Source: Streptomyces sp. NBC_01298 (GTDB lineage: Bacteria > Actinomycetota > Actinomycetes > Streptomycetales > Streptomycetaceae). From it: a stretch of 64,000 bases of DNA. Each line of letters opens with the position of its first letter. The first letter of the stretch is position 1. A program made the translations under genes and the position numbers. Below the pieces are notes generated by a model, which was not told the DNA's origin, made no database searches, and worked only from the letters and a program-made list of their open reading frames with translations. The stretch spans positions 7,378,001 through 7,442,000 of the forward strand of contig NZ_CP108414.1 of assembly GCF_035978755.1 (NCBI RefSeq). Reading direction: 5' to 3'. Positions 1-64,000 of the stretch are shown here, in pieces.

Positions 1-1
1 G

Positions 2-2155
2 CTGCCCTGCATCTGGATACCCGGCGGGGTCGAGAGCCACTTCCCGCCCCACCCCTACGGGCTTCCCGGCTCCCGCCCGGTGCTCTCCGGCGACACCGTG
101 CGCCACGTCGGCGACCCCGTCGCCGTGGTCGTCGCCGAGACCCCGCGCCAGGCCGCCGCCGCGCTCGCGGCCATCTCCGTCGAGTACGAGCCGCTGCCCG
201 TGGTGACCCGCGCCGACGAGGCCCTCGCCGAAGGCGCCCCCCAGCTCCACGAGGCCGTCCCCGGCAACCTGAACGCGTACTGGACCTGCGGCGACAAGGA
301 CCGCACCGACGCGGCCATCGCCGCGGCCGAGGTCACCGTCGAGCTGGACCTCGTCAACCAGCGGACGATCAACAGCCCCATCGAGCCGCGCGGCGCGGTC
401 GGCGACTACAACACCGCCACCGGCGAGTACACGCTGTACGCCTCCACCCAGGGCCCGCACAACCACCGCTTCCTGCTCTCCGCGCTGGTCCTCGGCATCC
501 CCTTCAACAAGCTCCGGGTCGTCGCCCCGACCGTCGGCGGCAGCTTCGGCACCAAGGGATACCTGTACCCCGACATGCCGCTGGTCCTGCTGCTCTCCAA
601 GGCGCTCGGCCGGCCCGTGAAATGGGTCGACACCCGCACCGGGCTGATGAACTCCACCGTCCAGGGCCGCGACCACCGCCAGCACGTCACCCTGGCCGGC
701 ACCCGCGACGGCCGGATCACGGCCGTGCGCTGCACCAGCTACGCCAACCTCGGGGCCTACCCCTCGACCATCGGCCCCGGTGTCGCCACCGCCCTGATGG
801 GCCGTTCCATCAGCGGCATGTACGACATCGACGCCGCCTTCTGCGAGGTCTACGCCGCCTTCACCAACACCGTCTCGCTCGGCGCCCAGCGCGGCAGCGG
901 GCGGGCCGAGGCCGCGTTCCTGATGGAGCGGCTCGTGGACCGCTACGCCTCCGAGATCGGCATGGACCCGGCGGCGGTGCGCCGCCGGAACCTGGTGCCG
1001 AAAGAGAAGTTCCCGTACGACAACGGCCTCGGCTGGACCTACGACTCGGGCGACTACCAGCTCAACTTCGACCGGGCCATCGAACTCTCGGGCTACGCCG
1101 ACATGCCCGCCCGCAAGACCGAGGCCCGCACCCGCGGCAAGCGGCTCGGCGTCGGCATCGCCTCCTACGTGGCGATCTGCGGGGTCGGCCCCTCCACCCG
1201 GATGTCCAAGGAGGGCATGCTCGGCGGCACGTGGGAGAGCGCGAACATCCGCGTCCACCCCACCGGCGAGGTCACCGTCACCGTGGGCTCCGCCTCCACC
1301 GGCCAGAGCCACGGCACCGTCTTCGCGCAGGTCGCCGCCGACGAGCTCGGCATCGACCCGGCGACGGTCAATGTGTACGAGGGGGACACCCTCAAGGCCC
1401 CGTACGGGCAGGGCACTTACGGTTCGCGCTCCTACAGCATGGCCGCGCCGGCCATCGCCCTCACGGCCCGGAAGATCAAGAGCAAGCTGGTCAAGGCCGG
1501 CGCCGTCTTCCTCGGCGTCCCCGAGGACAAGGTCGTCTACGCGGACGGCAAGGTCTTCGAAGAGGGGCACGAAGACGACCCCGAGAAGAGCAAGACCTTC
1601 GCCGAGCTGGCCATGGCCATGTGGTACGGCTGGGGACTGCCGCCCGAGATCGAGCCCGCACTCGACGAGACCACCCACTTCGACCCGCCGGACTTCAACT
1701 ACCCCTTCGGGACGCACGTGGCGGTCGTCGAGATCGACGAACTGACCGGCGAGACCGAGGTGGTGGCCTACACCGCCGTCGACGACGCCGGGAACATCGG
1801 CAACCCGAAGATCGTGCTCGGCCAGATCGAGGGCAGCATCCTGCACGGCCTCGGCCAGGCCCTCATGGAGCACGCCGAGTACGACCCGGACGGGCGGCTC
1901 GTCAGCCGGGACCTGAACCACTACGCCCTGCCGCGCGCCATCGACGCGCCCTTCTTCACCCTCGACAAGACCACCACGCCCTCCCCGCACAACCCGCTGG
2001 GAGCCAAGGGCGCGGGCGAGATCGCCACCGTGCCGCCCGCCGCGGCCGTCGTCAACGCCGTCGTCGACGCCCTGTCCGACCTGGGCGTCCAGCACATCGA
2101 CATGCCCGTCACCCCCGAGAAGGTCTGGCGCCGCCTGAGAGGGGAATCCCAGTGA
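2..2155 (+). CDS. Molybdopterin-binding subunit of a xanthine dehydrogenase/CO dehydrogenase-type hydroxylase (5' truncated)
   Basis: The gene runs in from the left edge, reading frame starting at base 2. It encodes the large subunit that carries the molybdenum cofactor in heterotrimeric molybdenum hydroxylases, which hydroxylate purines, aldehydes or related carbon centres with water and pass electrons to the FAD subunit. Visible family marks are the [10 protein letters not shown] glycine loop near nt 530-555, [13 protein letters not shown] near nt 880-915, [10 protein letters not shown] near nt 1409-1438, and the C-terminal GAKGAGE whose Glu is the expected catalytic base. The active-site loop reads QRGSGR rather than the AYRCSFR of true aerobic CO dehydrogenase, so xanthine dehydrogenase-like is the safer call. 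The stop overlaps the next start by 4 nt. The [2Fe-2S] subunit is not in the window and is probably upstream. The substrate is unknown. Confidence 0.9.
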
Positions 2156-2979
2156 TCCTCGCCGACTTCGACTACGTACGCCCCGTCGGCCTCGACGAGG
2201 CGCTGACCCTGCTGGCCGGCCGTCCCGGCGCCCGGGTGCTGGCCGGCGGGCAGAGCCTGCTGCCCGGCCTGCGCACGGGGGAGGAGCGGGCCTCCCTGCT
2301 CGTCGACCTGCGCCGGCTGGAAGAGCTCCGGGGGGTCGAGCCGGTGCCCGGGGGGCTGCGGATCGGTGCGCTGACCACCCTGGCCGAGCTGGCCACGGAC
2401 CCCCTGGTCCTGGCCGGGGCGCCGGAGATCGCCGCCGCGGCCCGTGCCAACGGCGACCCCCAGGTCCGCAACCTCGGCACCGCCGGGGGCAACCTCGCCG
2501 CCACCGGCCGGGCCACCGACCTGCCCGTCGCCGCCATCGCCGCCGGCGCCACGGCCGAACTGGCCGGTCCCGGCGGGGTGTCGACGCTCACCGCCGAGGA
2601 GCTGGCCGCCTCCGGGGTCCCGGCGGGCACCGTCATCACCGCCCTGCTCGTCCCCGTGGTGGCCGGCGGCGGCGCCGCCTTCGAGAAGACCGCCGACCGG
2701 GCGACCCGCTACCCGGTCTGCGCCGCCGCCGTACGGATCACCCCCGACGGGCCGCGGATCGCGGTCACCGGGGCCACCGTCCGCGCGGTGCGGCTGCGCG
2801 GGGTCGAGGAACGGATCGGGGAGGGCCCGTACAGCACGCAGAACGTGCTGGCGGCCTTCCGCGCCGAGCCCCGGGAGCTGTTCGTCCCGGGTCGCGGCAC
2901 TTCGGCCGAGTACCTCGGCCACCTCGCGGGCGTACTCACCGCCCGCGCGCTCACGAGGGCCGTGCAGGCACCCGCCTGA
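2152..2979 (+). CDS. FAD-binding medium subunit of the molybdenum hydroxylase (CoxM/XdhB-like)
   Basis: This 275-aa protein starts at a GTG inside the overlapping GTGA that ends the large subunit, so the two are translationally coupled. It is the flavoprotein subunit that takes electrons from the iron-sulfur subunit. The first FAD-binding motif AGGQSLLPGLR lies near residues 31-41. The second, NLGTAGGNLAATGRATDLP, lies near residues 106-124. The C-terminal CO dehydrogenase flavoprotein domain follows, with the TADRATRYPV region and a final helical cap. Length is typical (about 270-290 aa). It belongs to one operon with the large subunit and the following transporter, 26 nt downstream. No defect was seen. 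Confidence 0.9.
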   Translation: MILADFDYVRPVGLDEALTLLAGRPGARVLAGGQSLLPGLRTGEERASLLVDLRRLEELRGVEPVPGGLRIGALTTLAELATDPLVLAGAPEIAAAARANGDPQVRNLGTAGGNLAATGRATDLPVAAIAAGATAELAGPGGVSTLTAEELAASGVPAGTVITALLVPVVAGGGAAFEKTADRATRYPVCAAAVRITPDGPRIAVTGATVRAVRLRGVEERIGEGPYSTQNVLAAFRAEPRELFVPGRGTSAEYLGHLAGVLTARALTRAVQAPA

Positions 2980-3005
2980 CCGCCCACGACGGGGGAGTTG
3001 AAGCA

Positions 3006-4349
3006 GTGGAACCGTTGCCCACGACAGCACGGACCGCGCCGTCCGCGACCACCACGGGGGTCACCTTGCGTCCAGCCGCCGGCTCCGCAGGCGCACCGGG
3101 AGGCTCCGGCTTCTGGGTGGTGGGCGCGGTCCTCGTCCTGCTGATGCTCTCCTCCTCCGTCCCCTCGGCCCTCTACGTGCTCTACCAGCAGGAGTGGGGC
3201 CTGTCCTCCGGCATGATCACGGTGGTCTTCGCCCTGTACGCCGTCACCGTGCTCGCCGGACTCCTGCTGTTCGGCTCGCTGTCCGACACCCTCGGCCGGC
3301 GGCCCGTGCTCGCCGCGGGGCTGGTCCTCGCGATCGTGGCCATGGGCCTGTTCGCCGCGGCCCAGGGGCTCGGGCTGCTGCTCGCCGCCCGCGCCGTACA
3401 GGGGCTGGCGGTGGGCCTGGCCACGGGGGCCATGGGCGCCGCCCTGCTGGAACTGGCCCCGCGGTCCAAGCCGGCGCTCGGCGCCCAGGTCAACAGCGCC
3501 GGCCCGACGGTGGGCATCGGCCTCGGCGGCATCGGGGCCGGGCTGCTGGTGCAGTACGCGCCCGCGCCGACCGTCCTGACCTACGTGCTGCTCGTGGGGG
3601 CCTTCGCCGGCTGCCTGATCGGCGTGGCCCGGATGGCGGAGAGCGCGCCGGGGCGGGCGGCGGGTGGGGCGGCCGGGGCTGCCGGGGTGGCTGGGGCTGC
3701 CGGGGTGGCTGGGGCGGCTGGGGGCCGCTTCAAGCTGGCCCCGCACCGGATCCACATCCCCGCCGCCGTGCGCGGCCGCTTCGCCGTGCTGATCCTGACC
3801 ATCGTGGCCGTCTGGTCGGTCGGCGGGTTCTACCTCTCGCTCGGCCCGCACCTGGCCCTGTCCCTGCTCGAGAGCACCAACTACCTCGTCGGCGGCGCCA
3901 CCGTGGCCCTCCTCGCCGGAGCCGCCACCGCCGCCCAGCTCCTGCTCGGCCGCACCGAGGCCCTGCGCACCGCCGTCCTCGGCCTGCTCGGGCTGCTGGG
4001 CGGGCTGGCCCTGGTGCTCCTCGCGCTCGGGCTCGGCTCGGCCCCCGTGTTCCTCGTGGCCACCGCCGTCCTCGGAGCCGGCTGGGGCGCCGCCTTCCTC
4101 GGCTCCTTCCGCGCCCTGAGCGCACTGGCCGAGCCGGCCCACCGGGGCGAACTGACCGCGGCCGTCTACGTGTTCGCCTACCTCGCGATGAGCGTGCCGG
4201 CGGTGCTGGCCGGACTGCTCACCAACATCCACGGACTGCACCGCACCTCGGTCGGCTTCATGGCCACCGTCGCCGCGGTGTGCGCCCTGGCCCTGCTGGC
4301 CACCCTGCGGCTGGCGGCCCGGAACAGGACGGAAGGGAGCACCGCATGA
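3006..4349 (+). CDS. MFS transporter
   Basis: A 447-aa integral membrane protein with about twelve hydrophobic segments and the MFS motif GSLSDTLGRRPV between TM2 and TM3 (around residues 92-103). The GTG start has a GGGGGAG ribosome site about 9 nt upstream. It lies 26 nt after the flavoprotein subunit, so it may move the substrate or product of the molybdenum hydroxylase, but the substrate cannot be read from sequence. The central cytoplasmic loop (residues about 216-242) is almost pure Gly/Ala/Val and is encoded by an 18-nt tandem repeat. The final TGA overlaps the ATG of the downstream kinase by 4 nt. Confidence 0.85.
   Translation: MEPLPTTARTAPSATTTGVTLRPAAGSAGAPGGSGFWVVGAVLVLLMLSSSVPSALYVLYQQEWGLSSGMITVVFALYAVTVLAGLLLFGSLSDTLGRRPVLAAGLVLAIVAMGLFAAAQGLGLLLAARAVQGLAVGLATGAMGAALLELAPRSKPALGAQVNSAGPTVGIGLGGIGAGLLVQYAPAPTVLTYVLLVGAFAGCLIGVARMAESAPGRAAGGAAGAAGVAGAAGVAGAAGGRFKLAPHRIHIPAAVRGRFAVLILTIVAVWSVGGFYLSLGPHLALSLLESTNYLVGGATVALLAGAATAAQLLLGRTEALRTAVLGLLGLLGGLALVLLALGLGSAPVFLVATAVLGAGWGAAFLGSFRALSALAEPAHRGELTAAVYVFAYLAMSVPAVLAGLLTNIHGLHRTSVGFMATVAAVCALALLATLRLAARNRTEGSTA
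3675..3719 (+). repeat. 18-nt tandem repeat inside the MFS transporter
   Basis: The unit GGGGCTGCCGGGGTGGCT occurs exactly at 3675-3692 and 3693-3710, with a half copy to 3719. It keeps frame and encodes the Ala/Gly/Val loop in the middle of the transporter, so copy-number change would only alter loop length. Confidence 0.85.
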
Positions 4350-5893
4350 CCGGTTCCCCGGGCACCGCCGCCCTGCGCACCGCACTGCGCGGGCTGGAGA
4401 TCTTCGAGGGCCTCACCGAGGAGCAGCTGGACTGGCTGGTCTCCGTCTCCGAACCGAGGGTGCTCGCCGACGGCGAGGTCCTGTTCCGGGACGGGGAGGA
4501 GGCCACGGGCTTCCACGTCCTGCTCTCCGGGGGCCTCGTGGTCACCAAGGTCGTCGACGGCCGCGAGGAGGTCCTGACTCGGCACTCCACCGAGGAGGAG
4601 AGCGCGGCCGCCGAGGACCACGACGGCAAACCCTCGGCCGCACACCGGTTCACCGGCGAACTCCCCCTGCTGACGGACGGGGCGTACGTGGCCACGGCCG
4701 CCGCGAGCGGGCCGGCCACCACCGTGGTGGCGTACGCGAAGCCGGTCTTCTTCGAGATGCTGACCCGTTGCCACGGGGTGGCCGCCGTACTGATCCCCGT
4801 ACTGGCCTGGCGCATCAAGTCCTCCGAGGTCCAGGCCCGCAAACGGGCCACCGTCGAAGCGCTGGGGACCCTGGCGGCCGGCCTCGCGCACGAGCTGAAC
4901 AATCCCGCCGCCGCCGTGGCCCGGGCCGCGCAGGAACTGGCGCCCGCCCTGGACCAGCTGACCCGCACCGCCCAGGCCTGGGGCGCGGCCGCCACGGCGG
5001 CCGAGCGCTCCGTGTTCGACCAGCTCGCCGACGAGCTGGACAAGGTGGCGCCGCCGGAGGTCACCGATCCGCTGGCCCAGGCGGACGCCGAGGAGGAGAT
5101 CGCCGACTGGGCCGAGGAGGCGGGCGCGGAGCGGGCCGGGCTGCTGGGCTCGGGGGTCTCCGACCTCGGACTGAAGCTGGGCGGGCTGCTGGAGCGGCTG
5201 GAGGGGGTCGGCGAGCGCGCCCTGCCGGCGGCGCTGGACCATCTGGCGGCCCTGCTGGAGATCCGCTCGCTCGCCGCCGAGCTGCGGGCGGCCGGTCCGC
5301 GGATCTCCCAACTCGTTTCGGCGACCCGGGATTACGCCAATCTCGACCGGGCCCCCGAGCAGCGCTTCGCGGTGACCGAAGGGCTGGAGAACACGCTGGT
5401 CGTGCTGCGTGCCAAGCTCGCGGGGATCGGGATCGTGCGCTCGTACGACCCGGACCTGCCCGAACTGACGGGCTATCCGAGCGAGCTGAACCAGGTGTGG
5501 ACCAACCTGGTCGACAATGCCGCGGCGGCCATGGAGGGCTCCGGAACCCTCACCCTGCGGGCACGGGTCGAAGGCGTCTGCATGGTGGTGGAGATCGCCG
5601 ACACCGGCTCGGGCATCCCCGCGCAATCCCTGCCGAGGATCTTCGAACCCTTCTACACGACCAAGGACGTGGGCAAGGGCACGGGCCTCGGCCTCCACCT
5701 CAGCTACCGCATCGTGACCCAGCGCCACCACGGTTCGATCACGGCCCGCTCGCGGCCGGGGGAGACCCGGATGACGGTGCGGCTGCCGCTGTCCGGCACC
5801 GATCCGTCCTGCGCGGTGCCGGCCGTGGCCCACGAGCCCACCGGTTCCACCGAATCCACGGATTCCACCGCTCCATCCCCATCGAAGAGTTGA
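4346..5893 (+). CDS. Sensor histidine kinase with N-terminal cyclic-nucleotide-binding domain
   Basis: 515 aa. Residues about 15-150 form a cAMP/cGMP-binding-type beta roll (LADGEVLFRDGEEATGFHVL, then PVFFEML). A dimerisation helix with the H-box AAGLAHELNNP follows, placing the phospho-accepting His at residue 182. A long helical insert comes next. The ATPase domain has an N-box (NQVWTNLVDNAAAAM), G1 (DTGSGIP), F-box (FEPFYTTK) and G2 (GKGTGLGL). No transmembrane segment is evident, so it is probably cytoplasmic. No response regulator is adjacent, making it an orphan kinase inside a molybdenum hydroxylase operon, coupled to the transporter by an ATGA overlap. The C-terminal tail is Ser/Thr-rich. 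The ligand is unknown; the N-domain may sense redox or another effector rather than cAMP. Confidence 0.85.
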   Translation: MTGSPGTAALRTALRGLEIFEGLTEEQLDWLVSVSEPRVLADGEVLFRDGEEATGFHVLLSGGLVVTKVVDGREEVLTRHSTEEESAAAEDHDGKPSAAHRFTGELPLLTDGAYVATAAASGPATTVVAYAKPVFFEMLTRCHGVAAVLIPVLAWRIKSSEVQARKRATVEALGTLAAGLAHELNNPAAAVARAAQELAPALDQLTRTAQAWGAAATAAERSVFDQLADELDKVAPPEVTDPLAQADAEEEIADWAEEAGAERAGLLGSGVSDLGLKLGGLLERLEGVGERALPAALDHLAALLEIRSLAAELRAAGPRISQLVSATRDYANLDRAPEQRFAVTEGLENTLVVLRAKLAGIGIVRSYDPDLPELTGYPSELNQVWTNLVDNAAAAMEGSGTLTLRARVEGVCMVVEIADTGSGIPAQSLPRIFEPFYTTKDVGKGTGLGLHLSYRIVTQRHHGSITARSRPGETRMTVRLPLSGTDPSCAVPAVAHEPTGSTESTDSTAPSPSKS

Positions 5894-5905
5894 AAGGGAG
5901 TCGAC

Positions 5906-6247
5906 ATGCCCAAGTACGACATCTCCACGCTGCACCCGGTGTTCGTCCGGCAGATGGACGCGCTCGCCGCGCTGGACATCGAGGCGGTCATGAAGAACTA
6001 CACCGACGACGCGGTGCTGTTGCGCTTCGAGGGTGTCTCCGTCGGCATCGACGCGGTGCGCGAGACCTTCACCGGGTACCTGACGGTGAAGCCCACCCTC
6101 GTGGAGCTCCAGGAGTACGTCGAGACCGACGACACGATCTTCTACCGGGCGATCATGAACCTGAACGGGGAACCGGAGCACGCGTTCGGGACGCTCGTTG
6201 TCCGGGATGGCCGGATCTGGCGGCAGACTGCCGGATTCGGCGGCTGA
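5906..6247 (+). CDS. NTF2-like / SnoaL-type small protein
   Basis: 113 aa, the usual size for a single NTF2-like alpha+beta barrel. The pattern fits: an N-terminal helix, then MKNYTDDAVLLRFEGVSVGIDAVRETF, then strands ending in VVRDGRIWRQTAGF. Such proteins act as small hydrolases, isomerases or binding scaffolds, and no function can be assigned here. It starts 12 nt after the kinase stop, with an AAGGGAG ribosome site. It is the last gene of the operon before the hairpin at 6273-6300. Confidence 0.75.
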   Translation: MPKYDISTLHPVFVRQMDALAALDIEAVMKNYTDDAVLLRFEGVSVGIDAVRETFTGYLTVKPTLVELQEYVETDDTIFYRAIMNLNGEPEHAFGTLVVRDGRIWRQTAGFGG

Positions 6248-6272
6248 TTGCGGAAATCTGGGTAGCGTGTGC

Positions 6273-6300
6273 GGGGAGGGTGGGGATGTGCACCCTCCCC
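6273..6300 (+). terminator. Hairpin terminator of the molybdenum hydroxylase operon
   Basis: GGGGAGGGTG at 6273-6282 pairs perfectly with CACCCTCCCC at 6291-6300 over an 8-nt loop, 25 nt after the NTF2-like stop. There is no U-tract, as is common in Streptomyces. Confidence 0.7.
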
Positions 6301-6348
6301 GTATGTGCGACAGCCGTAGATATATGCAAGAAGCGTGAAGGGGAGGTC

Positions 6349-6996
6349 ATGGAAACGGAAACCGGCCGGGTCGAGGCATTCAGCGATGGCGTATTCGCGG
6401 TCATCATCACGATCCTTGTCCTGGAATTGAAAGTTCCGGAAGAAACCGGCTCCGACTTCTGGCACGGAGTGCGCGAGCAGTGGCCGCACTACGCCGCCTA
6501 TGTGGTGAGTTTCCTCATCATCGGCGTGATGTGGGTGAACCACCACACCATCTTCAGTCACATCAAGCGCGTGGACCGTCCTTTGCTGTTCCTGAACCTC
6601 CTGGTGCTGATGGTCGTCTCGGTGGTCCCGTACACGACCAACGTGCTCGCCGAACACCTCATGGAAGAAGGGGGATCGGCCAACGCGGCCGCCGTCCTCT
6701 ACAGCCTTCTCACCGTGGCCTACGCCCTGGCCTTCCTGGCCTTCTGGTGGTACGTCACCCGCGTCGGACACCTTTTCCACGACCAGGTGGACAAGGACGG
6801 CGCACGAGCCACCAGGGTCCGCTTCGGTCTGGGTGCCATCGCCTACCCGTGCACCGTCGTGCTGGCCTTCTTCTCGGCTCCGCTCACTCTCGTCGCACAC
6901 TTCCTGATCGCGCTCTACTATGCGGCGAACCAGATCCCCATCCCCCTCGTGGTAGAGGAAGAGCGGCTCGAAACTGCGAGCGACCTCAGGAAGTAG
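6349..6996 (+). CDS. TMEM175-like (DUF1211) membrane protein, putative potassium channel
   Basis: 215 aa with about six hydrophobic helices. The N-terminal signature RVEAFSDGVFAV (residues about 6-17) is the RxxxFSD motif of the TMEM175/DUF1211 family. In characterised bacterial members this helix lines a potassium-selective pore. A second landmark is MWVNHHTIF. The ATG follows a GGGGAGG ribosome site. A terminator precedes it and the downstream gap is 72 nt, so it is probably its own unit. Potassium conduction is inferred from the family. Confidence 0.8.
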   Translation: METETGRVEAFSDGVFAVIITILVLELKVPEETGSDFWHGVREQWPHYAAYVVSFLIIGVMWVNHHTIFSHIKRVDRPLLFLNLLVLMVVSVVPYTTNVLAEHLMEEGGSANAAAVLYSLLTVAYALAFLAFWWYVTRVGHLFHDQVDKDGARATRVRFGLGAIAYPCTVVLAFFSAPLTLVAHFLIALYYAANQIPIPLVVEEERLETASDLRK

Positions 6997-7068
6997 CCGC
7001 CGGGACCTACGGCCGTTCTGTGCGGTCAAGTAGGGTAATGGATCTAGCTGGTCGCGGGGGAGGCCCAG

Positions 7069-8394
7069 ATGGCTCGCGTAGTCCTGCCGGAGGAATCCAC
7101 GAAGGAAATCTCCGAATTGATCGACGTTCTGATCTCGCTCTTCTTCGAGTCGTTACCCCGGCGGGACCAGCGAAACTGGGCCCGCGTATATCTGAACGGC
7201 CTGGTACAGACGAACGGCAAGAAAACAATTCGTAACATCGCCGGAACCGGGGCCAGTTCCGTCGAGCAGAGCCTTCAGCAGTTCATCAGCAAATCCCCCT
7301 GGGACTGGACCCCGGTCCGCCGCTCCCTCGCCCAGCACCTGGAACGCACCGCGCAGCGCCCGCTGGCCTGGGTGGTGCAGCCCATGGTCATCGAGAAGGC
7401 CGGCGACCGGTCGGTGGGAGTGGGGCGGCAGTTCGTCCCCCAGCTGGGACGCACCGCCAACTGTCAGCAGGCCAGCGGGATCTGGCTCACTTCCAGCGAT
7501 GCGGGCTTCCCCGTCGAATGGACCCTCACCCTCCCCGGGCCCTGGACGGCGGAACTCCTGCGGCGCCGGCGGGCCGGCATCCCCGACACGGCCCGCTCGC
7601 TCACTCCGGCCCAGGACGCGGTCCACGCCGTCCAGCGGATGGCCTCCACCTGGCAACTCCAGCGCCGGCCCGTGGTGATGGAAGTCTCCAACACCGAACT
7701 GCCGCAGTGCGTCGAATCGTTCGCGATGCAGGACATCCCCTTCGTATTCAAAGTGGACGGCACCCTGCCCGTCTCCTTCGGCGGGGCCGGCCGGCACAAA
7801 CCCGGGCCGCACACCGCGCCGGCCCGGGAGCTCATCGACTCCCTGCGCTCCCAGCGCCGGGTCGTCGAATGGACCCGGCACGGCCGCGCCGAGGGAGCGG
7901 TCACCCTGCTCACCTCGGCCGCCATCTTCGCCACCCCCGGTGAGGACCGCCTCGTACCGGCGCCGCCCACCCCGCTGCTGCTCGTCGGGGCCTGGACGGA
8001 GGCCGCCCTGCTGCCCACGGAGTTCTGGATCACCAACATCGGGGACCGGCCGCTCGCGCAGCTGTTCCTCCTCGCCAAACTCACGGACCGGGTCGCGCTC
8101 GACTTCACCGAGGTCTGCGAGCCCGCCGGAATCCGGGACTTCGAGGGCCGCTCCTTCCGGGGCTGGCACCACCACGCCACCCTCGCCAGCGTCGCCCACG
8201 CCGCGATGCTGCTGGGCGCGCGCGGCCGGGGCCCCCACCCGTCACAGCCCGACGCGTACCCCGGCCCGGTCCGGACCGCCCCCACCCGCGCGGTCGCCGC
8301 CGTCCACGCCGCCGGACACGCCGCCGGACCTCCCGCGCTGCCGCCGAGACCGGTCATCCCCGGGCAGAGCCCGCGCCGCGAGTACATCCGCTGA
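7069..8394 (+). CDS. Degenerate IS701-family DDE transposase homologue, probably domesticated; contains a TTA codon
   Basis: 441 aa. The layout follows IS701-type (DUF4322-like) DDE transposases: an N-terminal helical part, a VGVGRQF..QLGRTANCQ block near residues 116-135, and a final GRSFRGWHHHATLASVAHAAML block. The catalytic positions look lost. Where active members have VVDETG, this protein has VVQPM (Gln104). Where they have GDEVYG, it has VMEVSN (Met204). Only the last Glu (Glu359 in DFEGRSF) is kept. I saw no terminal inverted repeats. The frame is full length with a GGGGGAGG ribosome site, and its stop overlaps the xdhC start (TGATG). Codon 29 is TTA (7153-7155), so translation should depend on the bldA tRNA. 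The alignment to active members is from memory. A role as a regulator or DNA-binding protein is inference. Confidence 0.75.
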   Translation: MARVVLPEESTKEISELIDVLISLFFESLPRRDQRNWARVYLNGLVQTNGKKTIRNIAGTGASSVEQSLQQFISKSPWDWTPVRRSLAQHLERTAQRPLAWVVQPMVIEKAGDRSVGVGRQFVPQLGRTANCQQASGIWLTSSDAGFPVEWTLTLPGPWTAELLRRRRAGIPDTARSLTPAQDAVHAVQRMASTWQLQRRPVVMEVSNTELPQCVESFAMQDIPFVFKVDGTLPVSFGGAGRHKPGPHTAPARELIDSLRSQRRVVEWTRHGRAEGAVTLLTSAAIFATPGEDRLVPAPPTPLLLVGAWTEAALLPTEFWITNIGDRPLAQLFLLAKLTDRVALDFTEVCEPAGIRDFEGRSFRGWHHHATLASVAHAAMLLGARGRGPHPSQPDAYPGPVRTAPTRAVAAVHAAGHAAGPPALPPRPVIPGQSPRREYIR

Positions 8395-9596
8395 TGCTCG
8401 ACATCGCCGAAGAGCTACGCGCGTGGTGCGCCGCCGGACGGGACTTCGCCGTGGCCACGGTGGTGGCCGTCAGCGGCAGCGCGCCGCGCGGTCCGGGCGC
8501 CTCGCTGGCCGTCGACACCGGGGGCACCGCCCTCGGCTCCCTCTCCGGGGGCTGTGTGGAATCGGCGGTGCACGAACTGTGCCTGGAGGCGATCGCCTCC
8601 GGGCACAGCAGCGTGCACCGCTTCGGATACAGCGACGACGACGCCTTCGCGGTCGGGCTGACCTGCGGGGGAGTCCTCGACGTCCTGATCACCCCGGTGC
8701 GCCGGCACGACCCCGTGCGCCCCGTCATCGGCGCCGTGCTCGACGCTGCCTGCGGCGGGGCCCGCTCCGCGCTGGGCCGGGTGGTCTGCGGGCCGCCGGA
8801 ACAGCTGGGCCGGGCCATCGCCGTGCACGCCGACGGTTCCTACGAGGGCCGGCTCGGCGGGGGCGCCGAGCTGGACCGGGCCGCCGCCGGGCGGGTCCGG
8901 GACTGGCTCGCGGCCGGCCGGACCGGCACCGCCGAGCTGGGCACGGCGGGCGGGCTCTGCGGGCAGCCCCTGACCCTCCTGGTCGAATCGGCCGCGGAGC
9001 CGCCCCGGCTGCTCGTCTACGGGGCCATCGACTTCGCCGCCGCCCTCACCCGCGTCGGCGCCTTCCTGGGCTACCGGGTCACGGTGTGCGACGCCCGGCC
9101 CGTCTTCGTCACGGCCGCCCGGTTCCCCGACGCCGACGAGGTGGTCGTGGACTGGCCGCACCGGCACCTGGCCGCGGAGTGGGAGGGCGGCCGCCTGGAT
9201 TCCCGTACGACCGTGTGCGTACTGACCCACGACGCCAAGTTCGACGTCCCGCTGCTCACGCTCGCGCTCGGCCTGCCGCTCGGGTACGTCGGAGCCATGG
9301 GCTCGCGCCGCACCCACGAGGACCGGGCCCGACGGCTGCGGGCCGAGGGGGTGGCGCCGGCCGCGCTGGCCCGGCTGCGCTCGCCGATCGGACTGGACCT
9401 CGGCGGGGGAACCCCCGAGGAGACCGCGCTCGCCATCGCCGCCGAGTTCACCGCCGTGCGGTACGGGGGAACGATTCTTCCGCTGGCCCGGAGCCAGGGC
9501 CCGGTCCACGGCCCCGCCCAGGACCCCGTCCTCCACGGCCCCGCCCACGGCCGGGCCGTCCCGCCACCGCCCGTACGGAGGGCGAAGGTCCCGTAG
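8394..9596 (+). CDS. xdhC: XdhC/CoxI family molybdenum-enzyme maturation factor
   Basis: 400 aa. XdhC-type proteins bind the molybdenum cofactor, support its sulfuration and deliver it to xanthine dehydrogenase-type enzymes. The N-terminal XdhC/CoxI domain shows AVSGSAPRGPGASLAV (residues about 24-39) and SLSGGCVE (residues about 48-55) with the expected Cys. The C-terminal Rossmann-like XdhC_C domain has LLVYGAIDFAAAL and YVGAMGSRRTHEDR. A Pro/His-rich tail ends the protein. The ATG overlaps the stop of the transposase-like gene by one base, so the two are coupled. The molybdenum hydroxylase subunits about 6 kb upstream are the obvious client. Confidence 0.88.
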   Translation: MLDIAEELRAWCAAGRDFAVATVVAVSGSAPRGPGASLAVDTGGTALGSLSGGCVESAVHELCLEAIASGHSSVHRFGYSDDDAFAVGLTCGGVLDVLITPVRRHDPVRPVIGAVLDAACGGARSALGRVVCGPPEQLGRAIAVHADGSYEGRLGGGAELDRAAAGRVRDWLAAGRTGTAELGTAGGLCGQPLTLLVESAAEPPRLLVYGAIDFAAALTRVGAFLGYRVTVCDARPVFVTAARFPDADEVVVDWPHRHLAAEWEGGRLDSRTTVCVLTHDAKFDVPLLTLALGLPLGYVGAMGSRRTHEDRARRLRAEGVAPAALARLRSPIGLDLGGGTPEETALAIAAEFTAVRYGGTILPLARSQGPVHGPAQDPVLHGPAHGRAVPPPPVRRAKVP

Positions 9597-9648
9597 GAAG
9601 CGACCATCCGGCCCCAAATGTCCTGGACGATCGGCCGGGGCGGTGTGA

Positions 9649-11175
<1,527 letters not shown>

Positions 11176-11192
11176 TCGCTCGACACACCACC

Positions 11193-11222
11193 GCGCCGGG
11201 GCCCCCGTGGGAGCCCCGGCGC
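11193..11222 (+). terminator. Hairpin terminator after guaB1
   Basis: GCGCCGGGGC at 11193-11202 and GCCCCGGCGC at 11213-11222 form a perfect 10-bp stem with a 10-nt loop, 17 nt after the stop codon. Confidence 0.8.
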
Positions 11223-11326
11223 AGTGCTGTCCGCTGCCCGTGCCGCCCGTCCTCCCGTGGACCGACGGGCGGGGGCGGGTGCCGGATGCCACGCTGGTCG
11301 TACCCGATCCGCGAAAGGCAGTCGTC

Positions 11327-12124
11327 ATGATCACCACTGACTTCGTCCCCGGCTCCCCCTGCTGGCTCGACCTCGGCGTACCCGACGTCCCCGCGGCCGC
11401 GGCCTTCTACGGAGCCGTCCTCGGGTGGGACTACGAGTCCATGGGCGCGGGGGAGGACATGGAAGGCGGCATGTTCCAGAAGGACGGGAAGACCGTCGCC
11501 GGCCTGGGCAAGCTCACCGAGGAAGGCGCCCGCCCCGCCTGGATGATCTACTACAGCGTCCCCGACGCCGAGGCCACGACCCGCGCCGTCCGCGAGGCCG
11601 GCGGCACCGTCCGGGTCGAGCCGAGGAAGCTCGACGCGTGGGGCACGATGGCGCAGTTCAGCGACCCGCTGGGCGGCCAGTTCGCCGTCTGGCAGCCGGG
11701 CGACAACAAGGGCGTCGACCTCGTGGACCAGCCGGGATCGCTGTCCTGGACCGAGCTGTACACGAGCGACGCCGCAGCCGCCCGGACCTTCTACGGGGCC
11801 GTCTTCGGCTGGCAGTTCAGCGATATGCAGATGCCGGGCGGCGAGGGCACGTACACCCTGATCACCCCCGCCGGGCACTCCGAGGGGAGCATGCAGGGCG
11901 GGCTCATGGAACTCTCCGCGGAGGACCTCGCGGTGGCGGGCGGCCGGCCGTACTGGCACCCGGTCTTCCACGTCACCGACTGTGACGCGGCGGTCGCCGA
12001 GGTCACCGGGCACGGGGGCAGCGTGCAGATGGGTCCCGCCGACGCCGAGGGCGTCGGCCGCCTCGCCGTCTGCCTCGACCCGTCGAACGCCGACTTCGTG
12101 GTGCTGACCCCGTCCCGGGACTGA
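11327..12124 (+). CDS. Two-domain VOC (glyoxalase/bleomycin-resistance) family protein
   Basis: 265 aa made of two vicinal-oxygen-chelate modules. The first runs about residues 8-125 (CWLDLGVPDVPAAAAFYGAV then QFAVWQPG). The second runs about residues 138-262 (SWTELYTSDAAAARTFYGAV then DFVVLTP). The duplicated FYGAV(L/F)GW motif marks each half. The first-strand metal ligand position is not His in either copy (CWLDL, SWTEL), so a canonical glyoxalase activity is doubtful. The ATG at 11327 follows a GAAAGG ribosome site. It is a single gene with terminators on both sides. Substrate unknown. Confidence 0.8.
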   Translation: MITTDFVPGSPCWLDLGVPDVPAAAAFYGAVLGWDYESMGAGEDMEGGMFQKDGKTVAGLGKLTEEGARPAWMIYYSVPDAEATTRAVREAGGTVRVEPRKLDAWGTMAQFSDPLGGQFAVWQPGDNKGVDLVDQPGSLSWTELYTSDAAAARTFYGAVFGWQFSDMQMPGGEGTYTLITPAGHSEGSMQGGLMELSAEDLAVAGGRPYWHPVFHVTDCDAAVAEVTGHGGSVQMGPADAEGVGRLAVCLDPSNADFVVLTPSRD

Positions 12125-12157
12125 ACCCCCGCTCCGCAGCCCTTCCCACCCTCACCG

Positions 12158-12196
12158 CGGCCCCGCCGCCGTCCGTCCGGACGGTGAGCGGGGCCG
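12158..12196 (+). terminator. Hairpin terminator after the VOC gene
   Basis: CGGCCCCGC (12158-12166) pairs with GCGGGGCCG (12188-12196). The loop contains a further perfect palindrome, CCGTCCGGACGG (12173-12184). It lies 33 nt after the stop. Confidence 0.7.
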
Positions 12197-12403
12197 TTCG
12201 CGTACCGCCCCGCCCGCCGCCGCACCCCGGGGACGACCGTTCACCGACGGGGGACGACCGGTGGGCGCAGGGTGCGGCGGGATACGTCAGGCGGCGGATA
12301 ACTCCACGCGCGCGGTCCGGCACGCTCGGTGCATCCCCACCCGCATGCCAGCTGTATTCGACCCGCATCCCGACGCGCATCCCCGACCCGGAAGGGGTAG
12401 CCC

Positions 12404-12973
12404 ATGTCGCCCATGTTCGCGACCGCCGGCATCATCACGGTCCCCCGCCGCCGCACCGACGCGTACGCCCTCGCCCGGCTGGAGCGGGAGCACGGCAAGG
12501 CCCTCCACGGCTTCCTCCTCGGGCTCACGTTCGGTGACCGCCATCGGGCCGAGGACCTCGTCCAGGAGACCCTCTTCCGCGCCTGGAAGAACCCGGAAGC
12601 CCTGGAGACCGGCGCCCACGCCTCCATGCGGCCCTGGCTGTACACCGTCGCCCGGCGCGTGGCCATCGACGCCCGCCGGGCCCGCCTGTCGCGCCCCGCC
12701 GAGGTCGGGCCCGACGGGCTGGAGCAGTCGCCCGCCGACGAGGACCGCACCGAGCGGTCCGTCGCCGTCCTCGACGTCCGCGACGCCCTGCGCTCACTCA
12801 GCCCCGATCACCGGGCCGTCCTCCTCCAGATCTACTTCCGCGGGGCCAGCGTCTGCGAGGCCGCCGAGGCGCTCGGAGTACCCGCCGGGACGGTCAAGTC
12901 CCGTACGTACTACGCCCTGCGGGCCCTGCGCGCCCTCCTGCCCGGCTACGATGACGGCCACTTCCGCCCGTGA
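12404..12973 (+). CDS. ECF-type RNA polymerase sigma factor
   Basis: 189 aa. Region 2 (about residues 30-95) shows HRAEDLVQETLFRAWKNPEA, which contacts core polymerase, and RPWLYTVARRVAIDARRAR, which recognises the -10 element. Region 4 (about residues 130-180) shows HRAVLLQIYFRGASVCEAAE and LGVPAGTVKSRTYYALRALR, the -35-binding helix-turn-helix. GGAAGGGG precedes the ATG. No anti-sigma factor lies beside it, so its control is unclear. Its last 180 nt overlap, on the opposite strand, the 3' end of the large LuxR-family gene. Confidence 0.88.
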   Translation: MSPMFATAGIITVPRRRTDAYALARLEREHGKALHGFLLGLTFGDRHRAEDLVQETLFRAWKNPEALETGAHASMRPWLYTVARRVAIDARRARLSRPAEVGPDGLEQSPADEDRTERSVAVLDVRDALRSLSPDHRAVLLQIYFRGASVCEAAEALGVPAGTVKSRTYYALRALRALLPGYDDGHFRP

Positions 12974-15900
12974 GCGGACCTCCAGCTTCGCCAGGATGTG
13001 CGAGACGTGGGTCTGGACGGTCCGGCGGGACAGGAAGAGCGCCGAGGCGATCTCCGGGTTCGTCCGGCCCCGCGCGACCAGCAGCGCCACCTTCAGCTCC
13101 GCCGGAGTCAGCGCCTCCCACCCCCGCGCCGGCCGCCGCCGGGCCGCCCGGCTGCCCCGCCGCACCCCCAGGCTCCGCAGCCGCGCGTCGGCCCGCGCGA
13201 TGTCCCACCGGGCGCCCAGGAGTTCGTACGAGGCCACGGCCCCGGTCAGCGCCGACCGCGCGCCCGGCAGGTCCCCGTGCCAGGCCCGGGCCACCGCCAG
13301 GTCCTCCAGGGTCTGGCCCGCCACCAGCCCGCCCCGCGCCAGCGCCGCCGTCCGCCCCAGCAACTCCGGGTCCTGCGCGAACAGCCCGCGGGAGCGCAGC
13401 AGCGCCAGCGCCGGACCCGGCTGCTCCGGCAGGGCCGCCGCCGTGCGGGCGCAGGCGGCCAGTGCCGACCGGGCCGTACCGGTGTCCCGGTCCTCCAGCG
13501 CGAGCCGGACGGCCTCCGACAGCGCCCAGGGACGGTCGAAGGCCACCGCCTCGTCCACGCCGTCCTCCAACGCGGGCAGCAGCGCCTCCAGCGCCGCGCG
13601 GGGGCTCCCGTCGCGCTCCGCCAGCAGGGCGCGGGCCAGCAGCACGTGCGCGGTGTGCCGGCGGGCCGCGGGCGGCTCGTACGCGTCCGGGCCGAGCGCG
13701 GCCAACTCCGCCCGGGCGGCCTCCTGTTCGCCCCGGTGACCCAGGATCAAGGCGCGCAGCCCGCGGGTCAGCACCGGGAGCCAGACGTCCGAGACGGGCA
13801 TGCGCCGCGCCCGGGCGAGGCCGGCCAGTGCGGCGTCCCAGTCGCCGAGCCGGTAGCGGAGATCGGCCAGCAGGGCCTCCGTCACCACGAGCCGGCCCGT
13901 CGAACCGGTCCGGGCCGCCAACTGCCGTGCCTCGCGCAGCGCCTCCGCGGCGGCGCGCGGCTCGCCGAACCGCAGATGGCCCTCGGCCTGGTTGGCGAGC
14001 AGCAGCAGCCGCATGTCGTTGGCGGCCGGGCTGCGGCGGGCGTGCGCGATCCCGGCCGCGACGTGACGCAGCGACTCCCGGCCCCGGTTCAGGTGGAACA
14101 GCGCGAAGGACATGGCGTGTTCGACCTCCGCCCCGCACACCGGATCACCCAGCACCCGAGCCCGGTCGACCAGCGGCCCGGCGAGCGCGTACGCCTCCTC
14201 GGGCCGGCGCAGATCGGCCAAGGCCAACACCCGACACGCCTCCAGCCGCAACCGCATGCTCACACCGGGGGCGGCCTGGACGGGTGCGGCTTCGGCGGGT
14301 GCGGTCTGGGTGGGTGCCGCTTCGGCCCGTACCGCCCCGGCCCGTGCCGCCCCGGCGGGTGCCTCCCCGGAGGGTGCCTCCCCGGAGGGTGCGGCCTTGG
14401 CCCGTATCGCCTCGGCCCATACCGGCCTGGGGGCTGTGGCCGCGGCCGATCCCTCCCCGGCCGGTATCGATCCGGCCTGGTCAGCCTCGGCCGGTATCGA
14501 CCCGGCCAGTGCCTCCTCGGCCGGTATCGACTCGGCCTGGGCCGCCTCGGCCAGGGCCTCCTCGGTGACCTCCAGGGAGCGGGCCATGTCTCCCTGGATC
14601 ATCAGCGCCGACACCAGCTTGAAGGCGAGCGCGGCCCGTCGCTCGGGATCCCGCGACCGTTCCCGCAGGGTGCCGAGCAGCTCCACGGACTCGGGCCGTC
14701 GCAGCATGAGCGCGGCATCGGCGAGCCCGTCCTCCAGGGCCTCGTGGAACCGGTCCGCGTCCTGGTTCCGGGGCGGTCCCGCAACCTGCGCCGGGGTCCG
14801 CCTCAGGGCCTGGTCCGTGTCCTGTTCCGGTGTCCGTCCCGCGGTCTGGCCCGCGGCCTGGCCGGGGTGCTGCCCGGGGCCCTGTTCCGTGCTCTGTTCC
14901 ACGGCCCGGGCCAGCAGGGCCGCCGCCGCTTCGGGGGCCACCGCGATCAGGGCCTGCGCCGACTCGGCCGTCCAGCGCACCGCCCAGGGGTCCAGTTCCC
15001 CGCCGGCCAGCAGCTGTCCCGCGGTCCGGGCGGGATCGAGCCCCGCCTCGGCGAAGGCCCGCGCGGCGTCCTGGTGGAGGGCGCTGCGGGCGGCCCGCGG
15101 CAGCTCCGCGTACAGGGCGAGGCGCACGGCCGGCTGCCGGAACCGCAGGGCGTCACCGCCGGACGGGAGCCCGGCGGGCAGGGTGCCCGGTTCCAGGACC
15201 CCGGTCAGGAGGGGGGCCTCCAGGTCCGCGAGCAGATCCCGGACCGGGAGGGTCCGTACGAGGGCCAGCTCGCGCGCCGTGAAGGCCGGTCCGAGCAGGG
15301 CGGCCTGCCGGAGCGTGGCCACGGCCGCCGCGGGGAGCCGGGACAGTTCCCGCGTCGCCGCCTCCGGCGGTGGCGGCAAGTCCTGCACCGAAAGGGTGAG
15401 TTCGGCGCGGTCGCCATGGACTTCGATGATGCCGGACCAGTGCGCGAGCAGCTCCCGCAGCAGCCGGGGATTGCCGCCCGCGTGCCCGGCGGCCTCCCGC
15501 AGCCGGGGGCCGGGGGCCGCGCCCAGTACCTCCCGCACCAGCGCCGCCGATTCCGCCCCGGTCAGCGGCTCCAGCCGCAGCGTGCGCCCGCCCGGCCGGC
15601 CGCCCAGGGAAGCGCTCAGCTCCTCCACCTCGGGCCGCCGGGGCAGCCGCCGCCGGGCCGTCAGGAGCAGCAGCGGCAGCCGCTGCGCGGCCCGCGCGAG
15701 GTGGCGCCACAGCAGCAGCGAGGCCGGATCCGCCCACTGGAGGTCGTCCAGGGCCAGCAGCAGCGGCCGCCGTGCGCACCACTCCTCCACGTCGGCGGCC
15801 AGCAGGTCCACCGCCGCCAGCAGCGCACCGCCGGGCTCGGCCGACCGGGCGGCCTCCCGGAGCAGGGCCAGGACCCGCGCCCGCCCGGGGCCGGCCGGGT

Positions 15901-16147
15901 GCAGGCAGTCCAGCGCCGCGCGCAGCGGAAGCCCGGTGCCCAGGGACTCGGCGGCCCCGTACCGGACCCGGCAGCCGAGCGCGGCCGCGTCCGATAGCGC
16001 CTCGCGCAGGAAGGAGGTGCGGCCCGCGCCCGGCTCCCCCTCCACGAGCAGGCAGGCTCCGCCGCCCGCCTCGCCGATGGCTCCCCGCACCCATGCCCGT
16101 AACGCCGTACGGCACTCGTCGCGGTGCTGTTCTCGCCCGACCCGCAC
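12794..16147 (-). CDS. Large LuxR-family (LAL-type) ATP-binding transcriptional regulator; contains a TTA codon
   Basis: 1117 aa from a GTG with GGAGGG upstream. The N-terminal ATPase part has a P-loop GEPGAGRTS (residues 37-45) in which the usual Lys is Arg43, and a Walker B LLLALDDLQWAD. A long helical-repeat middle section follows. The C-terminal LuxR helix-turn-helix reads LTPAELKVALLVARG then NPEIASALFLSRRTVQTHVS. Codon 16 is TTA (16100-16102), which predicts bldA-dependent translation. Two low-complexity inserts break the middle: one Gln/Gly/Thr-rich (near nt 14760-14910) and one Ala/Pro/Glu-rich (near nt 14270-14560). After the helix-turn-helix the frame runs another 45 or so residues without homology, across the end of the sigma-factor gene. 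The target genes and inducer are unknown. Confidence 0.85.
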   Translation of the reverse strand: MRVGREQHRDECRTALRAWVRGAIGEAGGGACLLVEGEPGAGRTSFLREALSDAAALGCRVRYGAAESLGTGLPLRAALDCLHPAGPGRARVLALLREAARSAEPGGALLAAVDLLAADVEEWCARRPLLLALDDLQWADPASLLLWRHLARAAQRLPLLLLTARRRLPRRPEVEELSASLGGRPGGRTLRLEPLTGAESAALVREVLGAAPGPRLREAAGHAGGNPRLLRELLAHWSGIIEVHGDRAELTLSVQDLPPPPEAATRELSRLPAAAVATLRQAALLGPAFTARELALVRTLPVRDLLADLEAPLLTGVLEPGTLPAGLPSGGDALRFRQPAVRLALYAELPRAARSALHQDAARAFAEAGLDPARTAGQLLAGGELDPWAVRWTAESAQALIAVAPEAAAALLARAVEQSTEQGPGQHPGQAAGQTAGRTPEQDTDQALRRTPAQVAGPPRNQDADRFHEALEDGLADAALMLRRPESVELLGTLRERSRDPERRAALAFKLVSALMIQGDMARSLEVTEEALAEAAQAESIPAEEALAGSIPAEADQAGSIPAGEGSAAATAPRPVWAEAIRAKAAPSGEAPSGEAPAGAARAGAVRAEAAPTQTAPAEAAPVQAAPGVSMRLRLEACRVLALADLRRPEEAYALAGPLVDRARVLGDPVCGAEVEHAMSFALFHLNRGRESLRHVAAGIAHARRSPAANDMRLLLLANQAEGHLRFGEPRAAAEALREARQLAARTGSTGRLVVTEALLADLRYRLGDWDAALAGLARARRMPVSDVWLPVLTRGLRALILGHRGEQEAARAELAALGPDAYEPPAARRHTAHVLLARALLAERDGSPRAALEALLPALEDGVDEAVAFDRPWALSEAVRLALEDRDTGTARSALAACARTAAALPEQPGPALALLRSRGLFAQDPELLGRTAALARGGLVAGQTLEDLAVARAWHGDLPGARSALTGAVASYELLGARWDIARADARLRSLGVRRGSRAARRRPARGWEALTPAELKVALLVARGRTNPEIASALFLSRRTVQTHVSHILAKLEVRSRAEVAVIVAGQEGAQGPQGVVRTGLDRPGGYSERLGGLADAGPAEVDLEEDGPVIGAE
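14270..14560 (-). repeat. Degenerate 15- and 18-nt tandem repeat encoding an Ala/Pro/Glu-rich insert
   Basis: About 290 nt of imperfect short units of the kind CCCCGGCGGGTGCC and CCTCGGCCGGTATCG, inside the LuxR-family gene. They keep the frame and encode repeats such as AGSIPAE and SGEAP. The best copies (CTCCCCGGAGGGTGC, 14362-14376 and 14377-14391) are identical, which points to slippage growth. Confidence 0.75.
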
Positions 16148-16203
16148 GTCGGCGATCCCTCCGGTCGTTCGCGCCCCCTCCAGGATGGCAGGCCGCGGGC
16201 CGG

Positions 16204-17439
16204 TCAGCGCCGGGGAATTCGGCCAGATGGGGCCGAACTGTGCACCCCCGCACGGTATTTGGGAATGCGGACCGTTATCTTCATGCCCGCGCCCACGCCC
16301 GTCTCGATGACCAGCCCGTGGCCGTCCCCGTAGACCTGGCGCAGCCGCTCGTCCACATTGGGCAGCCCGATGCCGGAGGAGGAGCCCGGCTGCTCCCCGG
16401 CCAGGATCCGGCGCAGCAGGGACGGATCCATGCCGACGCCGTTGTCCTCGATGGTGATCAGCGCCTCCGCGCCCGCGTCCTGGGCCGCGATGGTGATCCG
16501 GCACTCCTCGGTGGAGTCCTCCAGCCCGTGCTTGACGGCGTTCTCCACCAGCGGCTGCAGGCACAGGAAGGGCAGCGCCACCGGCAGCACCTCGGGCGCC
16601 ACCTGCAAGGTCAGCTTCAGCCGCTCCCCGAACCGGGCCCCGGCCAGCGCCAGGTACTGCTCGATGGACCGCAACTCCTCGGCCAGCGTGGTGAACTCCC
16701 CGTGCCGCCGGAAGGAGTAGCGGGTGAAGTCCGCGAACTCCAGCAGCAGGTCCCGGGCCCGCTCCGGATCGGTGCGTACGAACGAGGCGATCGCCGCCAG
16801 GGAGTTGAAGATGAAGTGCGGGGAGATCTGCGCGCGCAGCGCCTTGATCTCGGCCTCCATCAGCCGGGTCCGCGAACGGTCCAGCTCGGACAGCTCCAGC
16901 TGTACGGACACCCAGCGCGCGACCTCGGTGGCGGCCCGCACCAGCACCGCCGACTCCCTCGACCCGTAGGCCACCAACGCGCCCAGCATTCCGTCCTCGC
17001 CGGTCAGCGGGGCGACCACGGCCCACTTGAGGGGGCAGTCGGGCCGCTCGCACTCGGTGCGCACGCTCTGGCTGCGCCCGGAGTCGAGCATCACCGCGAC
17101 CCGGGCCATCGCACGGCGCTCGTGGTGATCGGCGCCCGGGCCGTCCCAGGCGAGCACGTGCGCGCGGTCGGTGAGGCACAGGGCCTCGGTGCCGAGGAGG
17201 GAGCGCAGCCGCTTGGCGGCCTTGCGGGCGGCGTCCTCGGTGAGGCCGGCGCGCAGCGGGGGAGCGGCGAGGGAGGCGGTGTGCAGGGTGTGGAAGGTGG
17301 CCCGTTCGACCGGGGTGCCGAGGTCGAGGCCGAGGGCCCGCTCACCGCGCCGGGCCTGCCGGCGGCCGCCGATCCAGCCGAGCCCGAGCAGCAGCGCCCC
17401 GCCGGCCGCGCCGAGCACCGAGAGCAGTGCTCCGGTCAT
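16204..17439 (-). CDS. LytS/YehU-type sensor histidine kinase
   Basis: 411 aa. One N-terminal membrane helix (residues about 3-24) is followed by a GAF-like sensor part (about 45-185). The His-kinase domain has ALRAQISPHFIFNSL with His208 as the expected phosphorylation site, and the ATPase has PLVENAVKHGL, EDNGVGM and GIGLPNVDERL. The ATG follows GAAGGGCGG. It lies 166 nt downstream of the symporter gene, and the matching LytTR regulator is further upstream at 20899. In related systems (BtsS/BtsR type) such kinases sense small carboxylates and control a transporter; the neighbouring symporter fits that by analogy only. Confidence 0.88.
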   Translation of the reverse strand: MTGALLSVLGAAGGALLLGLGWIGGRRQARRGERALGLDLGTPVERATFHTLHTASLAAPPLRAGLTEDAARKAAKRLRSLLGTEALCLTDRAHVLAWDGPGADHHERRAMARVAVMLDSGRSQSVRTECERPDCPLKWAVVAPLTGEDGMLGALVAYGSRESAVLVRAATEVARWVSVQLELSELDRSRTRLMEAEIKALRAQISPHFIFNSLAAIASFVRTDPERARDLLLEFADFTRYSFRRHGEFTTLAEELRSIEQYLALAGARFGERLKLTLQVAPEVLPVALPFLCLQPLVENAVKHGLEDSTEECRITIAAQDAGAEALITIEDNGVGMDPSLLRRILAGEQPGSSSGIGLPNVDERLRQVYGDGHGLVIETGVGAGMKITVRIPKYRAGVHSSAPSGRIPRR

Positions 17440-17605
17440 GGGGTGCCGCCCTTCGCCGAGAGCGGTGCTCCGGTCGGAGTGCACCGCGCTCGACCGTGAG
17501 CGGTGCTTCGGGTCGCGGCTCCGTCGTCTGCCGTGAGCTCCGCTCCGGCTGTGGAGCACCGAGCCGCGATCGGAGCACCGCTCTCGTCCCGGTGTGCTGC
17601 TCCGG

Positions 17606-19411
17606 TCACGGAGCACCGCCCTTTCCGTAGTGCGCGGCGGACCCGACCCGGCCCGCGGCCGTACCCGTCCCCCCGCCCCCGACTTCGCCGGCCGCGGGGG
17701 CCGACTCCGCCACGTCCTCCGGCAGATGCAGCCGTGCCAGCGTCGCCGCCGTGTTCGGCGGGATCCGCCCGCGCGTACCCAGCGACACCACCACCATCGT
17801 CAGGAAGCCCAGCGGGACCGACCACACCGCCGGCCACGCCAGCAGCGTGTTCGCCCACCCCGCCGGCGCCAGCCCGGCCCGTGTCGCCAGCACCGCGCCG
17901 AGCGCCGCGCCGCCCCCCGTCACCAGCCCGGCCACCGCCCCGGGCGGCGTCAGCCCGCGCCACCAGATCCCCAGCACCAGCAGCGGGCAGAACGAGGACG
18001 CCGACACCGCGAAGGCCAGCCCCACCGCGTCCGCCACCGGCACCTCCGTCACCGCCACGCTCCCGGCCAGCGGCACCAGGATCGCCACCAGCACCGCGAC
18101 CCGGAAGCTCCGTACCCCGCGCGAAGGCAGCACGTCCTGGTGCAGCACTCCCGCCACCGCCATCGTCAGCCCCGAAGCCGTGGACAGGAACGCCGCGAAC
18201 GCGCCCCCCGCCAGCAGGGCCCCCAGCAGTTCCCCGGCGAGCCCGCCCACCACCCGGGCCGGCAGCACCAGCACCACCGCGTCGCCCTCGCCCGTCAGGG
18301 CCAGCTCCGGGGCGTAGATCCGGCCCAGCGCCCCGTACACCGGCGGCAGCAGGTAGAAGGCGCCGACCAGGCCGAGCACCACCAGCGTGGTGCGCCGCGC
18401 GGCCCGGCCGTTCGGGCTCGTGTAGAAGCGCACCGCGACGTGCGGCAGCCCCATGGTCCCGAGGAAGGTGGCCAGGATCAGCCCGTACGTCGCGTACAGC
18501 CGCAGCTCGGGCCGGTCCCCGGACAGCGGCTCCGACCAGCTCGACACCCCGGGGCCCGACTCCGCCCGGCCCTGCGGCACCGCGGAGTCCGGGGCGAACT
18601 CCAGCCGCGCGTGCGCCCGTACGGAATGCTGCCCGGCGCCGAGGGTCACGGACTGCCCGGTGTACGCGCGCCCGTCCACTTGCCCGGTCACGGCCACCGT
18701 CAGCGGCGCGTCCAGGGACAGCCGCACGTCCTCGGCCAGCGTGACGGCGGTGTGCTCGCGGAACACCGCCGGGGCGTCGAAGGAGGCGCGCGGGGCGCCG
18801 TCCCCGGCCCAGGCCGCCAGCAGGAAGAAGGCGGGCACCAGCAGGGCGGTGAACTTCAGCCAGTACTGGAAGGCCTGCACGAAGGTGATGGACCGCATCC
18901 CGCCGGCCGCCACGGCCGCCGTCACCACACAGGCGACGACCACCCCGCCCACCCAGTGCGGGGCACCGGTCAGGATCTCCAGGGTCAGCCCCGCGCCCTG
19001 GAGTTGCGGCAACAGGTACAGCCAGCCGACGCCGAGCACGAACAGCACCGCGATCCGGCGCACCGCCTGCGATTCGAGCCGGGCTTCGGCGAAGTCGGGC
19101 AGCGTGTACGCGCCCGAGCGGCGCAGCGGCGCCGCGACCAGCACCAACAGCACCAGGTACCCGGCGGTGTAGCCCACCGGGTACCAGAGCATCTGCGGCC
19201 CCTGGAGCAGCACCAGCCCGGCCACGCCGAGGAAGGAGGCCGCCGAGAGGTACTCGCCGCCGATGGCCGCCGCGTTGAGGCGCGGGCCGACCGTGCGCGA
19301 AGCGACGTAGAAGTCCGAAGTGGTACGGGAGATCCGCAGGCCCAGCGCGCCGACCAGCACCGTGACCAGGACGACGACGGCGACCGCGGTCAGCGCGTAC
19401 GTCTGGTTCAC
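17606..19411 (-). CDS. Sodium:solute symporter (SSS family, ActP-like)
   Basis: 601 aa with about thirteen hydrophobic segments. Family marks are DFYVASRTVGPRLNAAAIGGEYLS near the N-terminus, GVGWLYLLPQLQGAGLTL and FLSTASGLTMAVAGVLHQDV. They resemble cation:acetate/carboxylate symporters. A soluble insert of about 90 residues between two helices (about residues 220-310, TAVTLAEDVRLSLDAP and onward) is common in the actinobacterial acetate branch. The GTG start at 19411 has AGGA upstream. It sits between a LytTR regulator and a LytS-type kinase on the same strand, so it is the likely target or co-sensor of that two-component system. Acetate or pyruvate transport is inferred. Confidence 0.85.
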   Translation of the reverse strand: MNQTYALTAVAVVVLVTVLVGALGLRISRTTSDFYVASRTVGPRLNAAAIGGEYLSAASFLGVAGLVLLQGPQMLWYPVGYTAGYLVLLVLVAAPLRRSGAYTLPDFAEARLESQAVRRIAVLFVLGVGWLYLLPQLQGAGLTLEILTGAPHWVGGVVVACVVTAAVAAGGMRSITFVQAFQYWLKFTALLVPAFFLLAAWAGDGAPRASFDAPAVFREHTAVTLAEDVRLSLDAPLTVAVTGQVDGRAYTGQSVTLGAGQHSVRAHARLEFAPDSAVPQGRAESGPGVSSWSEPLSGDRPELRLYATYGLILATFLGTMGLPHVAVRFYTSPNGRAARRTTLVVLGLVGAFYLLPPVYGALGRIYAPELALTGEGDAVVLVLPARVVGGLAGELLGALLAGGAFAAFLSTASGLTMAVAGVLHQDVLPSRGVRSFRVAVLVAILVPLAGSVAVTEVPVADAVGLAFAVSASSFCPLLVLGIWWRGLTPPGAVAGLVTGGGAALGAVLATRAGLAPAGWANTLLAWPAVWSVPLGFLTMVVVSLGTRGRIPPNTAATLARLHLPEDVAESAPAAGEVGGGGTGTAAGRVGSAAHYGKGGAP

Positions 19412-19565
19412 CGGCGGTCCTATCGCTGGGGCGCGGGCGCGCGGCGCGGCCCGGCGGCGGTGTCGGGTCCCGGCCGTCTGCCGGGGCTCCGGGAGTCTAC
19501 GCACGCCCCCGGACCGGGCGACAGGCCCTTTGGCGACAGGCCCGGCAGGTCAGGCCGGATATGGC

Positions 19566-19841
19566 TCAGCGGGCGGGATCGCGGTGCTCCGCGCAGTCCC
19601 GCAGGGCGATCTCCAGCTCCACGTACGATTCCTCGGCGCGCCGGAAGGCCAGCGTCAGGGCCGCCTCGGCCCGGGGCGGCAGGTGTCCGTACGCCCCCTC
19701 GTGGACCTCGTACAGGACGTCGGCCCAGCGCGCGGCCGCGCTCCGCAGCCGGGCCAGCAGGACCTCGGCCTCGGCGGGACCGGCCGGGCGGGTGCGCGGC
19801 AGTCCGGTCAGTGCGTCGAGCAGCGCCTGGATTTCGGACAT
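19566..19841 (-). CDS. Small helical protein of unknown function
   Basis: 91 aa, ATG at 19841 with a good GGAGGTG ribosome site. The sequence looks all-helical (MSEIQALLDALTGL, then AEAALTLAFRRAEESYVELE). No signal peptide or membrane segment is seen. It is not the DUF485 membrane protein that often accompanies ActP-type symporters. It lies 154 nt before the symporter start and 200 nt after the response-regulator stop. The upstream gap holds three copies of a GGGACC hexamer near 20019-20038. I do not recognise the family. Confidence 0.65.
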   Translation of the reverse strand: MSEIQALLDALTGLPRTRPAGPAEAEVLLARLRSAAARWADVLYEVHEGAYGHLPPRAEAALTLAFRRAEESYVELEIALRDCAEHRDPAR

Positions 19842-20041
19842 CTGCCACCTCCCGGGGCCGAAGATCCACGATACCCGCGGGGACCCGCCCGGACGGGCGG
19901 AACGGCCGGCGCTGCGGCCGACGGCCCGGGCGGATCGCCGTACGCCCCCGCCCGCACGGTGAACGGTCCGCCGCCGCGCCGGACGGTCGGCGCGCCCCCG
20001 CCCCGCCCCTTCCCGGAACCGGGACCGGGACCGGGACCGCT

Positions 20042-20899
20042 TCAGCTCATCGCCTGGCGCATCAGCAGGTCCCGCAGCTCCCGCGTGTGTCTGCGGCTCA
20101 CCTGGAGCTCGGCCGAACCGACGCGGACCGTGGTGGTCCCGGAGTCCAGGCGCAGTTCGTCGATGCGGGCCAGGGCGACCAGGTGGCGGCGGTGGATGCG
20201 GACGAACCCGCGCGCCGCCCACCGTTCCTCCAGCGTGGCCAGCGGGATCCGCACCAGATGGCTGGTGCCCTCGTCGGTGTGCAGCCGGGCGTAGTCGCCC
20301 TGGGCCTCCACGTACGCGATGTCCGCGATCGCCACGAAGCGGGTGACGCCGCCCAGTTCGACGGCGATCTGGTCGGGCGAGCGGTCGGGGGCCTTGTCGG
20401 GGGCCCGCTCCCCGCCGCGCGCGGCGGGGACCGCCGCCACGGGGGCTCCGGGGGACTCATGGGCGGGCGCGGCCTCGGGGGCGGCCGTCGCGGCCCGCTC
20501 CCCGGTGCGGCCGGACTGTTCCCAGGCCCGCCGTACGGCCTCGGCCAGCCGCTCCGGCCGGACCGGCTTGAGCACGTAGTCCACGGCCTTGAGGTCGAAG
20601 GCCTGTACGGCGAACCCCTCGTGCGCGGTGACGAAGACGATCAGCGGCGGCCGCGCGAACCCGGCCAGCAGCCGGGCGATGTCCAGCCCGGTCAGCCCCG
20701 CCATGTGGATGTCGAGGAAGACCACGTCGATGACGTCGGCCCCGTCGGGGCCGCTCTCCAGCGCCCGGGTGATCCGGCGCAGCGCCTCGGTGGCGTCCGA
20801 GGCACCCTCGGCGCTGAGCACCCGGGGGTCCGAACGCAACAGGTAGAGGAGCTCTTCGAGCAGGGGCTTCTCGTCGTCGACGGCCAGTACGCGCAGCAT
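20042..20899 (-). CDS. LytTR-family response regulator
   Basis: 285 aa. The receiver domain (residues 1-120) has the acidic pocket VDDE (8-10) and the phospho-acceptor Asp63 in VVFLDIHMAG, plus Lys in YVLKPVRPERL. A linker of about 50 residues rich in Ala/Pro follows. The LytTR DNA-binding domain (about 175-280) shows VAYVEAQGDYARLHT-type residues and FVRIHRRHLVALARIDEL. LytTR domains bind imperfect direct repeats upstream of target genes. The likely partner is the LytS-type kinase encoded at 16204-17439 on the same strand. Confidence 0.9.
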   Translation of the reverse strand: MLRVLAVDDEKPLLEELLYLLRSDPRVLSAEGASDATEALRRITRALESGPDGADVIDVVFLDIHMAGLTGLDIARLLAGFARPPLIVFVTAHEGFAVQAFDLKAVDYVLKPVRPERLAEAVRRAWEQSGRTGERAATAAPEAAPAHESPGAPVAAVPAARGGERAPDKAPDRSPDQIAVELGGVTRFVAIADIAYVEAQGDYARLHTDEGTSHLVRIPLATLEERWAARGFVRIHRRHLVALARIDELRLDSGTTTVRVGSAELQVSRRHTRELRDLLMRQAMS

Positions 20900-20940
20900 G
20901 ATGCGGAGTCTAGGTTCCGCCCGCGCGGGGCGAAACGGTG

Positions 20941-20980
20941 CGCGGCCCCCGCCCCGGGGGGAGGGGAGGCGGGGGCCGCG
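20941..20980 (-). terminator. Hairpin terminator after the repeat lipoprotein gene
   Basis: A perfect 13-bp stem (20941-20953 with 20968-20980) around a G-rich 14-nt loop. It lies 35 nt beyond the lipoprotein stop on the minus strand and upstream of the LytTR gene. Confidence 0.75.
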
Positions 20981-21015
20981 CGGTCGGGTGGTCGGATGGG
21001 CGCCGGTCGGGGGGC

Positions 21016-21963
21016 CTACTGGACGGTGATGAGCTTGCCGTCGGGGGCGACCGCGTACCAGGTGCCGCCGACGCCCTGGCCGTTGATGTCGCCGGCCTTC
21101 TTGTCGCCGGTGAAGGTGTAGACCGGCCAGCAGTTCACCGTCTGCTGCTTCTTGCCGTCGGGGCGGTCGAGCACCAGGTAGTTCTTCTCGATGATCCCCT
21201 TGGCGTTCGCCTTGTCCACCGGCGGCACGACCGGCCACTTGGCCACGCAGGCGCCCTCGCACTTGGAGACCATGGGCCACGCGGTGTCGGGCTTGAACCG
21301 GTAGACGGTCATTCCGTTGCCGTCGACGATGTGCTCGCCGAGCTTCGGGTCCTTGGCCACGGTCAGCGCGCCGGAGGTCTGGCCCGCGCCGCCGGGAGCG
21401 GGGGCGGCCTTCGCCGCCTTCTTGCCGTCGGGGGCCGCCGCGAACCAGGTCCCGCCGACGCCCTGTCCGTTGGTGTCGCCCGCCTTGGTGTCCTTGCTGA
21501 ACCGGTACACGGGCCAGCCCGCGACCGTCAGCTGCTTGCTGCCGTCGGTGCGGACCACCTCGCCCAGCAGCGCCGGGTCCATGCCCGCGGCGGCGGTGGC
21601 GTCACCGGCCGCGACCACCGGCCAGGTCTTCGCGCAGTCCCCGTCGCAATGGGACTTCGACGGCTTGGCGGTGTCCTTGTCGAAGCGGTAGAGGGTGAAG
21701 CCGGCGCTGTCGGTGAGGACGGAGCCGAGCTTCTCGTCCTGGGCGATGGCCAGTTGACCGCCCGGCTTGGCGTCGCCGGCGGGGGCGGCCGCGTCGTACC
21801 CGGAGCCGTAGCCGTCGCCCGAGGAGGGGGCCTGGGAGGGAGCGGCGACCGCTCCGGCCGGCTTGGCGGTGTCGCCCGCCGAGTCGCTCCCGCCGCACGC
21901 GGTCGCGGTGAGTGCGACGACGACCGCCACGGCCGCCAGGGTGGTTCCGCGCTTGATGCCCAT
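21016..21963 (-). CDS. SCO0930-type secreted-repeat lipoprotein
   Basis: 315 aa. The signal peptide has a lipobox with the lipidated Cys at residue 23 (ALTATAC, then GGS), so the protein should be anchored outside the membrane. After a Ser/Pro/Gly spacer come two large halves, each built from two units of the secreted repeat of unknown function (COG4315/Lipoprotein_15). One unit has KLG..LTDSAGFTLYRF..D then HCDGDCAKTWPVV, and the next has GWPVYRFSKDTKAGDTNGQGV then GTWFAAAPDGK. The second half repeats this order. A close pair of Cys in each half suggests a disulfide or ligand site. GGGAGAG precedes the ATG. The function is not established; electron transfer has been suggested for relatives. 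Confidence 0.85.
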   Translation of the reverse strand: MGIKRGTTLAAVAVVVALTATACGGSDSAGDTAKPAGAVAAPSQAPSSGDGYGSGYDAAAPAGDAKPGGQLAIAQDEKLGSVLTDSAGFTLYRFDKDTAKPSKSHCDGDCAKTWPVVAAGDATAAAGMDPALLGEVVRTDGSKQLTVAGWPVYRFSKDTKAGDTNGQGVGGTWFAAAPDGKKAAKAAPAPGGAGQTSGALTVAKDPKLGEHIVDGNGMTVYRFKPDTAWPMVSKCEGACVAKWPVVPPVDKANAKGIIEKNYLVLDRPDGKKQQTVNCWPVYTFTGDKKAGDINGQGVGGTWYAVAPDGKLITVQ

Positions 21964-22102
21964 CTTGATCTCTCCCACGTGTGTGTCCCTGCCTGCGCCG
22001 CCGCGTCCGTCCGCCGGAGCGGAGTGGAGCGGCGGCAACTGTGTGCAGGACACGACCTGTCGGAGCCGTTCTGTTCAATTCCTCCGATGTGGGCTGTTTC
22101 AC

Positions 22103-23167
22103 TCACCCCGCGCCGAACCCGGCCCGCTTCATGGCCGTGGCCACAGCGAGGCCGAGCGTGCGGTGTCCCGCGTCGTTGGGGTGCAGGCCGTCCGCCAGAT
22201 GCTCGGGGCCCAGCACCTCCCGGCCCGGCAGCAGCACCAGCCGCTCGTCCCCGGCGGCGATCCGCTCCCGGGTGGCCCGCTCCATGGCGTCGCGCAGGGC
22301 GCCCAGGGTGGCGCCCAGCTTGTTCGGGGTGCGTTCCGCGTCGGGGCGCAGCACGGGGGAGAGGAGGAGCAGCGGGGTCCTGGGGTGGCCCTGGCGGACC
22401 AGTTCGAGGAACGCGCGGGTGGTCTCGTACAGCAGTGGCGCCGAAAAGGGCACGCGGGACCAGCAGTTGGTGCCGAAGGCGAGGGTGAGGACGTCGGCGG
22501 GGAGTCCGGCGATCTGCTCGGCGCAGGCCAGCTCCCCGCGCGCGGCGCCCGCGTAGCCGAGGTTGACGGTGTCCCAGCCGAGCGCCCGCCCGGCCACCGA
22601 GGGCCAGCCGTGGGCGGGCCGGGTGGACCACCAGCCCTCGGTGATGGAGTCGCCGTGCACCACCCAGCGGGTGGCGGGCGGCGCGGGGGCGAGGGGGCCG
22701 CCGATCCCGCGCAGGCCGAGGATCAGCGGGGACTGGGTCTCGGGCGGGTGGATGGTGAACGGGCCGCAGCTGCCCGGCAGTTCGAGGCGCACGACGGCTT
22801 CGGCGGCCGGCTCGGTGTACAGCTCGCCGACCACCCCGTGCCGGTCCCACAGGGCGAACCCGTGCGCGAGGTCGCGCAGCGCGTCGGTGGGGCCGGGCAC
22901 GGTCGCCCGGTAGTGGATCTCCACCGCCCGGGCGGCGGCCGCGGTGAACTCCAGGCGCACCCCGATGGGCAGGGTGGCCCGTTCGCCGGTGTCCCAGGGC
23001 AGCCGCATGGTGTCGGCCGGGTCGGCCCGCACGGGGCGGCCCCCGTCCAGCCAGGCCACGCCGCGCAGGAAGGGGGCGGGGTCCAGCCAGGGCCCGGCGT
23101 CCGCATCGGCGTGCGCGGCCGAGGACACCCCCGTGCCCGCGTCCGGTCCGGCTTCCCGTGTGCTCAT
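22103..23167 (-). CDS. SGNH/GDSL-type hydrolase
   Basis: 354 aa. An N-terminal beta-sandwich-like region (about 30-165) precedes the hydrolase fold. Block I VVHGDSITEG supplies the catalytic Ser, block III GTNCW supplies the Asn, and block V LADGLHPNDAGH supplies Asp and His. Such enzymes remove acyl or acetyl esters from small molecules or polysaccharides. No signal peptide was found, so it is probably cytoplasmic. The ATG has GGAGG upstream and overlaps the stop of the SDR gene by 4 nt. It is the last gene of a three-gene coupled operon. Confidence 0.87.
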   Translation of the reverse strand: MSTREAGPDAGTGVSSAAHADADAGPWLDPAPFLRGVAWLDGGRPVRADPADTMRLPWDTGERATLPIGVRLEFTAAAARAVEIHYRATVPGPTDALRDLAHGFALWDRHGVVGELYTEPAAEAVVRLELPGSCGPFTIHPPETQSPLILGLRGIGGPLAPAPPATRWVVHGDSITEGWWSTRPAHGWPSVAGRALGWDTVNLGYAGAARGELACAEQIAGLPADVLTLAFGTNCWSRVPFSAPLLYETTRAFLELVRQGHPRTPLLLLSPVLRPDAERTPNKLGATLGALRDAMERATRERIAAGDERLVLLPGREVLGPEHLADGLHPNDAGHRTLGLAVATAMKRAGFGAG

Positions 23168-24039
23168 CGTGCGCCTCCGACCGTCGGGTACGGGAACTTC
23201 ACGCCGACGCCGCCGTCCACCACCAGCGTCTGGCCCGTCATGTACGAGGACTGCGGCGAAGCCAGGAAGTACAGCGCGGCCGCGATGTCCCGGGTCTCCG
23301 CGACCCGGCCCAGCGGAGCGTTCTCCGCGTTGAGCCGGCGTCCCTCGGGACCCAGCAGGGCGGCGACCCGCGGGGTCCACACCACCCCCGGTGCCACCGC
23401 GTTGACGCGTACCCCGCGCGGGCCCAGCTCTACCGCCGCCGAGCGCACCAAGGACATCAGGCCGGCCTTCGCGGCCCCGTACGCGGCGTGCAGGGGGGCC
23501 GCGGTGAGCCCGGAGACGGAGGCGACGAAGACCAGCGGTCCGCCGCCGGCCGCCGCGACGGCCTCGCCGCCGTACTGGACGGCCAGCCAGGCGTGCCGCA
23601 GAACCAGGTCGAAGTGCCAGTCCCAGCCCTCGTCGTCCAGCTTGGGCAGCGCGGCGTACCGGGCCATGCCGACGATGTCGACGACCCCGCCGACCGGGCG
23701 GCCGCCGAGCAGCTCCGGCGCCGCGGCGAAGAGCTCCCGTACGGCCTCGCGCCGCGTGACGTCGGCGGCGTACGGGACGCCCCCGGTCTCGGCGGCGACC
23801 GCCCGGGCCCGCTCCTCGTCCAGGTCCACGCACAGCACGCGGGCCCCGCCCGCGGCCAGCGCGTGCGCGGTCTGCCGGCCGATGCCGTTGCCGGCGCCGA
23901 GCAGGACGAGGGCGCGGCCGTCGAGGCGGTGCAGGGCGGCGTAGTCGGGGACGGGGGAGGTGTCGGGGGAGGCGTCGGGGACGGGGGAGGTGTCGGGGAC
24001 GGAAGCGGCATCGGCGGACGACTCGGGGCCGCCGCTCAC
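23164..24039 (-). CDS. SDR family NAD(P)-dependent oxidoreductase
   Basis: 291 aa. After a 30-residue Pro/Asp/Ser-rich leader with repeated SPVPD units, the Rossmann fold begins with the cofactor motif GAGNGIGRQTA. VDLDEERA after strand 2 suggests NAD preference. The catalytic Ser lies in VASVSG and Tyr/Lys lie in YGAAKAG. The C-terminus DGGVGVKFPYP is typical. The GTG start overlaps the luciferase-like stop (GTGA) and the stop overlaps the SGNH start (ATGA). The oxidised or reduced substrate is presumably shared with its two operon partners and is unknown. Confidence 0.88.
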   Translation of the reverse strand: MSGGPESSADAASVPDTSPVPDASPDTSPVPDYAALHRLDGRALVLLGAGNGIGRQTAHALAAGGARVLCVDLDEERARAVAAETGGVPYAADVTRREAVRELFAAAPELLGGRPVGGVVDIVGMARYAALPKLDDEGWDWHFDLVLRHAWLAVQYGGEAVAAAGGGPLVFVASVSGLTAAPLHAAYGAAKAGLMSLVRSAAVELGPRGVRVNAVAPGVVWTPRVAALLGPEGRRLNAENAPLGRVAETRDIAAALYFLASPQSSYMTGQTLVVDGGVGVKFPYPTVGGAR

Positions 24040-25160
24040 GCGGAGGCCTTCCGGGGCGTGTAGCGGGCCAGCTCCGGGATGACTTCCTTGCCCAGGATCT
24101 CCAGGGTCCGCAGGATCTCCCGGTGCTCCAGGTATCCCCACTGGACGTAGCAGATGAGCTGGTCGACGCCGAGGTCCGCGTACCGCTTGGCCTTGGCGAC
24201 GATCGTCTCCGCGTCCCCGATGAGGATCATGTCCCCGTCGCTGAACTCCCGTACGGGTACGTTCCCTTCGAGGATCGGCGTGAGCAGCGGGAAGGTCCGC
24301 TCCCGCTCCTCCGGGCTCAGGTGCGGCAGCTCCCAGTCCAGGGTGAACCGCGCCAGGTTGGAGTACCACCAGGCGACCGACTCCCAGACCCGCGGGCCCG
24401 GCTCGGCGCGCGGCCCGGTCGCGTGGACCAGGGTGTAGGCGGCGACCCGGTCCGTGGTGACGTCGGTGAGGGGGCTCGGGGCCGCGGCCGCGGCCCGGTA
24501 GGCGGCCACCTGCGCGGCCATGGCCTCCAGCGGCTGCATGATCGAGAAGGAGAGCAGCCCCAGGCCGTGCGCGCCCGCGACCTCGGCGGAGCCCGGGGAG
24601 GTGGCCGCCATCCAGGCGGGCGGGTGCGGATCCTGCACCGGCTTGGGGGTGACCATGCGGCGCGGGAAGCTGAAGCGCTCCGACTCGTACGCGAAGTACT
24701 CCTCGCGCCACATTCCGGTCACGATTTCGATGGCCTCGCGCCAGTCCTCGCGGGACTTCTCCCGGTCCACCCCGAAGGCCGCCTGTTCCATGGGCGTGGA
24801 CCGGCCGGTGCCCCATTCCACCCGGCCGCCGGAGAGCACGTCGACGGTGGCGACCTTCTCAGCGATGCGCTGGGGCGGGGTGAAGGCGAAGGGGGTCAGG
24901 GTCACGCCGAAGCCCAGTCGGATCTGCTCGGTGAGCCCGGCCAGGTGTCCGAGGAGCACCTCGGGGGCCGGGCAGTGCGAGCGGCCCTCGCGGAAGTGGT
25001 GTTCGACCGCCCACACGGTACGGAAGCCCATGCGGTCGGCGAGCCGGATCTGTTCCACCGCCTCCCGGTAAGCGCGCTGCTCAGCGGCCCGCTGGCCGTG
25101 CGGGTGGGCTCCCCGCCAGGGCCGCGGCACGTCGATCTCGTAGAGCACGTCCAGGTCCAT
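24036..25160 (-). CDS. LLM-class (luciferase-like) flavin-dependent oxidoreductase
   Basis: 374 aa with the bacterial luciferase TIM-barrel pattern: RLADRMGFRTVWAVEHHF, GFGVTLTPFAFTPPQRIAEK, and VDVLSGGRVEWGTGRS. The C-terminus has IGDAETIVAKAKRYADLGVDQ. It is the first gene of the operon with the SDR and SGNH genes. Members use FMNH2 or F420, and the sequence alone does not decide between them. A reaction sequence of flavin oxygenation, carbonyl reduction and ester cleavage is a reasonable but untested reading of the operon. Confidence 0.85.
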   Translation of the reverse strand: MDLDVLYEIDVPRPWRGAHPHGQRAAEQRAYREAVEQIRLADRMGFRTVWAVEHHFREGRSHCPAPEVLLGHLAGLTEQIRLGFGVTLTPFAFTPPQRIAEKVATVDVLSGGRVEWGTGRSTPMEQAAFGVDREKSREDWREAIEIVTGMWREEYFAYESERFSFPRRMVTPKPVQDPHPPAWMAATSPGSAEVAGAHGLGLLSFSIMQPLEAMAAQVAAYRAAAAAPSPLTDVTTDRVAAYTLVHATGPRAEPGPRVWESVAWWYSNLARFTLDWELPHLSPEERERTFPLLTPILEGNVPVREFSDGDMILIGDAETIVAKAKRYADLGVDQLICYVQWGYLEHREILRTLEILGKEVIPELARYTPRKASA

Positions 25161-25216
25161 GGCGGCACGCTGCGGCAGATCTGACGAAGTGTCAAGAATG
25201 CCGGTCGAGGTCGGCC

Positions 25217-25300
25217 GCGCAGTGATCGATCATCCCCGCGCAACAAAGGACCATCCAGGACAGATCCGCGCAACGATCAGTCGCCTATGTGCAAGGATGG
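25217..25300. promoter_or_regulatory. Phased GCGCAACGA-type motif array upstream of the permease/AsnC operon
   Basis: Within the 309-nt gap 25161-25469, four related sites occur. They are GCGCAGTGATCG (25217), GCGCAACAAAGG (25238), GCGCAACGATCA (25268) and GTGCAAGGATGG (25289). Spacings are 21, 30 and 21 nt, close to whole helical turns. A perfect palindrome TGATCGATCA sits at 25223-25232. The same motif with spacings 31 and 22 lies upstream of davA. The adjacent Lrp/AsnC gene is the obvious candidate binder, since such octamers wrap phased sites. Inference from pattern only. Confidence 0.5.
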
Positions 25301-25469
25301 TGCATTACGGGCGGTATCACTCAGCTCGTAGGCTCACTCGCTGTACGTGGAGTGGCGTGGACCGCCTGCTCGGCGGTCCCCCATGCCCAGGCCCTTGCGG
25401 CCTGCTCCTGCTCCGGACCGCTGCGGTCGACGCCTGAAACCCCACCCGCAGTGACAAAGGAGTCCCCTC

Positions 25470-26954
25470 GTGCTCGACCACGGCCAGGCGCCACCGCTCA
25501 CGTCCGCGCGCCCCAAGGCGGCCCACCCCCTGCTGCGCCGCAAGCCGGTGGAGCAGCTGGTCGCCGAGGGCGGCCAGGGCGAGGGCGGGTCCCTGCGCCG
25601 CTCGCTCACCATGTGGCAGCTGACGATGATCAGCATCGGTGCGACGCTCGGCACCGGCATCTTCGTCGTCCTCGGCACCGCGGCCCCCAAGGCCGGTCCC
25701 GCCGTCACGATCTCCTTCATCATCGCGGGCCTGACCGCCCTGTTCTCGGCCCTCTCCTACGCGGAGCTGGCCGGATCGGTGCCGGTCTCCGGATCCTCGT
25801 ACTCGTACGCCTACGCCACCATGGGCGAACTCGTCGCCTGGGTCTGCGGCTGGTGCCTGATCCTGGAGTACGGGGTCTCCGTCGCGGCGGTCGCCGTCGG
25901 CTGGGGCGAGTACCTCAACGAATTCCTCGACGGCACGATAGGGATCACCATCCCGGAGAGCGTCTCCGCCCCGCTGGGCGAGGGCGGCTTCATCAACCTG
26001 CCGGCGCTCGTCGTCGTCCTGCTCGCCATGGTCTTCCTCATGCGCGGAGCCAAGGAGAGCGCCCGGATCAACTCGATCATGGTCGGCGTGAAGATCGTCA
26101 CCCTGCTGCTCTTCATCGGCATCGGCGCCATGGGCATCAAGTCCGGCAACTACTCGAACTTCAACCCGCTCGGCCGGGACGGTGTCATGGCCGCGGCCGG
26201 CACCCTCTTCTTCTCCTACATCGGCTTCGACGCCGCCTCCACCGCCGGTGAGGAAGCGAAGAACCCCAAGCGCGACCTGCCCCGCGCGATCATGCTCTCG
26301 CTGTTGATCGTCACGGTCCTCTACGTCCTCGTCGCCTTCGTCGCCGTCGGCGCCATGCCGTGGCAGGACTTCGAGGGCACCGAGGCCGCGCTCGCCCAGA
26401 TCATGACCGACGTCACCGGCCACAGCGTCTGGGGCGTCGTCCTCGCCGCGGGCGCCGTCGTCGCCATCGCCTCGGTCGTCTTCGCCGTGCTCTACGGACA
26501 GACCCGAATCCTCTTCGCGATGTCCCGCGACGGCCTCGTGCCCAAGGCGTTCGGCAAGGTCAACGCGCGCACCGGCGTTCCCCGCGCGAACGTGGTGATC
26601 GTCGGCCTCTTCTGTGGACTCCTCGCCGCCACCATCCCGCTCGGCAAGCTGGCCGACGCCACCAGCATCGGCACGCTCTTCGCCTTCGGCCTGGTCAACG
26701 TCGCCGTGATCATCCTGCGCTTCACCCGCCCGGACATGCCGCGCACCTTCAAGGTGGCCCTGTTCCCGCTCACGCCGATCCTCGGCTTCCTGGCCTGCGG
26801 CTGGGTGATGTGGAGCCTCGACGCCGTCACCTGGCAGGTCTTCGGTGGCTGGATGGCCGTCGGGCTCGTGATCTACTTCCTCTACGGCATCCGCCGCTCC
26901 CGACTGGCCACAGCCCAGCCGACCGCTACGCAGTCGGCCGCAGCAGAGAAGTGA
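25470..26954 (+). CDS. APC-family amino-acid permease (cationic amino-acid transporter-like)
   Basis: 494 aa with about twelve to fourteen hydrophobic helices. TM1 has the unwound glycine motif SIGATLGTGIFVVLG, followed by APKAGPAV. The TM6 region reads FFSYIGFDAASTAGEEAKNP, a signature of the cationic amino-acid transporter branch. The GTG at 25470 has AAAGGAG eight bases upstream. An Lrp/AsnC regulator gene follows after 10 nt. The upstream motif array is shared with the davA-davB operon, so lysine is a plausible cargo, by context only. Confidence 0.88.
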   Translation: MLDHGQAPPLTSARPKAAHPLLRRKPVEQLVAEGGQGEGGSLRRSLTMWQLTMISIGATLGTGIFVVLGTAAPKAGPAVTISFIIAGLTALFSALSYAELAGSVPVSGSSYSYAYATMGELVAWVCGWCLILEYGVSVAAVAVGWGEYLNEFLDGTIGITIPESVSAPLGEGGFINLPALVVVLLAMVFLMRGAKESARINSIMVGVKIVTLLLFIGIGAMGIKSGNYSNFNPLGRDGVMAAAGTLFFSYIGFDAASTAGEEAKNPKRDLPRAIMLSLLIVTVLYVLVAFVAVGAMPWQDFEGTEAALAQIMTDVTGHSVWGVVLAAGAVVAIASVVFAVLYGQTRILFAMSRDGLVPKAFGKVNARTGVPRANVVIVGLFCGLLAATIPLGKLADATSIGTLFAFGLVNVAVIILRFTRPDMPRTFKVALFPLTPILGFLACGWVMWSLDAVTWQVFGGWMAVGLVIYFLYGIRRSRLATAQPTATQSAAAEK

Positions 26955-26964
26955 TCCACGCGCA

Positions 26965-27420
26965 GTGCGACTGAACGATCTCGACGAACGCATCGTGCAC
27001 GCCCTGGCCAAGGACGCCCGCCGCTCCTTCGCGGACATCGGCTCCGAGGTCGGACTGTCCGCCCCCGCCGTGAAGCGGCGCGTGGACCGGCTGCGCGCCG
27101 AAGGAGCCATCACCGGCTTCACCGTCCGCGTGGACCCCGCCTCGATGGGCTGGGAGACCGAGGGCTTCATCGAGATGTACTGCCGCCACAACACCTCGCC
27201 GGACGACATCCGGCGGGGCCTGGAGCGCTACCCCGAGGTGGTGTCCGCGTCGACCGTCACCGGCGACGCGGACGCCCTCGTCCAGATCTTCGCCTCCGAC
27301 ATGCGGCACTTCGAGCGGGTCCTGGAGCGGATCGCGGGCGAGCCCTTCGTGGAGCGCACCAAGTCCGTGCTCGTCCTCTCCCCGCTGCTGCGCCGCTTCA
27401 CTTCCGGCGCGCCCGCGTAG
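26965..27420 (+). CDS. Lrp/AsnC family transcriptional regulator
   Basis: 151 aa, normal for the family. The N-terminal helix-turn-helix (residues about 3-50) reads LDERIVHALAKDARRSF then IGLS-like VGLSAPAVKRRVDRL. The C-terminal RAM ligand domain shows VVSASTVTGDADALVQIFA, including the conserved GDAD turn. It is the second gene of the permease operon (10-nt gap, GTG start). Lrp/AsnC proteins bind amino acids and wrap phased DNA sites, so it may act on the arrays at 25217-25300 and 33646-33710. Its last 23 nt overlap the convergent WhiB gene. Confidence 0.9.
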   Translation: MRLNDLDERIVHALAKDARRSFADIGSEVGLSAPAVKRRVDRLRAEGAITGFTVRVDPASMGWETEGFIEMYCRHNTSPDDIRRGLERYPEVVSASTVTGDADALVQIFASDMRHFERVLERIAGEPFVERTKSVLVLSPLLRRFTSGAPA

Positions 27421-27838
27421 CGGGGCCGCTCCGCCCGGTCCGTCCCTCCGGTGCGGTGGCCGCCGCGGCCGCGAGGGCAGCCGGGCTCCTGCCGGTCCTG
27501 CGGGAGCGGACGAGCAGCGTGCGGCGCTCCTCCTCGGTCAGGCCGCCCCACACTCCGTACGGCTCCCGCGTGCGCAGGGCGTGCTCCAGGCACGCCGCGC
27601 GCACCGGGCAGTCGGCGCAGACCCGCTTCGCCGCCGCGTCGCGCTCCTCCCGGTCCTCGCCCCGCTCGCCCGCGGGGTGGAAGAACCGGTTCGAGCCGAG
27701 TGCGCGGCAGGCCGCGCGCAGCTGCCACTGCCAGTGGTGGGAGCCCGGACCGGGCTGGGCGGCACCGGCCGATATCCGGGGAGTCGGGGGCGCGGGGGTC
27801 GCAGTGGTTGTGCCGGCCCTGGAGGCCCTGTGGGTCAT
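27398..27838 (-). CDS. WhiB-family iron-sulfur regulatory protein
   Basis: 146 aa. The four cluster Cys are present: one in RAACRALGSNRFFHP, two in CADCPVRAAC and its final Cys. The GVWGG turn and a basic stretch (EERRTLLVRSRRTGR) follow. These bind a [4Fe-4S] or [2Fe-2S] cluster and work through the principal sigma factor. Between the first and second Cys lies a charged loop (AGERGEDREERDAAAK). An N-terminal extension of about 50 residues and a basic Ala-rich tail flank the core. The ATG at 27838 has AAAGGAA upstream. Convergent overlap of 23 nt with the AsnC gene. Which Wbl subclass it belongs to is not clear. Confidence 0.9.
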   Translation of the reverse strand: MTHRASRAGTTTATPAPPTPRISAGAAQPGPGSHHWQWQLRAACRALGSNRFFHPAGERGEDREERDAAAKRVCADCPVRAACLEHALRTREPYGVWGGLTEEERRTLLVRSRRTGRSPAALAAAAATAPEGRTGRSGPATRARRK

Positions 27839-27913
27839 GACGGTTCCTTTCGCGCTGCGGTCGCCGGATGCTCTCCTGCGCGTGTGACCGCTCCGCACGG
27901 CACCAAACCCCCG

Positions 27914-28008
27914 CCGGCCGCATGCCCGACCCCGGATCCCCGCGGCCCCGCCCGGACCCCGCAGCCCCCGGCCACATGCCCGACCCCGGATCCCCGCGGC
28001 CCCGCCCG
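27914..28008. repeat. 54-nt-period direct duplication in an intergenic region
   Basis: The segment 27914-27954 recurs at 27968-28008 with one mismatch. The core CATGCCCGACCCCGGATCCC and onward is identical over 34 nt. It lies between the WhiB start and the stop of a luciferase-like gene. It contains no ORF of note and looks like a local tandem duplication. Confidence 0.85.
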
Positions 28009-28031
28009 CCCGAGCCCCGTAAGGGTCCGCG

Positions 28032-29177
28032 CTACCAGCGCAGATGCCCCCGGCGGGCCCACTCCCCGGCCAGCAGCCGGTACGAGCGCACCCGGTCGGC
28101 GTGCCCGTGCGTGATCGTGGTTATCAGCAGCTCGTCCGCGCCGGTCGCCTCCCACAGCCGCTCCAGCGCGTCGGCGACGGTGGCCGGGGAGCCGGCGAAC
28201 TGGGTCTCCACCCGGTCCGCCACCAGCTCGTGGTCGGCCGCCGACCAGTCCCGGGTCAGCGCGCGGGCCTCCCCGGGCGTGGGGAAGGGGATCGCGCCGT
28301 CGCCCGTCCTGATGCCGTGCACCCAGGGCGCGTACCCGGCGGCCAGTTCCCGGGCCTCGTCGTCGTCCGGAGCGACCACCACGTCGGCGGACACGCTCAG
28401 GTACGGCCGGTCCAGCCCGCCCGGCTCCGCCGAGGGCTTGAAGGCCGCCCGGTAGGCCTCGGCGGCCTCCAGCACGCTCGCCGGGCTCACGTGGTAGTTC
28501 GCCGTGAACCGCAGCCCGCCCGCCCCGGCCGTCTCCGCGCTCACCCCCGCACTGCTGCCCAGGATCCACACCTGCACCTCGGCCCCCTCGCCGGGTACGG
28601 CGTGCCCCTCCACGCCCTCCGGCGTTCGGTACTCCCCGCGCAACAGGGCCAGTACGTCGCCCACTTGCTCGGTGTACTCCTGCGGCGTGGCACCCGGCAG
28701 CTGCAGCAGCCGGTTGTGGAGCGCGATGCGCGGGTGATCTCGCAGGTGGGCGAAGGAGAACGGCTTCGGTATGCGCAGCCCGTTCGCCGTGGTGTACGCC
28801 ACCGGCGGCTCGGCGCCGGCCCGGCGCGCGGGCGGGCCGCCCGCCGAGCGGCCCAGACCGAGGTCGATCCGCCCGGGGTGCACCGCGTCCAGCAGGCCGA
28901 ACTCCTCGACCGTGGACAGGGCCGTGCGGTGCCCGAGCTGGACCGCCCCCGAGCCGATCCGGATCGTGGAGGTGGCCGAGGCGGTCAGCGCCAGCACGAC
29001 GGCGGGCGAGGTCCCCGCGACACCCGTGTTCAGGTGGTGCTCGGCGAACCAGTAGCGGGTGTAGCCGAACCGCTCGGCCTGCCGGGCCAGGTCTACGGTG
29101 GAGCGCAGGGCCTCGGCCGCCGTGGAGCCGGACGGGATCGGGATGAGGTCGAGGACCCCGAGCGGGATACCGGGCAT
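28032..29177 (-). CDS. LLM-class flavin-dependent oxidoreductase (MsnO8-like)
   Basis: 381 aa. Luciferase-like barrel with RFGYTRYWFAEHHLNTGVAG, TIRIGSGAVQLGHRTAL and HPGRIDLGLGRSAGG near the N-terminus and GSPATVADALERLWEATGADE near the C-terminus. These marks match the group annotated as MsnO8-type oxidoreductases. It is the most downstream of three luciferase-like genes on this strand (72 nt after the previous one). FMNH2 or F420 use and substrate are unknown. Clustering behind a leader peptide suggests a role in oxidising organosulfur compounds. Confidence 0.85.
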   Translation of the reverse strand: MPGIPLGVLDLIPIPSGSTAAEALRSTVDLARQAERFGYTRYWFAEHHLNTGVAGTSPAVVLALTASATSTIRIGSGAVQLGHRTALSTVEEFGLLDAVHPGRIDLGLGRSAGGPPARRAGAEPPVAYTTANGLRIPKPFSFAHLRDHPRIALHNRLLQLPGATPQEYTEQVGDVLALLRGEYRTPEGVEGHAVPGEGAEVQVWILGSSAGVSAETAGAGGLRFTANYHVSPASVLEAAEAYRAAFKPSAEPGGLDRPYLSVSADVVVAPDDDEARELAAGYAPWVHGIRTGDGAIPFPTPGEARALTRDWSAADHELVADRVETQFAGSPATVADALERLWEATGADELLITTITHGHADRVRSYRLLAGEWARRGHLRW

Positions 29178-29249
29178 GGTGTGGCCCCTTCTCTGTGACG
29201 GCTTCGGATGCGGGCCCGCGGGCCCGGACGTGTCGCTGGTCGGCGCGCT

Positions 29250-30617
29250 TCAGCCGCGGACCGGGGCGAGCGTGCGCGGCGCGGCCAGCCCGAGGTGGTC
29301 GCGCAGCGTCGGGCCCTCGTACTCCCGGCGGAACACCCCGCGCTCCTGGAGCAGCGGGACGACGGTGTCCGCGAAGGCGTCGAGCCCGCCGGGCGTCAGG
29401 TGCGGGACCAGGATGAATCCGTCGGCCGCGTCCGCCTGGACCAGGCCGTCGATGGCCTGGGCGACGGTGAGGGGCGAGCCGACGAAGGACTGCCGGGCGG
29501 TGGTCCGTATCACCAGCTCCCGGATCGACAGGCCCTCGGCGGCGGCCAGCTCCCGCCACTCCCGCGCGACGGCCACCGGGTCCCCGTGCATGCGCACGCT
29601 CGCCCGCCCCAGCGCGATGGTGTTCTCCCCGGGCTCGGGATCGACGTCCGGCAGCGGCCCGTCCGGGTCGTAACCGGACAGGTCCCGGTTCCACACGTGC
29701 TCCAGGTACTTGATCGCGGTCGCCCCGCTGACCTGCTGGAGCCGCACCTCGTGGGCCAGTTCCCGCGCCTCGGCGTCGGTGTCGCCGAGCACGAAGCTCG
29801 CCGCCGGCAGGATCTTCAGCTCGTCGGGGGTGCGTCCGTACCGGGACAGGCGCCCCTTCACGTCCGCGTAGAAGGCGCGGCCCTCCTCCAGCGTGCGGTA
29901 CCGGCCGAAGATGGCGTCCGCGGAGGCCGCGGCGAACTCCCGGCCCTCGTCCGAATCGCCCGCCTGGAAGATCACCGGCCGCCCCTGGGGGCTGCGCGGC
30001 ACGTTGAAGTGCCCGGAGATGTCGAACTGCTTGCCCCCGTGGGCGAAGGCGCCGGGGCCCGCGTCGCGCAGGAACTCCCCGGAGACCGGGTCGGCGAGGA
30101 TCTCGCCGCCGTCCCAGGAGTCGAAGAGCTCGTGGGCGGTGTCGAGGAACTCCTTCGCCCGCTCGTAGCGTTCCTCGCGCGGCAGGAAGCCGCCGCGCCG
30201 GAAGTTCTCGCCGGTGAAGGCGTCCCAGGAGGTGACCACGTTCCAGGCCGCGCGGCCCCCCGACAGGTGGTCGAGGGAGGCGAACTGGCGGGCCACCTCG
30301 TACGGTTCGTTGAAAGTGGAGTTGATGGTGCCGGTCAGCCCGAGGTGTTCGGTGACGGCGGCGAGCGCCGCCAGCACGGTGAAGGTGTCCGGGCGGCCCA
30401 CCACGTCCAAGTCGTATATCTCACCGCCCTGTTCGCGCAGGCGCAGACCCTCGGCGAGGAAGAGGAAGTCGAACTTCGCGCGCTCGGCGGTCCGTGCGAA
30501 ATGGACGAAGGAATCGAAGTCGATCTGGCTCCCGGCGGCCGGATCGCTCCACACGGTGGTGCTGTTGACCCCGGGGAAGTGCGCTGCGAGATGGATCTGC
30601 TTGAGCGGCTTGCTCAT
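29250..30617 (-). CDS. NtaA/SnaA/DszA-type FMN-dependent monooxygenase
   Basis: 455 aa, matching the long NtaA/DszA branch of luciferase-like monooxygenases. The N-terminus IHLAAHFPGVNSTTVW is typical, as are LDHLSGGRAAWNVVTS and FQAGDSDEGREFAA. DszA and NtaA relatives cleave sulfones or aminopolycarboxylates using reduced FMN from a partner reductase. No flavin reductase is encoded nearby. The ATG at 30617 lies 26 nt after the preceding luciferase-like gene, so the two are probably cotranscribed. Confidence 0.87.
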   Translation of the reverse strand: MSKPLKQIHLAAHFPGVNSTTVWSDPAAGSQIDFDSFVHFARTAERAKFDFLFLAEGLRLREQGGEIYDLDVVGRPDTFTVLAALAAVTEHLGLTGTINSTFNEPYEVARQFASLDHLSGGRAAWNVVTSWDAFTGENFRRGGFLPREERYERAKEFLDTAHELFDSWDGGEILADPVSGEFLRDAGPGAFAHGGKQFDISGHFNVPRSPQGRPVIFQAGDSDEGREFAAASADAIFGRYRTLEEGRAFYADVKGRLSRYGRTPDELKILPAASFVLGDTDAEARELAHEVRLQQVSGATAIKYLEHVWNRDLSGYDPDGPLPDVDPEPGENTIALGRASVRMHGDPVAVAREWRELAAAEGLSIRELVIRTTARQSFVGSPLTVAQAIDGLVQADAADGFILVPHLTPGGLDAFADTVVPLLQERGVFRREYEGPTLRDHLGLAAPRTLAPVRG

Positions 30618-30643
30618 GGCTGCTGTCGGTCCTTCCTGGGGGA

Positions 30644-31837
30644 TCAGGCGGCGGGAGAAGAAGCGGGGGAGGTGGCGGCGGCGAGGGGGGCCGCGTACCG
30701 GTTCGCCGGGCGTGCCAGCCCCAGCAGGCCGCGGAGCGAGGAGGCCTCGTAGGCCTGCCGGAACACCCCGCGCCGCTGGAGCTCCGGGACCAGGCCGCGG
30801 GTGATCGCCGGCAGGTCGTGCGCGAGCACCCCCGGCCGCAGCCGGAAGCCGGTCAGCCCGGCCTCCCGCCACTCCAGCAGCAGGTCGGCGAGGTCCGCCG
30901 GAGTCCCCGCGAACACGCGGGCGTCACTCGTGTACGCGGCCCCGTGCGCGGCGTCCAGCCGCTGGAGCCGCCGCTCCGCCGTGGCTTGCCGCTCGTCGAG
31001 GAAGACCGTCAGCTCGCCGAACAGATGGGGGGTGGCGGGGAGCGCGGCGACGGCGGCGCGGACCTCGCCGGCGTCGTGCGCCGTCACGTAGCCGATGTCG
31101 GCCGACCGGGCGAGGAAGGGGTACACGGCGGCGTCGGAGGCCAGTGCGCTGACCGGGGGCAGGCCCTGGGGCGGCCGGGGGGTGATGGAGGGACCCTTCA
31201 CGCTGAAACGGGGGCCCTCGAAGTCGATGTAGTGCAGTTTGGCGCGGTCGATGAACCGACCGGTGGCCACGTCCCGGATCTCGGCGTCGTCCTCCCAGCT
31301 GTCCCACAGCCGCCGCACCACCTCGACGTGGTCGGCGGCTTCCGCGTACAGCTCGGTCGGGTCCAGGGGCGTCGTACGGCGCCCGAAGTGGCCCACCTCG
31401 TCCGGGCGTTCGGAGATCTGGATGCGCAGCCCGGCGCGCCCGCGGCTCACGTAGTCCAGGGTGGCGAGCGCCTTGGAGACGTGGAAGGGCTCCGTGTGGG
31501 TGGCCACCACGCTCGGCACCAGCCCGATGTGCCGGCTGAGCGGCGCCACCCGGGCGGCGACGAGCACCGCGTCGAGCCGGCCCCGCACCAGGTCGGTGCG
31601 GCCGTCGGGCCCCGCCGGATCGGTGGACTGCAGGCTCAGCGAGTCCTCGAAGGTGACGAAGTCCAGCAGTCCCGCCTCCGCCTCGGCGACGAGCGCGGCC
31701 CAGTGGCCGGCGGTGAACAACCGGTCGGCTCCGGCCCCCGGTTCGCGCCAGGCGGCGGGATGCCAGCCCGCGCCGTCGAGGGCGACGGCGAGGTGGAGCG
31801 CGGGGGAGGGGGAGGAGGGGGAAGGGTGCACGGGCAT
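30644..31837 (-). CDS. LLM-class flavin-dependent monooxygenase
   Basis: 397 aa. Luciferase-like fold with HLAVALDGAGWHPAAWRE, LVPSVVATHTEPFHVSKALA and LDYVSRGRAGLRIQIS. It is closest in style to the NtaA/DszA group but shorter and divergent at the C-terminus. The ATG has AGGAGG upstream and is 61 nt after the leader-peptide stop, making it the first enzyme gene behind the leader. The substrate is unknown; a sulfur-scavenging oxygenase is the contextual guess. Confidence 0.85.
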   Translation of the reverse strand: MPVHPSPSSPSPALHLAVALDGAGWHPAAWREPGAGADRLFTAGHWAALVAEAEAGLLDFVTFEDSLSLQSTDPAGPDGRTDLVRGRLDAVLVAARVAPLSRHIGLVPSVVATHTEPFHVSKALATLDYVSRGRAGLRIQISERPDEVGHFGRRTTPLDPTELYAEAADHVEVVRRLWDSWEDDAEIRDVATGRFIDRAKLHYIDFEGPRFSVKGPSITPRPPQGLPPVSALASDAAVYPFLARSADIGYVTAHDAGEVRAAVAALPATPHLFGELTVFLDERQATAERRLQRLDAAHGAAYTSDARVFAGTPADLADLLLEWREAGLTGFRLRPGVLAHDLPAITRGLVPELQRRGVFRQAYEASSLRGLLGLARPANRYAAPLAAATSPASSPAA

Positions 31838-31898
31838 GACGGAACTGCCTCCTGATCGGACGGCGCGGCGAAGAACGAATCGGATCGCGGAACGCTGA

Positions 31899-32009
31899 TC
31901 AGGAACGACAGAGGCAACCGGCGACGCGCAGGAGGTCGATGTGCGCGCGGGAGTGCAGGTGGACGGAGCGGCGCGGGGTGAGGGCGGCGCCGGCGGTTCG
32001 TACGGTCAT
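31899..32009 (-). CDS. Putative leader peptide (HIDLLRV type, Cys-containing)
   Basis: A 36-codon ORF with an excellent context (ATG at 32009, TGA at 31899). The peptide ends HIDLLRVAGCLCRS after a basic/Ala-rich start. Short peptides with an H-x-D-L-L-R core and Cys near the end are widespread in Streptomyces, ahead of genes for sulfur assimilation. The two Cys codons near the end suit a cysteine-responsive attenuation role. Three luciferase-like genes follow. A second, unrelated-context copy of the motif is at 32985-33101. Function is inferred; existence as an ORF is seen directly. Confidence 0.75.
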   Translation of the reverse strand: MTVRTAGAALTPRRSVHLHSRAHIDLLRVAGCLCRS

Positions 32010-32052
32010 GCCCTGCCACCCCCTTCCACCTCGTGTTCCGGCCGTCCCTCCG

Positions 32053-32081
32053 ACGCTAGATCAGGGGAGACCGGGCCACAA
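32053..32081 (-). promoter_or_regulatory. Possible promoter of the leader-peptide/luciferase-like operon
   Basis: On the minus strand TTGTGG (-35, 32081-32076), a 17-nt spacer and TAGCGT (-10, 32058-32053) lie about 45 nt before the leader ATG. The match is fair, not perfect. A TTGACA slightly upstream lacks a -10 at the right distance. Confidence 0.4.
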
Positions 32082-32102
32082 CGGGTGGAATGTCAATCCG
32101 TG

Positions 32103-32810
32103 TTAACGCTTCGTGTCGGGCGTGCGAAGCCCGATGAAGACCGGCTCGCGGCGCAGGGTGAAGCCCATCGAGAGGTACAGCCCCACGGCGTGGGTGTTCT
32201 GCGCCGCGGCGTGCAGGAACGGGGCGTCCCCGCGCTCCTCCACGGCGGCCGCGACCGCGCGGACCAGCCGTCCGGCGAGCCCCTCGCCACGGTGGTCGGG
32301 ATGCGTGCACACGGCGCTGATCTCCGACCAGCCCGGCGGCCGCATCCGCTCGCCCGCCATCGCGACGAGCCGGCCGCCCCGGCGGATCCCGAGGTACGTG
32401 CCCAGCTCGACGGTGCGCTCCCCGAAGGGGCCGGGCCGGGTCAGCTCGACCAGCTCCAGCATCTCGGGCACGTCGGCGGGCCCCAGCAGGACCGCCTCCG
32501 GCTCCTCCTTGCCGCGGACCGCCCGGCCGTCGAGCTGCACGCCCGGTATGGACATCAGGGTCTCCCAGCCCGCGGGCGGGGTCGGCAGCCCGGTCACCCA
32601 GACCTCCCGGCCGGGGCCGGTGAGCTCGGCCAGATCCGCCCAGGCCCGCGGATCCTCCGGGTCGTGGAGGGCGGCGAAGGGCGATACGCCGGCCGCGTAC
32701 CGGGCGGCGAGCCCGGCGGGACCGGCCTCGGCGAAGCCCTGGTGCGGGCCGCCCAGCGCGGCCCAGACGGGATTGTCGAGGACTGCGTCGGGCCGGGACT
32801 CGCGGGACAT
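32103..32810 (-). CDS. GNAT family N-acetyltransferase
   Basis: 235 aa. The C-terminal half has the acetyl-CoA binding motif ICT-like VCTHPDHRGEGLAGRLVRAV followed by NTHAVGLYLSMGFTLR. The N-terminal half is a divergent GNAT-like or helical region. The start ATG at 32810 has GGAAGG about 12 nt upstream. It stands alone between the two leader peptides. Five 11-bp repeats lie just upstream of its start. The acceptor substrate is unknown. Confidence 0.82.
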   Translation of the reverse strand: MSRESRPDAVLDNPVWAALGGPHQGFAEAGPAGLAARYAAGVSPFAALHDPEDPRAWADLAELTGPGREVWVTGLPTPPAGWETLMSIPGVQLDGRAVRGKEEPEAVLLGPADVPEMLELVELTRPGPFGERTVELGTYLGIRRGGRLVAMAGERMRPPGWSEISAVCTHPDHRGEGLAGRLVRAVAAAVEERGDAPFLHAAAQNTHAVGLYLSMGFTLRREPVFIGLRTPDTKR

Positions 32811-32840
32811 GGGCGGGAGCTTCCTTCCATCGGGAGCAGA

Positions 32841-32905
32841 CACTCGTACGGCACTCGTACGGCTGGTCCGACACTTGTGCGGTACTCGTAAGGCAACTCG
32901 TGCGG
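32841..32905. repeat. Array of five 11-bp CACTCGTACGG repeats upstream of the GNAT gene
   Basis: Copies begin at 32841 and 32852 (both CACTCGTACGG), 32872 (CACTTGTGCGG), 32883 (TACTCGTAAGG) and 32895 (AACTCGTGCGG). Spacings are 11, 20, 11 and 12 nt, i.e. about one or two helical turns. The array sits 31-95 nt upstream of the GNAT start and in the divergent gap with the second leader peptide. It looks like a multi-site operator, although repeat growth by slippage is possible. Confidence 0.65.
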
Positions 32906-32984
32906 GCGGTCTTGACGGCCCCTGGCGGTGCCACGAGACTGCGAACGCCAGCCTAATGGGGGCAGCGGACAGGAAGGGGACCCG

Positions 32985-33101
32985 GTGAACCAGCTCGCCA
33001 CACCCTCCTCCTCCACCACCCCGCTGCGCCGCTCCTGGCTCACCCGCCGGCTGCACATAGATCTCCTCCGCGTCTGCAGCGCCACGGCCCCGGCCTCCTG
33101 A
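32985..33101 (+). CDS. Second putative leader peptide (HIDLLRV type)
   Basis: A 38-codon ORF starting at GTG (32985) after AGGAAGGGGA and ending at TGA (33099-33101). The peptide contains LHIDLLRVCSATAPAS, sharing HIDLLRV with the leader on the opposite strand 1 kb away. One Cys codon follows the motif directly. It ends 48 nt before the thioredoxin-like gene, which it presumably controls in response to cysteine or sulfur state. Confidence 0.72.
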   Translation: MNQLATPSSSTTPLRRSWLTRRLHIDLLRVCSATAPAS

Positions 33102-33149
33102 GGCCCCGCCGAGCACGCACGTACGTACGCAGACAGACCGAGGAGAGCC

Positions 33150-33605
33150 ATGCCCCAGACGCATGTCCAGACCCCTGCCCAGACCCCTGCCCAGGCCCAT
33201 GTCCAGGGTCCTGCCCAGGCCCCTGCCCAGACCCCGATCCAGCCCCGCCGGCCCGAGGTCCTCCGGGGCCGGATCGGGACCGGCTTCTCGCCGGAGCCGC
33301 ACCGGTACCGGCTCTACGTGGCCGCCGACGACTGTCCGAGCTGCCTCGGCGTCACCGCCGCCTTCGCCGACCTGGGCCTGCGGGACACGGTCGCCCTGAC
33401 CGTGCTGCGGCCCGGCTCCGACCCCGCCGGGCACGAGGCGCTGCGCCGCGCCTACGAGGCCGCCGGGCACGACCACGACGGGACGCTCACCGTCCCCGCG
33501 CTCTGTGACGGCTGGAGCGGCCGGGTGGTCTCCAACCACGCTCCCGACATCCTGGAAGACCTGCGCAGGCTGAGCGTGCACCCGGCCTTCCGTCCGGGCC
33601 GGTAG
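33150..33605 (+). CDS. Thioredoxin-like protein resembling the N-terminal half of glutathionyl-hydroquinone reductases
   Basis: 151 aa. Residues 36-150 recall the N-terminal thioredoxin domain of the Ecm4/YqjG family: RYRLYVAADDCPSCLG, then LTVPALCDGWSGRVVSNHAPDI. In those enzymes the site reads CPWA. Here it is CPSC (Cys62 and Cys65), giving a CxxC pair as in true thioredoxins. The C-terminal helical GST domain is absent. Residues 6-31 are a PAQ/HVQ repeat coded by 12-nt units. The gene has a GAGGAG ribosome site and follows a leader peptide. A thiol-redox role is likely. The family match is from memory and moderate. Confidence 0.65.
   Translation: MPQTHVQTPAQTPAQAHVQGPAQAPAQTPIQPRRPEVLRGRIGTGFSPEPHRYRLYVAADDCPSCLGVTAAFADLGLRDTVALTVLRPGSDPAGHEALRRAYEAAGHDHDGTLTVPALCDGWSGRVVSNHAPDILEDLRRLSVHPAFRPGR
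33168..33246 (+). repeat. 12-nt tandem repeat encoding PAQ-type units
   Basis: About six in-frame copies of a 12-nt unit (ACCCCTGCCCAG, with variants such as GCCCATGTCCAG) encode the N-terminal TPAQ/AHVQ/APAQ tract of the thioredoxin-like protein. Confidence 0.8.
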
Positions 33606-33645
33606 ACCCCCCGAAAAGGCCTTTCGGACCGTTCGCGGAGCCCTC

Positions 33646-33710
33646 GCGCAACGAATCGCCGCTTTCTCCCGCCGATGCGCAACGAATCGATGCGCGGCGC
33701 GCAACGGTCG
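33646..33710. promoter_or_regulatory. Phased GCGCAACGAATCG repeats upstream of davA-davB
   Basis: GCGCAACGAATCG occurs exactly at 33646-33658 and 33677-33689, and a variant GCGCAACGGTCG at 33699-33710. Spacings of 31 and 22 nt match the 30 and 21 nt spacings of the same motif upstream of the permease/AsnC operon. The last site is about 73 nt before the davA start. A small hairpin (CCGAAA with TTTCGG, 33611-33627) precedes the array and may end the upstream gene. Confidence 0.55.
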
Positions 33711-33782
33711 CGCCTTGTCGCGGTCGAACGCACGAACGTACCGTTGAGGGACCCCCACCCCTCCTGCCACAGAGGTCCGCCC

Positions 33783-34583
33783 ATGCCCCCGTTGCGCACC
33801 GCCCTCCTCCAGAGTTCCGGACGGCTCGGCGACACCGCCGACAACCTGAAGGCGCTCGAAGAGGCCGTGGCACGCGCCGCACAGGCGGGGGCCGGGCTCC
33901 TCGTGACCTCGGAGATGTTCCTGACCGGCTACGCGCTGGAGATCGAGGACATCGCCCGGCTCGCCGAACCGGCCGACGGCATGTCCGCCCGCGCCATCGG
34001 CGAGATCGCCCGCCGACACGGGCTGGCCGTGCTCTACGGCTACCCCGAGCGGGACGGCGACGCCGTCTACAACGCGGCGCAGCTCGTCGGCCCCGACGGG
34101 GAGCGGCTCGCGAACTACCGCAAGACCCACCTCTTCGGCGGCTTCGAGCAGGCGGCCTTCACCCCGGGCGACACCCCGGTGGTCCAGGCGGACCTCGGCG
34201 GCCTGCGCGTCGGCGTCATGATCTGCTACGACGTGGAGTTCCCCGAGAACGTCCGGGCGCACGCCCTCGCCGGCACCGACCTCCTCCTGGTGCCGACCGC
34301 GCAGATGCACCCGTTCCAGTTCGTCGCCGAACAGCTGGTACCCGTACGGGCCTTCGAGAACCAGATGTACATCGCGTACGTCAACCGCACCGGCCCGGAA
34401 GGCGAGTTCGAGTTCGTCGGGCTCAGCTGCCTGGCCGGCCCGGACGGGACCACACGGACCAGGGCCGGGCGCGGCGAGGAGCTGGTGTTCGGCGAGGCCG
34501 ACCCCGAGCTGCTGCGCGTCTCGCGCGAGACCAACCCGTACCTGCGAGACCGCCGCCCCGGGCTGTACGCCTCGCTCGTCTGA
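33783..34583 (+). CDS. davA: Carbon-nitrogen hydrolase, probable 5-aminopentanamidase (delta-aminovaleramidase)
   Basis: 266 aa, a nitrilase-superfamily amidase. The catalytic triad is visible: Glu44 in TSEMFLTGY, Lys114 in NYRKTHLFG and Cys148 in MICYDVEFPEN. Length and motifs (YGYPER, NYRKTHLFG) agree with DavA of pseudomonads as I remember it. The next gene is a DavB-like lysine monooxygenase whose product, 5-aminovaleramide, is DavA's substrate. The ATG was chosen for its AGAGGT and family N-terminus; a 36-residue upstream extension in frame has no family match. Hydrolysis yields 5-aminovalerate and ammonia. The specific substrate is inferred from the gene pair. Confidence 0.82.
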   Translation: MPPLRTALLQSSGRLGDTADNLKALEEAVARAAQAGAGLLVTSEMFLTGYALEIEDIARLAEPADGMSARAIGEIARRHGLAVLYGYPERDGDAVYNAAQLVGPDGERLANYRKTHLFGGFEQAAFTPGDTPVVQADLGGLRVGVMICYDVEFPENVRAHALAGTDLLLVPTAQMHPFQFVAEQLVPVRAFENQMYIAYVNRTGPEGEFEFVGLSCLAGPDGTTRTRAGRGEELVFGEADPELLRVSRETNPYLRDRRPGLYASLV

Positions 34584-34659
34584 CCGAGGCCCCGCGCCCG
34601 CCGCCGCCCCCTCCGGCTTGCCCTTCCCCCCTGCCCCACCCCGCTAGGAGTCGTACCCC

Positions 34660-36357
34660 ATGACGTCCACGGTGCCCACCACCGCCGTCCCGCACAGCGA
34701 CGGACAGCTGCCGATCACGATGTTCGGCCCGGACTTCCCCTACGCGTACGACGACTTCCTCGCCCACCCGGCGGGCCTCGGGCAGGTCCCGGCGACCGAG
34801 CACGGCACCGAGGTCGCCGTCATCGGCGGCGGGCTGTCGGGCATCATCTCCGCCTACGAGCTGATGAAGATGGGCCTCAAGCCCGTCGTCTACGAGGCCG
34901 ACCAGATCGGCGGCCGGCTGCGCACGGTGGGCTTCGAGGGAGCGGGCACCGAGGAGCTGACCGCGGAGATGGGCGCCATGCGCTTCCCGCCGTCCTCCAC
35001 GGCCCTCCAGCACTACATCGACCTCGTCGGCCTGATCACCGAGCCCTTCCCGAACCCGCTCGCCGAGGCCACCCCCTCGACGGTGGTGGACCTCAAGGGC
35101 GAGACCCACTACGCCGAGACCATCGCCGACCTCCCGCAGGTCTACCGCGACGTGTCCGCCGCGTGGAACGCCTGCCTGGACGAGGGCGCCGACTTCTCCG
35201 ACATGAACACCGCGATGCGCGAGCGGGACGTCCCGCGCATCCGGGAGATCTGGGCGAAGCTCGTCGAGAAGCTCGACGACGAGACCTTCTACGGGTTCCT
35301 CTGCAAGTCCGAGGCCTTCAAGTCCTTCCGCAAGCGCGAGATCTTCGGCCAGGTCGGTTTCGGCACGGGCGGCTGGGACACCGACTTCCCGAACTCCATC
35401 CTGGAGATCCTGCGCGTCGTCTACACCGAGGCCGACGACCACCACCGCGGCATCGTGGGCGGCTCGCAGCAGCTCCCGCTGCGCATGTGGGACCGAGAGC
35501 CCGAGAAGATCGTGCACTGGGCCCAGGGCACCTCGCTCTCCTCCCTTCACGGGGGCACCCCGCGCCCGGCGGTCACCCGCCTGCACCGCACGGCGGGCAA
35601 CCGCATCACGGTCACGGACGCCTCGGGCGACATCCGCACGTACCGCGCCGCGATCTTCACGGCCCAGTCCTGGATGCTGCTGTCGAAGATCGCGTGCGAC
35701 GACACGCTCTTCCCGATCGACCACTGGACGGCGATCGAGCGCACCCACTACATGGAGTCCTCGAAGCTCTTCATCCCGGTGGACCGCCCGTTCTGGCTGG
35801 ACAAGGACGAGGAAACGGGCCGCGACGTCATGTCGATGACCCTGACCGACCGCATGACCCGCGGCACGTACCTCCTCGACAACGGCCCCGACAAGCCGGC
35901 CGTCATCTGCCTCTCCTACACCTGGTGCGACGACAGCCTGAAGTGGCTGCCGCTGTCCGCGAACGAGCGGATGGAGGTCATGCTGAAGTCCCTCGGCGAG
36001 ATCTACCCCAAGGTCGACATCCGCCGCCACATCATCGGCAACCCGGTGACCGTGTCCTGGGAGAACGAGCCCTACTTCATGGGCGCGTTCAAGGCCAACC
36101 TGCCGGGCCACTACCGCTACCAGCGCCGCCTGTTCACCCACTTCATGCAGGACCGCCTCCCCGAGGACAAGCGCGGCATCTTCCTCGCGGGCGACGACAT
36201 CTCCTGGACGGCGGGCTGGGCGGAGGGCGCGGTCCAGACGGCCCTCAACGCCGTCTGGGGCGTCATGCACCACCTCGGCGGCTCCACGGACTCCACCAAC
36301 CCCGGCCCGGGCGACGTCTACGACGAGATAGCCCCGGTCGAACTCCCGGAGGACTGA
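34660..36357 (+). CDS. davB: Flavin monoamine oxidase family, probable L-lysine 2-monooxygenase
   Basis: 565 aa. The FAD dinucleotide motif EVAVIGGGLSGIISAYEL (residues about 51-68) is followed by VVYEADQIGGRLRTV. The N-terminal ITMFGPDFPYAYDDFL and HPAGLGQVP, the mid-protein EIFGQVGFGTGGWDTDFPNS, and the C-terminal AGDDISWTAGWAEGAVQTAL match DavB of Pseudomonas closely as I recall it, including length. That enzyme converts lysine with O2 to 5-aminovaleramide and CO2. It lies 76 nt after davA with TAGGAG upstream. Related tryptophan or phenylalanine 2-monooxygenases are the alternative, but the DavA partner favours lysine. Confidence 0.85.
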   Translation: MTSTVPTTAVPHSDGQLPITMFGPDFPYAYDDFLAHPAGLGQVPATEHGTEVAVIGGGLSGIISAYELMKMGLKPVVYEADQIGGRLRTVGFEGAGTEELTAEMGAMRFPPSSTALQHYIDLVGLITEPFPNPLAEATPSTVVDLKGETHYAETIADLPQVYRDVSAAWNACLDEGADFSDMNTAMRERDVPRIREIWAKLVEKLDDETFYGFLCKSEAFKSFRKREIFGQVGFGTGGWDTDFPNSILEILRVVYTEADDHHRGIVGGSQQLPLRMWDREPEKIVHWAQGTSLSSLHGGTPRPAVTRLHRTAGNRITVTDASGDIRTYRAAIFTAQSWMLLSKIACDDTLFPIDHWTAIERTHYMESSKLFIPVDRPFWLDKDEETGRDVMSMTLTDRMTRGTYLLDNGPDKPAVICLSYTWCDDSLKWLPLSANERMEVMLKSLGEIYPKVDIRRHIIGNPVTVSWENEPYFMGAFKANLPGHYRYQRRLFTHFMQDRLPEDKRGIFLAGDDISWTAGWAEGAVQTALNAVWGVMHHLGGSTDSTNPGPGDVYDEIAPVELPED

Positions 36358-36520
36358 TTCTTTAACGCGCCGCTCGCACCACTCGGCCCTGGCGGGCCTC
36401 CTGGGCTTCGCGGCGCTGAGCCGGACTCCGTCCGGCGGTGGCCGGTCGGGGCTGCCGCCACCGCCGTCCCGGCGCGGGCCCGGTGGGCGGGTGCGGCTGG
36501 TTCGGCCCTGCGGGGCGGAG

Positions 36521-36640
36521 TCCCCTACCCGCCCTTCGCCCGTTCTCCGGGCCGCGCCCGAACCCTTCCAGCCGGACGCCGGCCAAAATCCAGCCCTCCG
36601 GCGTTCGAGGAGCGGGGGTGCGGGGGCTGGCCCCCGGAAC
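36521..36640. repeat. Modular intergenic repeat, copy 1 (modules A and B)
   Basis: In the 304-nt gap 36358-36661 after davB, module A (CCCCTACCCGCCCTTCGCCC, 36523-36542) is followed by module B (ATCCAGCCCTCCGGCGTTCG and onward, 36588-36617) and a GGGGGCTGGCCCCC hairpin. The same modules recur at 53271-53348 and 56432-56564 in other orders and orientations. No gene was seen in this gap. Confidence 0.75.
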
Positions 36641-36661
36641 AGCCCCGCAGGGTTGCCGGTT

Positions 36662-37312
36662 TCACCCCGTAGGCGTCAGCAGGCAGCGGCCCACCAGGCC
36701 GACGCCCGCGTCGAGGGACTCGGTGAACTCCTCCGCCAGGTCGGGGGAGCGGCGCAGGGACCAGAGCAGGCGGGCCGAGGCCCAGGCCCCCGCTCGGGCC
36801 CGCTCCAGGCTCCAGGCGCCGAGGAGGTGCGTCAGGGGGTCCGCGATCTCCAGCAGGTCCGGGCCCGGCATCAGGTCCTCCCGGATGTGCTCCTCCAAGG
36901 AGACCAGGGTGTCGCCGACCCGGTCGAAGTCCGCTTCGAGCGCCGCGGGCTCGCAGTCGAGCGAGCGGCAGGTGGCGACCACCGCCAGCGCCAGGTCGTG
37001 GCCGATGTGCGCGTTGATCCCGGCCAGCGCGTGCTGGAGCGGCCGGATCCCGGGGTGACGGCGGTACTGGAGGAGCGGCCGCCAGCACGCCGGGGCCCGC
37101 TCGGCCTCCACCGCCGTCAGGTAGCGCTCGGCGAAGCGGACGCTGAGGGCTTCCGCCCGGCGGGGCGAGGGGAAGGCGCCGTGCGCGATCCCCTCGTGCA
37201 GGGTCTGCGTCACCGTGAGGTACACCCGGTTGAAGACGGCGACGCCGTCCCGCTCGGGGAGCCGCTCGTCCAGGGCGCGCATCCGCGCCAGCACCGCTTC
37301 CATGGGGACCAT
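36662..37312 (-). CDS. DUF5995 family protein
   Basis: 216 aa, mostly helical. Marks recalled for DUF5995 proteins are the N-terminal ARMRALDERLPERDGVAVFNRVYLTVT and the HPGIRPLQHALAGINAHIGHDLALAV stretch with conserved His/Asn/Asp residues, which could bind metal. The function is unknown. ATG at 37312 or, three codons later, 37303; neither has a strong ribosome site. Single gene, 76 nt downstream of the uracil/xanthine permease on the same strand. Confidence 0.75.
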   Translation of the reverse strand: MVPMEAVLARMRALDERLPERDGVAVFNRVYLTVTQTLHEGIAHGAFPSPRRAEALSVRFAERYLTAVEAERAPACWRPLLQYRRHPGIRPLQHALAGINAHIGHDLALAVVATCRSLDCEPAALEADFDRVGDTLVSLEEHIREDLMPGPDLLEIADPLTHLLGAWSLERARAGAWASARLLWSLRRSPDLAEEFTESLDAGVGLVGRCLLTPTG

Positions 37313-37388
37313 GGGACGCAGCGTCGCAGCCGCGGGCCGGGATCAGGGGAACTTGGCCGTACGCTTCGCCGGTTCGGGCGAAACTCCG

Positions 37389-38801
37389 TCAACCCCGCTT
37401 GTCGCCGGGCTCTCCGGAGGAACCCTCCTCGGTGTCGTCGTACGCCGACGTGCCCGCGTCCAGCAGCGGTTCCTGCCGCTTCAGGTGCGGCGGGGCGAAG
37501 TACCGCAGCGCGTGGTAGCCCGTGATCACGACGATCGTGCCGAGCGCGATCCCGCCCAGCTCGAAGCTGTCGGTGATGTTCAGCTTGACCCCGCCGACGC
37601 CGATGATGATGCCCGCCGCGGCCGGCACCAGGTTCAGCGGATTGCGCAGGTCCACCCGGCCGTTGATCCAGATCTGCGCGCCGAGCAGGCCGATCATGCC
37701 GTACAGGATCACGGTGATCCCGCCCAGCACCCCGCCGGGGATCGCGGCGACGACCGCGCCGAACTTGGGGCACAGGCCGAAGAGGAGGGCGAAGCCGGCC
37801 GCGGCCCAGTAGGCCGCCGTGGAGTACACGCGGGTGGCCGCCATGACGCCGATGTTCTCGGAGTACGTGGTGTTCGGCGGGCCGCCCACCGCCGTGGAGA
37901 GCATCGAGGCGGCGCCGTCGGCCGCGATGGCCGTGCCGAGCTTGTCGTCGAGCGAGTCGCCGGTCATCTCGCCGACGGCCTTGATGTGTCCGGCGTTCTC
38001 CGCGATCAGCGCGATGACCACCGGCAGCGCGATCAGGATCGCCGACCACTCGAAGGCCGGCGCGTGGAAGGTCGGCAGCCCGACCCAGTCGGCCCTGGCG
38101 ACCCCCGAGAGGTCGAGCCTCCAGTGGTCCACCGCCTCGGGACCGCCCACCGTCGAGTGGATCTTCCCGAAGACGAGGTCGAAGATCCAGGAGATGCCGT
38201 ACCCGAAGACCAGGCCGAGGAAGATCGCGATCCGCGACCAGAAGCCCCGCAGGCAGACCACGGCCAGTCCGGTGAAGGCCATCGTCAGCAGGGCCGTCCA
38301 CTGGTCCTGGGGCCAGTACGTGGACGCCGTCACGGGCGCCAGGTTGAAGCCGATCAGCATCACGACCGCGCCCGTCACCACCGGCGGCATCGCCGCGTGG
38401 ATGATCCGGGCCCCGAACCGCTGGACCGCCAGCCCCGCCAGGAACAGCGCCGCGCCGACCACGAAGACCGCGCCCGTGACGACCGCGCTGTCCCCGCCGC
38501 TCGCCCGGATCGCCGCCGCGACCCCGACGAAGGAGAGCGAGCAGCCCAGGTACGAGGGGACCCGGCCGCGGGTCGCCAGCAGGAAGATGACGGTGGCGAC
38601 ACCGGACATCATGATGGCGAGGTTCGGGTCCAGCCCCATCAGGACCGGCGCCACGAAGCTGGCTCCGAACATCGCCACGACGTGCTGGGCCCCCAGCCCG
38701 GCGGTCCGCGGCCACGACAGCCGCTCGTCCGGCCGCACCACCGCGCCGGGGGCGGGGGTCCGCCCGTCTCCGTGCAGGGTCCAGCGCACGCCGAGGCCCA
38801 T
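37389..38801 (-). CDS. Uracil/xanthine permease (NCS2/NAT family)
   Basis: 470 aa with about twelve to fourteen hydrophobic segments. The nucleobase-transporter signature is present as GGPPNTTYSENIGVMAATRV, and ALPVVIALIAENAGHIKAVG supplies the substrate-site Glu. The N-terminus MGLGVRWTLHGDGRTP is typical of actinobacterial uracil-xanthine permeases, and the C-terminal tail is charged. Transport of uracil or xanthine by proton symport is predicted from the family. It lies downstream of an MFS gene, separated by a hairpin. Confidence 0.88.
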   Translation of the reverse strand: MGLGVRWTLHGDGRTPAPGAVVRPDERLSWPRTAGLGAQHVVAMFGASFVAPVLMGLDPNLAIMMSGVATVIFLLATRGRVPSYLGCSLSFVGVAAAIRASGGDSAVVTGAVFVVGAALFLAGLAVQRFGARIIHAAMPPVVTGAVVMLIGFNLAPVTASTYWPQDQWTALLTMAFTGLAVVCLRGFWSRIAIFLGLVFGYGISWIFDLVFGKIHSTVGGPEAVDHWRLDLSGVARADWVGLPTFHAPAFEWSAILIALPVVIALIAENAGHIKAVGEMTGDSLDDKLGTAIAADGAASMLSTAVGGPPNTTYSENIGVMAATRVYSTAAYWAAAGFALLFGLCPKFGAVVAAIPGGVLGGITVILYGMIGLLGAQIWINGRVDLRNPLNLVPAAAGIIIGVGGVKLNITDSFELGGIALGTIVVITGYHALRYFAPPHLKRQEPLLDAGTSAYDDTEEGSSGEPGDKRG

Positions 38802-38844
38802 GTTCCACCGCTTTTCGTTCGTACCGCGTCGTTCGTCGGAAGCG

Positions 38845-38873
38845 TGGTCACGCTACGAGTCCGTAGGTGACCA
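38845..38873 (-). terminator. Hairpin between the MFS transporter and the uracil/xanthine permease
   Basis: TGGTCAC (38845-38851) pairs with GTGACCA (38867-38873). Inside, CTACG pairs with CGTAG around an AGTC loop, with one bulged G. It starts 10 nt after the MFS stop on the minus strand, so it probably terminates that gene. Confidence 0.65.
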
Positions 38874-38882
38874 GGCGACATA

Positions 38883-40100
38883 TTACGGCCGGATAGGCGC
38901 GGGTTCGTCCCGGTTGATGATCGGGACCTCCGCCGCCACCGGCCGCTGCCGCAGTACGGTCGCCCCCAGGATCAGGGCGAACGACAGCAGCGTGACCAGC
39001 CCGAACGACACCACGAGCGAGGTCGCGTCGGCCACCGCGCCGATCGCCGAGGGGGCGATCAGCCCCGAGGTGTACGTGATCGTCGCGACACCGGCGATGG
39101 CCTGCGCCGGGGCCGGCCCGCTGCGCGCGGCCGCCGCGAAGGCGAGCGGGACCACCACGGCGATGCCGAGCCCGATCAGCCCGAAGCCGGTCAGGGCCGC
39201 GGCCGGATGGCGGACCGTGACCACGAGCAGCCCGCCCGCGGTGGCCAGCGCGCCGCCCGCGCGGACCGTGCGTACGGCCCCGAAGCGGTCCACGACCTTG
39301 TCCCCGACCAGCCGGGCCAGCGCCATCGTCAGCGCGAAGGCGGTGGTCGAGGCGGCGGCGAGACCGGCGTCCGTGTGCAGCACGTCCCGCAGGTACACCG
39401 CGGACCAGTCCAGGCTCGCGCCCTCCGCGAAGACCGCGCAGAAACCGATCGCGCCGATGAACAGCGCGGACTTGGGCGGCAGCGCGAAGTGCGGCGGCGC
39501 TTCCTCCCCGCCGGTGTCGGTGCGCAGGTCCAGGACGCCCCGTACGGCGATCAGCCCGAACAGCGTCAGGGCGAGCGCGGCGACCAGGTGGTGCAGGCGG
39601 GCATCGGCGCCGGCGTGCGCGGCGACCGTGCCGGCGGCCGAGCCGATCAGGGCGCCCACGCTCCACATGCCGTGCAGCGAGGACATGATCGAGCGCTTCA
39701 GCCGGTTCTCGGTCTCCACGCCCAGCGCGTTCATCGCCACGTCCGACATGCCGGCGGTGGCCCCGTAGACGAAGAGCACGAAGCAGAGCGTCCACAGGTT
39801 CGGGGCGAGGCTCGGGAGGATGAGGGCGAGCGTCCACAGGCTCAGCAGCATCCGCAGGGCGGTGCGCGCGCCGAAGCGGTGGTTGATGCGGCCGGCCAGC
39901 GGCATCGTGAAGGCCGCGCCGAGCGCGGGGAAGGCGAGGGCCAGGCCCAGGGTGCCGGCGCTGAGCTGCGCGTGGTCCTGGATCCAGGGGATGCGGGTCG
40001 CGAAGGAGCCGGTGACCGCGCCGTGAGCGCAGAAGACGCCGGCGATGGCGAAGCGGGCATGGCGCAGTCGCGCCGGGCTGAGGTCGGTTTCCCCGGTCAT
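38883..40100 (-). CDS. MFS transporter controlled by a divergent ROK regulator
   Basis: 405 aa with about twelve helices. MFS loop motifs LAGRINHRFGART (TM2-TM3) and LVGDKVVDRFGAVRT (TM8-TM9) are present, along with MSSLHGMWSVGAL. The group resembles FucP/YbjJ-like permeases. It is transcribed divergently from the ROK gene across a 54-nt gap holding a perfect inverted repeat. A sugar or sugar-derived cargo is expected from that pairing, but the sequence does not fix it. Confidence 0.85.
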   Translation of the reverse strand: MTGETDLSPARLRHARFAIAGVFCAHGAVTGSFATRIPWIQDHAQLSAGTLGLALAFPALGAAFTMPLAGRINHRFGARTALRMLLSLWTLALILPSLAPNLWTLCFVLFVYGATAGMSDVAMNALGVETENRLKRSIMSSLHGMWSVGALIGSAAGTVAAHAGADARLHHLVAALALTLFGLIAVRGVLDLRTDTGGEEAPPHFALPPKSALFIGAIGFCAVFAEGASLDWSAVYLRDVLHTDAGLAAASTTAFALTMALARLVGDKVVDRFGAVRTVRAGGALATAGGLLVVTVRHPAAALTGFGLIGLGIAVVVPLAFAAAARSGPAPAQAIAGVATITYTSGLIAPSAIGAVADATSLVVSFGLVTLLSFALILGATVLRQRPVAAEVPIINRDEPAPIRP

Positions 40101-40108
40101 GACACGTA

Positions 40109-40135
40109 AACTATCAGGGACCCTGCCTGATAGTT
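40109..40135. promoter_or_regulatory. Perfect 10-bp inverted-repeat operator between the MFS and ROK genes
   Basis: AACTATCAGG (40109-40118) and CCTGATAGTT (40126-40135) form a perfect inverted repeat with a 7-nt centre. Each arm includes GATAGT in the direction of its own gene, a good -10 hexamer, so one bound repressor could block both promoters. The ROK protein is the obvious ligand. Confidence 0.75.
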
Positions 40136-40154
40136 AGCCCCCGGAACTCCTAGG

Positions 40155-41333
40155 ATGGGCGACGTGACTCCTGCCAAGGCCCTGACCGCCCTCACCCGCG
40201 CCGCGTCCCACGCCCCGTCCCCCGCGTCGCCGAGCACGGCCCGGGCCATCAACGACCGGCTCGCCCTCGAACTCCTCCAGGAGGAAGGACCCCTGACGGC
40301 GCCCCAGCTGAAGGAGCTGACCGGCCTGTCCCGCCCCTCCGTAGCCGACCTGGTGGAACGCCTCACCGGAGCCGGACTGATCGAGGTCGTCGGGGAGTCC
40401 GGCGAACAGCGGCGCGGACCCAACGCCAAGCTCTACGGGATCGTCGCGCGGCGGGCCCACCTCGCCGCGCTCGACGTGCGGACGGACAGCGCCACGGCGG
40501 TCGTCGCCGACCTCCTCGGCCGGCCGCTGGCGCAGGCGGCCCTGCCGGTGGACGCCGTGGACGAAGCGGTGGACCGGCTGGAGGACCTCGTCCGCGAGGC
40601 GGGCGCCGACCGGCTCCACACGGTGGTGATCGGAGCGCCGGGGCTGGTGGCCCCGGGCACCGGAGAGCTCCGCGACACCGCCGGCCTGCCCGCCTGGCAC
40701 CGGGACCTGGTGGCGGCGGTGCAGCGGCGGCTGCCGGCGGTGGTCGTGGTGGAGAACGAGACCAATCTGGCGGCCCTGGCCGAACAGCGCGTCGGAGCCG
40801 CCCGGGACCTGGACTCCTTCGTGCTGCTCTGGCTCGGCGAAGGGGTCGGCGCCGCCGTGGTCCTGGACGGGCGGCTGCGCCGGGGCGCCTCCGGCGGAGC
40901 GGGGGAGATCGGCTTCCTGCCGGTGCCCGGGACGGGCGGCCTCCCGTCGGCCTCGAACTGCGACGGCGGCTTCCACCAGCTGGCCGGGCGGGCCGGGGTG
41001 ACGGCCCTCGCCGCCGCCCACGGCTACGACGGGCCGGTCGAGGAGGCCGTCGCGGGCGCGGCCGGACCGGAGTTCCTCGACGCCCTGGCCGAGCGGCTGG
41101 CGCTGGGGGCGGCGGCCGTCGCCGCGATCCTGGACCCCGGCTGCGTCGTGCTCGGCGGGGAACTCGGCCGCGCGGGCGGACCCGCCCTGGCGGCCCGGGT
41201 CGCCCGCCGCCTCACCGCCCTGAGCCCGGTCCCGACCGAGGTCCGGGCCGGCGCGCTCGGCGATACGGCGGTGCTCACGGGCGCGCGGCTCGCGGCCCGC
41301 GAATCGGCGCAGTCCGTCCTCTTCACGGCCTGA
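40155..41333 (+). CDS. ROK family transcriptional regulator
   Basis: 392 aa. An N-terminal winged helix-turn-helix (about residues 35-80: LLQEEGPLTAPQLKELTGLSRPSVADLV) is fused to a ROK ATPase/kinase-like domain with VVVENETNLAALAEQ, LLWLGEGVGAAVVLDG and GASGGAGEIGFLPV. The zinc-binding CGxxGCxE motif normal in ROK proteins is missing; the region reads LPSASNCDGGFHQLAG. Sugar-kinase activity is therefore unlikely and effector binding may be altered. ATG 40155 has little ribosome signal. GTG 40164 with AGGA nearby is an alternative start. Confidence 0.86.
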   Translation: MGDVTPAKALTALTRAASHAPSPASPSTARAINDRLALELLQEEGPLTAPQLKELTGLSRPSVADLVERLTGAGLIEVVGESGEQRRGPNAKLYGIVARRAHLAALDVRTDSATAVVADLLGRPLAQAALPVDAVDEAVDRLEDLVREAGADRLHTVVIGAPGLVAPGTGELRDTAGLPAWHRDLVAAVQRRLPAVVVVENETNLAALAEQRVGAARDLDSFVLLWLGEGVGAAVVLDGRLRRGASGGAGEIGFLPVPGTGGLPSASNCDGGFHQLAGRAGVTALAAAHGYDGPVEEAVAGAAGPEFLDALAERLALGAAAVAAILDPGCVVLGGELGRAGGPALAARVARRLTALSPVPTEVRAGALGDTAVLTGARLAARESAQSVLFTA

Positions 41334-41399
41334 CCCCTGCGCCCCGGGGCCATCGCCGCGTACGAACCCGGCAAGACCGCCGACCGGTCCGGGAAACGC

Positions 41400-41433
41400 G
41401 AGGACCCGGTGGCCGCCGGGCCACCGGGTCCTC
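41400..41433. terminator. Strong bidirectional terminator between the ROK and chitinase genes
   Basis: A perfect 15-bp stem, 41400-41414 with 41419-41433, around a 4-nt GCCG loop. It lies between two convergent stop codons and serves both genes. Confidence 0.88.
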
Positions 41434-41480
41434 ACGTTCCTTCACCTGCGCGGTCACCTATGCGGTCACCGCGCGGGGAG

Positions 41481-43874
41481 TCAGCAGGCGCCCTGGTCCT
41501 TCCAGACGCCCCACTCGCCCGTGGTGCCGGGCGTCTCGTTCTGCGTCCACCACTGGGCCTTCCAGTTGTGGCCCTGGTGCGAGACGACGCTGCCGCTGTT
41601 GTAGACCGTGCCCGCCACGTACGCGGGGTTGGTGCACGTGCCGCCCGGAGGAGTCGTGGGCGGGGTGGTCGGCGGCGTGGTCGGGGGAGTGGTCGGCGGA
41701 GTCGTCGGCGGGGTGGTGGGCGGCGTGGTCGGCGGGGTGGTGGGCGGCGTGGTGCTGCCCGGCTGGACCACCGTGGTGCCGCGCGCCAGGTCACCGGCGA
41801 GGGCGTACGTCGTGCCGGAGATGTTCACGGTCCAGTTGGAGGGCGTGGACACCGGCAGGTAGTAGTTGAAGGCCAGGTCGACCGAGGCGCCCGGGGCGAG
41901 CGTCTGCCACGCCGGGAGCTTCAGCGAGACCCGGTGGAAGTCGCCCTTCAGACCGCCGGCGTTGCCGCCGGTGTGGTCGCTCTTGATCACCTTGGTGCCG
42001 AAGCCCGACTGGTCGGAGGCGTTGGCCGGAGCCGCCGTCGAGTAGTCGAACTGGAACTCCGTGCCGCCCGGAAGCGTCGCGTTCGTGTTGTTGGTGATCT
42101 TGAGCTTCGGGGTGATCGGGTAGTTGGAGTCGCCGAGCTTGAACTCGTTGAACTCCGTCTTGATGTCCACGGCCTGCGTCGGCAGGGCGGTGTTGGACTT
42201 CTTGGCGCCGTACGGGGAGGCCGCCTTGAACTTGTCGTACATCACGGAGGTCAGCGTGTCGCCGATCTCGTACTGGCCCTTGGCGGCGTTCCAGCCGTAG
42301 TCGCCGGCCATCTCCCAGACCATGGTGCCGCCGATGCCGCGGTTGACCACGTAGTCGGCCTTGGCCGCCACCGACTGCTCGTCCTCCGTGGAGAGGAAGA
42401 CCTTCTTCTGCGCGTTCCACAGCCACGGGGCGACCAGGTTCGCGTCGTACTTGCGGACGTAGGTGCCGGTCAGCGTGGTGTTCGCGGGGAAGCCGTACTT
42501 GGTGACGTAGTCGCCGACGATGCCCTTTTCGAGGTTCTTGGCGTGCCACATCGGGTTGGAACCGGCCGGGGACTCGACCCCGTTGGTGTCCTTGTCGTGC
42601 CACAGGTTGTCGATGCCGACCGCGCCGTCACCGCACTTGGTCAGACCCGCGCCGGCCGGGCAGGTGGTCGCCGCCGCCTTGCCCCACAGGCCGTCGGTGC
42701 CGCCCTGGACGTTCTTGAAGCCGCGGGTGTAGTAGGGCAGGCCGATGTTGATGCGGCCGGCCGGCATGGAGCCGCGGAAGTAGTGGTAGGCCCAGTCGGT
42801 GTTGAGGTAGCCGATGCCGCCGTACTGGGAGCTGCCGTAGACGTTGGCGGCCGCCAGCTCGGCGTCCTTGCCGTCGTCGAAGAGCGAGGCGTTGGGGCCG
42901 ACGTACTCGTTCCAGGCGCCGTGCAGGTCGTAGGACATGATGTTGACGTAGTCCAGATACTTCTGCATCTGGAAGGTCTCCATGCCCCGCAGCAGGTAGC
43001 CGGAGGAGGGGGCGGCGACGGTCAGCAGGTAGTGCTTGCCGTCGGCGGCGCCGGCCCGGTCGAGCTTCTCGCGCAGGGACTTCATCAGGGCGTCGTAGCC
43101 CTGGACCAGCCCGGCCCGGCGGGCGTTGGACAGCTGCCAGTCGAGCGGGTTGCCCGCGTCCTTCATCGTGGTCGGGTACTCGTAGTCGATGTCGACGCCG
43201 TTGAACCCGTACTTGCGGATGAACTCGACCGAGGAGTCCGCGAAGGTGTTGATGCCGGCCTGGTTGACCGAGCCGTCGGCGTTGGTCGCCATCGAGTAGA
43301 AGCCGCCCGACGCGACGCGGTTGCCGTCGTCGCCGAAGTAGCCGCCGGTCTCCGCCCAGCCGCCGACCGAGATCAGCGTCTTGACGTTCGGGTTCTGCTT
43401 CTTGAATTTGTTCAGAAGGTTGAAATTGCCCTTGTAAGGGAGGGTGGGGTCCATCTCGGCACCCGCGACGCCCGGCCAGGTCATCCCGGTGGCGGAGTTG
43501 TTCGCGTTGTCCGCGCCGACCGAGATCTTGTTGCTGCCGTCGACGTGGGCGAAGGCGTAGTTCAGGTGGGTGACCTTGGACCACGGGATGTTGCTGGGCA
43601 GGTAGGCGGGGGTGCCGTCCTTGCCCGTGCGCCAGCCCGTGAAGTAGCCGATGACGCGGCGCTGGTGGTCGGCGCCCATCTTCTCGCGGCCCTCGGTGTC
43701 GTAGACCGAGCAGTACGGGACGTCCACGCCCGCGGTCTTGTACAGACCGTCGGGGCGACAGGACTCGTTGTCGGCGGCGTGCGAGACGCCCGCCGAGAGC
43801 CCGGCTACCAGCAGACCGGCGATTGCGGCGCCGGACGTCAGGAGCATGGCCCGCGTCTTGGTGGGGGACAGCAT
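41481..43874 (-). CDS. Secreted GH18 chitinase with C-terminal CBM5/12 domain
   Basis: 797 aa. A Sec signal peptide ends near GVSHA-AD (residue about 34). The GH18 barrel carries the catalytic DxxDxDxE motif as [14 protein letters not shown] and [13 protein letters not shown] are also present. A beta-sandwich domain (about 560-700) follows, then a linker of eight TTPP units. The last 50 residues form a CBM5/12 chitin-binding module ([13 protein letters not shown]). The enzyme should hydrolyse chitin outside the cell. AGGAGG precedes the ATG at 43874. The promoter has the chi direct repeats typical of chitin-induced Streptomyces genes. Confidence 0.93.
41640..41745 (-). repeat. 12-nt repeat encoding the TTPP linker of the chitinase
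   Basis: Eight to nine in-frame 12-nt units of the kind GTGGTCGGCGGA, with synonymous drift, encode the Thr/Pro linker between the chitinase middle domain and the CBM. Confidence 0.85.
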
Positions 43875-43986
43875 TGTGCCTCCTGGGGAGGGGAGGATGG
43901 CAGGACACAACAGGCTGAAACGTGGTGCGTGTTGGCCCGTGACGTGCGCACATCTGACGGGCTGTCTCCCGGGGAAGATGAAGGGA

Positions 43987-44029
43987 ACGTTAAGAGGACT
44001 AGACCAACCCGTCAATAGGTCTGGACCAA
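43987..44029 (-). promoter_or_regulatory. Chitinase promoter with chi-type direct repeats
   Basis: On the minus strand TTGACG (-35, 44015-44010), a 17-nt spacer and TAACGT (-10, 43992-43987) make a good promoter. Two 13-nt direct repeats overlap it: TTGGTCCAGACCT (44029-44017) and TTGGTCTAGTCCT (44007-43995), 22 nt apart. This is the direct-repeat pair known from Streptomyces chitinase promoters, linked to chitin induction and glucose repression. Confidence 0.85.
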
Positions 44030-44221
44030 AGTGCGCGATCCGGCAAGACCCGGAGCGGGTTCCGTCAAGGGGATCTCGCGCGCATGTGCGGGGGAGGGAT
44101 CGGCCGAACGGCGCAATCCGTGCCAGGGAGTGGCCGCATGTGTGACCCAGGCCACATTGACTCACCCGCATGGCCGCCGATCACCCGTGGCACACTGGCT
44201 TCAGTACCAGTAGCAGCGCAC

Positions 44222-44336
44222 TCCGGGGTCGGTGTAATTCCGAACCGGCGGTTATAGTCCGCGACCCGTCCGCAGCCAGCGGCCGGTTGACCAGGTGAAA
44301 TTCCTGGACCGACGGTTAAAGTCCGGATGGGAGGCA
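44222..44336 (+). ncRNA. FMN riboswitch (RFN element)
   Basis: The conserved RFN blocks occur in order: GGGGTCGGTGTAATTCCGAA, CCGGCGGTTATAGTCCGCGA, CAGCCAGCGGCCGGTTGACC, AGGTGAAATTCCTGGACCGA and CGGTTAAAGTCCGGATGGGA. It lies about 180 nt upstream of ribD at the head of the riboflavin operon. FMN binding should reduce expression of the whole operon. Confidence 0.93.
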
Positions 44337-44512
44337 GTGCGCGGCGGGCCAGTCACCGGTACGCCGCCGTCGGCGGTCCATCGGCACATCCCTCGGGACG
44401 TGCCGTCGAACGGATCGTTTTCCGGCCTCGGCGTCCCCGCGTGTGCTACCCGCTTCATCTGTCGTATCCCGACAGGCCCCGGAGTCCGTGCCCGATGAGG
44501 CAGGAGGACCCG

Positions 44513-45661
44513 GTGGCGAACCACGCCGCGCACGCAGCACCCGACGCGGGCACCCGCGCCATGCGCCGAGCCATCGAGCTCGCCGCCCGCGGACTCGGCT
44601 CCACCAGCCCCAACCCCGTCGTCGGCTGCGTCATCACCGATGCCTCGGGCGCCGTCGTCGGCGAAGGCTGGCACGAGCGGGCCGGCGGCCCGCACGCCGA
44701 GATCCACGCCCTGAACGCGGCAGGCCCGGCGGCCCGTGGCGGCACCGCCTACGTCACCCTCGAACCCTGCGACCACACCGGCCGTACGGGGCCCTGCGCA
44801 CAGGCCCTGATCGCCGCCGGGATCACCCGCGTGGTCTACGCGGTCTCCGACCCGAACCCGCAGGCCAGCGGCGGCGGAGCCACCCTGCGCGCCGCCGGGA
44901 TCGACACGGCGGCCGGGCTGCTCGCCGAGGAGGCCGAAGCGGGCAACGCCGCCTGGCTGACCTCCGTACGCCTGGGCCGCCCGTACATCCTGTGGAAGTA
45001 CGCCGCGACCCTCGACGGCCGCATCGCGGCCGCCGACGGCACCAGCCAGTGGATCAGCTCCCCCGAGTCCCGCGCCGACGTCCACCGGCTGCGCGCCGAG
45101 TCCGACGCCGTCGTCGTGGGCTCCGGCACCCTGCGCGCCGACGACCCGCACCTCGCGGTACGGGGGATCGACGGCTTCACCGCCGCCGACCAGCCCCTGC
45201 GCGTGGTCCTGGACACCCATGCCACCATCCGGCCCACCGCCCGGGTCCTGGACGAGGCCGCGCCCACCCTGATCGCCGTCGCCGAGGATGCCGACACCCG
45301 CCACCTCGCCGGAGTGGAGCTGGCCCGGCTCCCGTACGACAAGTACGGGATCTCCGTGGACGCCCTGCTGCGCGAGCTGTACGGGCGCGGCATCCGCTCC
45401 GTCCTCCTCGAGGGCGGGCCCACCCTGGCCGGCGCCTTCGTCGCCGCCGGGGCCGTCGACAAGGTCGTCGGCTACCTCGCCCCCGTACTCCTCGGCGCGG
45501 GCCCGCTCGCCCTCGCCGACGCCGGCATCGGCACCCTCGCCGACGCGCTCCGGCTCCGGATCACCGAAACCGTCCGCGTCGGCACGGACATCCGCGTCAC
45601 CGCCGTCCCCGCGTCGGCCCCGTCCGCCCCCACCGTCCTCACAGCCCTCAAGGAGCACTGA
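44513..45661 (+). CDS. ribD: Bifunctional pyrimidine deaminase/reductase RibD
   Basis: 382 aa from GTG 44513, chosen for the AGGAGG five bases upstream; ATG 44495 in frame is the alternative. The deaminase domain (about 15-150) has the zinc motif GGPHAEIHAL and EPCDHTGRTGPC. The reductase domain (about 155-380) has YILWKYAATLDGRIAA and RSVLLEGGPTLAGAF. It deaminates and then reduces the pyrimidine produced by GTP cyclohydrolase II. It is the first gene behind the FMN riboswitch. The stop is directly followed by the ribE start. Confidence 0.93.
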   Translation: MANHAAHAAPDAGTRAMRRAIELAARGLGSTSPNPVVGCVITDASGAVVGEGWHERAGGPHAEIHALNAAGPAARGGTAYVTLEPCDHTGRTGPCAQALIAAGITRVVYAVSDPNPQASGGGATLRAAGIDTAAGLLAEEAEAGNAAWLTSVRLGRPYILWKYAATLDGRIAAADGTSQWISSPESRADVHRLRAESDAVVVGSGTLRADDPHLAVRGIDGFTAADQPLRVVLDTHATIRPTARVLDEAAPTLIAVAEDADTRHLAGVELARLPYDKYGISVDALLRELYGRGIRSVLLEGGPTLAGAFVAAGAVDKVVGYLAPVLLGAGPLALADAGIGTLADALRLRITETVRVGTDIRVTAVPASAPSAPTVLTALKEH

Positions 45662-46300
45662 GTGTTCACCGGAATCGTCGAAGAACTGGGCGAGGTCGTC
45701 GCCGTCGAGGAGCTCGCCGAAGCCTCCCGCTTCCGCCTGCGCGGCCCGGTCGTCACCGAGGACGCCAAGCACGGGGACTCCATCGCCGTGAACGGCGTCT
45801 GCCTGACGGTCGTGGAGACCGGTGACGGCGAGTTCACCGCCGACGTCATGCAGGAGACCCTGAACCGCTCCAGCCTCGGCGCCCTCACCCACGGCTCCCG
45901 GGTCAACCTGGAGCGCCCGATGGCGCTCGGCGGACGGCTCGGCGGCCACCTGGTGCAGGGGCACGTGGACGGAACCGGCGAGATCCTCGACCGGACCCCC
46001 TCCGAGCACTGGGAGATCGTCAAGGTCGCCCTCCCGGAGAACCTCTCCCGCTACGTGGTCGAGAAGGGCTCCATCACGGTCGACGGCGTGAGCCTCACCG
46101 TGGTCGAGGCCGCCGCCGACTGGTTCACCATCAGCCTCATCCCCACCACCCTCGCGCTGACCACCCTGGGCATCAAGAAGCCCGGCGACCCGGTCAACCT
46201 CGAGGTCGACGTCCTGGCCAAGTACGTGGAGCGACTGCTCGCCGCCGGCGTCACCCCTCTGGCCTCAGACGTGCCGCACCGGACGGGGGAGTCGCAGTGA
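45662..46300 (+). CDS. ribE: Riboflavin synthase (alpha subunit)
   Basis: 212 aa, two homologous beta-barrel halves. It starts MFTGIVEELGEV (GTG) and has VNGVCLTVVE in the first half and VDGVSLTVVE in the second, the lumazine-binding motifs. It dismutates two 6,7-dimethyl-8-ribityllumazine molecules to riboflavin. The GTG lies directly after the ribD stop and its own stop overlaps ribM by 4 nt. Confidence 0.95.
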   Translation: MFTGIVEELGEVVAVEELAEASRFRLRGPVVTEDAKHGDSIAVNGVCLTVVETGDGEFTADVMQETLNRSSLGALTHGSRVNLERPMALGGRLGGHLVQGHVDGTGEILDRTPSEHWEIVKVALPENLSRYVVEKGSITVDGVSLTVVEAAADWFTISLIPTTLALTTLGIKKPGDPVNLEVDVLAKYVERLLAAGVTPLASDVPHRTGESQ

Positions 46301-46953
46301 GCGCCCTGACCTGGATCAACAGCGATGCCTTCGTGGCCTTCGGCAAGGGCATCAAGTGGAGCGACATGGTCGGCAACACGATGGGCCTGATCGCCCTCGC
46401 GCTCGGCTGGCGCCGTTCCATATGGACCTGGCCCGCCCAGCTGTTGTCCGGCGCCATCCTCTTCACCACGTTCGCCTTCGGCGGTATGAGCGGCATGGCC
46501 GGCAAGCAGGCCGTGGTGATCATCGTGGCCGTGTGGGGCTGGGCCATGTGGAACCGCGGTCGCCAGAAGGCTCAGGACGGCACGCTCGCCGTTCGGTTCG
46601 CCACCTGGCGTGAGCGCGGCTTCCTCCTCGGCGCCGCGGCCCTCGGCACCCTGGCCGTCGGCGGCCTGTTCACCGTGTTTCCGAATCTCTCCTGGGCCCC
46701 GTGGCCCGACGCGTACATCTTCGTCGGCACCCTCGTGGCCATGTACGCCCAGGCCAAGGGCATGGTCGAGTTCTGGTTTGCCTGGCTCCTGGTGGACGTC
46801 GTGGGCGTCCCCCTTGCCTTCTCCACCGGCTATGCCTTCTCCGGCCTCGTCTACGTCGTGTACTTCGCCCTCGTCGTCTGGGGCGCCTACGACTGGTACC
46901 AGCGCTCGCGCACCACCACCACCGCCCCGGCTCTGGAAGGAGCAACGGCATGA
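46297..46953 (+). CDS. ribM: PnuC-family riboflavin transporter RibM
   Basis: 218 aa with about six hydrophobic helices and the PnuC-family pattern: [26 protein letters not shown] at the N-terminus and [17 protein letters not shown] then [18 protein letters not shown] near the end. In actinobacterial rib operons this gene is the riboflavin facilitator RibM (PnuX) rather than a nicotinamide transporter. It overlaps ribE and ribBA by 4 nt on each side. Riboflavin as cargo is inferred from position and family. Confidence 0.88.
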
Positions 46954-48257
46954 CCCCCTCGAACCCGAACCCCGTCCTGAAGCCCGTGCCCGACGTCGAG
47001 CTGGAGACGTTCCGGCTCGACCCCGTCGAGCAGGCCATCCGCGACATCGCGGCCGGCCGTCCGGTGGTCGTCGTCGACGACGAGGACCGCGAGAACGAGG
47101 GCGACCTCGTCATCGCGGCCGAGAAGGCCACCCCCGAGATCATCGCGTTCATGATGAGCGAGTGCCGCGGCCTGATCTGCGCCCCGCTGGAGGGCGACGA
47201 GCTGGAGCGGCTCGAACTCCCGCAGATGGTCCAGCACAACACCGAGTCGATGCAGACCGCCTTCACCGTCTCCGTCGACGCGAGCGGCGCCCACGGCGTC
47301 ACCACCGGCATCTCGGCCGCCGACCGCGCCACCACCCTGCGGCTGCTGGCCGACGGGGTCTCGGGTCCGGGCGACTTCGTGCGCCCCGGGCACGTGTTCC
47401 CGCTGCGCGCCAAGCCCGGCGGCGTACTCGTCCGCAACGGCCACACCGAGGCCGCCGTCGACCTCGCCCGCCTCGCGGGCCTGCGCCCGGCCGGGGCCAT
47501 CGTGGAGATCGCCGGCGAGGACGGGGTGATGCTGCGGCTGCCCGAGCTGATCCCCTTCGCCCGCAAGCACGGCCTGACGATCATCTCCATCGAGGACCTG
47601 ATCGCCTACCGCCGCTCCGCCGAGCCGACCGTGCGCCGCGAGGCCAAGGTCAGCCTGCCGACCTCCTTCGGCCACTTCACGGCGTACGGGTTCCGCTCCA
47701 CCGTCGACGGCGTCGAGCACGTCGCCCTCGTCCACGGCGAGATCGGCGACGGCGAGGACGTCCTGGTCCGCATGCACTCCGAGTGCCTGACCGGGGACAT
47801 CTTCCAGTCGCAGCGCTGCGACTGCGGCCCCCAGCTGCACACCGCCATGGAGCGGGTCCAGGCGGCCGGCCGCGGTGTGATCGTGTACCTGCGCGGCCAC
47901 GAGGGCCGGGGCATCGGCCTGCTGTCCAAGCTGCGCGCGTACGAGCTCCAGGAGCGCGGCCGCGACACCCTCGACGCCAACCTGGAGCTGGGCCTGCCGG
48001 CCGACGCCCGCGACTACGGCGCCGGCGCGCAGATGCTCGCCGACCTCGGCGTCCACAGCGTCCGGCTGCTGACCAACAACCCCGAGAAGTCGGCGGCCCT
48101 CATCAGCCACGGCATCAAGGTTTCCGACCGGGAGCCGATGCCCATGGAGGCGGGCGAGCACAACCTGCGCTACCTGCGCACCAAGCGGGACCGGATGGGG
48201 CACGACCTGCCCTGGCTGGACGGGGCCGTGACCACGTCGGCCTGCGGCAACCAGTAA
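46950..48257 (+). CDS. ribBA: Bifunctional DHBP synthase / GTP cyclohydrolase II
   Basis: 435 aa. The N-terminal 3,4-dihydroxy-2-butanone 4-phosphate synthase (about 20-225) has [19 protein letters not shown] and [15 protein letters not shown]. The C-terminal GTP cyclohydrolase II (about 230-425) has the zinc Cys set [17 protein letters not shown] and [10 protein letters not shown]. The Tyr in KLRAYELQ that marks the classical product type is present, unlike the Met-bearing Streptomyces paralogues described to stop at a formyl intermediate. It overlaps ribM by 4 nt; ribH follows after 56 nt. Confidence 0.95.
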
Positions 48258-48313
48258 CAGCAACACCCCCGAATTCTCAGAACACCACACGAATCGCAAC
48301 GAGGAGCAGAGCT

Positions 48314-48802
48314 GTGAGCGGCAAGGGCGCACCCGAACTGAGCGTGAAGAACTGCGGAGACCTGCGCGTCGCCGTGATCGCGGCCCAGTGGCACGAGAAG
48401 GTCATGGACGGCCTGGTGGACGGCGCCCTGCGGGCCCTGCACGAGCTGGGGATCGACGAGCCCACCGTGCTGCGCGTCCCGGGCAGCTTCGAGCTCCCGG
48501 TCGTGGCGAAGGTACTGGCCGGTCGCGGTTACGATGCCATCGTCGCCCTCGGCGTGGTCATCCGCGGCGGCACCCCGCACTTCGACTACGTCTGCCAGGG
48601 CGTCACCCAGGGCCTGGTACAGGTGTCGATCGACACCGGAGTCCCCGTCGGCTTCGGCGTACTGACCTGCGACAACGACGAGCAGGCGCTGGACCGCGCC
48701 GGACTCGAGGGGTCGAACGAGGACAAGGGACACGAAGCGGTCACCGCCGCCGTCTCCACCGCCATGACCCTGCGGACCGTCAGCGAACCCTGGCGCCAGT
48801 AG
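48314..48802 (+). CDS. ribH: 6,7-dimethyl-8-ribityllumazine synthase
   Basis: 162 aa. The lumazine synthase motifs are [50 protein letters not shown] and [16 protein letters not shown]. The His in TPHFDYV is the expected catalytic residue. It joins the RibD product with dihydroxybutanone phosphate and should assemble a pentamer or 60-mer shell. The GTG start has GAGGAG upstream. It is the last rib gene of the operon, 32 nt before hisE. Confidence 0.95.
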
Positions 48803-48834
48803 GCGACCGCGGACCCCGTATTCTGAGGACCATC

Positions 48835-49113
48835 ATGGCGAACAAAACCCCCAAGAGCTTCGAAGAGCTCTTCACCGAGCTCCAGCTCAAGGCCAACGGT
48901 GACCCGAGCACCTCCCGTACCGCAGAGCTGGTCGGCAAGGGTGTCCATGCCATCGGCAAGAAGGTCGTCGAGGAGGCCGCCGAAGTCTGGATGGCCGCCG
49001 AGTACGAGGGCAAGGAAGCCGCCGCCGAGGAGATCTCCCAGCTGCTCTACCACGTCCAGGTGATGATGGTGGCGCGCGGGATCTCCCTCGAAGACGTCTA
49101 CGCGCACCTCTAG
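48835..49113 (+). CDS. hisE: Phosphoribosyl-ATP diphosphatase
   Basis: 92 aa, an all-helical MazG-like fold. The metal-binding helices are [18 protein letters not shown] and [17 protein letters not shown]. It catalyses the second step of histidine synthesis. It follows ribH directly in the same direction, 32 nt away, and hisG comes 122 nt later, so the rib and his genes are adjacent and probably partly cotranscribed. Confidence 0.93.
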
Positions 49114-49235
49114 GCCGCACCAGTTCTCAGGCCGCGGCAGTTCCGCGCGAGCCCCGGCCCACCGTGCCGGGGCGTCCGCGCGTCCGTACCCGTACCAGCA
49201 CACCCTTTCGCACCTACGCACCAAAGGAAGCCCCC

Positions 49236-50084
49236 ATGCTGCGCATCGCCGTCCCCAACAAGGGTTCACTCTCCGGACCGGCGTCGGCGATGCTCCATGA
49301 GGCCGGCTACCGGATGCGCAAGGAGTCCAAGGAGCTCGTGGTCGTCGACCCCGAGAACGAGGTGGAGTTCTTCTACCTCCGCCCCAAGGACATCGCGATC
49401 TACGTGTCCTCCGGCAAGCTCGACATCGGCATCACCGGCCGCGACCTGCTGCTCGACTCCGGCGCCAGCGCCGAGGAGATCCTGCCGCTGAACTTCGGCC
49501 GCTCCACCTTCCGCTACGCCACCATCCCCGGCACCGCGAAGGGCCCCGAGGACTTCCACGGGATGACCATCGCGACCTCGTACGAGGGAATCGTCGCGAA
49601 GCACCTCGCCGACCAGGGCATCGAGGCCTCCGTCGTCCACCTCGACGGCGCGGTCGAGACCGCCATCCAGCTCGGCGTCGCCCAGATCATCGCCGACGTC
49701 GTCGAGACCGGCACCAGCCTGCGCAACGCCGGACTGGAGGTCATCGGCGAGCCGATCATGACCTCCGAGGCCGTCGTCATCCGCGGCAACGGCACCGACC
49801 CGGAGGACCCCCGGGCCCAGCAGTTCCTGCGCCGTCTCCAGGGCGTCCTGGTCGCCCGCAGCTACGTGATGATGGACTACGACTGCCGCGCCGAGCACCT
49901 GGAGCGCGCGGTCGCCCTCACCCCGGGCCTGGAGTCGCCGACCGTCTCCCCGCTGCACAACGAGGGCTGGGTCGCCGTCCGCGCCATGGTCCCCGCCAAG
50001 GAGGCCCAGCGGATCATGGACGACCTGTACGAGCTCGGCGCCCGCGCGATCCTCACCACCTCGATCCACGCCTGCCGCCTCTGA
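49236..50084 (+). CDS. hisG: ATP phosphoribosyltransferase, long form
   Basis: 282 aa from ATG 49236 with AAAGGAAG upstream. The catalytic part has the N-terminal LRIAVPNKGSLSGP, DIGITGRDLLLDSGA and the PRPP loop IADVVETGTSLRNAGL. The last 75 residues are the ACT-like regulatory domain of the long, hexameric HisG, which allows histidine feedback inhibition. The first enzyme of histidine synthesis therefore sits after hisE in this order. Confidence 0.95.
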   Translation: MLRIAVPNKGSLSGPASAMLHEAGYRMRKESKELVVVDPENEVEFFYLRPKDIAIYVSSGKLDIGITGRDLLLDSGASAEEILPLNFGRSTFRYATIPGTAKGPEDFHGMTIATSYEGIVAKHLADQGIEASVVHLDGAVETAIQLGVAQIIADVVETGTSLRNAGLEVIGEPIMTSEAVVIRGNGTDPEDPRAQQFLRRLQGVLVARSYVMMDYDCRAEHLERAVALTPGLESPTVSPLHNEGWVAVRAMVPAKEAQRIMDDLYELGARAILTTSIHACRL

Positions 50085-50142
50085 CGGCACGCCCGGTTTC
50101 CCCGATCCGCCACCCGGCACCACCCGAAGGCACCTGACGCAC

Positions 50143-50607
50143 ATGGCCGACGCCACCGCCCAGTCCGCACCGCCCGCCCTGCCGGTCACCTTCCGGCCGA
50201 CCCGCACGCGGGCCGTCCTGCTGGGCGTGGGCGCCGCCATGTTCGTCACGATCTCGGCGATCGCGCTGATCCTCGAAACCCTGCACCCCGGTGAGCGGAT
50301 CGCCTTCGTCTTCACCGCGGCCCTGCTCTCCTGCGTCCTCGTCCTGCTCAGCCGCCCCAAGGTGGTCGCCGACGAGACCGGGGTCACGGTCGTCAACCTC
50401 ACCACCACCCGCCGCCTGGAGTGGGCGCAGATCCTGCGCGTCAACCTCCGCCCCGGCGACGCGTGGGTGTTCCTCGACCTGAACGACGGCACCAGCCTGC
50501 CCGCCCTCGGCATCCAGCCGGGGGTCGCCAAGGCCCAGGCGATCGCCGACGCCCGCGCCCTGCGCGCCCTGGCCGAAGCCCACGGAACCGGCTCCAAGAA
50601 CGGCTGA
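50143..50607 (+). CDS. Small membrane protein with a PH-like domain
   Basis: 154 aa. Two membrane helices (about residues 24-44 and 52-70) are followed by a short bacterial PH-like domain (ADETGVTVVNLTTTRRLEWAQI and LDLNDGTSLPALGIQ). Proteins of this design are commonly annotated as PH-domain proteins in actinobacteria and lack a known function. It lies 58 nt after hisG on the same strand and may be the end of that operon. Confidence 0.78.
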   Translation: MADATAQSAPPALPVTFRPTRTRAVLLGVGAAMFVTISAIALILETLHPGERIAFVFTAALLSCVLVLLSRPKVVADETGVTVVNLTTTRRLEWAQILRVNLRPGDAWVFLDLNDGTSLPALGIQPGVAKAQAIADARALRALAEAHGTGSKNG

Positions 50608-50635
50608 GCCCGGCCGACCTCGTCGCTGCGTCCCA

Positions 50636-50663
50636 TTGCGGCGGCGGTCCCAATGACTAACCT
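50636..50663 (+). promoter_or_regulatory. Probable promoter of the CNNM/CorC operon
   Basis: TTGCGG (50636-50641), a 16-nt spacer and TAACCT (50658-50663). Transcription would begin near 50670, at the foot of the first leader hairpin. Confidence 0.45.
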
Positions 50664-50664
50664 G

Positions 50665-50810
50665 GTGGGCGGGGCGCGCACACGCGTGCCCTCCCACACG
50701 CCCCGGGACCCCGTGGCCCGTGGGCACCATCGACCTGAGGAGTGACTCCCTCCAGCAATGGACGGATCGTCCGGTAGTACACGCGCCGCCCTCCCTCCGG
50801 AGGCGGCGGC
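50665..50810 (+). ncRNA. Structured 5' leader of the CNNM/CorC operon, candidate cis-regulatory RNA
   Basis: About 140 nt with several stems. GTGGG-C-GGGGCGCGC (50665-50679) pairs with GCGTGCCCTCCCAC (50684-50697), with one bulged C. Small hairpins GGAG-TGA-CTCC and CGGA-TCG-TCCG follow. Finally GCCGCC-C-TCC (50785-50794) pairs with GGAGGCGGC (50799-50807), burying the GGAGG ribosome site just before the ATG. I do not recognise a known riboswitch class. Confidence 0.5.
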
Positions 50811-52193
50811 ATGACCATCCCGCTACTCCTGCTCGTGGCGGCATTCGCCCTGATCCTCGCCAACGGTTTCTTCGTGGCAGCCGAATTCGGCCTCGTCACC
50901 GTCGAGAGACCCGAGGCCGAACGCGCCGCGGCCGAGGGCGACCGCCGTGCCCGCACGGTCGTCGCAGCCCTTCGGGAGCTGTCCTTCCAGCTCTCCGGCA
51001 CCCAGCTCGGCATCACCATCACCTCCCTCGTGGTCGGCATGCTCGCCGAGCCCGCCCTCGCCGCCCTGCTGGCCGGGCCGCTCGAAGCGACCGGCCTCCC
51101 CAAGGGCGCCGTCCCCGGTGCCGCCGTCGTCATCGGCATGCTGCTCGCCTCCGCCGTCCAGATGGTCGTCGGCGAGCTCGTCCCGAAGAACTGGGCCGTC
51201 TCCCGGCCGCTCCAGGTGGCCCGTTTCGTGGCCGGCCCGCAGCACGTCTTCTCCCGGGTGTTCCGGCCGGTCATCGCGGGCCTCAACGCCGTCGCCAACC
51301 GGCTCGTCCGGGCGCTCGGCGTAGAGCCCACCGACGAGATGGCCTCCGCCCGCACCCCCGGCGAGCTGGTCTCCCTGGTCCGTCACTCGGCCCAGGCCGG
51401 CGCCCTGGAACAGGACACCGCCGACCTCTTCGTACGGACCATTTCGCTGGGCGAACTCACGGCGCAGCTGGTCATGACCCCCCGGGTCAAGGTCAGCGCC
51501 CTGCAGCACACGGCCACCGCGGCCGACGTGCTGAACCTGACCCGCGCCACGGGCCTGTCCCGCTTCCCCGTCTACCGCGAGCGCATCGACGAGATCACCG
51601 GGGTCGTCCACCTCAAGGACGCCCTCGCCGTGCCCGAGTCCGAGCGCGCCCGCACCAGCGTCAGCGGGATCTGCGTGGCCCCGATGCTGGTGCCCGGCTC
51701 CCTGCCGGTGCAGCCGCTGCTGGAACGCCTGCGCAGCGAACAGCCCATGGCCGTGGTCGTCGACGAGTACGGCGGCACCGCCGGGGTCGTCACCCTGGAG
51801 GACATCGTGGAGGAGCTCGTCGGCGAAGTCCGCGACGAGCACGACCTCGCGGAGGACGGCAGCCCCGAACTGGCCGCCGTACCCGCCGAGGACGGCCGCC
51901 CCTCCTGGGAGGCCGACGGGAGCTGCCGCGTGCAGACCCTGCGCCGGATAGGCCTGGAGGTCCCCGAAGGGCCGTACGAGACCGTCGCCGGGCTCGTCGC
52001 CGACCTGCTCGGCCGCATCCCCGCCCCCGGGGACCGCGCCGAACTGCCCGGCTGGAAGCTCTCCGTGCGCCAGGTCCGCCGCTACCGCGCCGAGCGGGTC
52101 CGCCTCGTGCGCACCGCTCCCGAGGGACTCGGCCCCGACCGGCTCGGTTCGGTACCCGCCCCCGCCGAACTGGCACAGGTGGGTGGCCGGTGA
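50811..52193 (+). CDS. CNNM/CorC-family membrane protein with CBS pair and CorC/HlyC domain
   Basis: 460 aa. The N-terminal DUF21/CNNM membrane domain (about 1-190) has FALILANGFFVAAEFGLVTV and VVGELVPKNWAVSRP. A CBS pair follows (about 210-335: VMTPRVKVSALQ, VVVDEYGGTAGVVTLEDI). The C-terminal CorC_HlyC domain (about 350-435) has WEADGSCRVQTLRRIG. Such proteins export magnesium or related cations in characterised relatives; the hemolysin name is historical. It is the first of two coupled paralogues. Confidence 0.9.
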   Translation: MTIPLLLLVAAFALILANGFFVAAEFGLVTVERPEAERAAAEGDRRARTVVAALRELSFQLSGTQLGITITSLVVGMLAEPALAALLAGPLEATGLPKGAVPGAAVVIGMLLASAVQMVVGELVPKNWAVSRPLQVARFVAGPQHVFSRVFRPVIAGLNAVANRLVRALGVEPTDEMASARTPGELVSLVRHSAQAGALEQDTADLFVRTISLGELTAQLVMTPRVKVSALQHTATAADVLNLTRATGLSRFPVYRERIDEITGVVHLKDALAVPESERARTSVSGICVAPMLVPGSLPVQPLLERLRSEQPMAVVVDEYGGTAGVVTLEDIVEELVGEVRDEHDLAEDGSPELAAVPAEDGRPSWEADGSCRVQTLRRIGLEVPEGPYETVAGLVADLLGRIPAPGDRAELPGWKLSVRQVRRYRAERVRLVRTAPEGLGPDRLGSVPAPAELAQVGGR

Positions 52194-53233
52194 ACGCGCT
52201 CCAACTCCTGTTCGCCCTGCTCCTCGTCCTGGCCAACGGCTTCTTCGTCGGCGCCGAGTTCGCACTCGTCTCCGTCCGCCGCAGCCAGATCGAACCCCTG
52301 GCGGCCGGCTCCAAGCGGGCCCGCCAGGTGCTCCACGGCCTGGAGAACCTGCCGCGCATGATGGCCGCCGCGCAGTTCGGCATCACCATGTGCTCGCTCA
52401 CCCTCGGCGCCGTGGCCGAACCCACCGTGGCCCGGCTCCTGGAGCCCGTCTTCCACGCCGCCCACGTGCCCGAAGGCCTGATCCACCCGCTGGGCTACGC
52501 GGTGGCCCTCACCGCGGTGATCTTCCTGCACCTGGTCATCGGCGAGATGGTCCCCAAGAACCTCGCCATGGCCGCCCCCGAGAAGACGGCCCTGTGGTTC
52601 AGCCCGGGCCTGGTCGCCTTCGCACGGGTCTGCGGACCGGTCACCACGGCCCTGGGCGCCTGCGCCACCCTGATCCTGCGGCTCTTCAAGGTGGAGCCCA
52701 AGGACGAGGTCGAGGCCGTCTACACCTCCGCCCAGCTCGGCCGCCTGCTCAAGGACTCCCGGCAGGCCGGTCTCCTGGAGCCGGTCGAGCAGGAGCGCCT
52801 GGAGGACGCGCTGGAACTGGGCAGCCGCCCGGTCACCGACGTCCTCCTCGCCCCGGACCGGCTGGTCACGGTCGGCCCGGCCGTCACCCCGCGCCAGATC
52901 GAGCAGCTGACGGTCCGCACCGGATACTCCCGGTTCCCCGTCCGCACCGAGACCGGTGCCTTCATGGGCTACCTGCACGTGAAGGACGTCCTGGACCTGG
53001 AGGACCGGGAACGGGCCGTGCCCCAGCGGGTCTGGCGCCGGATGACCACGGTCTGCTCCACGCTCCCGCTGGACGACGCCCTGACGGTGATGCGCCGCGA
53101 CGCGACGCACCTGGCGCAGGTCGCCGATCCCTCGGGCCGGGTCCTGGGCCTGGTCGCGATGGAGGACGTACTGGAAACCCTGGTCGGCGAGGTCCGCGAC
53201 CCCGCGCACCGGGGGTACGCGCGGAGCGCGTAG
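52190..53233 (+). CDS. Second CNNM/CorC-family membrane protein, lacking the C-terminal CorC/HlyC domain
   Basis: 347 aa. The GTG start overlaps the first paralogue's stop by 4 nt. The CNNM domain shows LVLANGFFVGAEFALVSVR and VIGEMVPKNLAMAAPEK. A CBS pair follows (about 205-340: VTDVLLAPDRLVTV, LHVKDVLDLEDRE, LGLVAMEDVLETLVGEV). The protein stops soon after the second CBS and lacks the CorC_HlyC domain of its neighbour. Such pairs may form heterodimers. Cation transport is the family expectation. Confidence 0.9.
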   Translation: MNALQLLFALLLVLANGFFVGAEFALVSVRRSQIEPLAAGSKRARQVLHGLENLPRMMAAAQFGITMCSLTLGAVAEPTVARLLEPVFHAAHVPEGLIHPLGYAVALTAVIFLHLVIGEMVPKNLAMAAPEKTALWFSPGLVAFARVCGPVTTALGACATLILRLFKVEPKDEVEAVYTSAQLGRLLKDSRQAGLLEPVEQERLEDALELGSRPVTDVLLAPDRLVTVGPAVTPRQIEQLTVRTGYSRFPVRTETGAFMGYLHVKDVLDLEDRERAVPQRVWRRMTTVCSTLPLDDALTVMRRDATHLAQVADPSGRVLGLVAMEDVLETLVGEVRDPAHRGYARSA

Positions 53234-53239
53234 GAGGTC

Positions 53240-53286
53240 CCGGAGGGGTTGGATGTGCCGCTGCGCGGCACATCCAACCCCTCCGG
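53240..53286 (+). terminator. 21-bp perfect hairpin terminator after the CNNM/CorC pair
   Basis: 53240-53260 pairs perfectly with 53266-53286 around a 5-nt CTGCG loop, 7 nt after the stop codon. The right arm is part of repeat module B. Confidence 0.88.
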
Positions 53287-53348
53287 CGTTTGAGGAGCGG
53301 TGTCTGGGGCGCGGAGCCCCAGGGAACGGTGGAAAGGCGGGTAGGGGA
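53271..53348. repeat. Modular intergenic repeat, copy 2 (module B and inverted module A)
   Basis: Module B (ATCCAACCCCTCCGGCGTTT, from 53272) is followed by a CTGGGGC-GCGGA-GCCCCAG hairpin (53304-53322) and inverted module A (GAACGGTGGAAAGGCGGGTA and onward, 53324-53348). It fills the gap between two convergent genes. Confidence 0.75.
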
Positions 53349-53364
53349 CGGCTCCGCGCAGCGG

Positions 53365-55317
53365 CTACAGCGGCGGCGGCTCCGGCCGCTCCTGCGGGCC
53401 GCGGCCCGAGAGGACCTCCCCGTAGGCCTGCATCAGGTCCGCCAGCCGCAGGGTGGAGAGGTCCTCCCGGGACGGATCACCGGTGAAGCCCGACAGCCGC
53501 AGGTCCCGGTACGCGCAGCTCTTCTCGTACAGCGTGCGCAGGAACCGCCCGTTGCCCAGCTCGTCGATCCACCCCTGCTCCACGACGTGCCCGCTGATGC
53601 TCCGCAGCTCCTCCAGCGCCTCCTCGTCCCACCGGTCCCCGTTGGCGTCGGCCAGCACCCCGCCGATCGAGGTGAGTTCCAGCGGCCGGTAGCTGGGGAA
53701 GTCCACCCGCGTGGTGAACCGCGAGGACAGCCCCGGATTCGTGGCGAGCAGCCGGTCCATCCCCGCCGGGTAGCCCGCGAGGATCACGACCAGGTGGTCC
53801 CGGTTGTCCTCCGCCCGCTTCAGCAGCACCTGCAGGGCCTCGTCCCCGTACGCGTCGCCCTTGCTGTAGCCGGAGTTGGAGAGGCTGTACGCCTCATCGA
53901 CGAACAGCACCCCGCCGATCGCCGAGTCGATCAGCTCGTTCGCCTTCACGGCGGTCTGCCCGAGGAACTCGCCGACCAGGTCCGCGCGCCCGGCTTCGAC
54001 GAGGTGGTCGCCGCCGAGCAGGCCCAGCGCGTAGAAGACCCGCCCCAGGATCCGCGCCACCGTGGTCTTGCCGGTGCCCGAAGGCCCGGAGAAGACGAAG
54101 TGCCGTTTCGGCGGCTGCACCGGCAGTCCCTGACCCGTCCGCAGCCTGGCCATGTGCAGCTGCGCGGAGAGCGCCTTCACCTGCCGTTTGACCGGCTCCA
54201 GGCCCACCATCCGCTCCAGCTCCGCGAGCGCCTCGGCCAGCGCCGCCGGATCCGCCGGTCCGGCAGGCAGTTCCACGGGTCCGGGCTGCGCGGGCAGCGA
54301 GGCCTTGTGCCGTACCCCGGCGGGCAGCCCCGCCCCGGGCCCCGGGGCTCCCGGGCCGTGCCGCGGCTCCGGCGGGTCGGCCGCCGCGAGCGGGTCCGTG
54401 TCCGGCTGTCCGTCGGCGGCGATCCCCTGGACCGGACCGCCGCCGCCCAGGGCCACCGCCGCGAAGTCCCCGCCCGACGGTGCCGGTCCGTGCCCGCCGA
54501 CGGCCTCGTAGCCGGCGCCGCTCGCGTACCCGGCCAGGCCGTCGGCGTCCTCGCTGTCCTCGATGGCCGTCAGCCGGGCCGCCGTGTCCATGAACGCCGG
54601 GTCCACCCGGTGCACCGCCCGGTACAGCGGCAGGGCCGCGGCGCTGCGCCCGGTCCCCTCGTGCGCCCGCGCCAGCCAGTACCGCAGCTCCTTGCGCTGG
54701 GGCTGCTCGCTGCGGCAGCGCATCAGCGAGGCCGACAGCAGCGGCTCGGCCTGCCCGTACATCTCCAGCCGGACCCGGGCCATCCCGCCGAACAGACCCG
54801 CCTCGATGCCCAGGAGCGGATCGTCGACCAGCGATTCGGTGGAGCGGACCAGCTGCTCCCAGTCCTTGACCAAGTAGGCCCGGCAGGCGTGCAGGAAGCG
54901 CACCTGCGGGTCGGTGTCCACGGGCGGCAGGGCCGCCAGCGCCTGGTCCAGCTCGGGGACGTGACGTCCGTCCAGCCAGTGCGAGGCGTGCGCCAGCAGC
55001 AGGTCCCGCCGGGTCTCCAGGACCGGCTGCACCCACCAGCCCAGCCAGTACCAGGAGTTCAGCGTCCGCCGGTGGCGGGCCCGCTGCTCCCCGAACCGGT
55101 CCCGGTGGGCGTACATGCGCAATAACGCGTTCGTGGTGTCGACGCGGAGCGCGTGCAGCCCGAGCCAGGCGTCGGCCATGGCGGGATCGAGTCGTACGGC
55201 CGCCCGGAACTCCTCCTCGGCCTGCGGGTAGGCGCCCATCGTGCAGGCGTCCACTCCTCGCAGCCAGGCGAGTTCGGCCGGGGCGTGCGCGCTGCTGCCG
55301 TGCGCGGCGAAGTCCAT
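53365..55317 (-). CDS. CbbX/EccA-like AAA+ ATPase with N-terminal TPR region; contains a TTA codon
   Basis: 650 aa from ATG 55317; an in-frame GTG four codons upstream is less likely. Residues 1-250 form TPR-like helices (TMGAYPQAEEEFRAAVRLDP). A Gly/Pro-rich linker follows. The AAA+ domain (about 365-600) has Walker A FSGPSGTGKTTVARI, Walker B GGVLFVDEAYSLS and the arginine-finger region NPGLSSRFTTRVDFPSY. This is the architecture of EccA of type VII secretion and CbbX-type chaperones. No ESX genes are nearby. Codon 65 is TTA (55123-55125), so translation should need the bldA tRNA. The client protein is unknown. Confidence 0.85.
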   Translation of the reverse strand: MDFAAHGSSAHAPAELAWLRGVDACTMGAYPQAEEEFRAAVRLDPAMADAWLGLHALRVDTTNALLRMYAHRDRFGEQRARHRRTLNSWYWLGWWVQPVLETRRDLLLAHASHWLDGRHVPELDQALAALPPVDTDPQVRFLHACRAYLVKDWEQLVRSTESLVDDPLLGIEAGLFGGMARVRLEMYGQAEPLLSASLMRCRSEQPQRKELRYWLARAHEGTGRSAAALPLYRAVHRVDPAFMDTAARLTAIEDSEDADGLAGYASGAGYEAVGGHGPAPSGGDFAAVALGGGGPVQGIAADGQPDTDPLAAADPPEPRHGPGAPGPGAGLPAGVRHKASLPAQPGPVELPAGPADPAALAEALAELERMVGLEPVKRQVKALSAQLHMARLRTGQGLPVQPPKRHFVFSGPSGTGKTTVARILGRVFYALGLLGGDHLVEAGRADLVGEFLGQTAVKANELIDSAIGGVLFVDEAYSLSNSGYSKGDAYGDEALQVLLKRAEDNRDHLVVILAGYPAGMDRLLATNPGLSSRFTTRVDFPSYRPLELTSIGGVLADANGDRWDEEALEELRSISGHVVEQGWIDELGNGRFLRTLYEKSCAYRDLRLSGFTGDPSREDLSTLRLADLMQAYGEVLSGRGPQERPEPPPL

Positions 55318-55716
55318 CACATCCCCCACAAGCGTGCCCCCGTGGTGCCCAGCAACCCCCGCGACGCATACGCGAGTTGTCCCTGCGCCGATGAAATCAG
55401 GGGTGCATCGTACCTGCGGTTACGCACCTTACGTAGGGTGCGTCGAAGACCTGCCGGGTGCACATCCGAGTCGTCCAGGGTGACGCACGGTGATGATTTC
55501 GCCGGAATGGGCCCCGTGCGACGCCGCGAAGAAGGAGTGCCGGGCGGTACTTCGAGGGGGATCGGCGACGACACGAAGCCCCCGATCACGGGGGAACAAT
55601 CGGGGGCTCCGCGTCCGCGGCGGCCGGTGAGGGCCGCCTCTTCAGAACGTAAGGCCGTCCCCGCCCCGGGTCAAGGAGCCGGGAAGCACCCGCGGAGGGA
55701 CCCGTCCCCCCGCCCT
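55318..55716. other. 399-nt intergenic region with two stem-loops, possible small RNA
   Basis: No convincing ORF. Hairpin 1: CGCACCTT-ACGT-AGGGTGCG (55423-55442). Hairpin 2: AGCCCCCGAT (55577-55586) with ATCGGGGGCT (55599-55608), a perfect 10-bp stem. The region should hold the promoter of the AAA+ gene (minus). A plus-strand transcript starting near 55340-55420 and ending at hairpin 2 is possible. Confidence 0.4.
55577..55608. terminator. Hairpin, terminator-like
   Basis: A perfect 10-bp stem with a 12-nt loop. It lies about 110 nt beyond the stop of the uridine-kinase-like gene (minus) and could end that transcript or a plus-strand small RNA. Confidence 0.55.
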
Positions 55717-56361
55717 TCAGGCCTGGGGCACCCCGTCACCCTCAGTCACTTTCACGCCGGTTTCCGCCGCCCCGGCAGCCCCGGAAGTCCACTCGTATCC
55801 CGTACTGCTCTGTCGCACCAGGGTGTCCGCGAAGGGGCGCGAAGGGTCATCCGAGAAGTGCGCGAGCTCCGCGCGCTCCCATCCGTCCCAGAAGTCGGAC
55901 AGTTCGCGCCCGTCCCGGTCGCGCCCGCGCCCCCAGGACTTCGCACGCGGGGTCTCCATCCACAGCAGCCGCGCCAGGTGCGGGCGCAGGGCGCGCCGTC
56001 CGGCACCTACCCCCTCGACCAACAGCACCGGACCGGGCTCCAGCACCCGTTCCGGACCGAACCGCCGCTCGACCCAGTCGTACGGAGCCCAGTGCGCGGC
56101 CCGCCCCGCGGCGAGCGGCTCCAGCACCTGCGCGCGCAGCCGCCCCACCCAGCCGAACAGCTCCTCATGGGTGGCCACATCGTCCAGCCGCAGCACGGGA
56201 ACCCCACCCAGCGCCTCGGCGAGCGCCCCGGCGAAGGTGGTCTTCCCGGACCCGGCGTGCCCGTCGATCCCGACGAGGCGGACGGGTCCGAGGGAGGGCG
56301 GCACGGCGAGGATCTCGCGCGCGAGCGGCCAGAGTGACGAAAGTGACGGCTGAGTCTCCAC
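55717..56361 (-). CDS. Uridine-kinase-like P-loop protein
   Basis: 214 aa. Walker A VGIDGHAGSGKTTFAG lies near residues 30-45. LRLDDVATHEELFGW and VLLVEGVGAGRRALRPHL correspond to the uridine kinase/PRK fold, and DGRELSDFWDGWERAE near the end resembles the lid. Phosphorylation of a small nucleoside-like or sugar substrate is the family activity; the acceptor is not fixed. The C-terminal 40 residues are variable. Single gene. Confidence 0.8.
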   Translation of the reverse strand: METQPSLSSLWPLAREILAVPPSLGPVRLVGIDGHAGSGKTTFAGALAEALGGVPVLRLDDVATHEELFGWVGRLRAQVLEPLAAGRAAHWAPYDWVERRFGPERVLEPGPVLLVEGVGAGRRALRPHLARLLWMETPRAKSWGRGRDRDGRELSDFWDGWERAELAHFSDDPSRPFADTLVRQSSTGYEWTSGAAGAAETGVKVTEGDGVPQA

Positions 56362-56431
56362 GAACCCAGCGTATGGCCTGGGCCATGGGCGCCCTCAGCC
56401 ACCGGCAGCGACCTTGCCGCTGCGCGGGGGA

Positions 56432-56564
56432 GTTCCCCTACCCGCCCTTCGCCCGTTCCCCGGGGCTGCGCCCCGGACCCCCTGGGGCTGGCCCCCGGGA
56501 ACGGCGCCGCACCCGGCAAGGGTCCGGGCGGAGCCCGGGGAACGGTGGAAGGGCGGGTAGGGGA
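56432..56564. repeat. Modular intergenic repeat, copy 3 (two inverted A modules)
   Basis: The 344-nt gap 56362-56705 holds module A (GTTCCCCTACCCGCCCTTCG and onward, 56432-56464) and its inverted copy (CGGGGAACGGTGGAAGGGCG and onward, 56536-56564). Between them are GGGGCTGCGCCCC and CCGGGCGGAGCCCGG hairpins. The whole can fold as one large inverted repeat. No gene was seen. Confidence 0.75.
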
Positions 56565-56705
56565 CCCAGCCCCGTGGGGCCCGCCCCCAGAGGGGGCCGC
56601 GCCCCGTCACCCCGACACGGCGGCCCGGCTTCACGGTCCCGTGGGCGGGAACTGGAAGGGTGGGCGGGAGCCGACCCGCCGCACCGACCCCTGGGGGCCA
56701 CGCCG

Positions 56706-58118
56706 ATGACCGCACCCACACCCCGCCGCGCCCTGCTGGCCGTGGTCCTCGCGGCCGCGACCGCCGCCACCGTCCCCGGCGGTGGCGGCCGAGCCGCCGC
56801 GGCGGAGCCGAAGCCCGCCCCCGGGGGGCCGGGACAGGACACCCCGGCCCCGGCCCCGGAGGGGGCCGCCGCCGGAGCCGCCCGCAAGACGGTGGACAAC
56901 CGGTTCTGGTACTCGTACGCCCACTGGACCGCCGGCCTCCACCAGGGCACCACCGCCATCGGCGGCGCCCGCCCGGGCCTGGAGATCAAGACCCCGACGG
57001 GCCGCAGGGAGTACGCCGACCCGCACACCGGCAAGAAGAGCACCTGGGAGTACGCCACCTGGACCTCCCCGGTCCACGCCTCCACCGTGCCCGCCACCGA
57101 GGCCATCGCCTCCTGGAACGCCCGCACCCCGGCCGGCACCTGGATCCAGATCGAGCTGCGCGGCACCTACACCGACGGCGCCGCCACCCCCTGGTACGTG
57201 ATGGGCCGCTGGGCCGCCGGCGACGGGGACATCCGGCGCACCTCCGTGGACGGGCAGACCGACGGCAAGTCCACCGTCTGGACCGACACCCTCGCCGTGG
57301 ACGCCCCCGCGAGCGGGCTGCGGATCAAGGACTGGCGGCTGCGCCTGACCCTGTACCGCAAGCCCGGCGCGAGCCGCGGCCCCACGGTGTGGCTGGCCGG
57401 CGCCATGGCCTCGGACGTCCCGGACCGGTTCTCGGTCCCGGCGACCGCCGCCTCCGGCGGGGCCCACGAGCTGAAGGTGCCGAGGTACTCGCAGGAGACG
57501 CACGCCGGCCAGTACCCCGAGTACGACAACGGCGGCGAGGCCTGGTGCAGCCCCACCTCCTCGCAGATGATCATCGAGTTCTGGGGCCGCAGGGCCAGCG
57601 CCACGTCCGTGGCCTGGGTCAAGAAGGACTACGCGGACCCGCAGGTCTGCCACGCCGCCCGCTCCACCTACGACGCCGCGTACAAGGGCTGCGGCAACTG
57701 GCCCTTCAACGCCGCCTACGCCGCCACCTACCGCCAGCTCGCGGGGGTCGTCACCCGCCTCGGTTCGCTGGCCGACCTGGAGACCCTGGTCCGGGCCGGC
57801 GTTCCGGTCATCACCTCCCAGTCCTTCACGGCCGAGGAGCTCCCGGGCGCGGGCTACGGCACGGCCGGCCACCTGATGACCGTCATCGGCTTCACCGCCT
57901 CGGGCGACGTGATCGCCAACGACCCGAACTCGGCCGACAACACCGCCGTGCGCCGCGTCTACCGGCGCAGGCAGTTCGAGAACAACTGGCTGCGGACCAA
58001 GCGCCACAACGCGGCGGGCAAGGTCGTCTCCGGCACCGGAGGCGTCTGCTACCTCTACGGTCCGATCCGGCCGAACCCGGCTCAGGTCCTCGCGCTGCGG
58101 GCGGTCGGGGTGCTCTGA
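56706..58118 (+). CDS. Secreted C39-like cysteine peptidase family protein
   Basis: 470 aa from ATG 56706. An N-terminal signal peptide (TPRRALLAVVLAAATAATV) may be Tat-type because of the twin Arg, and is followed by a Pro/Ala spacer. A beta-rich N-terminal domain (about 65-260) precedes a papain-like C39_2 domain with catalytic Cys in EAWCSPTSSQMIIEFWG, His in AGHLMTVIGF and Asn/Asp in IANDPNS. Extra Cys residues (VCHAARST, KGCGNWPF) probably form disulfides. Export and peptidase activity are predicted; the substrate is unknown. It follows an intergenic repeat. Confidence 0.85.
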   Translation: MTAPTPRRALLAVVLAAATAATVPGGGGRAAAAEPKPAPGGPGQDTPAPAPEGAAAGAARKTVDNRFWYSYAHWTAGLHQGTTAIGGARPGLEIKTPTGRREYADPHTGKKSTWEYATWTSPVHASTVPATEAIASWNARTPAGTWIQIELRGTYTDGAATPWYVMGRWAAGDGDIRRTSVDGQTDGKSTVWTDTLAVDAPASGLRIKDWRLRLTLYRKPGASRGPTVWLAGAMASDVPDRFSVPATAASGGAHELKVPRYSQETHAGQYPEYDNGGEAWCSPTSSQMIIEFWGRRASATSVAWVKKDYADPQVCHAARSTYDAAYKGCGNWPFNAAYAATYRQLAGVVTRLGSLADLETLVRAGVPVITSQSFTAEELPGAGYGTAGHLMTVIGFTASGDVIANDPNSADNTAVRRVYRRRQFENNWLRTKRHNAAGKVVSGTGGVCYLYGPIRPNPAQVLALRAVGVL

Positions 58119-58202
58119 GATTTCGCGTTGCCCCGAAAGGCATGTAAGCGCAACATAAAGGGCAAAAGGGCAATAGGAGCTTCTCATAGGAGGCAGCCCG
58201 CC

Positions 58203-58652
58203 ATGACCACCCAACCGAGAATCGAACACCACCCCGACCTCGCTGAGATGCGCTCGCGGTTCGAGCGGGTCACCAGCACTCCGAGTGCCCAGATCGTCGA
58301 GGCGCTGGCCCTGATGACGGGCCTCTACATCGCCGCCTCGCCGTGGATCGCCGGATTCAGCGGGCTCAGCTCGCTGGCGATCAACAACCTGATCGCGGGC
58401 CTGGCGTACTGCCTGTGCATGAGCGGACTCGGCTCCGCTTATGAGCGCACCCACGCCATGGCCTGGACGGCGGTCGGTCTCGCCGCCTGGACGATCGTCG
58501 CGCCCTTCGTCATCTCCGGCGACGTCAGCACCACCCGCACGGTGTGGAGCAACGTCCTCGCCGGCGGTATCGCCCTGTGCCTGGCCCTGGCCATGGCGGG
58601 CATGGCGGGCCGCGACCGCACCACCATGGCGGGACGTGGCCGCACCACCTGA
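58203..58652 (+). CDS. SPW-repeat membrane protein
   Basis: 149 aa with about four hydrophobic helices. The SPW signature appears as YIAASPWIAGFSG; the second half (AWTIVAPFVISG) is a degenerate repeat of it. It has an AGGAGG ribosome site. The N-terminus is cytoplasmic and charged, and the C-terminus carries GRDRTTMAGRGRTT, a short internal duplication. The function of the family is unknown. Confidence 0.85.
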   Translation: MTTQPRIEHHPDLAEMRSRFERVTSTPSAQIVEALALMTGLYIAASPWIAGFSGLSSLAINNLIAGLAYCLCMSGLGSAYERTHAMAWTAVGLAAWTIVAPFVISGDVSTTRTVWSNVLAGGIALCLALAMAGMAGRDRTTMAGRGRTT

Positions 58653-58670
58653 TCCGGCCCGTACGCGCCG

Positions 58671-58710
58671 CTCGCGCCCCCGGTCCGCACCACGCGGCCG
58701 GGGGCGTGAG
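58671..58710 (+). terminator. Hairpin terminator after the SPW gene
   Basis: 58671-58683 pairs with 58698-58710 over 13 bp with a single G-U pair, 18 nt after the stop codon. Confidence 0.78.
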
Positions 58711-58771
58711 ACATGCCACCCGTGACGGTCGTCTCTACCGCGAGGGCCGCCCCCGCTGTCACATTGGAGGC

Positions 58772-58930
58772 ATGACCGCACACAGCGCCGCCCTGACCGC
58801 CCGCGCCCGCAACCTGGTCCGCACCGGCGGACCGGAGGACGATTCCTCCTCCTGGCTGGAGCACGTGCTCGGCTGGACCCTGGTCGTCGTCGTGGCCATG
58901 TTCGTCACCCAGGTCGGCTGGTTCTTCTAA
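58772..58930 (+). CDS. Small single-pass membrane protein (possibly SCO1431 family)
   Basis: 52 aa. The ATG has TGGAGG directly upstream. The N-terminus is polar and basic; residues about 29-52 are one hydrophobic helix (LEHVLGWTLVVVVAMFVTQV then GWFF). It resembles the short SCO1431-type membrane proteins of Streptomyces, from memory. Its last 26 nt overlap the convergent gene at 58905. Function unknown. Confidence 0.65.
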   Translation: MTAHSAALTARARNLVRTGGPEDDSSSWLEHVLGWTLVVVVAMFVTQVGWFF

Positions 58931-59849
58931 CCTTCGCCCCGGCGGCCGCCGCGGCCCCGTCCTCCGTCTCCACCCCGGCTTCCGCTTCCGGTTCCACCCG
59001 CCAGTGCCCGTCCGGAATGCCCACCAGCCCGTACAGCGCCCGCACGGGCGACCGTGCCGGCAGCAGCGCCACCCCGGCCAGCAGGGCGAACGCCCCGGTT
59101 CCGGCCCACCACCCCAGCAGCCGGACCAGCACGCTCGCGCCCACCGCCCCCGCGAACGGCAGCCCGTAGACCCCCGCCCCGGCGATCGCCACCGCGATCA
59201 CCCTCGGCACCTTGAGGTCCGCCGCGGCGCCCGGCAGCCGCCAGCCCTCCACCAGCCAGCCGATCTCGGTGAGCAGCATCGTGCCGATGACGGCCGTCCC
59301 GAAGATCAGCACGGCCAGGAAGGTGCCCGTGGTCGCGAAGGCCAGCACGCCGTTCAGGACACCCTCCCCGGACCAGTCCGCGAAGGCCCGCGGATCGGCG
59401 CTCAGCAGCCGTTCGTACCCCCTGCCGTCCCACCCGTGGATCAGGGTGAAGAACAGCAGGAAGTACCCGGCCACCGCCTGGAGGTATCCCCAGTACCCGG
59501 CCCCGACCAGCACGAACAGCCGCGCCGTCAGGAACCCGAGCAGGGCGCCTGCCACCACCGAGGCCCCGTAGAAGAGGGCGAAGCCCGCCCACACCCCGTC
59601 GTGGTCGCGGGCCACGTGCATCGTCGACCAGGCCGGGTTCTGCCAGAGCAGGTACGCCCCCGTGGGGGCGGGCAGCAGGGCCGCGTAGAGCAGGGTGAGC
59701 GCCAGGTAGGGATTGGCCGCGCGGCTCCTGGTACGGACGCCCTCGCCCCGGACCGACCGCTCCCACCACTGGAGCTGGCGCCCGGCGGCCACCGCGAAGG
59801 TGGCGCCGATGCCGTACGCCCACAGCGGCGCGGCCTGTACGGGGATCAC
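58905..59849 (-). CDS. Multi-pass membrane protein of unknown function
   Basis: 314 aa with about seven to eight hydrophobic helices; none of the segments matches a family I recognise. It begins VIPVQAAPLWAYGIGATF (GTG 59849) and has YFLLFFTLIHGWDGRGYER in the middle. The last 40 residues are an Ala/Glu-rich tail. The start overlaps the stop of the DUF6114 gene by 4 nt (GTGA), so it is the third gene of that operon. It may be a membrane partner of DUF6230 and DUF6114. Confidence 0.7.
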   Translation of the reverse strand: MIPVQAAPLWAYGIGATFAVAAGRQLQWWERSVRGEGVRTRSRAANPYLALTLLYAALLPAPTGAYLLWQNPAWSTMHVARDHDGVWAGFALFYGASVVAGALLGFLTARLFVLVGAGYWGYLQAVAGYFLLFFTLIHGWDGRGYERLLSADPRAFADWSGEGVLNGVLAFATTGTFLAVLIFGTAVIGTMLLTEIGWLVEGWRLPGAAADLKVPRVIAVAIAGAGVYGLPFAGAVGASVLVRLLGWWAGTGAFALLAGVALLPARSPVRALYGLVGIPDGHWRVEPEAEAGVETEDGAAAAAGAKVRRTSRPG

Positions 59850-60808
59850 GAGGCCACCAGCCGCAGGTCGTCGGTCCTGATCACGTCGGAGGTGACGAGC
59901 GCCTGCTCCGCGCTCACCCGGGTCATGAAGGCGAACGGCGGGATGACCGGGGGAGCGGGCAGCCCGTCCGGACTGAAGGTCACGCACAGCAGGCCCCCGA
60001 TGCACCCGCTGAACCTCGTCAGGTACAAGGTCACCTCGCCGCTCAGGTCGAGCCGCTTGGCGGCGAGCCCGTACTCCTCGCGGCCGTCCCGGCTGTGCAG
60101 TTCGTAGTCGGTCAGCGTGGCGGCCCGCATCCGCAGCACCAGCACCTTCAGCGGGCCGTCCACCGTGGGCACCTGCGTGACCCCCGCGAAGGCGAACCCC
60201 TGCGGGGCGAAGAGCGAGGTGGTCACGGTCGGGGGAGTGCGCGCGGCCATCGGCGGGCCGGCCGAGGCGGCCCTCGCCTCCCCGGTGCCCGCCACCAGCG
60301 AGGCGAGCAGCACCACCGGCAGCGCGGCGGCCAGCGTGCGCGGGCCGCTGCCGTCCAGGCTCGGGATGTACGGGCCCTCCTCGCCCGCCTCCGGATCGGG
60401 CACCGGGGTCCAGCCGAAGGCCAGCGCGCTCCCCGCGATGCCGAGCAGCATCCCGACGAGGAAGCCCCCGAGGTTGGTCGCCACGAAGGACACCACCGAG
60501 AGCAGCAGGGCGTGGATCGAGACGTAGGCCCGGGTCTGCGGCAGGAGCCACAGGAACAGGCCGGCGGCGATCAGCGCGAGGCCGATCCCGATGGCCGCGA
60601 TTCCGCCGAGGCCCAGGCTGACCAGCACGGTGAGCGGGGAGAGCGGGACCAGCAGCAGCTCGGTCCCGCCCAGGATCACCAGCAGCCCGCCCCAGAAGGG
60701 GCGGGTGCGGCGCCAGGTGCGCAGCCGCCGCCGGGGGCCGGGCAGCGGGAGGCGGCGTTCCAGCCATCCGCTGCCCGGCCCCGCGGGCCCGCGCAGGCCT
60801 AGAAGCAC
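59846..60808 (-). CDS. DUF6114 membrane protein
   Basis: 320 aa. The DUF6114 core starts at RTWRRTRPFWGGLLVILGG, with about four membrane helices to residue 150 or so. A linker follows, then a large domain with DGPLKVLVLRMRAATLTDYE and GCIGGLLCVTF. GTG 60808 overlaps the end of the DUF6230 gene by 10 nt; no other start exists in frame nearby. DUF6230-DUF6114 pairs are common in Streptomyces and lack a known function. The extra C-terminal domain of about 130 residues looks extracytoplasmic. Confidence 0.78.
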   Translation of the reverse strand: MLLGLRGPAGPGSGWLERRLPLPGPRRRLRTWRRTRPFWGGLLVILGGTELLLVPLSPLTVLVSLGLGGIAAIGIGLALIAAGLFLWLLPQTRAYVSIHALLLSVVSFVATNLGGFLVGMLLGIAGSALAFGWTPVPDPEAGEEGPYIPSLDGSGPRTLAAALPVVLLASLVAGTGEARAASAGPPMAARTPPTVTTSLFAPQGFAFAGVTQVPTVDGPLKVLVLRMRAATLTDYELHSRDGREEYGLAAKRLDLSGEVTLYLTRFSGCIGGLLCVTFSPDGLPAPPVIPPFAFMTRVSAEQALVTSDVIRTDDLRLVAS

Positions 60809-61425
60809 TTCTTGCCGTCCAGGCTGACGTTCAGCTTCAGGCCCTTGAGGTGGAAGTTGCCGCCGGTCGCCGACCAGGCGTGCGACTTCACGTCCACGAC
60901 CTCGATGTCCCCGGCTTGGAGCCCGAACTTGCCGGCCTCGCCCTTGATCCCGCCGACCTGGTCGAGGGTGGAGGCGTCGCGGCCGATCTGGGCCGTCCCG
61001 AAGACGGCGTCGCCGGCCAGGTCCTCGCCGTCGATGACGAGATTGCTGGCGGTGACGTTGCCGGCCGGGCCGCCGGCGGTCAGCTTGAAGATCACCTTGC
61101 CCACCGGGGTGTCCACCTCGGCGGCCTGGCAGATGTCGGTGAGGGTGGCCTCGCCGATGCCGAGCAGTGCGACGGGATGCCCCTTGCCGTCGACGGAGCG
61201 GTCCGTCTGCACGTAGGAGGACAGGCCCTTGCTGCTCAGCTTGGACGAGGAGACTTGGAAACTGGTCCCCGAGACGGCGAAGGAGGCGGCGAGCGCGCCC
61301 TGCGCCATGACCATCGCCATCGCTCCGACCGCGACGACCGCGGGCATCGCGACGGCGGCGGTCTTCTTCCAATTGGCCCGGCCCTCGGGCGCGTTTCTGG
61401 TCGTGTTGGTCCTGCTGGTGCCCAT
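60799..61425 (-). CDS. DUF6230 secreted protein
   Basis: 208 aa. After a basic start (GRANWKKTAAVAMPAVVAVG) comes one hydrophobic signal segment ending near QGALA-ASFAVSG. The mature part is beta-rich (KLSSKGLSSYVQTDRSVDGK) and ends in KLNVSLDGKKCF. GGGAGGA precedes the ATG at 61425. It is the first gene of a coupled operon with DUF6114 and the membrane protein, divergent from a TetR regulator. Cell-surface location is predicted; function unknown. Confidence 0.82.
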   Translation of the reverse strand: MGTSRTNTTRNAPEGRANWKKTAAVAMPAVVAVGAMAMVMAQGALAASFAVSGTSFQVSSSKLSSKGLSSYVQTDRSVDGKGHPVALLGIGEATLTDICQAAEVDTPVGKVIFKLTAGGPAGNVTASNLVIDGEDLAGDAVFGTAQIGRDASTLDQVGGIKGEAGKFGLQAGDIEVVDVKSHAWSATGGNFHLKGLKLNVSLDGKKCF

Positions 61426-61520
61426 GATGTGGTCCTCCCGTACGTCGTCCGGTGCGCAGGGGGAGTGCGAAGGGGGGTGCCAGGGGGTCTGCCATACTGC
61501 GGGCATCCTGTGGCAGTTCG

Positions 61521-61550
61521 AGGCTAGGGCTGAATTTGAATAATAGTCAA
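61521..61550 (-). promoter_or_regulatory. Promoter of the DUF6230 operon, overlapping the TetR gene start
   Basis: On the minus strand TTGACT (-35, 61550-61545), an 18-nt spacer and TAGCCT (-10, 61526-61521). It lies in an unusually AT-rich patch, and the partial inverted repeat TTGA-N7-TCAA (61536-61550) covers the -35 region, so a TetR operator may coincide with it. Confidence 0.55.
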
Positions 61551-62402
61551 CAGCGGGGAGCGACCGGACGTTCGCAGGTTCGGCGGGCCGAACTCATAGC
61601 GATCGGCCGCAAGTTGTTCGCAGACACCTCGTACGACGCGCTCTCCATGGACGACATCGCCAAGCACGCGGGCGTGGCCAAGGGGCTCATCTACTACTAC
61701 TTCAAGAGCAAACGCGGCTACTACCTGGCCATCGTCGAGGACTCGGTGGCCGAGCTCGTGGCCCGCGCCGCGGGCGAGAGCGAACTCCCCAACGCGCAGC
61801 GGGTGCGCAGCACCATCGACGGCTACCTCTATTACGCCGAGCACCACCAGGCCGCCTACCGCACCATCGTCACCGGCGGCGTCGGCTCGGACTCCGAGGT
61901 CCTCGCCATCCGCGACGCCGTCCGCGAGGAACTCATCGCGACCATCGCCGAAGGCGCGTACGGCCGCCGCGAGATCCCGCCGGTCGCCCGGCTGGCACTG
62001 GTCGGCTGGCTCGCGGGCGTCGAGGGCAGCACCCTCGACTGGATCGGCCCGGCGGACGCCGCGGTGCGGGCTCCTGCGGCGGCTGCGGTGCGGGGCGCTG
62101 ACGAGGCGCCGGATCAAACCCGCGGGCAGGACCCGGCCCAGATCCCGCCGCAGATCCCGGCCCAGGTGCCTGCCCAGCTCCAGGTCCTGCCGCAGATCCC
62201 TGCCCAGGTCCCGTCGCAGGCCCGGGAGGGCCGCGGGCCCGGGGCTCCCGGCGACCCGGGGCACCCCGACCGGGCCGCGGTCGGAGCGTTGCTGGTGCGC
62301 ACGCTGCGCGCGACCCTGACGGTGATCGAGGAGTTCGTCCCGGAATGCCCGGCCCCGCCCGTCCCCGAGGAGGATCTTCAGCCCGTGACGGGAAGCCCCT
62401 GA
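61536..62402 (+). CDS. TetR family transcriptional regulator
   Basis: 288 aa if translation starts at TTG 61536 (AGGG six bases upstream); no ATG or GTG is available before the conserved region. The helix-turn-helix (about residues 12-60) reads RRAELIAIGRKLFADTSYDA, DDIAKHAGVAKGLIYYYF. The ligand domain follows. A tract of about 30 residues rich in Pro/Gln/Ala (QIPAQVPAQLQ type) and a Gly/Pro stretch interrupt the C-terminal part and are unlikely in the normal fold. It is divergent from DUF6230, whose operon it probably represses. Confidence 0.82.
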   Translation: MNNSQQRGATGRSQVRRAELIAIGRKLFADTSYDALSMDDIAKHAGVAKGLIYYYFKSKRGYYLAIVEDSVAELVARAAGESELPNAQRVRSTIDGYLYYAEHHQAAYRTIVTGGVGSDSEVLAIRDAVREELIATIAEGAYGRREIPPVARLALVGWLAGVEGSTLDWIGPADAAVRAPAAAAVRGADEAPDQTRGQDPAQIPPQIPAQVPAQLQVLPQIPAQVPSQAREGRGPGAPGDPGHPDRAAVGALLVRTLRATLTVIEEFVPECPAPPVPEEDLQPVTGSP

Positions 62403-62545
62403 TCGGGCATACTCAACCGCCGCAGCCCCTTGAACAGGACCTTCCCGCGATCCGGGAGGGCACCATCGGTTGTGAGCCCCGAGACCCGGCGACGCGTACC
62501 ACCCTCACGCGCCGCCCCGTGCTTGAACGTGAGGAGAGCGCCGCC

Positions 62546-63715
62546 ATGACCGACCGCGCGCCGCAGGTGGACCGATCGCTGCCCACCGAGGAGTCCCGAG
62601 ACCTGCTCGCGCTCGTGCGCGAGATCGCGCAGCGGGAGATCCGCCCCCGGGCCGCCGAGGAGGAGGACACCGGCCGCTTCCCCCGCGAGGTCTTCGCGCT
62701 GCTCTCCGAGGCCGGACTGCTCGGGCTTCCGTACGCCGGCGAGTTCGGCGGCGGCGACCAGCCGTACGAGGTCTACCTCCAGGTGCTGGAGGAGCTGGCC
62801 GCGGCCCGCCTGACCGTCGGTCTCGGTGTCAGCGTGCACTCGCTGGCCTGTCACGGCCTGGCCGGCTACGGAACCAAGGAGCAGCGGGGCGCCCACCTGC
62901 CCGCCATGCTCGGCGGCGGACTGCTCGGCGCGTACTGCCTCTCCGAGCCGTCCTCGGGCTCCGACGCGGCCTCCCTGACCACCAAGGCGGTCCGCGACGG
63001 CGAAGACTGGCTGATCAGCGGCACCAAGGCCTGGATCACCCACGGCGGCGTCGCCGACTTCTACACGGTGCTGGCCCGCACGGGCGTGGACGGCCCGAAG
63101 GGCATCACGGCCTTCCTGGTCCCGGGCGACGCGCAGGGCCTCACGGCGGCGGTCCCCGAGAAGAAGATGGGCATGAAGGGCTCGCCCACCGCCCAGCTGC
63201 ACTTCGACGGGGTACGGGTCCCCGACTCGCGCCGCATCGGCGAGGAGGGCCAGGGCTTCACCATCGCCCTGGCCGCCCTGGACGCGGGCCGCCTCGGCAT
63301 CGCCGCCTGTGCGATCGGCGTGGCCCAGGCCGCCCTGGACGAGGCCCTGGCCTACGCGCTGGACCGCAAGCAGTTCGGACACCCCATCGCGGACTTCCAG
63401 GGCCTGCGGTTCATGCTGGCCGACATGGCGACGAAGATCGAGGCGGGCCGCGCGCTGTACCTGGCGGCGGCGCGGCTGCGGGACGCGGGCAAGCCCTTCT
63501 CCCGCCAGGCGGCGATGGCCAAGCTCTTCTGCACCGACGCGGCGATGGCCGTCACGACGGACGCGGTCCAGGTCCTGGGCGGCTACGGCTACACGGCGGA
63601 CTTCCCGGTCGAGCGGCTGATGCGCGAAGCGAAGGTCCTCCAGATCGTGGAGGGCACGAACCAGATCCAGCGCATGGTGATCGCCCGTCACCTGGCGGGC
63701 CCGGAATCCCGCTGA
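62546..63715 (+). CDS. Acyl-CoA dehydrogenase
   Basis: 389 aa. The three ACAD regions are present: N-terminal helices, a middle beta domain with AYCLSEPSSGSDAASL and WITHGGVADFYTVL, and the C-terminal helical domain with YALDRKQFGHPIADFQGLRF and the DAVQVLGGYGYTADFPVER region. The catalytic Glu lies in LQIVEGTNQIQR. It oxidises an acyl-CoA with FAD and passes electrons to ETF. GAGGAGAG precedes the ATG at 62546. It lies 143 nt after the TetR gene in the same direction and may be cotranscribed with it. Confidence 0.92.
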   Translation: MTDRAPQVDRSLPTEESRDLLALVREIAQREIRPRAAEEEDTGRFPREVFALLSEAGLLGLPYAGEFGGGDQPYEVYLQVLEELAAARLTVGLGVSVHSLACHGLAGYGTKEQRGAHLPAMLGGGLLGAYCLSEPSSGSDAASLTTKAVRDGEDWLISGTKAWITHGGVADFYTVLARTGVDGPKGITAFLVPGDAQGLTAAVPEKKMGMKGSPTAQLHFDGVRVPDSRRIGEEGQGFTIALAALDAGRLGIAACAIGVAQAALDEALAYALDRKQFGHPIADFQGLRFMLADMATKIEAGRALYLAAARLRDAGKPFSRQAAMAKLFCTDAAMAVTTDAVQVLGGYGYTADFPVERLMREAKVLQIVEGTNQIQRMVIARHLAGPESR

Positions 63716-64000
63716 CCGGCCGGCCCGGGGCGGAGCCGGCCGCGGGCGAGCCGCGGCCCCGGGCGGAGCTGACCGTACGGGAGGCCCTGTCCGACGCGGA
63801 GCTGAACGAACTGTTCTCCGTGTCCTGGCCGGGGCACCGGGACACGTCCTTCGCGCCGGTCCTGGCCCGCAGCCTGACCTGGATCGCGGCGCGCGGCGGC
63901 GGGCGGCTCGTCGGCTACGTCAACGTGGCCTGGGACGGGGGCGCGCACGCCTTCGTCCTCGACACCACGGTGCACCCGGACGAGCGCCGCCACGGGCTCG
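63712..64000 (+). CDS. GNAT family N-acetyltransferase (3' truncated by the window)
   Basis: The frame from about 63712 encodes LTVREALSDAELNELFSVSW, then TWIAARGGGRLVGYVNVAWD and LDTTVHPDERRHGL, the start of a GNAT acetyl-CoA motif. The gene continues past the right edge. No ATG or GTG lies in frame near the beginning. A CTG at 63712 would overlap the acyl-CoA dehydrogenase stop as CTGA, so a CTG start is possible; the true start is unresolved. Confidence 0.7.
   Translation, partial: MTGRPGAEPAAGEPRPRAELTVREALSDAELNELFSVSWPGHRDTSFAPVLARSLTWIAARGGGRLVGYVNVAWDGGAHAFVLDTTVHPDERRHGL

Follow-up and report, generated by a model that had tools for sequence, protein, structure and literature searches.

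E. coli Lrp and Bacillus LrpC belong to the Lrp/AsnC regulators and act at several helically phased sites, and many proteins of this family both activate and repress. In the roc cluster of Mycobacterium tuberculosis (Rv2319c-rocE-rocD-Rv2323c), a regulator (Rv2324) lies beside ddaH-like, rocD and permease genes. Passages of PMC4569260 report that this cluster is induced by arginine, and that expression of the neighbouring Rv2324 also rises with arginine. The Pseudomonas lysine pathway uses DavB and DavA, and Pseudomonas AIU 813 has an L-lysine oxidase/monooxygenase (PDB 3we0). Here we describe a locus in a 64,000-nucleotide stretch of the Streptomyces sp. NBC_01298 genome (the window) that resembles each of these systems in part. 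With Lrp and LrpC it shares a protein family and phased multi-site operators, but unlike theirs its three-site grammar, which is linked to the promoter and serves a local target, is conserved in several families of the class. With the roc cluster it shares a regulator beside permease and catabolic genes, although the catabolic enzymes there differ from DavAB; this comparison concerns gene content and order, and passages of PMC4569260 mention no operator array. Full-text literature searches, mostly outside subscription journals, returned no account of the array operator.

The genes concerned are all on the forward strand. The first (25470..26954, GTG start) encodes an amino acid permease of the APC superfamily. 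In family profile searches it exceeds the cut-offs of the Pfam amino acid permease models and stays below the curated cut-offs of the cationic permease models TIGR00906 (317.5 bits, cut-off 681.7) and TIGR00909 (552.9 bits, cut-off 556.8). It is followed by a gene for an Lrp/AsnC-family regulator of 151 amino acids (26965..27420), which is proposed, on the basis of profiles, PDB matches, comparative loci and a tree, to bind the two arrays described below. This protein exceeds the cut-offs of PF13404 (8e-16) and PF01037 (4e-15), corresponding to an AsnC-type helix-turn-helix and a ligand-binding (RAM) domain, and its PDB matches are Lrp/AsnC proteins; its scores are under the NCBIfam equivalog cut-offs for LysM (65.5 bits, cut-off 180), AsnC (62, cut-off 227) and Lrp (46.1, cut-off 233). 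Further downstream, profile searches identify a davA-like carbon-nitrogen hydrolase (33783..34583). Tested for membership of the 5-aminovaleramidase family, it has the carbon-nitrogen hydrolase domain PF00795 (3e-50), with an amide as candidate substrate, and no NCBIfam equivalog over its cut-off. As in the Pseudomonas pathway, the amidase gene adjoins davB (34660..36357), whose product is a predicted FAD-dependent L-amino-acid 2-monooxygenase/oxidase by profiles and by 59.5% identity to the AIU 813 enzyme.

A preliminary description of this DNA had proposed that these genes form a small regulon, and as a group they are conserved. The permease gene and asnC are adjacent in 59/59 loci (gap -31 to 52 bp), and in all 70 loci that contain both asnC and davA, the two share a strand and asnC comes first. 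The proposed regulon span of about 8 kb is atypical: over these 70 fetched loci the distance from asnC to davA varies from 157 to 9021 bp, and in 14 it is at most 500 bp.

CGCAAC-type sites are arrayed on the forward strand upstream of both the permease gene and davA. At davA, a motif scan and comparison of davA regions give site 1 (33646..33654) and site 2 (33677..33685), both exact copies of GCGCAACGA, and site 3 (33699..33707; GCGCAACGG, one mismatch). At the permease, site 1 (25238..25246; GCGCAACAA, one mismatch) and site 2 (25268..25276; GCGCAACGA, exact) come from the motif scan and site 3 (25289..25297; GTGCAAGGA, two mismatches) was read from the sequence, all three with comparison of permease regions. 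A distal fourth site (25217..25225; GCGCAGTGA, two mismatches) was likewise read from the sequence and set against the permease regions of relatives. The positions of these seven copies are as first reported, but the motif is not identical among them: only three of the seven match exactly, while two differ at one position and two at two. Their spacings do agree, being 21/30/21 at the permease and 31/22 at davA. In relatives the degenerate permease site (25289) is found at the same spacing, and of the 56 listed permease upstream regions, 22 have an equivalent of the distal site (25217) placed 21 nt upstream.

If the arrays were chance matches or undiverged DNA, one might expect the 9-mer alone to lack enrichment in the window, as it does (20 matches with at most one mismatch; 27.4 expected), and it also matters that the 80 fetched Streptomyces loci were those with the closest DavA matches. 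The above-chance feature is the array, not the single 9-mer. A strict pattern, CGCAAYRN-N(22,23)-CGCAAYRN-N(13,14)-YGCAA, has exactly two matches in the whole genome from which the window comes, namely the permease and davA arrays. It is found in 56 of 61 genus genomes, at one or two places each, whereas the reversed control pattern has no match in the same 61 genomes. The site conservation in related Streptomyces that had been suggested as a check is borne out, with a three-site array upstream of davA in 80/80 fetched loci and upstream of the permease in 54/55 fetched regions (L046 is the sole region under the score). No control window scores 19 or more (0/1512 for davA, 0/1022 for the permease), and one of the 1022 permease control windows reaches 18. 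Wrong-phase spacings reach 18 in 33/80 davA regions (maximum 19, against a true-spacing mean of 22.1) and in 5/55 permease regions; these scores derive from one or two real sites. Arrays are moreover kept at fixed spacing where their flanks have diverged, and in other families too, with the -10 geometry given below, which leaves the chance explanation virtually no probability.

Both genomes of the 61-genome set without DavB (G037 and G050) also have no strict array, and in loci without davA (L150-L153) the array is upstream of davB instead. The davA array is degenerate in G058 and G010. Locus L156 was considered as a loss of the davA array and dropped: its sequence contains a weakened array (ACAACGATTC, CGCAACAATTC, CGCAATATTC) that is still there, and the locus is therefore unusable as a natural experiment.

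Each array precedes a predicted promoter on the forward strand. That of the permease (25305..25334) consists of TTACGG (25305-25310), 18 nt and TAGGCT (25329-25334), read from the sequence with a conserved block judged by eye. That of davA (33715..33744) consists of TTGTCG (33715-33720), 18 nt and TACCGT (33739-33744), and draws on 80 loci: a TTGNNN/TANNNT pair is present in 80/80, and counted from where the site 3 core starts it begins 15 nt on in 78 loci and 14 nt on in 2. The proximal davA site thus starts 14-15 nt ahead of the predicted -35, which would be an activator-like position, and because this site begins about 15 nt ahead of the -35, AsnC is most likely an activator. Repression from the same arrays would be in keeping with the dual action common in Lrp/AsnC proteins. 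We nevertheless consider it rather unlikely, as the sites lie ahead of the predicted -35 and clear of the -10, and as the similarly ordered M. tuberculosis cluster is, according to passages of PMC4569260, induced by its substrate.

The start of the permease leader (25339..25385, forward strand) contains a conserved RNA-like element, recognized by alignment and folding, with a putative hairpin around CTCGG. It has no Rfam match. In the leader alignment, which is poor near the loop, RNAalifold gave no support from covariation (0/9 pairs changed on both sides) and did not choose the hairpin. Folded singly, four leaders have z-scores between -0.95 and -2.68, and one of them (L059) gave a different hairpin. 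A leader peptide was rejected, as the reading frame is by eye not conserved.

Strict arrays outside the genus number 20, of which 18 (families f4, f17, f19, f31) lie within ~0.5 kb of an AsnC orthologue, divergent from or downstream of its gene, and all 18 precede ddaH-rocD, which are arginine-catabolism genes. The other two (L233 and L236) have no AsnC beside them. A -10-like TANNNT occurs 38-39 nt past the site 3 core in 23/27 non-genus arrays, against 0.4% at random. One locus, L234, combines a three-site array with the gene content and order of the M. tuberculosis roc cluster. In a midpoint-rooted AsnC tree, the 35 davAB-linked Streptomyces rows form one clade (100/98), whose sister is the 19 ddaH-rocD-linked rows of family f19 (99/93). 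Some Streptomyces genomes (L259-L264) have an AsnC paralogue adjoining ddaH-rocD; these loci have at least one CGCAGC site, represent one clade only and are mixed in their sites. The aligned paralogues of L259, L260 and L262 have Thr in place of the recognition-helix Pro, and that of L264 keeps both Pro and CGCAAC.

Some loci would suit a different binding protein, with AsnC merely a neighbour of the arrays. L251 contains asnC, davA, davB and the permease gene but no array that reaches the threshold. In 67 non-genus genomes AsnC is present but has no strict array beside it; of 20 AsnC loci sampled from these, only 9 reach a relaxed threshold, and L255, likewise with no array at the threshold, has neither ddaH nor rocD. 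Such a binder is improbable, however, since the array tracks AsnC from family to family, whether divergent from it or downstream and whichever enzymes are encoded. As the preliminary description held, both regions have a conserved, helically phased array in common, and the downstream AsnC is by far the best candidate binder. Array conservation, asnC adjacency and the AsnC-linked arrays outside the genus strongly support an AsnC regulon. We think it very likely that the local AsnC regulates the permease operon and davAB through the three-site arrays, probably activating them on sensing an amino acid. AsnC would bind, along a single helix face, three CGCAAC-type sites ahead of its own operon and the like array upstream of davAB. 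On sensing the amino acid or a product it would most likely activate, raising uptake, AsnC level and breakdown jointly.

The genes point to uptake and breakdown of a basic amino acid, which would be lysine or arginine. Lysine, as first suggested, is not established as substrate or signal: AsnC relatives outside Streptomyces sit with the array ahead of ddaH-rocD, and DavB would fit an arginine 2-monooxygenase too. We see an even chance that this regulon responds to lysine and degrades it through 5-aminovaleramide to 5-aminovalerate. DavB is homologous to lysine 2-monooxygenase over nearly its full length and keeps all of the basic-substrate residues Arg102, Trp235, Asp238, Tyr416 and Trp516, whose roles in the lysine enzyme are treated in part of PMC5832979. 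Relative to the AIU 813 enzyme, Ala515 is replaced by Gly, Gln258 by His and Cys254 by Ala. The paralogue at ddaH-rocD (L259-L264) would free the davAB-linked AsnC for another ligand. S. lividans is stated in a passage of PMC5082578 to have no arginine monooxygenase, yet nearly all genomes of the genus (117/121) encode core DavB. According to parts of PMC3293853, only 27 S. coelicolor genes are arginine-responsive, and the terms "amine oxidase" and "monooxygenase" are absent from its main text, gene tables aside. Against lysine, no lysine-specific gene appears by eye among the 22 best-conserved neighbour clusters, and the kept pocket residues, 516 excepted, also occur in probable arginine enzymes; the pocket does not discriminate between the two amino acids. 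As a substrate clue, the davB neighbours offered nothing fitting when the sequences of their 22 largest clusters were inspected by eye, mostly without family searches.

Arginine as substrate and signal is a serious candidate that we place somewhat below even. DavB would then be an arginine 2-monooxygenase and DavA a 4-guanidinobutyramide hydrolase, leading towards GABA. AsnC relatives reside at arginine loci, as judged from the loci, the tree and passages of PMC4569260. DavB is 60.6-63.0% identical to seven paralogues in PKS clusters, against 59.5% to the lysine enzyme. Their position beside CoA ligases suggests that they are probably arginoketide arginine monooxygenases of the azalomycin type, and they have pocket residues Asp238 and Gly515 in common with DavB. 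However, they occur in 7/121 genomes, unlike core DavB, and 7/7 have Phe516 where the lysine enzyme and core DavB have Trp; this Phe was looked for and is absent from DavB, with Trp516 in the window DavB and six other aligned core rows. Five DavA paralogues (L266-L270, 47-52% identity) were considered as arginoketide amidases and rejected, there being no davB in those stretches. A PF00491 ureohydrolase is encoded in 20/20 genomes searched, and a passage of PMC5704753 describes a putative S. mediocidicus amidinohydrolase that turns 4-guanidinobutyrate into 4-aminobutanoate. By their coordinates the PF00491 genes are not near davAB, and their linkage was rejected as a sign of arginine. Parts of PMC2242806 state that a route from arginine to GABA was initially reported in S. 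griseus and that its first enzyme is uncharacterised, but also that this route runs by an oxidase via 2-ketoarginine and not via an amide. The S. lividans (PMC5082578) and S. coelicolor (PMC3293853) passages also speak against arginine. We marked arginine and the arginine-operator reading given below down, and lysine up, because of the 2-ketoarginine route and the weak S. coelicolor response in these sources.

Because the same regulator and array precede ddaH-rocD in other families, it resembles an ancient marker of basic-amino-acid catabolism whose enzymes can be exchanged. More tentatively, it may be an old arginine-catabolism operator of the class that has moved among unrelated enzyme sets: in Streptomyces it would drive DavB as an arginine 2-monooxygenase and DavA as a 4-guanidinobutyramide hydrolase, and elsewhere DdaH-RocD. 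If this is true, DavAB are candidates for the first steps of the S. griseus arginine-to-GABA route. An uncharacterised AsnC gains a precise, checkable candidate operator code that several families of the class share, and a near-universal Streptomyces amine-oxidase/amidase pair is linked to a regulator and a transporter. The array is also a candidate operator for clusters ordered like the arginine-induced one of mycobacteria, and the choice between lysine and arginine becomes directly testable.

The genome, of 9.7 Mb, carries an APC permease gene (25470-26954), a gene for a 151-amino-acid Lrp/AsnC regulator that starts 10 bp past it (26965-27420) and, ~6.4 kb downstream of this pair, genes for a davA-like amidase (33783-34583) and a davB-like flavoenzyme (34660-36357), with luciferase-like (LLM) oxidoreductase genes on the opposite strand between the two units. 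Control of amino-acid genes by Lrp/AsnC proteins through phased sites is an established type of regulatory system. Three phased CGCAAC-type sites precede both the permease (25238, 25268 and 25289, plus a distal site at 25217) and davA (33646, 33677 and 33699). Of the seven sites claimed in the preliminary description, three are exact, two carry one mismatch and two carry two, and by motif count the 9-mer by itself is unremarkable within the window. Four LLM reading frames (24036-25160 and 28032-31837, minus strand) flank or interrupt the regulon; the first, read divergently from the permease and starting ~57 nt away from the distal site, could be affected as well.

Arrays were scored by matches to CGCAACGA at three sites with spacings of 29-32 and 20-23 nucleotides (maximum 24), in 80 loci around the best DavA matches, all Streptomyces and, as the closest relatives (73-98% identity), a biased sample. 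Scores of at least 19 were found upstream of davA in 80/80 loci (spacing 31/22 in 78; mean 22.1 at the true spacing) and upstream of the permease in 54 of 55 usable regions (spacing 30/21 in 52). Control windows elsewhere in the same loci reached 19 in 0/1512 and 0/1022 cases, and 18 in 0 and 1, respectively. Wrong-phase spacings reached 18 in 33/80 davA regions (maximum 19) and 5/55 permease regions (maximum 18), which reflects the limit of the score where real sites sit nearby. A strict pattern is present in 56 of 61 Streptomyces genomes, at one or two places each, and its reverse in none of the 61. Its two places in the window's genome are exactly the permease and davA arrays; in the others, places were matched by coordinates, gene content being inspected in fetched loci only. 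The string GCGCAACGA occurs 132 times in the window's genome versus 66 for its reverse, an excess beyond what two arrays explain that may reflect composition.

Downstream of the davA array, a TTGNNN-TANNNT pair is found in 80/80 regions, with an 18-nucleotide spacer in 79 and 17 in one, and, counted from where the core of the proximal site starts, TTGNNN begins 15 (78) or 14 (2) nucleotides downstream. The permease promoter in the window, identified by eye (TTACGG, 18 nucleotides, TAGGCT), has the same 15-nucleotide offset. If the -10 element is placed at -12, the davA sites begin at approximately -104, -73 and -51, on one helix face immediately upstream of the -35 element, a position that would fit an activator.

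Downstream of the permease -10 lies a strongly conserved RNA-like element (25339-25385), made up of GCTGTACGTGGAGTGGCG and a hairpin around CTCGG. It is kept across 28 aligned permease leaders, in which covariation was not demonstrated, and an Rfam search gave no match. Its strict pattern occurs once in each of 4/246 genomes of the class, all Streptomyces.

Permease and asnC are coupled, -31 to 52 bp apart, in 59/59 loci. In all 70 of the 80 loci that hold both asnC and davA, asnC lies upstream on the same strand, at 157-9021 bp. The array accompanies the davB unit: four loci without davA (L150-L153) keep it ahead of davB. The best DavA match elsewhere in these genomes is 41-55% identical, and a different amidase may act in davA's place. 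In one single-contig genome (G012), davA (C1:8.92 Mb), davB (C1:3.15 Mb) and a permease-type array (C1:5.13 Mb) appear split across the chromosome, by real rearrangement or assembly error.

Among 296 genomes of the class, 268 lie outside Streptomyces, and 20 of these hold the strict pattern. Eighteen of the 20 arrays adjoin an AsnC orthologue (50-65% identity), divergent or downstream by case; ddaH-like and rocD genes come after the array in 18/18, and davA and davB were not found at these loci. AsnC searches matched 85 non-Streptomyces genomes. In 67 of them no strict array adjoins asnC, and 20 of these loci were fetched: ddaH is present in 17, rocD only in one, davA, davB and the permease in one (L251), and none of these genes in one (L255); a relaxed array is present in 9. 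L251, from family f17, groups asnC, davB, davA and permease, yet has no array at the threshold used. Across arrays outside the genus (18 + 9), TANNNT lies 38-39 nucleotides past the third site core in 23/27, versus 0.4% of random positions.

When 79 AsnC proteins are placed in a midpoint-rooted tree, the 35 davAB-linked Streptomyces sequences form one clade (100/98) whose sister comprises 19 ddaH-linked sequences of family f19 (99/93); the remaining ddaH-linked sequences fall outside this pair, and that of L251 is a long branch. Most aligned sequences share the recognition helix LSAPAVKRR. Next to the Streptomyces paralogues at ddaH-rocD (L259-L263), CGCAGC sites, one or more per locus, occur together with CGCAA sites, and the helix reads LSATAVKRR in L259, L260 and L262, the three included in the alignment; L264 combines LSAPAVKRR with CGCAAC. 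Because one clade is involved, this is only a hint that the helix change is matched by CGCAGC sites.

These relatives of the regulator point to arginine as the substrate or signal, as does a locus (L234) that shares gene order with an arginine-induced M. tuberculosis cluster described in part of PMC4569260. An excerpt of PMC2242806 likewise gives an arginine-to-GABA route in S. griseus, but draws it via 2-ketoarginine. Lysine is placed slightly ahead of arginine. In its favor, some Streptomyces genomes carry the second AsnC paralogue at ddaH-rocD, a passage of PMC5082578 states that S. lividans is without arginine monooxygenase, and one in PMC3293853 describes a weak response of S. coelicolor to arginine. 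Trp516 of DavB also favors lysine. DavB shares 59.5% identity with the Pseudomonas lysine oxidase/monooxygenase 3we0, whose Asp238, Trp235, Arg102, Tyr416 and Trp516 it retains (residue roles from a portion of PMC5832979), with Ala515 replaced by Gly, Gln258 by His and Cys254 by Ala. Core DavB is found in 117/121 Streptomyces genomes, counting one fragment and one split copy. In 7/121 there is also a second DavB-like enzyme (60-63% identical; L272-L278), which adjoins genes judged from sequence to be CoA-ligase-, acyltransferase- or PKS-like, and is probably the arginine monooxygenase of arginoketides (arginine-primed polyketides); its pocket is the same as that of DavB, except for Phe516.

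Comparative sequence evidence lends strong support to the small AsnC regulon originally proposed, with AsnC as the predicted binder of the arrays; lysine is just one of two live options. The specialist interest lies in a three-box code that persists from family to family while the enzymes it serves can be exchanged.
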